A DNA stretch of 33,222 nt, taken from assembly GCA_016874675.1 (NCBI GenBank), contig VGTL01000028.1:1-33222 (forward strand), read 5' to 3'. Positions within the stretch are counted from its first letter, which is position 1. Each line of letters begins with the position of its first letter. Source of the stretch: Methanobacteriota archaeon. Its GTDB lineage: Archaea; Thermoplasmatota; DTKX01; VGTL01. Below the pieces are notes generated by a model. It made no database searches. It saw only the letters and a program-made list of their open reading frames with translations, and was not told the origin of the DNA. The position numbers were made by a program, and so were the translations under genes. Positions 1-33,222 of this stretch are shown here, one piece after another.

Positions 1-2778
1 AGCGACACCCACCCCGTTCCGGGAACCTGGTACAACCAGGGCCGGGTCCGGATGCTCTGGGACCTCCCGCCGTTCGACATCAGCGGCATCAAGGGGTACT
101 CGATAATGTGGGACACGAGCCCGACGACGGTCCCGCGAGAACACATCAACGTGACCGGTAACGTTTCCGAGTTCCTCGGCCCGAGGCTGCGCGACGGGTC
201 GGGCTGGTATTTCCACATCCGGGCGTGCGACAATTCCGGGAACTGGAACGACAGCGCGACCACGTTCGGGCCGGTGTGCATCGACACGAAGGCGCCGTCG
301 GGGCTGTCTTTGCGGATAGGGGACGGCTCCGGTTACGCGAACGACGCGCTCGTGGCCCTCTCGCCCGACGCCCCGGACCCGCAGCCCGGCTCCGGGACGG
401 GCTGGATGGCCTTCTCCAACGACGGGACCTTCTGGACTGACTGGCTGCCGTACGATTCCGCCCTCTCCGGGTGGAACCTGACGGACTACCGGTTCGGCGG
501 GGAGGACACGGACGGTCCGAAGACGGTCTATTTCAAGGCGCGTGACGTCGCCGGGAACGAGGTGACGGCGGAGAACAGGACGGCTGCGACCGTTTTCCTC
601 GACCGGAGGGCGCCGGACGGTCTCGGCATTGCCATCAATGATGGCTCGGAATGGACGAACAAGGCGGATGTCACATTATTGGTCCGGGCGAGCGACCCCG
701 AGCCGGCGAGCGGGCTCTGGCGGCTGGGCCTGAGCAACGACGGGGTCTCTTGGAGCGGCTGGACGGACTGGGCCGGCACCGCTGCCTGGTCGCTGGCGGA
801 AGGGGCCGGGGGCGCCGATTCCGACGGCCTCAAGACGGTCCATCTGCGGGTCATGGACCGCGCCGGGAACATCGCCGGGCCGGCGTCCGCCACGATCTTT
901 CTGGACCAGAGGCCGCCGGGCCAGCTCGGCCTGCTGATAAATGACGGGGCCGGATTCACGAACGTGAGCGAGGTCTCGCTGGCGGTCCATGTCGTGGACC
1001 CGGAGCCCGGCTCCGCCGGGCTCGAGATGGCGTTCTCGAACGACGGGTCGGAGTACGGCCCGTGGGAGCCGATGGCAGAGCTGAGGGGGAACTGGAGCCT
1101 CGTGACGGGCGCCGGCGGCAAGGATTCGGACGGGAACAAGACGGTCCGAATGATGACGCGCGACGCCGCCGGCAACCTCGGCGGTCCGGTGAACGCCTCT
1201 ATTTTCCTCGACCGCGTGCGGCCGGAGCGGCTTGCGATAGCCATCAACGGCGGCGCGAGATATGCCACGAGGCCCGATGTCGATCTGTCGCTTGCGGCGG
1301 AGGACGCGGAACCGTCCTCCGGGCTCCGGGCGATGCAGTTCAGCCGGGACGGCACCGTCTGGACGGAATGGGAGCAGTTCTCCCCGTGCCGGACCTATCA
1401 TCTCGACGGGCCGGACGGTCCGAGGACGCTCCATTTCAAGGTGAAGGACCGTGCCGGGAACATCGGGGGCGAGGGGACCGCGACAATAATACTGGATACG
1501 ACCGCTCCGTTCCTGACGGGCGTCGTTGCGTCCGGAATCACCCCGAGGTCGGCCGTGATTATGTGGCAGACGGACGAGGAGGCGGACGGCGCCGTCGATT
1601 ACGGCCCGACCGGCGCCTACGGGATGTCGGCGGCGAACGGCACTTTCGTGACCTCCCATTCGATACTGCTGACCGGTCTTCTGCCGGCCACGACCTACCA
1701 CTTCCGGGTGACGTCGAAGGACGCCGCGGGCAACGGCCCGGCGCGGTCCTCCGACATCACCTTCACGACCACATCGAAGGACGACTTCGTCCCGCCGATG
1801 ATATCGGATGTGAAGGTGCTGGGCCTCTCCGACCGGACGGCTGTCATCGGCTGGAGGACGAGCGAGCCGGCCGACGGCCTCGTTGAATGGGGGCCGACCG
1901 AAGCCTACGGGATGAGCGGCCGGGACAGCCGGCTCGTGCTGGTGCATAGCCTGACCTTGGGCGGCCTCTCCCCGTCGACGGCTTACCATTTCCGGGTCGC
2001 GTCGAGCGACTCGAGCGGCAACGGGCCCTCGTTCAGCCCCGACTTCACCTTCACGACGCTGGCCAGGCCGGACACCACGCCGCCCGTGATCTCGGACGTG
2101 ACCATTGTGGCGTTCTCCGACAGGCAGGCGGTCATATCCTGGCTCACGGACGAGGCGGCCGACACGGTCGTCGAGTACGGAACGGACCAAGGCTACGGGA
2201 AACGGGCCGTTGACCGGGCATTGGTCCTGTCGCACCAGCTGATTCTCTCGGGGCTTGCGCCCTCCACGACCTACCATTTCAGGGTTCATGCGACGGACGC
2301 CGCCGGCAACGGGCCTGTGACCAGCCCGGACTTCGCGTTCACGACCCTTGCCCTGCCGGACACGACCCCTCCGGTCATCTCGGGCGTGAAGGTGCTCGAT
2401 CTGACCGGGACGTCGGCGCTGGTGTGCTGGGACACCGACGAGGCCTCCACGGGCCTCCTGGAGCTCGGGACGGACGCAAGCTACGGGATATCCGTGGAGG
2501 ACGGGGCGTTCACGACCCGCCACGCGTTGCTGCTCCAGAACCTGACGCCCGGGCGGACCTACCACTTCCGGGTGTACTCGACCGACCTTTCGGGCAACCG
2601 GGCCGGCCCGACGGGCGACGCGACGTTCACCGCGCCCTCGGAGCCCCCGGCGCCCGGGGTCGCCCGTCTCGGTCCGCTAGACCTGGTGATGGCCGCGGCG
2701 CTGCTCGCGCTGGCGGCAGCGGGGGCGGCGCTCATATCGAGGTCGCGGGGGCGGGCCGGCCGGGGGCGGACGGACTGA
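1..2778 (+). CDS. Partial cell-surface protein, Ig-like and Fn3-like repeats, C-terminal membrane anchor (5' end outside window)
   Basis: The reading frame is open from base 1 to the TGA at 2776-2778, so the gene is cut by the left edge. The visible part has one Fn3/Ig-like domain, then four Ig-like repeats of about 105 residues, each with a SNDG...W..W core and a D.AGN stretch. Next come four repeats of about 95 residues with TTYHFRV and D.(S/A)GNGP motifs, resembling the Fn3-like N-terminal domain of purple acid phosphatases. It ends with one hydrophobic helix (LDLVMAAALLALAAAGAALI) and an Arg-rich tail. This is the pattern of an exported protein anchored by its C-terminus, with roles such as adhesion or S-layer association (inference). 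The sequence appears identical to 6007-8784 in the gene 3.2 kb downstream. Whether this copy has the same N-terminal head cannot be seen. An assembly duplicate is possible. Confidence 0.85.
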   Translation, partial: SDTHPVPGTWYNQGRVRMLWDLPPFDISGIKGYSIMWDTSPTTVPREHINVTGNVSEFLGPRLRDGSGWYFHIRACDNSGNWNDSATTFGPVCIDTKAPSGLSLRIGDGSGYANDALVALSPDAPDPQPGSGTGWMAFSNDGTFWTDWLPYDSALSGWNLTDYRFGGEDTDGPKTVYFKARDVAGNEVTAENRTAATVFLDRRAPDGLGIAINDGSEWTNKADVTLLVRASDPEPASGLWRLGLSNDGVSWSGWTDWAGTAAWSLAEGAGGADSDGLKTVHLRVMDRAGNIAGPASATIFLDQRPPGQLGLLINDGAGFTNVSEVSLAVHVVDPEPGSAGLEMAFSNDGSEYGPWEPMAELRGNWSLVTGAGGKDSDGNKTVRMMTRDAAGNLGGPVNASIFLDRVRPERLAIAINGGARYATRPDVDLSLAAEDAEPSSGLRAMQFSRDGTVWTEWEQFSPCRTYHLDGPDGPRTLHFKVKDRAGNIGGEGTATIILDTTAPFLTGVVASGITPRSAVIMWQTDEEADGAVDYGPTGAYGMSAANGTFVTSHSILLTGLLPATTYHFRVTSKDAAGNGPARSSDITFTTTSKDDFVPPMISDVKVLGLSDRTAVIGWRTSEPADGLVEWGPTEAYGMSGRDSRLVLVHSLTLGGLSPSTAYHFRVASSDSSGNGPSFSPDFTFTTLARPDTTPPVISDVTIVAFSDRQAVISWLTDEAADTVVEYGTDQGYGKRAVDRALVLSHQLILSGLAPSTTYHFRVHATDAAGNGPVTSPDFAFTTLALPDTTPPVISGVKVLDLTGTSALVCWDTDEASTGLLELGTDASYGISVEDGAFTTRHALLLQNLTPGRTYHFRVYSTDLSGNRAGPTGDATFTAPSEPPAPGVARLGPLDLVMAAALLALAAAGAALISRSRGRAGRGRTD
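1..2778 (+). repeat. 2778-bp direct repeat, copy 1 (partner 6007-8784)
   Basis: Every stretch compared between 1-2778 and 6007-8784 is identical at a constant offset of 6006. Identity ends exactly after the TGA stop: copy 1 continues cggaagggg, copy 2 continues tcggggcgg. The left boundary is unknown because copy 1 starts at the window edge. Confidence 0.95.
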
Positions 2779-3076
2779 CGGAAGGGGTCCCGGAGACCGC
2801 GGGCGTTATAAAGAACGCTCCCAATTCCGACCAGGCCTGAGCCACGCATATCAACATGACAGCATGTGAAGGCGAGGGGGTCTCCTTTGTCCGGGGACCG
2901 CAATCGAATATTTAAGCCGCCACGCTGGAGCAGAGAATGGCCGGGACCGAAAAAAAATAGGACTTATGCCATATTATCCTCGAACCTGACAAGTACTTTA
3001 ATGACCAGGTTCAGGTCATCCGCATGAAGGGTCAAGCAACACTAGAGCTACGTCCGGACACCGGGGCGAACCTGCA
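2779..3076. other. Intergenic region between surface gene copy 1 and the winged-helix gene
   Basis: No convincing gene is present. It holds a small inverted repeat, GCGTT/AACGC at 2803-2818 with a 6-base loop. There is an ATATTTAAG TATA-like stretch near 2908-2916, and a TACTTTA stretch at 2994-3000 that is placed to serve as the promoter of the 3077 gene. GAACCTG occurs at 2982-2988 and again near 3068-3074, each time followed by an ATGACC...GGTCAT inverted repeat. Confidence 0.5.
3001..3019. promoter_or_regulatory. Inverted repeat ATGACC-N7-GGTCAT, possible operator upstream of the winged-helix gene
   Basis: The perfect 6-bp inverted repeat ATGACC/GGTCAT lies directly downstream of a TATA-like TACTTTA (2994-3000). 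The same half-sites recur at 3077-3091. A palindrome at this place relative to a TATA box is typical of archaeal repressor sites; autoregulation by the 3077 protein is inference. Confidence 0.45.
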
Positions 3077-3091
3077 ATGACCCCAGGTCAT
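3077..3091. promoter_or_regulatory. Inverted repeat ATGACC-N3-GGTCAT overlapping the start codon
   Basis: This has the same half-sites as 3001-3019 but a 3-base spacer, and its first three bases are the ATG of the winged-helix gene. Both copies are preceded by GAACCTG. The repetition argues against chance, although the coding sequence also constrains these bases. Confidence 0.35.
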
Positions 3092-3358
3092 GGGAAGAAG
3101 AGGTGCCCGGACATCCGGGTCCAGATGAGGATACTGGCGGAGCTGCACGAGAGGGGGGAACAGTATCCGACCCGGCTGGCCGGTTCGAGCAACATCGGAT
3201 ACCGGATGCTGCAAACTTGCCTTGCCGGACTGAGAAAACACGGCCTGGTGTCCGTCACCGACACGGAGGACGGTCACTGCATGATCAGGATCACAAGCTC
3301 CAGAATCGACCGGCTTGAGAATTACCGGGCGAACTTCAGGCCGCTCATGGAGGAATGA
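3077..3358 (+). CDS. Small winged-helix DNA-binding protein (ArnR1-like/HTH_45 type)
   Basis: This 93-residue protein is basic at its start. Residues about 14-75 fit an archaeal winged helix: a helix RVQMRILAELHERG, a turn and recognition region containing SNIGYRMLQTCLAGLRKHGL, then a short wing (VSVTDTEDGHCMIRIT). This resembles the ArnR1-like family, in which the second helix pair ends in L...GL and is followed by a hairpin. The start is the ATG at 3077, with no strong ribosome binding site in front. The gene sits between two identical surface-protein modules, directly upstream of a 13-bp-period array (3388-3465) and of two ATGACC/GGTCAT palindromes. It is a good candidate for the local regulator that binds one of these, but that link is inference. 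No sensor domain is visible. Confidence 0.7.
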   Translation: MTPGHGKKRCPDIRVQMRILAELHERGEQYPTRLAGSSNIGYRMLQTCLAGLRKHGLVSVTDTEDGHCMIRITSSRIDRLENYRANFRPLMEE

Positions 3359-3387
3359 ACCCCATGGAAGGCCGGATTGATTATTGG

Positions 3388-3465
3388 TACTTATAATCGA
3401 TACTTATCAATGCTACTTTCCGGCGATACTTACTGGAAATACTTACCGCCGCTACTTATCATCGA
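3388..3465. repeat. Six tandem 13-bp units, TACTTA-N7, upstream of the 3532 promoter
   Basis: TACTTA occurs at 3388, 3401, 3427, 3440 and 3453, with TACTTT at 3414. Every step is exactly 13 bases. The 7-base spacers vary (taatcga, tcaatgc, ccggcga, ctggaaa, ccgccgc, tcatcga), so only the hexamer and the phase are conserved. The array ends about 10 bases before the TATA-like box of the secreted-protein gene. This looks like a multi-site protein-binding array rather than simple repeat slippage. Confidence 0.8.
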
Positions 3466-3473
3466 CGCGCTAG

Positions 3474-3480
3474 CTATATC
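3474..3480 (+). promoter_or_regulatory. TATA-like box for the 3532 gene
   Basis: CTATATC at 3474-3480 predicts transcription starting near 3502, leaving a leader of about 30 bases that includes GAAGGA at 3521-3526 as ribosome binding site for the ATG at 3532. The 13-bp array lies directly upstream, where activators or repressors of archaeal promoters bind. Confidence 0.5.
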
Positions 3481-3531
3481 ATCGGGCCCTTCCATGGAGA
3501 TGCGGGACCTACTCGTCCCAGAAGGAATCTG

Positions 3532-4593
3532 ATGACAGAGAACAGGTGGATGGGGGTTTTCGGGGCAATCCTCGTGGGGTTGATGATGTTGGTGACGGCG
3601 GTCCCGTCAAGGGCGTCGGGATCCGCAAACCACTGGTGGGAGCAGAACACCGGACAGGACTTCGCATCGGACACGATGACGAATGTCCATGTCTGCAACG
3701 TGAATCCCGGGTTTTATTTCGTTCATCTTGAAGACAATGAATCCGATACCTATGATTTTGATTACTCATCGAATCTTGTTCCTGTGCCGATATGGGATAA
3801 ATTAATTAACAATACAGATGTTGGCACATATTCTCAATCATTCACGCCCGACATCGATGGCGTTGTGGACAAGGTGGATTTAAGGGTATATCGTACTGGG
3901 CAGACGTATCCAAAAACACCGGCAAATGAAGACGCAAAACTTATCATCCGGATTACCGACGCTGTCCAGAGTGGCGACTACGAACCGATCATGGACAATG
4001 TAAAGGTGGAGTGGCAATTTGCGCCATCGCAGGTGCCCAAGGATTCAGGATCGTACACATACTTTCTGACTGAATACGACTCTTGCCATAGCACTCCCTT
4101 GGAGGCCGGTACAGTATATGACCTTGTTGTCACGAGCGATGCAGATGTTAATCAACAACAGGGTGTCGGTTATTTCTGGGATGCCGATTTCAATCAGGAC
4201 ACCTCGGGGACAGATGGATGCCGAAAAGCGTACGATAAGGACAACGAACCCGAATGGAAGGCGATATCATATGATTTCCCGTTCAAGGTATATGTCCATA
4301 ACTTTGTCCATTCCGGCGACATCGTCTCGGTGGTCCACGACTGCGGCTCCCAGGTAACCTTCTCCGAGACCTTCATCGAGCACCGGGAAGGTGGAACATT
4401 GGTATTCTCCGTCCGCACCGGACCCACTTCGTCGCCGGACGGGAGCTGGAGCGATTGGGTGGATCAAGGGTATGGCACCGAATCCCCCGGTCTAGACCCG
4501 AACCGGTATGTCCAATTCAGAATCGAGTTCGTCGCCGGAGATGACGATCTCACGACAGAAGGCGTCTGCGTGGTCCGAATCGGGTGGTTGTGA
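3532..4593 (+). CDS. Secreted protein of unknown function
   Basis: The 353-residue product starts with a signal peptide: charged MTENR, a hydrophobic stretch GVFGAILVGLMMLVTAV, then a likely cleavage near PSRASG. No C-terminal membrane helix is present, so it is probably released or held by partners. The middle (about 90-240) is a beta-rich region I do not recognise. The last 90 residues contain SWSDW and NRYVQFRIEF, a pattern seen in beta-sandwich modules of other secreted proteins; family assignment is tentative. Base composition is strikingly low in GC for this window: 3721-3780 has 20 G+C in 60. The gene is flanked by a terminator-like hairpin downstream and the TACTTA array upstream. Low GC and position between two identical modules suggest transfer or an exchangeable segment. 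Confidence 0.75.
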   Translation: MTENRWMGVFGAILVGLMMLVTAVPSRASGSANHWWEQNTGQDFASDTMTNVHVCNVNPGFYFVHLEDNESDTYDFDYSSNLVPVPIWDKLINNTDVGTYSQSFTPDIDGVVDKVDLRVYRTGQTYPKTPANEDAKLIIRITDAVQSGDYEPIMDNVKVEWQFAPSQVPKDSGSYTYFLTEYDSCHSTPLEAGTVYDLVVTSDADVNQQQGVGYFWDADFNQDTSGTDGCRKAYDKDNEPEWKAISYDFPFKVYVHNFVHSGDIVSVVHDCGSQVTFSETFIEHREGGTLVFSVRTGPTSSPDGSWSDWVDQGYGTESPGLDPNRYVQFRIEFVAGDDDLTTEGVCVVRIGWL

Positions 4594-4614
4594 CGCATAA
4601 AAGTTACCTCGGAT

Positions 4615-4638
4615 TTGCTCCATCTTTTTTCGGAGCAA
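4615..4638 (+). terminator. Hairpin/T-run terminator after the 3532 gene
   Basis: TTGCTCC and GGAGCAA form a perfect 7-bp stem around a loop that contains six T residues, 22 bases after the stop codon. T-runs are the main signal for archaeal transcription termination. Confidence 0.55.
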
Positions 4639-4747
4639 CCAGCTTTTTCTCAAGGGGGGCGTGTTCCGCTGGATATCTCCGGCATACAGCCATGGTGGCC
4701 TGTTCGGTGATTGGTCGACTTGGAGGTCCTATTTCGGTGCTTACGTA

Positions 4748-4759
4748 ATATATTTATAC
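4748..4759 (+). promoter_or_regulatory. TATA box for the FG-GAP surface protein
   Basis: ATATATTTATAC at about 4748-4759 is a strong archaeal TATA element. A start of transcription 24-27 bases downstream would fall at about 4777-4786, so the mRNA would be leaderless or nearly so, beginning at the ATG of 4777 or 4789. Confidence 0.65.
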
Positions 4760-4776
4760 TGTTAGATGAATGATGA

Positions 4777-7700
4777 ATGGGCCTCATTATGCAAGGCAAT
4801 CCACCGATTGGTAAATTCGGCCCGATTCTATTCAGCGGATTGCTTGTCATGAGTGGCTTCTTAGTTATCCCCCATCAGATCGGCGCCAAGCCAGAATCCT
4901 GTAACGCCAGATCGGAATCCTGGATCATCAACGACTTGGGACGCCCATCTCCCGACATCGATGTTTTCGGTCTGGACGACCTGACAATAGGAGATCTGGA
5001 TTGTGACGGAGCATCGGAGATATATGTAAATTGCTGGTCAGATGCTCATGTATATCGATTTGTCGGGCGTAATAATAGCTGGGAAGTGGACGATATCGGG
5101 CAATTGCTGGCTAATTCTCGAGGGAATTCTATTGAGATAGGAGATGCTGATGATGATGGACATGACGAACTGTATGCCGGCGCGTACCTTACAAGGGACA
5201 GAAATTACGTATATCAATTGAGGAAGGGCGAAGCTGGCTGGGAAAAAGACCTGCTCGGCGCCACCGGCAACACCAGCAACGGGTTCGCCATAGGCGACGG
5301 GAACAATGATGATCGGAACGAGCTCTTCAGTTCCGACGTGGATAGTCATGTTTACATGTTTTACAAAGCACAGACCTGGAACTGCCAGGATATCGGAAAC
5401 GGCTCGGAGTATCAAAGTGATTACGCTATAATGCGCGGTATTGCCGTCGGAGACGGTGACAACGACGGGAAGAACGAGGTCTACGCGTCCAATAATGATG
5501 GCCTCACCTTCCGGGCCGAATATTCCGGGTACGGATGGAACTGGACCGAGATTGACAGGCATAAAAACACAGCACTTAGCGATTTGGCATTGGGTGACGC
5601 GGACAACGATGGTAAGGACGAAATCTGCGTATTGACGGTCGGTACCAACACCTCGACGATCATGTATAAATGGAACTGTTCCTCAAAATCATGGGATGGC
5701 GTCGTGATGACCGGGTACCTCCCGAGTTATGGTACGGGTGACTATCGCATATGCATTGGCGATGGCAATGGAAATGGTTGGAACGAAGTGTACGTTTCAA
5801 TGGGTTATTATCTGTATCAGCTCTCATTCATCAACGGGACGTGGATGTCGACTTACCTCGGCTCGGCGAATGCCGGTATCATGTCTCTTGCGACAGGATC
5901 GGCGGCCGGCGACCCCAACCAGAAGGAGATATACGCTGCATGCAACGACGGCCACCTCTACCAGTTCTACAATGACGTCTTCCCGCCAGCCAATCCGTCC
6001 GTCCGGAGCGACACCCACCCCGTTCCGGGAACCTGGTACAACCAGGGCCGGGTCCGGATGCTCTGGGACCTCCCGCCGTTCGACATCAGCGGCATCAAGG
6101 GGTACTCGATAATGTGGGACACGAGCCCGACGACGGTCCCGCGAGAACACATCAACGTGACCGGTAACGTTTCCGAGTTCCTCGGCCCGAGGCTGCGCGA
6201 CGGGTCGGGCTGGTATTTCCACATCCGGGCGTGCGACAATTCCGGGAACTGGAACGACAGCGCGACCACGTTCGGGCCGGTGTGCATCGACACGAAGGCG
6301 CCGTCGGGGCTGTCTTTGCGGATAGGGGACGGCTCCGGTTACGCGAACGACGCGCTCGTGGCCCTCTCGCCCGACGCCCCGGACCCGCAGCCCGGCTCCG
6401 GGACGGGCTGGATGGCCTTCTCCAACGACGGGACCTTCTGGACTGACTGGCTGCCGTACGATTCCGCCCTCTCCGGGTGGAACCTGACGGACTACCGGTT
6501 CGGCGGGGAGGACACGGACGGTCCGAAGACGGTCTATTTCAAGGCGCGTGACGTCGCCGGGAACGAGGTGACGGCGGAGAACAGGACGGCTGCGACCGTT
6601 TTCCTCGACCGGAGGGCGCCGGACGGTCTCGGCATTGCCATCAATGATGGCTCGGAATGGACGAACAAGGCGGATGTCACATTATTGGTCCGGGCGAGCG
6701 ACCCCGAGCCGGCGAGCGGGCTCTGGCGGCTGGGCCTGAGCAACGACGGGGTCTCTTGGAGCGGCTGGACGGACTGGGCCGGCACCGCTGCCTGGTCGCT
6801 GGCGGAAGGGGCCGGGGGCGCCGATTCCGACGGCCTCAAGACGGTCCATCTGCGGGTCATGGACCGCGCCGGGAACATCGCCGGGCCGGCGTCCGCCACG
6901 ATCTTTCTGGACCAGAGGCCGCCGGGCCAGCTCGGCCTGCTGATAAATGACGGGGCCGGATTCACGAACGTGAGCGAGGTCTCGCTGGCGGTCCATGTCG
7001 TGGACCCGGAGCCCGGCTCCGCCGGGCTCGAGATGGCGTTCTCGAACGACGGGTCGGAGTACGGCCCGTGGGAGCCGATGGCAGAGCTGAGGGGGAACTG
7101 GAGCCTCGTGACGGGCGCCGGCGGCAAGGATTCGGACGGGAACAAGACGGTCCGAATGATGACGCGCGACGCCGCCGGCAACCTCGGCGGTCCGGTGAAC
7201 GCCTCTATTTTCCTCGACCGCGTGCGGCCGGAGCGGCTTGCGATAGCCATCAACGGCGGCGCGAGATATGCCACGAGGCCCGATGTCGATCTGTCGCTTG
7301 CGGCGGAGGACGCGGAACCGTCCTCCGGGCTCCGGGCGATGCAGTTCAGCCGGGACGGCACCGTCTGGACGGAATGGGAGCAGTTCTCCCCGTGCCGGAC
7401 CTATCATCTCGACGGGCCGGACGGTCCGAGGACGCTCCATTTCAAGGTGAAGGACCGTGCCGGGAACATCGGGGGCGAGGGGACCGCGACAATAATACTG
7501 GATACGACCGCTCCGTTCCTGACGGGCGTCGTTGCGTCCGGAATCACCCCGAGGTCGGCCGTGATTATGTGGCAGACGGACGAGGAGGCGGACGGCGCCG
7601 TCGATTACGGCCCGACCGGCGCCTACGGGATGTCGGCGGCGAACGGCACTTTCGTGACCTCCCATTCGATACTGCTGACCGGTCTTCTGCCGGCCACGAC

Positions 7701-8784
7701 CTACCACTTCCGGGTGACGTCGAAGGACGCCGCGGGCAACGGCCCGGCGCGGTCCTCCGACATCACCTTCACGACCACATCGAAGGACGACTTCGTCCCG
7801 CCGATGATATCGGATGTGAAGGTGCTGGGCCTCTCCGACCGGACGGCTGTCATCGGCTGGAGGACGAGCGAGCCGGCCGACGGCCTCGTTGAATGGGGGC
7901 CGACCGAAGCCTACGGGATGAGCGGCCGGGACAGCCGGCTCGTGCTGGTGCATAGCCTGACCTTGGGCGGCCTCTCCCCGTCGACGGCTTACCATTTCCG
8001 GGTCGCGTCGAGCGACTCGAGCGGCAACGGGCCCTCGTTCAGCCCCGACTTCACCTTCACGACGCTGGCCAGGCCGGACACCACGCCGCCCGTGATCTCG
8101 GACGTGACCATTGTGGCGTTCTCCGACAGGCAGGCGGTCATATCCTGGCTCACGGACGAGGCGGCCGACACGGTCGTCGAGTACGGAACGGACCAAGGCT
8201 ACGGGAAACGGGCCGTTGACCGGGCATTGGTCCTGTCGCACCAGCTGATTCTCTCGGGGCTTGCGCCCTCCACGACCTACCATTTCAGGGTTCATGCGAC
8301 GGACGCCGCCGGCAACGGGCCTGTGACCAGCCCGGACTTCGCGTTCACGACCCTTGCCCTGCCGGACACGACCCCTCCGGTCATCTCGGGCGTGAAGGTG
8401 CTCGATCTGACCGGGACGTCGGCGCTGGTGTGCTGGGACACCGACGAGGCCTCCACGGGCCTCCTGGAGCTCGGGACGGACGCAAGCTACGGGATATCCG
8501 TGGAGGACGGGGCGTTCACGACCCGCCACGCGTTGCTGCTCCAGAACCTGACGCCCGGGCGGACCTACCACTTCCGGGTGTACTCGACCGACCTTTCGGG
8601 CAACCGGGCCGGCCCGACGGGCGACGCGACGTTCACCGCGCCCTCGGAGCCCCCGGCGCCCGGGGTCGCCCGTCTCGGTCCGCTAGACCTGGTGATGGCC
8701 GCGGCGCTGCTCGCGCTGGCGGCAGCGGGGGCGGCGCTCATATCGAGGTCGCGGGGGCGGGCCGGCCGGGGGCGGACGGACTGA
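4777..8784 (+). CDS. FG-GAP/VCBS head, Ig-like and Fn3-like repeat surface protein with C-terminal membrane anchor
   Basis: The 1335-residue protein begins with a signal peptide (hydrophobic core ILFSGLLVMSGFLVI). Residues about 45-400 carry at least six FG-GAP/VCBS-type repeats, each with a D.D.DG..E(I/L/V)Y core such as GDADDDGHDELY, which would fold as a calcium-binding beta-propeller. Residue 411 onward is identical to the partial gene at 1-2778: one Fn3/Ig domain, four SNDG..W..W Ig repeats, four purple-acid-phosphatase-like Fn3 domains (about 910-1300), a membrane helix and an Arg-rich tail. The head has low GC (5101-5160: 25 of 60) while the repeated tail is very GC-rich, suggesting two different origins. 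ATG 4777 or 4789 could be the start; the TATA position allows either. A role in adhesion or binding to surfaces is inference. Confidence 0.88.
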   Translation: MGLIMQGNPPIGKFGPILFSGLLVMSGFLVIPHQIGAKPESCNARSESWIINDLGRPSPDIDVFGLDDLTIGDLDCDGASEIYVNCWSDAHVYRFVGRNNSWEVDDIGQLLANSRGNSIEIGDADDDGHDELYAGAYLTRDRNYVYQLRKGEAGWEKDLLGATGNTSNGFAIGDGNNDDRNELFSSDVDSHVYMFYKAQTWNCQDIGNGSEYQSDYAIMRGIAVGDGDNDGKNEVYASNNDGLTFRAEYSGYGWNWTEIDRHKNTALSDLALGDADNDGKDEICVLTVGTNTSTIMYKWNCSSKSWDGVVMTGYLPSYGTGDYRICIGDGNGNGWNEVYVSMGYYLYQLSFINGTWMSTYLGSANAGIMSLATGSAAGDPNQKEIYAACNDGHLYQFYNDVFPPANPSVRSDTHPVPGTWYNQGRVRMLWDLPPFDISGIKGYSIMWDTSPTTVPREHINVTGNVSEFLGPRLRDGSGWYFHIRACDNSGNWNDSATTFGPVCIDTKAPSGLSLRIGDGSGYANDALVALSPDAPDPQPGSGTGWMAFSNDGTFWTDWLPYDSALSGWNLTDYRFGGEDTDGPKTVYFKARDVAGNEVTAENRTAATVFLDRRAPDGLGIAINDGSEWTNKADVTLLVRASDPEPASGLWRLGLSNDGVSWSGWTDWAGTAAWSLAEGAGGADSDGLKTVHLRVMDRAGNIAGPASATIFLDQRPPGQLGLLINDGAGFTNVSEVSLAVHVVDPEPGSAGLEMAFSNDGSEYGPWEPMAELRGNWSLVTGAGGKDSDGNKTVRMMTRDAAGNLGGPVNASIFLDRVRPERLAIAINGGARYATRPDVDLSLAAEDAEPSSGLRAMQFSRDGTVWTEWEQFSPCRTYHLDGPDGPRTLHFKVKDRAGNIGGEGTATIILDTTAPFLTGVVASGITPRSAVIMWQTDEEADGAVDYGPTGAYGMSAANGTFVTSHSILLTGLLPATTYHFRVTSKDAAGNGPARSSDITFTTTSKDDFVPPMISDVKVLGLSDRTAVIGWRTSEPADGLVEWGPTEAYGMSGRDSRLVLVHSLTLGGLSPSTAYHFRVASSDSSGNGPSFSPDFTFTTLARPDTTPPVISDVTIVAFSDRQAVISWLTDEAADTVVEYGTDQGYGKRAVDRALVLSHQLILSGLAPSTTYHFRVHATDAAGNGPVTSPDFAFTTLALPDTTPPVISGVKVLDLTGTSALVCWDTDEASTGLLELGTDASYGISVEDGAFTTRHALLLQNLTPGRTYHFRVYSTDLSGNRAGPTGDATFTAPSEPPAPGVARLGPLDLVMAAALLALAAAGAALISRSRGRAGRGRTD
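6007..8784 (+). repeat. 2778-bp direct repeat, copy 2 (partner 1-2778)
   Basis: Identical to 1-2778 wherever compared, including silent positions. The right end is exactly the stop codon; the left end lies within a gene and may extend further left than the window lets one see. Direct orientation with a 6006-base offset means recombination between copies would remove the winged-helix gene, the secreted-protein gene and the FG-GAP head. Confidence 0.95.
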
Positions 8785-8852
8785 TCGGGGCGGTCCCGGA
8801 ATCCCGCTGCCCCCTCGCTGCCCGCTGCCCCTTTTCACAAAGCCCCCTGCAG

Positions 8853-8869
8853 CTTTTTGTTTTTTTGTT
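8853..8869 (+). terminator. T-run terminator after the FG-GAP surface protein
   Basis: The stretch CTTTTTGTTTTTTTGTT, about 70 bases after the stop codon, is a typical archaeal oligo-T termination signal. Confidence 0.6.
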
Positions 8870-8908
8870 AATATGAAGGGCGATATGGACCCTTGGAAGT
8901 TCGACAGG

Positions 8909-8917
8909 TTTTAATAT
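8909..8917 (+). promoter_or_regulatory. TATA box for the PAS sensor gene
   Basis: TTTTAATAT at 8909-8917 predicts transcription starting at about 8938-8942, right at the TTG at 8940. This supports a leaderless TTG start. Confidence 0.5.
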
Positions 8918-8939
8918 GCGCACTGGCTAGACGCGGGCG

Positions 8940-10349
8940 TTGGTCGCGCGCAGGCAGAACGCGGTTGCAGGGAAGGCCCAGAGGACCGGCGCGGGACCGG
9001 CCCCGGGCGCCCGCCGGGGGCCGGGCCTGGCCCTGCCCGATTTCGAAAAGGAGCAGCTCAGGCGCGAGCTCGACGACCTGCGCCAAAGCGAATCCGGCTT
9101 CCGCGCCATGTTCGACCACATCCCCATCGGCGTGTACCGCACGACGCCCGACGGGAAGGTCCTGATGGCCAACGCCGCGATGGTGCGGATGCTCGAGTGC
9201 CGGACCTTCCAGGAGCTTTCCGACCGCAACCTCCAGGGGGCGCCCTACGAGCCCGAGTACGGCCGGGACTGGTTCAAACAGGAGATCCTCAAGGAAGGCG
9301 AGCTCAGGGGGCTCGAGTCCACCTGGACCCTGGCCAGCGGCGCCCGGCTCCGCGTCCGGGAGAACGCCCGTGTCGTGCGCGCCCGGGACGGCAAGGTCCT
9401 CTACTTCGAGGGCACGGTGGAGGACATCGGGCGCCGCCAGGAGGCCGACGAGCTCATGAGGGCCAAGGCGGACTTCCTGGAGGAGGTGGTCTCCAACGCC
9501 TCCGTGGGCATCTTCGTCATCGACGAGGACAACCGGTACGTGCTCATCAACCCGGAGTGCGGCCGGATAGTCGGCCACGAGCCGGACGACTGGACCGGGA
9601 AGGAGGCCGGGCTCAACGTCCACCCCGAGGACCAGGGGAAGGCCCTGGCGCACTTCATCCAGGCGCTCAGCGGCGAGCAGAACGAGTTCGAAATCAGAAT
9701 CCAGGCCTCGGACGGCCGCTACCGCAACTGCCGGGTCAACATCTCCCCGATGGTGCTGGGCGGTCGGGCCCACGTGCTGGGCCTCGTCACGGACGTCACG
9801 AATCTCCGGTCCGCCGAGAGGGAGCTCATGCAGCGGCGGACCTACAGCCTCAGCACCATACTGGTGCTGGCCATCTCGGCGATGACGGCGGCTATCCCCC
9901 CCGACAGCCTGGAGCGGTCAATGGCCGCGTTCGAGGAGACCTTCGCCCGGCGCTTCCAGACCCTTTTCGAGGACGACATGCAGCTCATCGGCAGCTACGA
10001 GAACCCCGACGGGACCGGCAACGCCGGCCGGGAGGCCGTCCTCAAGCGCTTCCTGAGGTTCTACTCCAGCCTGCTGCACATCATGGGCGTCCGGACCGAG
10101 TACTCGAGCCACCAGACCGAGGGCATCTTCGAGATACTCGACTGCATCTGGCTCGACGACGCCCGGAAGGGCCCGGTGCCCTGCCGGGTGTGCAAGACGA
10201 TCCTTTGCGGCAGCTTCGCCTGGACCGGCCTGGGGGGCTTCGCCGTGCAGGAGCCGACAATGGCGTCCGGCGCCCGGACCTGCCTCTTCCGGTTCCGGGT
10301 GGAGCCCCTGAGGCGCCCGCCGGAGCAGACCGTTCTACCTTCCGAGTAG
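8940..10349 (+). CDS. PAS-PAS sensor protein with a C-terminal cysteine-containing output domain
   Basis: The 469-residue cytoplasmic protein has no membrane segment and no histidine-kinase domain. A short coiled coil (about 35-50) leads into PAS domain 1 (about 52-165, with IPIGVYRTTPDGKVLMANAA). PAS domain 2 (about 178-295) contains VGIFVIDEDNRYVLINPECG and ends in the usual LGLVTDVT. The remaining 170 residues form a separate domain with ILDCIWL, PCRVCKTILCGSF and ARTCLFRF; it resembles the methanogen output domain (MetOD1) attached to archaeal sensors, a tentative assignment. The cysteines could bind a metal or sense redox. The TTG at 8940 is chosen because the TATA box is 25-30 bases upstream. 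The last codons lie in the first unit of a 36-bp tandem repeat. Confidence 0.8.
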   Translation: MVARRQNAVAGKAQRTGAGPAPGARRGPGLALPDFEKEQLRRELDDLRQSESGFRAMFDHIPIGVYRTTPDGKVLMANAAMVRMLECRTFQELSDRNLQGAPYEPEYGRDWFKQEILKEGELRGLESTWTLASGARLRVRENARVVRARDGKVLYFEGTVEDIGRRQEADELMRAKADFLEEVVSNASVGIFVIDEDNRYVLINPECGRIVGHEPDDWTGKEAGLNVHPEDQGKALAHFIQALSGEQNEFEIRIQASDGRYRNCRVNISPMVLGGRAHVLGLVTDVTNLRSAERELMQRRTYSLSTILVLAISAMTAAIPPDSLERSMAAFEETFARRFQTLFEDDMQLIGSYENPDGTGNAGREAVLKRFLRFYSSLLHIMGVRTEYSSHQTEGIFEILDCIWLDDARKGPVPCRVCKTILCGSFAWTGLGGFAVQEPTMASGARTCLFRFRVEPLRRPPEQTVLPSE

Positions 10350-10421
10350 CGCCCGCCGGGGCAGACCGTTCTCCCTTGCCAGTGGCACCCGCCCGGGCAG
10401 ACCGTTCTCCCTTCTCAGTAG
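10314..10421. repeat. Three 36-bp tandem repeats spanning the ends of two convergent genes
   Basis: The units are 10314-10349, 10350-10385 and 10386-10421, each of the form CRCCCGCC(G/C)GRGCAGACCG followed by TTCT(A/C)CCTT...AGTRG. Unit 1 ends with the TAG stop of the PAS gene; unit 3 contains the stop and last two codons of proS on the other strand. The length of 36 is a multiple of three. Confidence 0.85.
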
Positions 10422-11851
10422 GTGCGCGCCAGGTGGGCCTGCTCGGAGGCCTCGCGCTCGCACACGACGCATCTCCCCGAGTAGGGCGCCTTCTCGTAGA
10501 GCGTCCCGAGTAGCTTTGCCCCGAGGCGGTCCTCCATCTCGTGCCCGCAGGAGTCTTGGCCGCACCAGCCGGCCCGCAGGATCCCGTCGGCGTGCTCGTC
10601 GTCGAGCGAGAAGATGTCGCGCACGCCGCTCTTGAGCATCGACACGGACCGGGCCGTCATGTCCATGGCCATGAGGTCCAGCATCCGCCGGACCTCGGGC
10701 ATCATCCCGACGCGGGGCACGGTGGCCTTCTGGCGGGTGTCCCGGCGCACGAGCACCACGTTGCCCTCCTTGATGTCCCGGGGGCCGATCTCGATTCTCA
10801 GGGGGACGCCGCGCAGCTCCCAGTAGTAGTACTTGGCCCCGGGCCGGATGTCGCGGTTGTCCAGGCGGGCCCTAAGGCCGGTCTTCTGGAGCTCCCGCGC
10901 TATCGCGTCGGCCTCGGCAATGACGGGCTCGCGGGTCTCCTTTGCCAGGATGGGCACCACGACCACCTGGATCGGCGCGATCGAGGGCGGGAGCACCACC
11001 CCGCCGTCGTCGCCGTGGACGGCCACCACCGCGCCCAGGAGCCTCTCGCTCATCCCGTAGGTGGTCTGGTGCACGTGGCGGTGCTCCCCGCCCTCGGCCT
11101 CGTACTTGATGTCGTAGGCCCTGGCGAAGTTCTCCCTGTACTGGTGGATGGTCCCTATCTGGAGCGTCCTCCCGTCGGGAAGGAGGGTGTCCGCGGCCAG
11201 AGAGTAGAACGCCCCGGGGAACTTGTCCCAGTCGGGGCGCTTGAACACGAGAAAGCCCAGACCCAGCCTGGAGGCGAGCCGTGCCATTATGTGAAGGTCC
11301 TCCTGGATCTGCCTCTCGGCGCCCTCGAAGTCGGAGTGGCAGGTGTGCGCCTCGAAGAAGTGGAACTCGCGCATCCGGATGAACGCCCGGGTCTGCTTGG
11401 TGTCGAAGCGGAAGGCGTTCACGATCTGGAATAGCTTGAGCGGCAAATCGGCGTGCGAGCGCACCCAGAGCGAGAAGATGGGGTACATCGCCGTCTCCGA
11501 TGTGGGCCGCAGCAGGAGCCTGACGTCGAGGTCGTTCCCGCCGGCGCGCGTGACCCAGTAGACCTCGTCGGAGAAGCCCTTGATGTGCTGCTCCTCCTTG
11601 CGGAACTGGTCCTCGGGGACCAGGAGCGGGAAGCAGACCTCGCCGTGGCCGCTCTCGGCCATCTCCTTGCGGATGATGGAGTCTATCGCGGTCATCGTCC
11701 TCCACCCGTGGGCGGTCCAGATGTTGAGCCCCTTGACCGGGTAGCGCTTGTCGCAGAGGTCGGCGCGCTCCACCACCTCGTTGTACCACTCGTTGAAGTC
11801 CTCCGACTTCCTGTGCCCGAGCGGCGTCTGCCCCTCCTCGTCGGCCGGCAT
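10415..11851 (-). CDS. proS: Prolyl-tRNA synthetase, archaeal/eukaryotic type
   Basis: This class II synthetase charges tRNA-Pro with proline in the cytoplasm. The catalytic core is clear: motif 2 region FRFDTKQTRAFIRMREFHFF, LRPTSETAMYPIFSLW, and motif 3-type GMSERLLGAVVAVHGDDGG. An anticodon-binding domain (PIQVVVVPI onward) and the C-terminal domain of the archaeal type follow, with zinc-type cysteines in GWCGQDSCGHE and GRCVVCERE. The frame is open further upstream, but ATG 11851 gives 478 residues. It is preceded by GAGGAGG at an 8-base spacing and starts just before the conserved EDFNEWYNEVV, so it is the better start. The gene converges with the PAS gene and is divergent from the redox locus at 11994. 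The stop lies in the 36-bp repeat. Confidence 0.97.
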   Translation of the reverse strand: MPADEEGQTPLGHRKSEDFNEWYNEVVERADLCDKRYPVKGLNIWTAHGWRTMTAIDSIIRKEMAESGHGEVCFPLLVPEDQFRKEEQHIKGFSDEVYWVTRAGGNDLDVRLLLRPTSETAMYPIFSLWVRSHADLPLKLFQIVNAFRFDTKQTRAFIRMREFHFFEAHTCHSDFEGAERQIQEDLHIMARLASRLGLGFLVFKRPDWDKFPGAFYSLAADTLLPDGRTLQIGTIHQYRENFARAYDIKYEAEGGEHRHVHQTTYGMSERLLGAVVAVHGDDGGVVLPPSIAPIQVVVVPILAKETREPVIAEADAIARELQKTGLRARLDNRDIRPGAKYYYWELRGVPLRIEIGPRDIKEGNVVLVRRDTRQKATVPRVGMMPEVRRMLDLMAMDMTARSVSMLKSGVRDIFSLDDEHADGILRAGWCGQDSCGHEMEDRLGAKLLGTLYEKAPYSGRCVVCEREASEQAHLARTY

Positions 11852-11951
11852 CGTCGTCGCCTCCTCAACCGACAGGCCCGATAAAACGGTTTCGGTGATG
11901 CCGGGCAAATGGACGTCCCTTGCGTCCCTTGCGTCCGTGTCTCGCGCGACA

Positions 11952-11958
11952 GTTATAA
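11952..11958 (+). promoter_or_regulatory. TATA-like box for the 11994 redox locus
   Basis: GTTATAA at 11952-11958 predicts a start near 11980. A short leader with GGGGAGGAGAGG (11981-11992) follows, just before the TTG at 11994. Confidence 0.5.
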
Positions 11959-11993
11959 GCCCGCATTCTCATTATGCGCAGGGGAGGAGAGGT

Positions 11994-13220
11994 TTGCCGG
12001 CGAAGAGGGTCGAGATAAGGGCCTCGGGCGAGCTCAGGAAGGTGATGGCCCTCCACTTCGAGGAGATAAGGCAGGCGGCCGAGGAGGGGAAGGGCAAGGT
12101 CGCCTGGTGCACGAGCGTCGGCCCGGCCGAGCTGCTCCAGGCGCTCGGGTTCCGCGTGTACTTCCCGGAGAACCACGGGGCCATCCTCGGGACCAGCCGC
12201 GCCAGCGCCGACCTCATCCCCGTCGCGAACGCGGCCGGCTACTCTCCGGAGATATGCTCCTACCTCACCTCGGACATCGGGGGCTACCTCAAGGGCGCAA
12301 CGCCCCTCAAGAGGCTCTACGGCTTCAAGGGCATCCCCCGGCCCGACGTCCTCGTCTACAACACCAACCAGTGCCGCGACGTGCAAGACTGGTTCTCCTT
12401 CTACCAGCGGGAGTTCAACGTGCCCCTCGTCGGCGTCAGCACCCCCCACCCGGTCCCGGCCCTGGAGGAAAGGCACATAAAGGGGGTCGAGTCCCAGATG
12501 GAGGCCCTGGTGGAGCCGCTCGAGAAGGTGGCGGGCACGAGGCTCGACCCGGGAGAGCTCCGGAGGGCCCTCGCCCTCTCGCGCGAGTGCACCGACCTTT
12601 GGAACGAGGTCCTCCGGACCGGGGCCGCCGTCCCCTCGCCGCTGACGTTCTTCGACGAGTGCATCCACATGGGCCCGGCCGTCGTGATGAGGGGCCGGCA
12701 GGAGGCCGTCGACTACTACAAACTGCTGCTGGCCGAGATGAAGGAGCGCCTGAAGGACCGGGTCGCCGCCGTCGAGGGCGAAAGCCTCAGGCTCTACTGG
12801 GACGGCATGCCCGTCTGGGGCCGGCTTCGGGACCTCTCCGAGCAGTTCGCCGCGCTGCGCGCCTGCGTCGTGGTGTCCACCTACTGCAACAGCTGGATAT
12901 TCGACGAGCTGGACCCCTCCCGGCCTTTCCACTCGATGGCCAGGGCCTACACCAAGCTCTTCATCAACCGGACCGAGCAGGTCAAGCAGGAGTACATAAG
13001 GAGGCTCGTGCGCGATTTCAGGGCCCACGGGATAATCTTCCACGACTCGAAGACCTGCCCCAACAACGCCAACTCGCGCTACGGCATGCCCCAGAGGCTC
13101 TCGAAGGAGGGCATCCCGACCCTCGTCATCAACGGGGACCTTTGCGACCTGCGGTTCTACTCGGACGCGCAGGTGAGGACGAGCATCGAGGCGTTCACGG
13201 AGCAGCTGGCGGAGAGATGA
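11994..13220 (+). CDS. 2-hydroxyacyl-CoA dehydratase/benzoyl-CoA reductase-family protein; single-subunit, possible double-cubane cluster protein
   Basis: The 408-residue product belongs to the HgdB/BcrB/YjiM superfamily (COG1775), whose members hold an iron-sulfur cluster and carry out difficult reductions after receiving electrons from an ATP-driven activator. The N-terminal block WCTSVGPAELLQALGF, the NTNQCRDVQ block and the C-terminal IFHDSKTCPN...INGDLCDLRFYS block are typical. Cysteines lie at 39, 88, 127, 199, 223, 291, 298, 355 and 384; which ones bind the cluster needs an alignment. Only one such subunit is encoded here, unlike the two-subunit dehydratases and reductases. A lone subunit plus activator is the arrangement of double-cubane cluster proteins (Carboxydothermus DCCP, E. 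coli YjiM/YjiL). The TTG at 11994 is chosen because it follows GGAGGAGAGG; upstream frame is outside the likely transcript. Confidence 0.85.
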   Translation: MPAKRVEIRASGELRKVMALHFEEIRQAAEEGKGKVAWCTSVGPAELLQALGFRVYFPENHGAILGTSRASADLIPVANAAGYSPEICSYLTSDIGGYLKGATPLKRLYGFKGIPRPDVLVYNTNQCRDVQDWFSFYQREFNVPLVGVSTPHPVPALEERHIKGVESQMEALVEPLEKVAGTRLDPGELRRALALSRECTDLWNEVLRTGAAVPSPLTFFDECIHMGPAVVMRGRQEAVDYYKLLLAEMKERLKDRVAAVEGESLRLYWDGMPVWGRLRDLSEQFAALRACVVVSTYCNSWIFDELDPSRPFHSMARAYTKLFINRTEQVKQEYIRRLVRDFRAHGIIFHDSKTCPNNANSRYGMPQRLSKEGIPTLVINGDLCDLRFYSDAQVRTSIEAFTEQLAER

Positions 13221-13460
13221 AGGATGAGGCAGCAAGGCAGCAAGGCAGAAAGGCAGCAAGGGGGGCAGGAAGGCAGCAAGGGAGCAAGGCAGCAAGGGGG
13301 GCAGGAAGGCAGCAAGGCAGCAAGGGAAACGGGACGACCCGTCGTCCCCTTGCTGCCTTGCTGCCTTCCTGCCTTCCTGCCTTCCCTTGCTGCCTTGCTG
13401 CCTTCCTGCCTTGCTGCCCCGTGACTCGTTTTGTATGAACAACAACATCAATGAGGTAGG
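13221..13460. repeat. Large inverted repeat of GGCAGCAAGG units between redox genes
   Basis: From about 13225 to 13335 the top strand is made of GGCAGCAA, GGCAGGAA and GGGGGGCA units. From about 13345 to 13420 it is the complement (CCTTGCTGCC, CCTTCCTGCC). The centre GGGACGA-CCCG-TCGTCCC is a perfect hairpin tip flanked by matched arms. RNA across it could fold into a stem of about 90 bases per side. It lies between two same-strand genes of one locus, so it could insulate or stabilise mRNA segments. Open frames inside it are low-complexity artefacts. Confidence 0.85.
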
Positions 13461-14318
13461 ATGACCGAATATTTCCTGGGCATCGACATCGGCTCGTGGA
13501 GCACAAAGGCGGTGCTCATCGACGCCAAAAAGCGCCTGGCGGGCAAGTGCCTCCGGCGCTCCGGGGTCGAGCTCCGGAAGGTGGCGGAGGACTGCCGCGA
13601 CGAGGCGCTGCGACAGGCGGGGGCGGGGCCCTCCGGCATCAGGCGCACGGTCGCAACCGGCTTTGCCCGCGACGTCATCGCCGCCGACGGCGTCCGCACG
13701 GAGATATCCTGCCACGCCCGCGGCGCGTTCCACCACTTCCCGCGGGAGCTCACCGTAATCGATATAGGCGGGCAGGACAACAAGGTCATCCGCGTGAGCC
13801 CGCACGGCAGGCACATATCGTTTAGGATGAACCGCAAGTGCGCCGCCGGCACGGGCGCCTTCCTCGAGGAGGTGGCGCTCAAGCTCGACATACCGCTCAA
13901 GGACTTCACCGAGCTCTCGCGCAGATCGACGAAGAAGCTCTCCATCGGCGCCTTCTGCACGGTCTTCACCAGCACCGAGGTCCTCTCGCTGGTCAGGAAG
14001 GGCGAGAGGAAGGAGGACATAGCGCGGGGCCTGCTGGCCTCGGTCGCGGCCCGCATCATGGAGATGGAGCCCATCTCGGGCACGGTCGTTTTGACGGGCG
14101 GGGTCATCGCCTTCAACCCCGGCCTCAAGGACGTGTTCGAGCAGGACTTCGGCCTGGAGGTCCTCGTGCCGCCCGACCCGCAGTTCTGCGGGGCGCTGGG
14201 GGCCGCCCTGTACGCCCTGGAGGGCGCCGGCACGGAGCGGGCGGGTCCGGAGGGCGCGGGACCGAAGGGTGCCGGTCCGGATGTCCCGGTGCCGAAAGGC
14301 CGGAACCGGGAGGGCTGA
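13461..14318 (+). CDS. ATPase activator of the 2-hydroxyacyl-CoA dehydratase family (BcrA/BadF/HgdC type)
   Basis: This is an ASKHA-fold, 4Fe-4S ATPase that uses ATP hydrolysis to push an electron into the partner encoded at 11994. Visible motifs are phosphate-1 GIDIGSWSTKAVLID, phosphate-2 VIDIGGQDNKVI and adenosine motif VVLTGGVIAFNPGL. The two cluster cysteines lie at residues 127 (NRKCAAGTGAFLEE) and 166 (AFCTVFTSTEV), the same numbers I recall for Acidaminococcus HgdC. The active protein would be a homodimer sharing one 4Fe-4S cluster. The start ATG follows GAGGT. After residue about 253 the family fold ends and a tail of five-residue repeats begins (AGPEG, AGPKG, AGPDV, PVPKG), which is unusual. 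Three bases separate this gene from the DUF3786 gene. Confidence 0.92.
   Translation: MTEYFLGIDIGSWSTKAVLIDAKKRLAGKCLRRSGVELRKVAEDCRDEALRQAGAGPSGIRRTVATGFARDVIAADGVRTEISCHARGAFHHFPRELTVIDIGGQDNKVIRVSPHGRHISFRMNRKCAAGTGAFLEEVALKLDIPLKDFTELSRRSTKKLSIGAFCTVFTSTEVLSLVRKGERKEDIARGLLASVAARIMEMEPISGTVVLTGGVIAFNPGLKDVFEQDFGLEVLVPPDPQFCGALGAALYALEGAGTERAGPEGAGPKGAGPDVPVPKGRNREG
14228..14311 (+). repeat. 15-bp tandem repeat in the tail of the ATPase activator
   Basis: Imperfect units GCGGGTCCGGAGGGC, GCGGGACCGAAGGGT, GCCGGTCCGGATGTC and CCGGTGCCGAAAGGC encode AGPEG/AGPKG/AGPDV/PVPKG. The unit is five codons, so copy-number changes keep the frame. It lies beyond the conserved fold. Confidence 0.75.
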
Positions 14319-14321
14319 GAT

Positions 14322-14987
14322 TTGGCGGAGGGCGGTCCCAAGCCGTTCGGGTACAGGGCCGTGGCGGACCGGGCCTGGGACGAACTGGCGGCCCTCGACC
14401 CCGCGGATTTCATGAAGAGGGGCGGGGCGTCGCCGGCGGGGGACGGCGCCTGCAGGATAAAGTTCTTCGGCCGGGAGTCGACCATCGACTACGGGCACCG
14501 CAAGGTCACGGACCACAAAGGGGGGCGCGCCAATGTCACGGTCGAGATCGTCCTGCTCCACTACCTTCTGGGGGCCAGCGAGCTCCCCCTCTCCGGCCGC
14601 CTGCGGTCTTTTCGGGAGTTCGCGGACGCCGAGGCCTACCAGGACGCCTTCCGGCGCCGGGCCATCGAGCCCCTGGCTCAGGCCTTCGGCCCGCACCCGG
14701 AGAGGTTCGAGGAGGCGGCCCGGGCGCTCGGTGGCGTCCCGGCCGGGCTCGCCACGGGGGACCGCAATTTCCGTCTCCCGGCCCTGCCGCGCCTTCCGGT
14801 GGTGTGCATCCTGTGGCTGGGCGACGACGAGGTCCCCTCCTCGGCGCAGGTCCTTTTCGACGACACCGCCGGCCGGCAGGTCCCGGTGGAGGACCTCGCC
14901 GTCGTCGGGGAGTTCGCCGTCTACCTCCTCATAGAGGAGGCCGGGCTCCGGAGCCCCGCGGTGGGGCGGATATTCGCGTACGGGTGA
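14322..14987 (+). CDS. DUF3786 family protein
   Basis: This 221-residue cytoplasmic protein has no signal or membrane helix. The family pattern is well kept: FFGRESTIDY near residue 48, VLLHYLLGASELPLSGRLRSF in the middle, LGGVPAGLATGDRNF, then LPVVCILWLGDDEVPSSAQVLFDD with its paired acidic residues near the C-terminus. DUF3786 proteins occur in anaerobes, often beside iron-sulfur or corrinoid enzymes, but their biochemical role is not known to me. The TTG start is three bases after the TGA of the ATPase gene, so the two are translated from one message. A role in maturing or serving the double-cubane-like protein is inference. Confidence 0.85.
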   Translation: MAEGGPKPFGYRAVADRAWDELAALDPADFMKRGGASPAGDGACRIKFFGRESTIDYGHRKVTDHKGGRANVTVEIVLLHYLLGASELPLSGRLRSFREFADAEAYQDAFRRRAIEPLAQAFGPHPERFEEAARALGGVPAGLATGDRNFRLPALPRLPVVCILWLGDDEVPSSAQVLFDDTAGRQVPVEDLAVVGEFAVYLLIEEAGLRSPAVGRIFAYG

Positions 14988-15007
14988 GGCGCCGGCGCCT
15001 TCGCCCG

Positions 15008-18000
15008 TCAGTGGCGCCGCTGGGCCGGCTCCGTCTCCCCTGCTCCGTGCTCTCCCTCGGCGCTCTCCGAATCGATGCCCCTCTTCTCCGGGGCGCCCTT
15101 CGCCGGTATGTCGGGAAGGGAGCTTGCGACCGATGGCTCCCCGGGGACCGTCTCGGGTTCCGGCCGCCCCCTCCGTCGCAGGAAGACCATCGCGCCCATC
15201 GCGGCCGCGATGACGACCAGCCCCAGCACGACCGCCCAGGAGTGGTCCTGGTTGTCCACCCGGACCCTGAAGGACTCCTCGTTGACGTTGCCCAGGGAGT
15301 CGGCCGCCCGGATGTCCAGCCTGTGGACACCGTTGTCTTGGATTCCGGTGGCCCAGTCGAACTTGAAGATGCCACGGTCGCGGTCGGCCAGAAGCTCCCT
15401 CCACTCTCCGCCGTCCAGCCTGTACCGGTAGGTCCCTATCGCCGAGCGGTCCTCGATGCGGAACGAGATGTCCGAGCGGCCGCTGAGCTCCCGCCCCGTC
15501 AGCAGCGAGATGGACGGGCCGGAGTTGTCCACCATCAGGCGCCTCGTGGCAAGGGAGGTCCGGCCCGAAACGTCGGTCACGCCGACCTCGAGGTCGTTTT
15601 CGCCCTCGGGCAGGTTGCGGGTGTTGACGAGCGCCTCCCACTGCCCCGTGGAGCGGTCCAGCGCGGCCGGCCAGGTGCGGTTGGCCGCGCGCAGGGTGAC
15701 GGATTCCACCTCCAGGTCGTCGGAGGCGGAGAGCCGCACCACCACCTCGCCGGCGATGTGGACGTCGTCGGGGGGCGAGATCACCGCGGCCTTCGGGTCG
15801 CGGTTGTCCACCGTGAACGGCAGCTCCGAGACGGTCTCGTGGCCGATGCCGTCGACCGCCCTCACCCCGAGCAGGTGCGACCCCGCCGGGAGCAGGGTCG
15901 TGTCCAGCGGCTCCGAGGCGTTCGTCCAGTCCAGCCCGTCGACGCGGTACTCCGTCCTCTCAAGGAAAAGGTCCGAGGCCCAGGCCGCGACGTCCACCGT
16001 CCCGCACACGAACCCGTGCGCCCGCGGGGACTGCACCCGGAGCGACGGCGGCGTGTTGTCCACGCAGATCTTTATCTCGGCCGTGCGCTTCCGGCCCGCA
16101 AGGTCGGTGACCTCGGCGACCAGGGCGTGGGCCCCGTCCGCCAGCCGGCCGGTGTCCAATCCGGCCAGGTACAGGTCGCCGTCCCTCCCCAGGGCCGTGC
16201 CGGAGCCGTCGACGGTCAGCCGGACGCTCTGCACACCGGCCGCGTCGCTCGCTTCGATGGCGATCTCGATCGTCCCCTCCACGAATGTCGGCCGGACCGG
16301 CCCGGCGAACCGGACCCTTGGCTCGGAATTGTCCACAATGACACCGACCGATGATTCGGTCACGTGGCCGGCCGCATCGGTCGCCCGGACGACGACCGAG
16401 GCGGGACCGTCGGGCGAGCCGGTGGTGTTCCAGGGCTCGTCCAGCCCCCTCCAGGTCCGAAGGTCCGTGCTGTACAGGGCGGGCTCCAGGAAGAGGCCGG
16501 ATTCATCGGACACGAGGGCCTCTACGGAGACCGTCCCGGAGACCACCTCGCCCCCGCGCGGTGAAACCGCCAGTACCTGCGGGGCATGGTTGTCGACGTT
16601 GAACTCCACCGCCGGGGTGGAGACGGAGCGGCCGGCAAGGTCCGTAGCGGTGACGTTCGCGAAGTACCGTCCGTCGGGCAGCCCGGTCGTGTCCAGGCCA
16701 GAGGTGAAAAGGCCCGAGGCCGGGTCGAGCATCATGACCGTCCCTTCCACCCTCACGGGGGTGCCGTTGCCCGACCGGAACACCTCCAGACCCACCGAGC
16801 GAAGCCCGACCGCGTCGTCGGCGCGGGCCTTGACCGCGAGGTAGCCCTGGGCGAACTCGCCGCTGTACGGACGGACCAGCAGGACGGCCGGGTCGTTGTT
16901 GTCCACGAGGACGGACACCGTCGCGAGGGTCTCGTGGCCCGCGGCATCGAGCGCCCTTGCGGAGATCTCGTGCCTCCCGTCGGCGAGCCGGGTGGTGTCC
17001 AAAGGCTGGCCAATGTCGACCCAGCCCTGGCCGTCGACACGGTACTCGATGGAGCCGGGGTGAGCGTCGCGCGCTTCGACCAAGAGCTCGCAGGTCCCGC
17101 CCATGCACTCCCCCTCCATCGGAAAGAGTATGAGAAGCGAGGAGGCGGCGTTGTCCACCCGGAAGGTCGTTTCGGAGGAGACGGCGTGCCCCGCCAGATC
17201 GGTGGCCGTCAGGTTGATCGTCGCCTCCCCGTCGGCAAGAAGGCGCGTGTCGAGCTCGGCCTCGCAGCACCCGGTTGCGAGGTTGGGCACCAGCCTGCCC
17301 AGCGAGAGGGCGGCCCGCCCTTCCTGGGAGATCGTGGCGCAGACCAAAGACACCCCGGCGATGTCCGAGGCGGCGACCCTGATCGGGGTCCTGCCTTCCA
17401 CGAACCCGCCGGCGGGGGGCCACAGGAGCTCCGGCGCCGCCGGTGGCAGGTTGTCGACCACGACGGACCGGCGCTCCACCGTGAAGTGGCCGGCCTGGTC
17501 CAGCGCGCGCACCGCCACCTCGTGCGGGCCGTCCCTGAGCGTTCGGGTGTCGTGCCCTCCCGCGGGTGTGAAATCGTTCCAGGAGCCCCCGTCGATGCTG
17601 TAGGAGAACGAGCCCGGGAAGGCGTCCGCCATAGAGCCGTCCAGGGCCATGGTGCCAAAGACCACGTCGCCCGTCCGGGGCCGGTTCACCGTCAGGACGG
17701 GCGCGTTGTTGTCGATGTTGAACGCATGTTGCGAGGAACGCACGTTCCCGGCGGCGTCGGTCGCGGTGACCGTCACGGTCGCCGGGCCGTCCTTGCACCG
17801 GGTGGTGTCCAGCGCGTAGGCATAGCAGCCCCCCGAGGCGTCGAGGGGGATGTCGGGGGCGTCCAGCCAGGCGCCGCCCGGAAGGGCGAACCTCAGCGAA
17901 ACGCCCCTTATCCCGTACTGGTCGCGGGCGGTGGCCTTGATGGCGTGCACGCCGCAGATGAAGCCGCCCGCCGCGGGGTCCTGCAGGACCGGAGCGTCGG

Positions 18001-20716
18001 GCGCGGTGTTGTCCACCTTCACGCCCACCTCGGCCGTCCGGTATACCCGGGTGGTGGCGGGCGCGGCGGCGTCAGTCGCGCGGACCTCCAGCCGGTGGTC
18101 TCCGTCCGTCAGGCCGCCGGTGTTCCAGGCCCCGGCGTACGCGCCGGCCCCCGCGGCCGAGAGGGCGACCCAGGCGCCCGAGCCGTCGACCCGGTACTCC
18201 ACGGAGGAGATGCCCTCCGTGTCGGAGGCGAGCGCCCTTATGGTGAATGTCCCGCCGACGGTGGCGCCCTCGGCCGGCGACTGGACGGTCAGGACCGGGC
18301 AGGTGCGCACGTAGAACGAGACGGTGTCCGACGCGCTGTTGCCGTCCGGGTCGGAGACGACGGCCCTCAGGCGGTGCTCCCCGTCGCCCAGCGGGCGCGG
18401 GTCCAGCGCGGCGACGTAGCCCCGGTTGCCGCCGCCAAGGTCGGATTCAGCGTACACGGTGGTCAGGAGCCCGCCGTCGACGAAGACCTCCATCCGCTCG
18501 CCGCTCGAGTCGTTTGAGAAGTCCACCCTGAGCGTGATGTCGCCGGAGTTCGTGAGCGTCGCGCCCTGCCGGGGCTCCAGGACCTCGACCGAGGAGAGGC
18601 CCCAGTTGTCGATTGTGCAGGGCCGGGCGTCCGAGCCAGAGCCGGCGGAGTTGAACGCCGTCACCTTGAGCGTGTGGGGCCCGTCCCGGAACACCGTGGT
18701 GTCAAGGGCGCACTCCCAGCGCGAGGCGGCGGCGTTCCAGGCCATCATGCAGGCGAGACGGTCGTCGATATAGGCGCCCATCGAGGAGGCGCCGGCGGCA
18801 CCGGCGGCCACGGGGGCGTTGCCCGAGAGCGTGGCGCCGCTCGAGGGCGTGATGATCGCAACGGCCGAGGGAGGGGCCCCCCCGATGGCGCCGTTGGCCA
18901 CCGTGACGCTGATGGACCTCCTTAGTACTATGCCGTCGTTGTCGCGGGCGGCGACGGTGATGTCGTATGTCCCGTCCGGGAGCGAGGTGGTGTCCCAGGC
19001 CGTCTCCCAGTACAACGTGCCGGGGGCCTGGATGAGCGAAGTCCACGTGGTCTGCCCGGCTATCTGGAACCCGGCGAACACCACATCGTTCACGCCCGGG
19101 TCCTCGTCGTCGAGCGCCACCCGGAACAGGCAGTCGTTGCCCTTCACGGTGGAGCCGTCCACGGGGGAGACGAGCTTCATCCAGGGGGCCCCCATCTGGA
19201 GCAGGATCCACGCCGGGGCGACGAACACGCCGCCGGCGTTCTCGCGGGTCTTGACCTGGTCCAGGTTGACGGTCCGGTCCCACCAGAACTCGCGCTTGCC
19301 CGCCGGCCTGTCGGCGTCGTAGTACCGCAGGAGCATGCCCGGCAGGGCGGCCCCGCCGAGGGCCAGGTCGTAGTCGGCGTCCACGAGGCTCGGGGAGAGC
19401 GGGTTGTACGGGACCAGGAGCTCGAACTCGTAACGGTCGTTTTGGGTCCCGGGCTCGTTGATGTAGCTGGCGTCGCCCTTGCCGTCGACATCGTCAGTGC
19501 CCGAATCCGATTTCCAGGTGGCCGGGTCCGTGGTGGTGTCCACCCTGCCGTCCGTGTGGGTGCCGCCGGCTGATAATTCGCAGTACTGCTCGAAGTTGGG
19601 CATGGAGCCATCCAGCACGCCGTTGCGGGACCCGTCCCCCGAGCCCCCCTGCTCGAAGTAGATCCTCATCGCGTCGCCCGCGGCGGGCACGGCGTCGCGC
19701 ACGACCAGCCCGAAGTGGAGGTCGTAGCTCGAGGTGTCCTGCATGATGAAGACGGTGGCGGGTATGCTGTCCCCCTGGAAGTTGCAAAGGGATATGTCCC
19801 GGGAGTAGCAGTCCGCCCAGCTGAAGTCGCCGGTGATGTCGCCGTCGACGACGGGGGCCCCCGAGCGGGCGTAGGTGGCGTAGAAGGTCCGGTCCTTCGC
19901 CGGCATCCCCAGCTGGAGGTCGGCATAGGAGCTGACGTTGGTCGGGCTGCCCGAGGTCATGTCCCAGTAGTAGGACTTCCCCTCGTTGTGGAAGTAGACC
20001 TCGATGAACAGGCCGATCTCGTCGGTCCCGATGACATTGAGGTCCGACTCCGACACGGAGTCGTCCTTCGGGTCCAGGGGTATCCGCACCTCCCGGTTGT
20101 AGTACGACCCCTCCACGCTCACGGCGAAGTCGAAGTTGTCCAGCGAGCCCTTGTCGGTGCTGCCGTCCCCGCCGTCGTTGGTCCAGCCCCCGGCCGCGGC
20201 GTTGTAGTACCCGTCCCAGTACCTGCGGCTCAGCGAGGTCGAGCCCCCGAGCTTCACGAAGTTCTCGTTGCCGCCGGTCAGCAGGTCGTCGTGGGGGCCG
20301 TCGTACCCGGCGGTGGCCCCTTCGCCCTCGTCGAAGTAGAGCGTCACGTAGTCGTTCGCGGAGGAGCTCGAGCTCGGGTAGACCAATCCCGCGTAGAGGT
20401 AATCGTCGTCGTTCATCAGGAACAGGTAGCAGAACCTGGTCGAGGCGGGCGAGCCGAAGTCCGAAAGCGTGATGTTGCGGACGAAGGACCGGTCCCACTC
20501 GGTCGTGGAGGAGGTGCCCCGGGAGATCTGGCCGTCGAGGCTGATGTCGGTCCCGGCGTCGCCGTTGAAGTACGAGTACAGCTGCCGGGGGTTGGCCGGG
20601 TCGGCCAGCGGGTCGATGTGCGCCTGCGAGAACGGCAGGAGCAGAGTCAGGGCCGTGGTCAGGTAGGCGGCGGTCAGACACACCACTATCGTCAACGTCA
20701 TCTTCTTGGATGCCAT
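15008..20716 (-). CDS. Giant cell-surface protein: two CBM9/DOMON-like domains, about 14 Ig-like repeats, C-terminal membrane anchor
   Basis: The 1902-residue product starts with a signal peptide (LTIVVCLTAAYLTTALTLLL). Residues about 40-290 and 300-520 are two beta-sandwich domains similar to family-9 carbohydrate-binding modules, with DGQIS/DGDIT starts and repeated NDDDYLYAGLVY or YDLHFGLVVRDAV strands. From about 530 to 1820 there are about 14 Ig-like repeats of 80-95 residues (Big_7-like). Most share P..G..V.G, LDTT.L.DG.H, D.AG and a closing VDN. A membrane helix (about 1827-1846) and a charged tail of about 55 residues follow. The start ATG has GAGGTGA four to five bases upstream. It probably binds glycans or other surface partners (inference). 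It follows the 20790-21932 gene on the same strand by 73 bases with no obvious promoter, so it may be cotranscribed. Confidence 0.88.
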   Translation of the reverse strand: MASKKMTLTIVVCLTAAYLTTALTLLLPFSQAHIDPLADPANPRQLYSYFNGDAGTDISLDGQISRGTSSTTEWDRSFVRNITLSDFGSPASTRFCYLFLMNDDDYLYAGLVYPSSSSSANDYVTLYFDEGEGATAGYDGPHDDLLTGGNENFVKLGGSTSLSRRYWDGYYNAAAGGWTNDGGDGSTDKGSLDNFDFAVSVEGSYYNREVRIPLDPKDDSVSESDLNVIGTDEIGLFIEVYFHNEGKSYYWDMTSGSPTNVSSYADLQLGMPAKDRTFYATYARSGAPVVDGDITGDFSWADCYSRDISLCNFQGDSIPATVFIMQDTSSYDLHFGLVVRDAVPAAGDAMRIYFEQGGSGDGSRNGVLDGSMPNFEQYCELSAGGTHTDGRVDTTTDPATWKSDSGTDDVDGKGDASYINEPGTQNDRYEFELLVPYNPLSPSLVDADYDLALGGAALPGMLLRYYDADRPAGKREFWWDRTVNLDQVKTRENAGGVFVAPAWILLQMGAPWMKLVSPVDGSTVKGNDCLFRVALDDEDPGVNDVVFAGFQIAGQTTWTSLIQAPGTLYWETAWDTTSLPDGTYDITVAARDNDGIVLRRSISVTVANGAIGGAPPSAVAIITPSSGATLSGNAPVAAGAAGASSMGAYIDDRLACMMAWNAAASRWECALDTTVFRDGPHTLKVTAFNSAGSGSDARPCTIDNWGLSSVEVLEPRQGATLTNSGDITLRVDFSNDSSGERMEVFVDGGLLTTVYAESDLGGGNRGYVAALDPRPLGDGEHRLRAVVSDPDGNSASDTVSFYVRTCPVLTVQSPAEGATVGGTFTIRALASDTEGISSVEYRVDGSGAWVALSAAGAGAYAGAWNTGGLTDGDHRLEVRATDAAAPATTRVYRTAEVGVKVDNTAPDAPVLQDPAAGGFICGVHAIKATARDQYGIRGVSLRFALPGGAWLDAPDIPLDASGGCYAYALDTTRCKDGPATVTVTATDAAGNVRSSQHAFNIDNNAPVLTVNRPRTGDVVFGTMALDGSMADAFPGSFSYSIDGGSWNDFTPAGGHDTRTLRDGPHEVAVRALDQAGHFTVERRSVVVDNLPPAAPELLWPPAGGFVEGRTPIRVAASDIAGVSLVCATISQEGRAALSLGRLVPNLATGCCEAELDTRLLADGEATINLTATDLAGHAVSSETTFRVDNAASSLLILFPMEGECMGGTCELLVEARDAHPGSIEYRVDGQGWVDIGQPLDTTRLADGRHEISARALDAAGHETLATVSVLVDNNDPAVLLVRPYSGEFAQGYLAVKARADDAVGLRSVGLEVFRSGNGTPVRVEGTVMMLDPASGLFTSGLDTTGLPDGRYFANVTATDLAGRSVSTPAVEFNVDNHAPQVLAVSPRGGEVVSGTVSVEALVSDESGLFLEPALYSTDLRTWRGLDEPWNTTGSPDGPASVVVRATDAAGHVTESSVGVIVDNSEPRVRFAGPVRPTFVEGTIEIAIEASDAAGVQSVRLTVDGSGTALGRDGDLYLAGLDTGRLADGAHALVAEVTDLAGRKRTAEIKICVDNTPPSLRVQSPRAHGFVCGTVDVAAWASDLFLERTEYRVDGLDWTNASEPLDTTLLPAGSHLLGVRAVDGIGHETVSELPFTVDNRDPKAAVISPPDDVHIAGEVVVRLSASDDLEVESVTLRAANRTWPAALDRSTGQWEALVNTRNLPEGENDLEVGVTDVSGRTSLATRRLMVDNSGPSISLLTGRELSGRSDISFRIEDRSAIGTYRYRLDGGEWRELLADRDRGIFKFDWATGIQDNGVHRLDIRAADSLGNVNEESFRVRVDNQDHSWAVVLGLVVIAAAMGAMVFLRRRGRPEPETVPGEPSVASSLPDIPAKGAPEKRGIDSESAEGEHGAGETEPAQRRH

Positions 20717-20789
20717 CTTCTCACCTCGTATCGATTCGTATCCGATCCTTCCACGCGCAAGGCAAAGACATTGAAAAACGGAAGGGCGA

Positions 20790-21932
20790 TCAGGCCCTCC
20801 GCCTGATCGCCACGAACACCACCAAGGCCCAGGCGATCACCAGGATGACCAGCGCCAGCTCGAAGCCCGGGGTGGTCTGGGTGCCCGGCCGGGCCGCCTT
20901 CTCCAGCGCAAGCTCGTGCTCGGAGAAGTGGGGCACGTAGGCCAGGACGTCGCAGCCCCGGTCGCCGAACTCGGCGCAGTAGGCCGCCTGGGCGCTCTTC
21001 TCATTCTGGAGCCTCTCGAGCTCCTGGACGCTCACCCGCTTCATCGGCTGGCCGTCCAGCCGGCACCGGAGCTCATCGGCCGAGCCCGTGCCGGCGGTGT
21101 CCCGGTCCAGCCCTATCCTGAAGAGCTTCCCCTCGGAGTACTCGGCCCGGACCGCCAGCGTGACCTTGCCCTTCCCGGCGTTCTTGACGACGAGGCTGGT
21201 GGAGTGGGCGTACCCGAGCGCGCTCTCGGTGTGGGTGCCGTTGACGGCCACGACGTCGATCTCGCCGGCCAGGCTGCCCGTTCCGACCTTCTCCTGCAGC
21301 CGGAGGCGCTCTTCGGACTGGGTCTGTGCCCTGGTGCGTACGGTGGCCATCCCGTCGCCCGCCCGGAGCGCCACCTCCACGTGGCTGCCGTTTTGGGTGC
21401 AGTTGCCGTTCTCGACGACCAGCACCGCCTCCACCGGGCCGCTGATGAGAACGTTCTGGCTGCCGTTCATGTGCCGTGCGGTGAAGCCGGCGGCCAGCTC
21501 GAACCGAAGCCTGACCTCGGCGCCCCCGCTCTTCTGGAACTGGAGGGCCGAGCTGGGGTTGTTGTGGGCCATGAACCGGGCCGCGGTGCCGTTGACGTAG
21601 GCCACGGCGCCGTCCGCCCCCGAGCCGGAGAAGTTGAACGGGTCGGGGCCCACGCTGGCGAACAGTTGCAGCTGCGACCCACCGACGCGATAGTCCTCTA
21701 TCGTACCGTTGGTGTGCCTGAACATCATGTACTTCCCTGAAAACTCGTTGCCCTTCTGGTTGGTCTGGCCGAACATGTTGCATTCCTCGGCCTGGTCCAT
21801 CGCCCGGGCGCGTTCCTGCTCCTGGTTCCGGGACCCGCCCGGGCCTCCGCCAGAGCCGGCCGCGGCCGCAGCCCCGGCCAGGCCGAACGAGAGCGCGATC
21901 ACCACTGCAAGCGCCGCCAGCTTCCCTTTCAT
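20790..21932 (-). CDS. Secreted protein with PGF-CTERM-like C-terminal sorting signal
   Basis: The product has 380 residues, a signal peptide (LAALAVVIALSFGLAGAAAAA) and an unfamiliar extracellular part with several N-x-S/T sequons. It ends in TTPGFELALVILVIAWALVV followed by FVAIRRRA. A PGF motif, then a hydrophobic helix, then a basic tip is the pattern of archaeal PGF-CTERM proteins, which archaeosortase A cleaves and links to lipid. Paired cysteines near residues 315-330 (YCAEFGDRGCDV) could form a disulfide. The second ATG (21932) is chosen because GAGGTG is seven bases upstream of it but only one base from the first ATG (21938). The promoter region holds the triplicated 17-bp motif shared with the divergent 22079 gene. 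Function is unknown. Confidence 0.75.
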   Translation of the reverse strand: MKGKLAALAVVIALSFGLAGAAAAAGSGGGPGGSRNQEQERARAMDQAEECNMFGQTNQKGNEFSGKYMMFRHTNGTIEDYRVGGSQLQLFASVGPDPFNFSGSGADGAVAYVNGTAARFMAHNNPSSALQFQKSGGAEVRLRFELAAGFTARHMNGSQNVLISGPVEAVLVVENGNCTQNGSHVEVALRAGDGMATVRTRAQTQSEERLRLQEKVGTGSLAGEIDVVAVNGTHTESALGYAHSTSLVVKNAGKGKVTLAVRAEYSEGKLFRIGLDRDTAGTGSADELRCRLDGQPMKRVSVQELERLQNEKSAQAAYCAEFGDRGCDVLAYVPHFSEHELALEKAARPGTQTTPGFELALVILVIAWALVVFVAIRRRA

Positions 21933-21971
21933 TATCATGCACCTCTGGCCGAATCATGCGCCGGCGGCGGA

Positions 21972-21978
21972 TAAAGGG
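21972..21978 (-). promoter_or_regulatory. TATA-like box for the 21932 gene
   Basis: CTTTATC on the minus strand (21972-21978) predicts transcription starting near 21948, about 16 bases before the ATG at 21932 and just upstream of GAGGTG. The operator-like copies 1 and 2 lie directly upstream of it. Confidence 0.45.
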
Positions 21979-21981
21979 CTT

Positions 21982-22050
21982 TTGGAACGAACCTCTAAGG
22001 TTGGAACAAACCTCTAACCGTTGCCGGCGGCTGTTAGAGATTTGTACCAA
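21982..22050. promoter_or_regulatory. Triplicated 17-bp operator-like motif between divergent envelope genes
   Basis: TTGGAACGAACCTCTAA (21982-21998) and TTGGAACAAACCTCTAA (22001-22017) are direct copies 19 bases apart. TTAGAGATTTGTACCAA (22034-22050) is an inverted copy with two mismatches to copy 2. The region lies between the 5' ends of two divergently transcribed envelope-protein genes, upstream of both promoters. A shared regulator binding here is likely; its identity is not shown, though a winged-helix gene lies 1.4 kb away. Confidence 0.75.
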
Positions 22051-22078
22051 ACCCATTATCATTCCGGGCTGCGTAGGA

Positions 22079-23446
22079 ATGGAGCGAATGAGCGGGGGAA
22101 AGGGGCAGCTCGGACCGATTCTCGCGGTGGCCCTGCTGGCGGCCGTGGCGCTCGCGATACCGCCCGGTACGTCGGCCACCGGCTCCAGCGAGACGGCATC
22201 GCAGGTCATCGTGACCGGCCGAAACATTACGATAGAGGTCTCGAAGACCGGCCCGGTGCTGCTCTTCTTCAGCCCCGGGCACCGGGACCAGGCGTTCAGG
22301 TTCGAGTACACGCGGCTTGTCACGTTCAATGACACGGGCGACGGGAGCTACTCGCCCGACGAGCTGTCCTACTTGTGCAATCTCTCCGGCCCGGCCTGGC
22401 AGGTGTCCGTGCAGAACAGGGAGACGGCCGGGACCGGGAGGGAGATCGTCGTCGCCCTCTCGGCCGCGCTGGACATGACCGAAAAGCCCCGCGGCGGCTC
22501 GCCCGGCCGGGCGATCCCCGAGGAGGGCGGCGGAGCCGAGGGGGCGGGCCCGGCCGGCCGGGCCGCCGGAGGGCCGGGGGACGGCGGCGGCACCGGCGGG
22601 GGGAACGCCACCGGCAACGGCACGGGCGGGCAGAACGGGACTGGTGACAGCGGCACTGGGGGCGACGGCACGGGCGGGCAGAACGGCACCGGCGGCAACG
22701 GCACCGGCGGTCCCGGCACCCCCAACATCATCCGCAACGCGTTCACCCTGACGCTCACTCTCACCTTCCGGGAGCGCGACACCTACTACGACTGGGGGGA
22801 GCCGCTGCTCCTTAGAGGCGGCTCGGAGGTCAAAATAAGGGTGCAGCTTCGGCCCGGCACACCGGTCCCGGGCACGCACCTCGCGCTGGAGCAGTCTTTG
22901 GGCGCGCCTGCAGGCAGCGGCCGCGACCAGCTTTTCAGGCTGTTCGACGCTATCGGGCCCCTGAACGCCCGGGGCTCCAACAACGAGCAGCAGGGCGGGA
23001 AGGAGGTCATCCACCGCTTCGGGGACGTGCCCGCCCTGCAGCAGCGGGTCGCATATACGAACGCCAGCGGAGGCGAGCAGGGATATTTCACCTGGACACG
23101 GACCGTGCGGGCGACCTTCTCCGGGGGCGACTCCACCGAGGCCATCCGGACATCCTACCGCACGGACGGCGTCTCGCTCGTGCTGTATGCCGCCGTGCAG
23201 GCCCGGGGAAACGCCACGCTCTACGACTTCGACCCCACCATAGGCATCATCCCGGAGGCGTTCCCCCCGGCCATCCAGGAGCTGGTCGACCGCGTTCTGG
23301 CCCACCGCCAGTCCTCGTTGATAGGTATAATAATAGGTCTCGCCGCCGGCGCGGCGATCGTGGTCGCCCGGGGGGCGACCGTCCGCCGGAGGGACCGGGT
23401 GGACCTCATCCGCCTGGAGAGGAATCCCTACTACCGCGCCAGGTGA
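22079..23446 (+). CDS. Exported protein with sequon-dense Gly/Asn/Thr linker and C-terminal membrane anchor
   Basis: The 455-residue product starts with a signal peptide (LGPILAVALLAAVALAI). A beta-rich domain (about 35-140, QVIVTGRNITIEVSKTGPVL) is followed by a low-complexity linker (about 145-225) of Gly, Asn and Thr that contains five N-(A/G)-T sequons for N-glycosylation. A second beta-rich domain (about 228-395, AFTLTLTLTFRERDTYYDW) follows. A membrane helix near the C-terminus (SSLIGIIIGLAAGAAIVVA) is followed by a basic tail of about 27 residues that would face the cytoplasm. ATG 22079 is chosen because it directly precedes the signal peptide and lies after the operator region; ATG 22088 is an alternative. 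I do not recognise the family. It shares its control region with the PGF-CTERM-like gene and converges with the winged-helix gene. Confidence 0.75.
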   Translation: MERMSGGKGQLGPILAVALLAAVALAIPPGTSATGSSETASQVIVTGRNITIEVSKTGPVLLFFSPGHRDQAFRFEYTRLVTFNDTGDGSYSPDELSYLCNLSGPAWQVSVQNRETAGTGREIVVALSAALDMTEKPRGGSPGRAIPEEGGGAEGAGPAGRAAGGPGDGGGTGGGNATGNGTGGQNGTGDSGTGGDGTGGQNGTGGNGTGGPGTPNIIRNAFTLTLTLTFRERDTYYDWGEPLLLRGGSEVKIRVQLRPGTPVPGTHLALEQSLGAPAGSGRDQLFRLFDAIGPLNARGSNNEQQGGKEVIHRFGDVPALQQRVAYTNASGGEQGYFTWTRTVRATFSGGDSTEAIRTSYRTDGVSLVLYAAVQARGNATLYDFDPTIGIIPEAFPPAIQELVDRVLAHRQSSLIGIIIGLAAGAAIVVARGATVRRRDRVDLIRLERNPYYRAR

Positions 23447-23458
23447 GGCGCGCCGCCT

Positions 23459-23983
23459 TCAACGGCGCGGCACCCAGGCCGCCACGAAGCTCTCCACGAG
23501 CTCGTCCAGGAAGCTCCGGCGGTAGGTGATGAGCAGGTCGGCGACCTTGTCCGGATCGACGACCTCGTAGGTGGACTCCCGGCCGTCGCGGGCGACCGAG
23601 AGCACCCCCTCCCCGCACAGGCGCTTCAGGTGGTAGGAGAGCGTCGCCCCCGTGACGGTGAAATTCTCCAGTATCGCGCCGTGGGCGGATTTGGGGTTCT
23701 GCAGGAGGAAGAGGATGATGCCCCGGGGCAGGTCCTGGCGCAAAAACGAAAGCACCGCCTTGGAGGCCGGGTCGAAGCGGTCCCGGGCGTAGTATCGCGT
23801 GTAGTGGCCCTCCGCCCGGGAGACCAGCACCTCGTGCCTCTCGAGGTACTTCAGGTGGTAGTCCAGCGCGCCCACCGGGAGGTCGAGCTGCCTCTGGAGC
23901 TCCCGGAAATGGACCCCGGGGTGGGCCGACACGAACTCGAATATCCTCTTCCTGCACTCAAGGTCCAGCGCGCTGCTCTCCAT
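23459..23983 (-). CDS. Winged-helix regulator with two tandem HTH domains
   Basis: The 174-residue product has two ArsR-like winged helices. The first (about 5-70) contains HFRELQRQLDLPVGALDYHL and a wing SRAEGHYTRYY. The second (about 80-150) contains HGAILENFTVTGATLSYHLK and a wing SVARDGRESTYEV. Both keep the LS/LDYHLK recognition helix typical of archaeal regulators of this group. The ATG is three bases after the stop of the small membrane protein upstream, so the pair forms an operon. No ligand-binding domain or metal-binding cysteines are visible, so signal input may come from the membrane partner (inference). It could bind the triplicated motif at 21982-22050, but that is untested. Confidence 0.85.
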   Translation of the reverse strand: MESSALDLECRKRIFEFVSAHPGVHFRELQRQLDLPVGALDYHLKYLERHEVLVSRAEGHYTRYYARDRFDPASKAVLSFLRQDLPRGIILFLLQNPKSAHGAILENFTVTGATLSYHLKRLCGEGVLSVARDGRESTYEVVDPDKVADLLITYRRSFLDELVESFVAAWVPRR

Positions 23984-23986
23984 CGC

Positions 23987-24292
23987 TCATCCTTTCGCTT
24001 TCCGGTCCGGGCGCCCGGCCCTCCCTCCGGCGAGCCATACCACGGTGAGAATGACGATGACGGCCAGCAAGGCGGCCGAGAGGGGAAGGTCCAGCGCGCC
24101 GGGCTCCCCGGTCGAGAATGCGCCCCGGACGGTCAGGAGGCCGGAGACGGCCAGGACCGCGGCCCCGGCGCCCAGGGGTATGAGAAGGCGGACCGAGCGG
24201 GCCCGGGCGTAGGCCATGCCGGCCAGGAGGACGAGCGCCGCGGAGAGGACCAGTGACGAGGCCGCCAGGACGTCCTCCGCATACAGGTCCAT
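23987..24292 (-). CDS. Small three-helix membrane protein paired with the winged-helix regulator (DUF7521-like)
   Basis: The 101-residue product has three hydrophobic segments: about 9-28 (AASSLVLSAALVLLAGMAYA), 33-53 (LLIPLGAGAAVLAVSGLLTV) and 68-90 (LPLSAALLAVIVILTVVWLAG), with a basic C-terminus. A small membrane protein next to a winged-helix gene is a recurring pair in archaea, where such proteins are annotated DUF7521; the match here rests on size, topology and neighbour. It may modulate the regulator from the membrane (inference). The ATG follows a TATA-like TTAATTAAT by about 25 bases, so the mRNA is likely leaderless. Confidence 0.7.
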   Translation of the reverse strand: MDLYAEDVLAASSLVLSAALVLLAGMAYARARSVRLLIPLGAGAAVLAVSGLLTVRGAFSTGEPGALDLPLSAALLAVIVILTVVWLAGGRAGRPDRKAKG

Positions 24293-24312
24293 GTTTCATA
24301 TATCTCCAAGTG

Positions 24313-24324
24313 ATTAATTAAGGA
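24313..24324 (-). promoter_or_regulatory. TATA box for the regulator pair
   Basis: Minus-strand CTTAATTAATCA-like sequence lies 21-32 bases before the ATG at 24292, the distance for a leaderless or very short-leader transcript. Confidence 0.5.
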
Positions 24325-24411
24325 TTGCGAAGTGAACCGGCCCGAACTGGCGGGAACCGCGGGCGCCGATATGCTCTTCCCGACATACCGCTCCACGCGA
24401 TTCTCATAATC

Positions 24412-24420
24412 TTTAAATAT
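24412..24420 (+). promoter_or_regulatory. TATA box for the aldehyde oxidoreductase operon
   Basis: TTTAAATAT at 24412-24420 predicts transcription from about 24441. This leaves an 18-base leader with GGGGGT before the TTG at 24459 and excludes the TTG at 24432 as start. Confidence 0.55.
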
Positions 24421-24458
24421 GGTCAGTATATTTGCGCGCTGCATCGGGGGTAATCCGG

Positions 24459-26297
24459 TTGACGTTGAACAGGAAGCTCGGCATCGTCGATCTCACCAAG
24501 GAGAAGGTCCTGATACAGGATGTCCCGCTCTCCCTCAAGAAGGCGCTCCTCGGCGGGCGGGGGATGAACGTCCACTACCTCAACAGGATGCTGGGACCAA
24601 ACGTCGACCCGCTCTCCCCCGACAACATCCTGATATTCGGCACCGGCCTCATGACCGGCACCATCGCCCCCTCATCGGGGCGGTTCAGCACCACCTCGAA
24701 GTCGCCGGAGTCCGGGTTCCTCGCGGACACCAACTGCGGCGGCTTCTTCGCCCCCGAGCTGCGCTACGCCGGGTTCGACCGGCTCATCATCAAGGGCAAG
24801 GCCAAGAAGCCCTCCATCCTCCACGTGACCGACAACAGCATCGAGATAAAGGACGCCAGGGACTACTGGGGCAGGGACACCAACGAGGCCCAGAAGCGCA
24901 TCCGCCAGGACCTGGGGCCGGTGGAGATGGCCATCTGCGGCACCGCCGGGGAGAACCTCGTGCGCTTCGCCTGCGTCCGCACCGGCGTCAAGAACGCCGG
25001 CGGCCGTACGGGCCTGGGGTGCGTCATGGGCTCCAAGAACCTCAAGGCCGTGGCCGCCTACGGGACGCAGGGCATAGAGGTCGCCCACCCCGACCGCATG
25101 ATACAGAAGGTCCAGGAGCTCAAGGACTACCTCATGGCCTCCAAGATAACGCCCATCCTGGGCTCGGTCGGGACGCTCCTGCTCTACGAGGTCTCCAACG
25201 CCTTCGGCGGCATACGCACGAAGAACAGCACCCTCAACGCCTGGAAGGACGAGCACAACGCCGCCTTCGCCGAGCCCTACATCGAGAAGATGATCGCCTG
25301 CCAGGGCTGCTTCGTGCACTGCCGCCACCGCAACACCTTCGACGGCGAGGGGCCCGAGTACACCACCCTGGTGCTCCTGGGCGCCAACATCGGCATGGAG
25401 ACCTACCCCGAGATAATCAAGCTGGGCAACCTCGTGAACGACCTCGGCCTCGACGTCTCGTCGACAGGCACGTACCTCGCCTGGGCCATCGACCTCTACC
25501 AGCAGGGCAAGATAGACAAGAGCCTGACCGACGGGGAGGAGCTGCGCTGGGGCGACTACGAGCAGGCGGTCCGCATCATCAAGAAGATAGCCAAGCGCGA
25601 GGGCTTCGGCAACATCCTGGCCGAGGGCAACCGGGCGGCGGCGAAGCTCAACGACCCCGACAGGGACTACCTGATAGCCGTCAAGGGCATCCCCCAGTCC
25701 GACCCGCACGACGTGCGCTACATGAAGGCGTTCTCGCTGGGCATCGCCACCTCGTCGCGGGGAGCCGACCACCTGCGGAGCCGGCCCACGCTCGAGATAT
25801 TCTTCAAGCTGCCCCTCGAGTTCAAGGAGAGAATCTACGGCAAGGGCGTCGTTTTGGACCCGACCTCCTACGAGGGCAAGGCGCTGGTCGTCACCTGGTC
25901 GGAGCGCATCTTCGCCACCATCGACTGCCTCGAGATGTGCAAGTTCATCTGCCACGGGTTCAACAGCCCCCACTATGTCGATTACAAGTGGATGAAGGAG
26001 CTCATCCACTGCGCCACCGGCTGGGAGATGACCGAGGGGGAAATTGCGGAGCGCGGCAGGAGGACCGTCGACCTGGAGCGGATATTCAACATGAAGCAGG
26101 GAATGACGGAGGCGGACGACCGGCTGCCCCGGCGCTACTTCGACGACCCCAGCGTGCTGCGCACCGCCAAGGGCCACCACATCGACCGGGAGAAGTTCGC
26201 CAAGATGAAAGCGGAGTTCTACGCGATGCACAACTGGACCCCCGGCGAGGGCAAGGTTCCGCCGGCCCGCCAGAAGGAGCTGGAGGCGATCGAATGA
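24459..26297 (+). CDS. Tungsten-type aldehyde:ferredoxin oxidoreductase family enzyme
   Basis: The 612-residue protein is of normal family length (about 605). Enzymes of this family oxidise aldehydes to acids (or run in reverse) with a bis-pterin tungsten cofactor and one 4Fe-4S cluster. The N-terminal pterin region keeps GGRGMNVHYL, the family block NCGGFFAPELRYAGFDRLII, and GRTGLGCVMGSKNLKAVA. Cluster cysteines lie at residues 281, 284 and 288 (CQGCFVHC) and 494 (EMCKF), the same spacing class as Pyrococcus AOR, where I recall 288, 291, 295 and 494. TTG 24459 is preferred: it fits the TATA box, a GGGGGT leader, and the family start LNRKLGIVDLT. The stop overlaps the ATG of the next gene, a polyferredoxin, giving an AOR-electron-carrier pair. 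The aldehyde substrate cannot be told from sequence. Confidence 0.93.
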   Translation: MTLNRKLGIVDLTKEKVLIQDVPLSLKKALLGGRGMNVHYLNRMLGPNVDPLSPDNILIFGTGLMTGTIAPSSGRFSTTSKSPESGFLADTNCGGFFAPELRYAGFDRLIIKGKAKKPSILHVTDNSIEIKDARDYWGRDTNEAQKRIRQDLGPVEMAICGTAGENLVRFACVRTGVKNAGGRTGLGCVMGSKNLKAVAAYGTQGIEVAHPDRMIQKVQELKDYLMASKITPILGSVGTLLLYEVSNAFGGIRTKNSTLNAWKDEHNAAFAEPYIEKMIACQGCFVHCRHRNTFDGEGPEYTTLVLLGANIGMETYPEIIKLGNLVNDLGLDVSSTGTYLAWAIDLYQQGKIDKSLTDGEELRWGDYEQAVRIIKKIAKREGFGNILAEGNRAAAKLNDPDRDYLIAVKGIPQSDPHDVRYMKAFSLGIATSSRGADHLRSRPTLEIFFKLPLEFKERIYGKGVVLDPTSYEGKALVVTWSERIFATIDCLEMCKFICHGFNSPHYVDYKWMKELIHCATGWEMTEGEIAERGRRTVDLERIFNMKQGMTEADDRLPRRYFDDPSVLRTAKGHHIDREKFAKMKAEFYAMHNWTPGEGKVPPARQKELEAIE

Positions 26298-26743
26298 AGT
26301 ACCTCTACGCCTACCCGGAGAAGTGCTCCGGGTGCCGCATGTGCGCCATCGCCTGCGCCCTCAAGCACCAGGGCCAGTGCAACCCAAAGATGGGCGCCAT
26401 AAACATCGTCCGGGACGAGTTCGAGCGCTACGAGATGCAGTTCGTGTGCCTGCAGTGCGACGACGCCGAGTGCGTGAGGGTCTGCACCAAGAAGGCGCTC
26501 AGGAAGGAGGGCAACGTGGTCAAGCGCGACGACAAGCGCTGCATCCGCTGCCGCATGTGCGTCATCGCCTGCCCCTACGCCGGGGTGCACTCGTTCAAGG
26601 GCAAGATAATCAAGTGCGACACCTGCGACGGCGACCCGCTGTGCGTCAAGCTCTGCTCCACGGGGGCCCTGAAGTACGAGGAGGAGACGCGGGAGATAGT
26701 GGAGAGGCGCAAGGCCCTATCCAAAGTTTTATTGAAGCATTGA
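26294..26743 (+). CDS. Four-cluster ferredoxin subunit of the aldehyde oxidoreductase
   Basis: The 149-residue iron-sulfur protein has four cysteine sets of CxxCx2-4CxxxC type: CSGCRMCAIAC, CLQCDDAECVRVC, CIRCRMCVIAC and CDTCDGDPLCVKLC. These could hold four 4Fe-4S clusters, as in the electron-transfer subunits of molybdenum and tungsten enzymes such as the small subunit of bacterial AOR complexes. The ATG overlaps the oxidoreductase stop in ATGA, implying translational coupling and a fixed complex. No signal peptide is present, so it is cytoplasmic. Electrons probably pass from the pterin enzyme through this chain to the partner encoded downstream (inference). Confidence 0.93.
   Translation: MKYLYAYPEKCSGCRMCAIACALKHQGQCNPKMGAINIVRDEFERYEMQFVCLQCDDAECVRVCTKKALRKEGNVVKRDDKRCIRCRMCVIACPYAGVHSFKGKIIKCDTCDGDPLCVKLCSTGALKYEEETREIVERRKALSKVLLKH
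26727..26733 (+). promoter_or_regulatory. Internal TATA-like box for the LUD-CCG gene
   Basis: TTTTATT inside the last codons of the ferredoxin gene is centred 27 bases upstream of the ATG at 26757, which would allow a leaderless transcript independent of the operon. Confidence 0.4.
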
Positions 26744-26756
26744 GCGATGCACGCCC

Positions 26757-28736
26757 ATGGGCGACCCGCCCCCGCTCGTGCTCGTGGAGCCGTCCATCGC
26801 GGCCCGCCGGACCCATCTTGCCAGGCTCCGGGCGCTGAACGCGCCGGGCGATTTCGAAGTGGAGGCGGTGAAGAGGCGCCTCCGGAAGCTGCGCGAGCGC
26901 TCGGTCTCCGAGAGCGGCTGGCTCGTCGGGGACTTCACGCGCGCCGCAAGGTCGCGGGGCATCAAGGTGCTGGTCGCCCGCGACGAGAGGGCGGCTGCGC
27001 TCCACATCCGCCAGAGCGCGCGGGGCCACCCGCACCTTCTCATCAACAGGTCGGCCACCGTCCGGGAGCTCGCCCGGTTCCTGGTGAAGGACGGCTTCGA
27101 GATCATCGACACCTACGATGCCGAGGACAGGGGGGGCGAGGCCGTCTCGGACCCCTGGCGCAGCTGGGAGCTCGGGGAGCCGGAGCCCGGCACCATCTGG
27201 GAATCGTTCGACGTTTCCCCTCCGGCCGCGTTCTCGGGGAGGCCCCTGCCCTCGCCGCCCGGAAGGTGGGCAGCGGTCGTGGGGCTGAGCGCGGCCTGCG
27301 CGAAGGACGGCCGCCTGTTCTTCGTCCAGCACACCCACAACATATCGAAGCTGCTCTACAGCGCGAAAAAGCTCTTCGTGGTCGCCGGCATCGAGAAGCT
27401 CGTCCCGAAGGCGGAGGACGCGCTCTTCCAGGCCAGATCCGCGGCGCTCTTCGGGCTGGCGGCGGTGCTGGAGGACGGCCTGGAGAGCCAGGGTGCAGGG
27501 TGCAGGGTGCAGGGCGCGAAGACCGGCGCGGCGGAAGCGGCGGAGGTGCTTTTCTCGCCCCGGACGCCCGACGAGATCCACGTCATCCTGCTCGACGCCG
27601 GGCGCCGATCGGTCCTCCGGTCGAAGAACAAGAGGATACTGGAGTGCATCGGCTGCAAGGGCTGCCGGCGCGGGTGCATGATGGGCCGGCTGGGCCCCGA
27701 TTCTCCACGCGACGCGGCGCTCCTGGGCCTTTCGACCTCTCCGGCGGAAACGGAAAAGCGCGGCCTCTACGAGTGCACGATGTGCGAAAGTTGCGTGAAG
27801 GCCTGCCCGCTCGAGATCCCGTCCAACGAGTATAACCTTTCACTGCGCAGGAAGCTCGCCGACAAGGGCGGTCTCCCGGAAGTGTTCCACAAACAGTCCG
27901 ACGGGATACTTGGCAGGGGGAACCCGTTCGGAGAGCAGCCGGCCGGGCGGTGCCAGTTCTATCCCGAATCCCGGCGGGGCAAGGGCGCGCCCGTCCTGCT
28001 GTACCTCGGTTGCGTGGCCTCCTTCCAGCGCCAGAAGGTGGTGGAGAGCGCATTCAGGTTGCTGGAGGCGGCCGGTACGGAGTTCTCCGTGCTGGGGGAA
28101 AAGGAGGTCTGCTGCGGCTACCCGCTCCACGTCGCCGGCTCCCGGAAGTTCGCGGAGGCGGCCCGGCGCAACCTGGAGGCCATCCGGTCCACCGGCGCGG
28201 GGACGGTCGTCACCACCTGCGCCGGCTGCAACAAGACGCTCGGGAAGATCTACCCGGAGCACTTCGATTTGGACTTCGAGGTGCTCCACATGGTCGAGCA
28301 CCTCTCGCGGGCGGTGAATGAGGGCAAGCTCCGTTTCCCCGGCACCCGGCGCCCGGCACCCGGCACCCGGCTCAAGGCCGTCTACCACGACCCCTGCGAC
28401 CTGGGGCGGTCGATGGGCGTGTACGAGCCCCCCCGCGGGCTGCTTTCCGCGATACCGGGCCTGGAGCCCCTGGAGTTCCGCTTCAACCGCCAGTCGTCGC
28501 GCTGCTGCGGCGCCGGCGGTGGCGCCAAGGGCTACGACAACAGCCTGAGCGAGGAGCACGCCCTCCGGAGGATGAGGGAGGCCGTCGACACCGGGGCCGA
28601 CGTGGTGACCTCGGCCTGCCCGGCCTGCCTGGCGAACCTCCAGATAGTCCTCCCGAGGGTCAAGAAGGAGACCGGCCGGGCGCTGCGGTTCATGGACATA
28701 ACGGAGATCGCAGCGCGGGCGCTGGAGCCGAGGTGA
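26757..28736 (+). CDS. LUD-domain / 4Fe-4S / CCG-CCG fusion iron-sulfur oxidoreductase (LutB-LutA or HdrB-like)
   Basis: The 659-residue fusion combines what are usually two proteins. Residues about 50-290 are a LUD domain as in LutB/LutC, with HPHLLINRSATVRELARFLV and a VVGLSAACAKDGRLFFVQ strand. Next is a two-cluster ferredoxin domain: C297, C300, C303, C307 and C340, C343, C346, C350. Two CCG domains follow, first with CCGYPLHVAG (452-453) and CAGCNK, second with HDPCDLGRS, CCGAGGGAKG (583-584) and ACPACLANL. Such CCG pairs bind noncubane clusters in HdrB and are found in LutA and GlpC. Lactate oxidation or electron transfer to a carrier is possible; the gene 13 bases upstream favours a link with aldehyde oxidation. 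Two in-frame insertions of 7-bp repeats (27491-27518, 28341-28368) interrupt the domains. Confidence 0.88.
   Translation: MGDPPPLVLVEPSIAARRTHLARLRALNAPGDFEVEAVKRRLRKLRERSVSESGWLVGDFTRAARSRGIKVLVARDERAAALHIRQSARGHPHLLINRSATVRELARFLVKDGFEIIDTYDAEDRGGEAVSDPWRSWELGEPEPGTIWESFDVSPPAAFSGRPLPSPPGRWAAVVGLSAACAKDGRLFFVQHTHNISKLLYSAKKLFVVAGIEKLVPKAEDALFQARSAALFGLAAVLEDGLESQGAGCRVQGAKTGAAEAAEVLFSPRTPDEIHVILLDAGRRSVLRSKNKRILECIGCKGCRRGCMMGRLGPDSPRDAALLGLSTSPAETEKRGLYECTMCESCVKACPLEIPSNEYNLSLRRKLADKGGLPEVFHKQSDGILGRGNPFGEQPAGRCQFYPESRRGKGAPVLLYLGCVASFQRQKVVESAFRLLEAAGTEFSVLGEKEVCCGYPLHVAGSRKFAEAARRNLEAIRSTGAGTVVTTCAGCNKTLGKIYPEHFDLDFEVLHMVEHLSRAVNEGKLRFPGTRRPAPGTRLKAVYHDPCDLGRSMGVYEPPRGLLSAIPGLEPLEFRFNRQSSRCCGAGGGAKGYDNSLSEEHALRRMREAVDTGADVVTSACPACLANLQIVLPRVKKETGRALRFMDITEIAARALEPR
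27491..27518 (+). repeat. Heptad repeat (GGGTGCA)3-GGGCGCG inside the LUD domain
   Basis: Three exact 7-bp units and a fourth with two changes encode the out-of-character GAGCRVQGA segment at about residues 245-254. Total length is 28 bases. Confidence 0.8.
28341..28368 (+). repeat. Heptad repeat (GGCACCC)4 with one variant inside the CCG region
   Basis: The units are GGCACCC, GGCGCCC, GGCACCC, GGCACCC. The complement GGGTGCC differs by one base from the GGGTGCA unit at 27491. It encodes GTRRPAPGTR just before HDPCDLGRS, between the two CCG domains. Confidence 0.8.
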
Positions 28737-28764
28737 GAGCCTGCCCCCCTCCCGGAGCGAGCTC

Positions 28765-29544
28765 GTGAAGGACGCCGTCCGGGCCAACTTCGACGCCTCC
28801 CCCTCGGACTACGACTCGTTCGAGGAGGCCACGGGCCTGTTCGCCTTCCTCGCGCGCGAGCTTGCCGCCCGCGCCGGCATCGCTCCCGGGATGAAGGTGG
28901 CGGACGTCGGCTGCGGCACCGGCCTGTCGACCGCGGTCCTGCGGGAGGCGACCGGCGGGGGTGACGGCCTGACCGGCATCGACCTTTCGCCGCGCATGCT
29001 CGGGGAGGCCCGCCGCCGCGTACCCGGCGCCCGCTTCATAGAGGGCGACGCCGAGAGGCTGGAGACCATCCTTCCGTCCCTCTCCCAGGACGCGGTGCTG
29101 TACAACGCCTGCGTCTTCCTGCTGCCGGACGCCCCCGCCTCCCTCCGGGGCGCCCGCTCAGCACTGAGGGACCGCGGGACCGTGGCGATGAACTTCATCG
29201 CCGGCGCCTACGTCGACGGGCGCGAGCTCTTCACCGAGCTCTTCCCGGAGTGGACCGGCGGGGGGGCGCACCCCGCGCCGCGCTTCCCCTGCGACACCTC
29301 CAAACTGGGGGAGTATCTGGGGGAGGCCGGCTTCCAAGACATCCGGAGCGGGACGGTGGACCGGGAGCTGGGCCTCGCCGGGCTCAGGCGTTTCTACTCG
29401 GTCCCGGCGCAGTCGGCGAGCCTGTATCCCAAGCTCGAGGCGGCCGGGCGCCGGGCCGCGGTGGGCAGGATGTTCGACCTGGCCCAGGAGCGCGGCGTGC
29501 GCTCGGCCTCCATGAGGTGGGCCTGGCTGGTCGCCAGCAAATGA
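28765..29544 (+). CDS. Class I SAM-dependent methyltransferase
   Basis: This 259-residue cytoplasmic protein has a Rossmann-type methyltransferase core. Motif I is VADVGCGTGLSTAVL (residues about 46-60), motif II is GIDLSPRML, and motif III/IV region is AVLYNACVFLLPDA. It resembles the UbiE/methyltransferase-11 type. The GTG start at 28765 has CGGAG about 8 bases upstream; the family's usual N-terminus (VRANFDASPSDYDSFEE) follows at once. It starts 28 bases after the LUD-CCG gene and is followed after 13 bases by the small OmdA-type gene, so it may belong to the same transcript. The substrate cannot be named. Confidence 0.85.
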   Translation: MKDAVRANFDASPSDYDSFEEATGLFAFLARELAARAGIAPGMKVADVGCGTGLSTAVLREATGGGDGLTGIDLSPRMLGEARRRVPGARFIEGDAERLETILPSLSQDAVLYNACVFLLPDAPASLRGARSALRDRGTVAMNFIAGAYVDGRELFTELFPEWTGGGAHPAPRFPCDTSKLGEYLGEAGFQDIRSGTVDRELGLAGLRRFYSVPAQSASLYPKLEAAGRRAAVGRMFDLAQERGVRSASMRWAWLVASK

Positions 29545-29557
29545 AAAGGGTGGTGCG

Positions 29558-29770
29558 ATGAAACCGGACGACAAGGGAGGGATCGTGATGCCCCGTGAGC
29601 TGCGCAAGGCGTTGGCGGAGGACCCCGGCGCGAGGGCTGTTTTCGATAGGTTGCCCCCCTCGCACCGGCGGGAGTACGCCGGCTGGGTCGGCGAGGCCAA
29701 GCAGGCCGAGACGCGCGCAAGGCGCGCCCGGCGCGCCGTCGAGATGCTCCGGATGATAGGGCCGGGCTGA
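29558..29770 (+). CDS. YdeI/OmdA-type small protein (partial-family length)
   Basis: The 70-residue product matches the C-terminal helical half of the YdeI/OmpD-associated family: LRKALAEDPGARAVFDRLPP, then SHRREYAGWVGEAKQAETRA and a final RRAVEMLR. Longer family members have an additional N-terminal beta domain, absent here. The ATG has GGGTGGTG directly upstream. The family name comes from bacterial bacteriocin protection; the role in archaea is unknown. It converges with the methyltransferase gene on the other strand, 13 bases away. Confidence 0.8.
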   Translation: MKPDDKGGIVMPRELRKALAEDPGARAVFDRLPPSHRREYAGWVGEAKQAETRARRARRAVEMLRMIGPG

Positions 29771-29783
29771 CGGGCGACGCCGG

Positions 29784-30533
29784 TCACGCCTTGGGCTCGG
29801 GCCGCATGATGTAGACGGCCCAGCCAAGGTACTCGCGGCCCCAGCGGAGGTACTCCTCCTGGTTCTTGCGGAGCCATCCGATGACCTGTTTGCGGTCGGG
29901 ATGTTTTGGATTCTCCCGAAGCCACATGTGGAGGCCGCGCCAGTTCCCCGTCTCGTACCTGTCCCAGTCGTCGAGGCTGGAGCGCACGATGCATTCGAAA
30001 TCGTAGCCCTCCATCCGGGCCAGCCGCAGCAGCTCGTGCTCGGTGAAGAAGGGGTGGCCCTCCAGCCGTTTCAGGTACTCGTTGGGTACGGGGGTCCGGT
30101 TCCAGTAGGGCTCCCCGACCGCGATCTTCCCGCCGGGCCGGACGGCCTGCGCGAGCTTCCTCACCGTGGGGCCGAAGCCGCCCCAGATGAACGAGGCGCC
30201 GAGGCAGACCGCGATGTCGTGCCCGCCTCTCCTGAACCTGTATCTCGAGGCGTCCCTGTGGACGATCTCGAGCCTGTCTGCAAGACCTGCGTCCGCTATC
30301 TTCTTTCTGGCGCGCTCGCAGCAGGCCGTGCGGAACTCGACCCCGACGCCTGAAATGCCGAACTCTCTGGCCCAGAGGACCAGCGGCCCGGCGTATCCGG
30401 CCCCGAAGTCGATGACGGTCATCCCCGGGGCCAGTCCGAGCATACTTCCGGCCAGGAGGACCTTCTCCGGCGACATCGGGTTGACGAGCTCGATGTCCCG
30501 CTCGGCGATGGTGTAGAGGTCCAGGGGGTCCAT
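29784..30533 (-). CDS. Class I SAM-dependent methyltransferase
   Basis: The 249-residue product has motif I VIDFGAGYAGPLVLWAREFG (about 40-59), the acidic ribose-binding residue in GVGVEFR, DASRYRF as motif II region, and GGKIAVGEPYW as post-motif strand. The C-terminal 80 residues are rich in Trp, Arg and Tyr (GNWRGLHMWLREN, YLRWGREYLGWAVYIM), a pattern seen in small-molecule methyltransferases of this type. It starts six bases after the stop of the MoaD-like gene and so belongs to the minus-strand set acyl-CoA dehydrogenase, MoaD-like, methyltransferase. The substrate is unknown. Confidence 0.82.
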   Translation of the reverse strand: MDPLDLYTIAERDIELVNPMSPEKVLLAGSMLGLAPGMTVIDFGAGYAGPLVLWAREFGISGVGVEFRTACCERARKKIADAGLADRLEIVHRDASRYRFRRGGHDIAVCLGASFIWGGFGPTVRKLAQAVRPGGKIAVGEPYWNRTPVPNEYLKRLEGHPFFTEHELLRLARMEGYDFECIVRSSLDDWDRYETGNWRGLHMWLRENPKHPDRKQVIGWLRKNQEEYLRWGREYLGWAVYIMRPEPKA

Positions 30534-30539
30534 TGCCGG

Positions 30540-30812
30540 TCAGCCCCCGCTCACCGGGAACATAATCAGCACCTCGTCGCCCTCCCCGAGGGCCATTCCC
30601 ATGTCGGTGATCGGCCGGTCGTTCACGAACATGGTCAGGTAGTCGGTGATGGCCCCCCCGGCCTCGTAGATGTGGGGGGCGAGCGCCGGGTACTGCTCGC
30701 AGAGGTGGACCACCAGGTGCCGGACCGAGGCGCCCTCGGGGACCGCCACCTCCACCACGGCGTTCCCGACCGCGTCGCTGAAAGGCCGGAGCAGCCGGAC
30801 CCGCAATCTCAT
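30540..30812 (-). CDS. MoaD/ThiS-family sulfur carrier protein
   Basis: The 90-residue ubiquitin-like protein ends in FPVSGG, the C-terminal Gly-Gly that is adenylated and thiocarboxylated to carry sulfur. The beta-grasp pattern is clear: MRLRVRLLRPFSDAVGN, VEVAVPEGASVRHLVVHL, FVNDRPI, LGEGDEVLIMFPVSGG. MoaD proteins give sulfur to molybdopterin, the cofactor precursor also used by tungsten enzymes, which fits the oxidoreductase at 24459; ThiS-like or tRNA-thiolation roles are alternatives. ATG 30812 is chosen because the fold starts there and GGGGAGG lies about 10 bases upstream. No MoaE or E1-like enzyme is in the window. Confidence 0.88.
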   Translation of the reverse strand: MRLRVRLLRPFSDAVGNAVVEVAVPEGASVRHLVVHLCEQYPALAPHIYEAGGAITDYLTMFVNDRPITDMGMALGEGDEVLIMFPVSGG

Positions 30813-30843
30813 CGCCCGGGGCCTCCCCTCACCGCCGGCCCCC

Positions 30844-31983
30844 TCACGAGAGCAGCGCGCCCGATATGACAATGCGCTGCACCTCGGAGGTCCCCTCGTA
30901 GATCTCGAGGATCTTGGCGTCGCGGTAGTGCCTCTCGATGGGGCTGCCCTTCATGTAGCCGCTCCCGCCGTGTATCTGGACGGCGCGCTCGGCGACGATG
31001 CGGGCGGTCTCGGAGGCGAAGAGCTTGGCCGTGGCCGATTCGCGGCTGAACCGGGCGCCGGAGTCCTTGAGCTCGGCGGCCCTCCACACGAGGAGCTCCG
31101 AGGCGTCCGTCCGGGCCGACATGTCGGCCAGGGCGAAGCTTATGCCCTGGTTCTTCGAGATGGGCTGCTGGAACTGGATGCGGGTCTTGGAATACTTCAC
31201 GGACGCCTCCAGCGCCGCGCGGGCGATGCCGCAGCCCTGGGCGCCGATGCCTATGCGCCCGTGGTCCAGGAGCGTCAGGGCGATTCGGAACCCCTCGCCC
31301 TCCTTGCCCAAAAGGTTCTCCCTCGGCACCCTCATGTCGGTGAACTCGAACTCGGCCGGGGCGCACCCGCGCACGCCCATCATGTCGTGCCGGCCGGTCA
31401 TTTTGAAGCCGGGGGTGTTGCGCTCCAGGATGAGGGCGCTCATGCCCTTGGCGCCCTTGGTCTTGTCGGTCATGGCGAAGAGCACGAAGGTCTCGGCGTT
31501 CGTGCCGCTCAGTATGTAGCGCTTCTTCCCGTTCACGACATAGTGGCTCCCGTCCAGTGCTGCCGTGGTGGACAGGTTCGAGGCGTCCGAGCCAGCCTCC
31601 GGCTCGGTCAGCATGAACCCGCCGACCTTCCTCCCCGAGGCGAGGTCCGGGACGTACCTCTTTCGCTGCTCCTCGTTGCCGAAGTGGTAGACGCCGAAGG
31701 CGCCCAGCGAGTTGTGCACGGCCAGGATGACGCCGACGGAGGCGCAGGCCCTCGATATCTCCTGGATGGCCAGCGCGTAGCTCACCCCGTCCACCTTGGA
31801 GCCGCCGTGCTCGTGCGGGATGTTCATGCCGGCGAAGCCGGCCTGGCCGGCCTTGCGGATGGTCTCCGCGGGGAACTCGCCGGTGATGTCGACCTTCTCG
31901 GCGTGGGGGGCGGCCTCCGCCTGGGCCCACTCGCGCGCATTGGCCTGGAACTTCCTCTGCTCCTCGGAAAGACCGAACGCCAT
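30844..31983 (-). CDS. Acyl-CoA dehydrogenase
   Basis: The 379-residue flavoprotein is of usual family length. It introduces a trans-2 double bond into acyl-CoA and passes electrons to an electron-transfer flavoprotein or a similar carrier. The N-terminal helical domain starts LSEEQRKFQANAREWA. The FAD/substrate strands are GGFMLTEPEAGSDASNLST and YILSGTNAE. The C-terminal domain contains QIHGGSGYMKGSPIERHYRD and the catalytic glutamate in ILEIYEGTSEVQR, placed as in short-/medium-chain enzymes. The frame is open for another 125 codons upstream, but those encode the purine-rich repeat; ATG 31983 (MAFGLSEEQ) is the true start. No etf genes are present. It heads a same-strand set with the MoaD-like and methyltransferase genes. 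Confidence 0.95.
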   Translation of the reverse strand: MAFGLSEEQRKFQANAREWAQAEAAPHAEKVDITGEFPAETIRKAGQAGFAGMNIPHEHGGSKVDGVSYALAIQEISRACASVGVILAVHNSLGAFGVYHFGNEEQRKRYVPDLASGRKVGGFMLTEPEAGSDASNLSTTAALDGSHYVVNGKKRYILSGTNAETFVLFAMTDKTKGAKGMSALILERNTPGFKMTGRHDMMGVRGCAPAEFEFTDMRVPRENLLGKEGEGFRIALTLLDHGRIGIGAQGCGIARAALEASVKYSKTRIQFQQPISKNQGISFALADMSARTDASELLVWRAAELKDSGARFSRESATAKLFASETARIVAERAVQIHGGSGYMKGSPIERHYRDAKILEIYEGTSEVQRIVISGALLS

Positions 31984-32015
31984 CGAAAGCACCGGGCCTG
32001 GAAAAGCAATGGGGA

Positions 32016-32025
32016 CATAAAAAAC
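32016..32025 (-). promoter_or_regulatory. TATA-like box for the acyl-CoA dehydrogenase set
   Basis: GTTTTTTATG on the minus strand predicts a start near 31993, about 10 bases before the ATG at 31983. Confidence 0.45.
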
Positions 32026-32030
32026 TGACT

Positions 32031-32348
32031 GTGAGAATGAGGATGGGGCAGGAAGGCAGGAAGGCAGAAGGGCAGAAAGGGAGGCAGGAAGGCAGGAAGG
32101 CAGGAAGGCAGAAGGGCAGAAAGGGAGGCAGGAAGGCAGGAAGGCAGGAAGGCAGAAGGGCAGAAAGGGAGGCAGGAAGGCAGGAAGGCAGGAAGGCAGA
32201 AGGGCAGAAAGGGAGGCAGGAAGGCAGGAAGGCAGGAAGGCGGCAAGGGAACGGTCAGGACCGGTCTCCACTGCCCCCCTTCCTGCCTTCCCCCCTTTCT
32301 GCCCCCCCTGCTGCCTTCCTGCCTTTCTCCCTTGCCCCCTTTTATCGC
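32031..32348. repeat. Large inverted repeat with 44-bp tandem units between minus-strand genes
   Basis: From about 32050 to 32255 the top strand has four to five tandem 44-bp units built of AGGAAGGC, AGAAGGGC and AGAAAGGG octamers. After a short loop containing ACGGTCAGGACCGGT, bases 32275-32340 are pyrimidine-rich complement (CCTTCCTGCC, CCCCTTTCTGCC). The left flank ATGAGGATGGGGCAGGAAGG resembles the left flank of the 13225 element, ATGAAGGATGAGGCAGCAAGG broken at one base. There is no gene in this stretch. Confidence 0.85.
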
Positions 32349-32900
32349 CTAGCACCAAGCGCTTGCCAGCGCCGCCGCCATCCCCGCGCCCTGGGCCTGG
32401 CCGCTGTTGCCGCCGCCGCCCTCTTTCGGCGGCTCGTCGGGTATCAGGGGCCGGGGGTCGTGGCTGTCGAGGTAGCCGTCGCCGTCGGTGTCGGGGTTGG
32501 TCGGGTCCGTGCCCACCTTGTACTCGCGCAGGTTGTCCCAGGTATCGCTGTCGGGCTGCTCGAAGGCCAGGACCCCGCTTGCGGGATCGAACTTGTAGTT
32601 CGGGTCCACGTTCGAGTCCTTCAGACCGTCGCTGTCGGTGTCGAAGAGCGCGTGCTTGCTCTCCGGCGGGAAATAGGCGCGGTTGATGTCATAGTACACG
32701 ACCCAGCCGTCCGGGCAGCCGTCCCAGTCGCTGTCCGGGTTGTACGGGTCCGTCCCGTAGACGAACTCCATGAGGTTCGAAAGACCGTCCACATCGTAGT
32801 CCTTTGCCGCGTCCTCCTTGTTGAGGGGGTCCAGGGCAAGGACCGTCCCGAACGACATTCCGAACACGACCGCCACGACCGCCGCTGCCAACTTCCGCAT
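32349..32900 (-). CDS. Secreted thrombospondin type 3-like calcium-binding repeat protein
   Basis: The 183-residue product starts with a signal peptide (KLAAAVVAVVFGMSFGTVLA). It carries acidic repeats of thrombospondin type 3 kind: DYDVDGLSNLMEFVYGTDPY, DSDWDGCPDGW, DTDSDGLKDSN and DTDGDGYLDSHDPRP. In such repeats the aspartates bind calcium. A Gly/Gln-rich tail with two or three alanines (GGGGNSGQAQGAGMAAALA) ends in Trp-Cys, and there is no membrane helix. ATG 32900 is chosen for the signal peptide and GAGGTG seven bases upstream. It may be released or attach to surface glycoproteins such as those elsewhere in this window; that is inference. Confidence 0.85.
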   Translation of the reverse strand: MRKLAAAVVAVVFGMSFGTVLALDPLNKEDAAKDYDVDGLSNLMEFVYGTDPYNPDSDWDGCPDGWVVYYDINRAYFPPESKHALFDTDSDGLKDSNVDPNYKFDPASGVLAFEQPDSDTWDNLREYKVGTDPTNPDTDGDGYLDSHDPRPLIPDEPPKEGGGGNSGQAQGAGMAAALASAWC

Positions 32901-32935
32901 ACCGCACACCTCTGGTTGACCAGTTTCGGGGAAAT

Positions 32936-32947
32936 CGTATATAACCG
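32936..32947 (-). promoter_or_regulatory. TATA box for the thrombospondin-3-like gene
   Basis: GGTTATATACG on the minus strand predicts a start near 32913-32918, leaving a leader just long enough for GAGGTG before ATG 32900. Confidence 0.55.
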
Positions 32948-32989
32948 TTATAGGACAAGCGTCGAAAAATAAGACAAGAATCGAATGGA

Positions 32990-33222
32990 AACTCAAAGGC
33001 GCAAGGCGCAAGGCGCGGGGCGCAAGGGACGAAGGCGAAGGGTCAAGGGTCAAGGGTCGAAGGCAGCAAGGGAAGGCAGCAAGGGAGCAAGGCAGGAAGG
33101 CAGCAAGGGAAGGCAGCAAGGGAGCAAGGCAGGAAGGCAGCAAGGGAAGGCAGCAAGGGAAGGCAGCAAGGGAGCAAGGCAGGAAGGCAGCAAGGGAAGG
33201 CAGCAAGGGAAGGCAGCAAGGG
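32990..33222. repeat. Purine-rich heptad and 13-bp tandem repeat array reaching the window edge
   Basis: It starts with 7-bp units (GGCGCAA, GGCGCAA, GGCGCGG, GGCGCAA, then GGGTCAA, GGGTCAA, GGGTCGA) and passes into about 12 units of GGAAGGCAGCAAG, some spaced by GAGCAAGGCA. It is the same sequence family as the arm at 13225. The array is cut by the right edge, so a complementary arm may lie outside. There is no gene in this stretch. Confidence 0.85.

Follow-up and report, generated by a model that had tools for sequence, protein, structure and literature searches.

Two putative surface-protein genes of a Thermoplasmatota archaeon carry different heads on a stalk and membrane anchor that are identical as assembled, and the explanation we consider probable is an old tandem duplication in which the stalk-and-anchor part was later homogenised by gene conversion or by an equivalent unequal exchange. 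Our verdict is one of ordinary concerted evolution together with a repeat-broken contig. The window (i.e., the whole stretch of DNA analysed, 33,222 nucleotides) is contig C28, bases 1–33222, and searches were made against the draft assembly to which it belongs (3.36 Mb in 189 contigs). The RNA polymerase B subunit of this assembly has its closest counterpart (81%) in a MAG labelled Euryarchaeota (CSMAG_707), with records labelled Thermoplasmatota, Thermoplasmata, Euryarchaeota and Methanomassiliicoccaceae coming next, and we accordingly take the organism for an uncultured member of the Thermoplasmatota.

The repeat and the edge of the contig

Direct comparison of window 1–2778 with 6007–8784 gave 0/2778 mismatches, and mismatch between the copies starts with the first base after the TGA, past which no exact identity remains. 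The earlier note's description of a perfect repeat whose copies diverge right behind the stop codon is thus borne out in both respects, and a run of 2778 identical bases rules out chance as its source. The repeat does not comprise a whole gene; it consists of the final 925 codons and the stop of a 1335-codon gene (4777–8784).

When searched against the assembly, the repeat returned its two copies and one more perfect match, namely the last 127 bases of a 5033-bp contig (C149); neither the repeat nor the 353-aa gene described below has further copies in the assembly. The end of C149 exactly equals window 1–127 and supplies the missing front of gene 1. Contig ends that share one fixed overlap length (maxK) at graph branches are left by metaSPAdes and MEGAHIT (PMC10914622), and the ends of C28 and C149 share exactly that many bases (127). 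The value k = 127 for this assembly is supported by a second contig-start match of exactly 127 bases (C94:1–127); related matches at C94 reach 129 bases or more. Because the overlap at the contig end equals the fixed k-mer length, C149 leads into the repeat. The suspicion that the earlier note cast on the window edge was therefore justified, as C28 breaks at a k = 127 graph branch and C149 continues gene 1. The left limit of the repeat is likewise a real branch point: C149 and the window disagree at the base that precedes 6007, and again at many positions upstream of it.

That the repeat is written twice in C28 suggests that the assembler walked round a loop in the graph. Since both copies were probably written from one graph segment, the 100% stalk identity, which holds as assembled, is probably an upper estimate and is best read as “very high.” The contigs imply four joins (from C149 into the repeat, from 6006 into the repeat, and from the repeat to 2779 and to 8785), and these fit two tandem units, more than two units, or one chromosomal gene plus a 6,006-bp circle. 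We prefer two tandem units, because neither circle-type genes nor a plasmid relative were found. On the evidence of the 127-base overlap and the shared gene order, the sequence would run from C149 through the repeat, 2779–6006 and the repeat again to 8785 onward.

Table 1. Features of the window that bear on the repeat and on the two units (positions in the window).
Feature	Position	Strand	Description
Repeat copy 1	1..2778	+	Final 925 codons and stop of surface-protein gene 1; first 410-odd codons on C149 (3668-5033)
Overlap with C149 end	1..127		127 bases; mark of a k=127 assembly-graph branch (PMC10914622)
Spacer between units	2779..3498		No similarity at the DNA level found with C149 before position 2389, nor with what follows copy 2 apart from ~16 bp behind the stop
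Winged-helix gene, unit 2	3077..3358	+	HTH_45/MarR-like, below curated cut-off
353-aa gene, unit 2	3532..4593	+	No known family; 84% identical to C149 2422-3483
Surface-protein gene 2	4777..8784	+	1335 aa; hydrophobic N-terminus, FG-GAP head, Ig-like and Fn3-type stalk, C-terminal membrane segment, basic tail
Diverged head part, gene 2	4777..6006	+	76% protein identity to C149 gene 1 (search over residues 1-452); dS 0.76, dN 0.16
Repeat copy 2	6007..8784	+	Identical to 1-2778; stalk and anchor, from residue 411
Weak residual similarity after stop	8785..8800		11/16 bases match 2779-2794

Gene order and divergence of the two units

Two homologous units share the same gene order, one in the 3′ part of C149 (winged-helix gene 2064–2303, 353-aa gene 2422–3483, and the first 455 codons of the surface-protein gene, 3668–5032) and one in the window (3077–8784; Table 1), with their adjacency resting on the 127-base overlap. 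The DNA alignment of the units starts at window 3499 (C149 2389) and runs downstream, at ~80–83% identity upstream of the repeat. Measured on the repeat, the units recur every 6006 bp; measured between the start codons, the distance is 6015 bp, because the heads differ in length by 9 bp. The winged-helix protein of unit 2 is 33% identical to the HTH_45 protein that occupies the same place in unit 1. The 353-aa gene occurs in only two copies in the assembly, each adjoining one of these surface-protein genes, which fits the prediction of a tandem duplication; a search of the single relative from the same family did not recover it. Upstream of the tandem pair, C149 (372–1898) carries a gene for a Ras/Roc-type small GTPase and a gene with two PAS domains.

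Both proteins of the pair appear to be surface-exposed. The stalk holds Ig-like domains and four Fn3-type domains spaced 96 residues, and the identical part begins at residue 411, shortly past the FG-GAP head. With its hydrophobic N-terminus, FG-GAP, Fn3-type repeats, and membrane segment with basic tail, the protein resembles archaeal surface proteins that bear an Ig/Fn3 stalk and a C-terminal anchor, although it differs from them in matching none of the NCBIfam models for C-terminal sorting signals. No named relatives of the protein were confirmed among GTDB genomes, no solved structure matched the head by sequence, and a head structure predicted without an alignment was unusable (mean pLDDT 34). 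Elsewhere in the window (15008–20716, minus strand), an open reading frame of 1902 aa, rich in bacterial Ig-like domains (Big_7, Big_13), likely encodes another surface protein.

The heads carry 129 synonymous differences over 269 sites (pS 0.48, dS 0.76, dN 0.16) and the pair of 353-aa genes has a dS of 0.56 and a dN of 0.10, whereas the repeat (925 codons) has 0 changes over 720.7 synonymous sites, which bounds its silent divergence at ~0.4%. It follows that the duplication is old and the stalk identity recent. A recent simple tandem duplication is rejected, as the whole unit is not near-identical (84% for the 353-aa genes and 76% for the heads, in protein). Protein-level selection is rejected as the cause of the identity, given 0 changes at ~721 synonymous sites beside a head with a dS of 0.76; because silent sites escape selection on amino acids, the identity calls for a process of copying. 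As assembled, the tract has sharp bounds and, even at silent sites, a similarity far above that of its homologous flank—the pattern by which conversion is recognised—and gene conversion is accordingly the process to which we attribute it by inference. In the 353-aa gene part of the unit alignment, exact runs of 101 and 76 bases exceed the longest one (68 bases) that arose when alignments of the same divergence were simulated 1000 times; this excess suggests that smaller conversion tracts had formed earlier.

We propose the following course of events. An old tandem duplication in a Thermoplasmatota archaeon would have produced neighbouring units, each made up of a 353-aa gene and a head-stalk-anchor gene and preceded by a winged-helix gene, and these units would then have diverged to ~80% in DNA. 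Homologous recombination, either as conversion or as an unequal exchange of equivalent effect, would later have overwritten the stalk-and-anchor half of one neighbour with that of the other. Its tract would have started a little beyond the head and stopped at the stop codon, roughly where homology ceases, so that the two genes would have come to share one stalk under distinct heads. In a short-read assembly this stretch would form one graph segment, so that C28 starts at it and C149 ends in it. The earlier note had offered very recent duplication, ongoing gene conversion, or an assembly artefact as sources of exact identity; this was the right set, from which we retain conversion and, for the contig edge, an effect of assembly, while a very recent simple duplication falls away because the rest of the unit is diverged. 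We count against our explanation that no second genome of the species was found that would show concerted evolution over time.

The same course of events bears on where the identity ends. A boundary at the end of the reading frame had been taken to suggest selection or a mechanism acting on the coding module, a suggestion that we do not uphold: the homologous unit ends at about this point, and the identity extends to silent sites. Where units are duplicated in tandem, the next unit follows the first copy and unrelated sequence follows the last. As the downstream neighbours of the two copies differ, homology between them must end at the end of the unit, and any recombination or conversion tract must stop at about the TGA because homology ends there. 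A mechanism that senses the reading frame is not needed, since the homology of the units ends at the stop codon or ~16 bp past it. Among random pairs of ungapped segments, 0.1% do as well as the 11/16 match after the stop, a comparison by local alignment with shuffled sequences gives p = 0.03, and an older homology may run those ~16 bp further. From the coincidence of boundary and reading frame we learn no more than that the end of the unit lies a short way behind the gene.

Base composition also changes along the units. The heads, the 353-aa genes, and the winged-helix regions have a GC content of ~50% and the stalk one of 68%; the heads of paralogues have 64–69% GC with a GC3 above 0.9, compared with a GC3 of 0.60 in the heads of the tandem pair. 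The shift in GC lies ~100–150 bp before the start of the repeat in both copies and, being at about the same place in each, probably predates the duplication rather than being an effect of homogenisation. The AT-rich stretch (~50% GC, in a window of 66% GC overall) spans window 3001–5860 and C149 2001–4750, taking in the head together with the winged-helix and 353-aa genes, and is possibly of foreign origin. As a separate observation on composition, arrays of 8-base purine-rich units (of the GGCAGCAAGG and GGCAGGAAGG type) occur at 13228–13418, 32047–32342, and 33059–33222. Two of these three arrays have their reverse complement within ~30 bp downstream and are predicted to form hairpins of great length (folding as RNA at −164 and −147 kcal/mol); arrays of this sort, frequently arranged as inverted pairs, are found on >30 contigs of the assembly.

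Other readings of the identical stalks

The best-placed alternative, though an unlikely one, is over-collapse by the assembler, by which stalks differing by up to a few percent would have been merged into one consensus segment and written twice. Collapse of bulges into a consensus is documented for metaSPAdes (PMC8021871), copies written from one segment are identical by construction, and C28 begins exactly at a graph branch. Sequences as divergent as the heads (~20% in DNA), however, would not collapse, and the heads were indeed kept apart. At a minimum, then, the stalks must resemble each other far more closely than the remainder of the unit does. Were over-collapse true, the biology would be the same partial homogenisation, but older and less complete.

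We give distinctly less credence to an arrangement in which one chromosomal gene (C149 front, repeat, 8785 onward) is accompanied by a 6,006-bp circle (2779–8784), or in which more than two units exist and the walk round the loop chose two, although the same four graph joins would permit either. Apart from a head, only the winged-helix gene and the 353-aa gene, which belongs to no known family, lie between the repeats. No replication or integration gene family was found among the genes of the unit, and no plasmid records encode the 353-aa protein, on which grounds a mobile element or plasmid is rejected. Both units, moreover, combine the 353-aa gene with a surface gene, which is the arrangement that a plain tandem duplication gives.

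Most improbable is a head-switching system in which the identical stalks serve as a recombination platform and cells lose, amplify, or exchange 6-kb units with different heads: recombination between the repeats would indeed remove unit 2, so that a single gene bearing head 1 remained, and the shift from differing to identical sequence falls near the head/stalk border (residue 411), but neither a recombinase nor silent head cassettes were seen, each gene has its own start, and other paralogues are not homogenised.

Concerted evolution and the paralogue family

Old duplication followed by conversion has counterparts elsewhere. Concerted evolution of duplicated genes by gene conversion is known in prokaryotes (Wang and Chen, 2018; PMC6053082), and there, as here, neighbouring or duplicated genes are more alike than their age allows, silent sites included. 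The present case, by contrast, concerns one genome of a species, and only the 3′ two thirds of the gene are homogenised while the 5′ part stays diverged. In archaea, homologous recombination equalises gene copies in Haloferax and Methanococcus (reviewed in PMC12186497), similarly copying one version over another; in those organisms it does so between chromosome copies, whereas here it would act between two tandem paralogues of one chromosome. The difference from known concerted evolution is only one of detail, i.e., a homogenised stalk with distinct heads.

Homogenisation is not a habit of the whole family. The other adjacent pair (C50 4863–15164; ~1770 and 1625 aa) is 49% identical, has no long shared stretch, and shows no homogenisation, so conversion is not general among these genes. 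The paralogues C50a, C50b, C71, and C19 end in a cysteine-rich domain, unlike the tandem pair with its membrane anchor.

For the reading of draft genomes, a perfect long repeat at a contig edge should be checked first against the other contig ends of the same assembly. The case shows that no coding-level mechanism is needed for identity to break off at a stop codon. For the archaeon itself, it is a modest case, in which homogenisation is limited to the stalk of a surface protein and the heads stay different.
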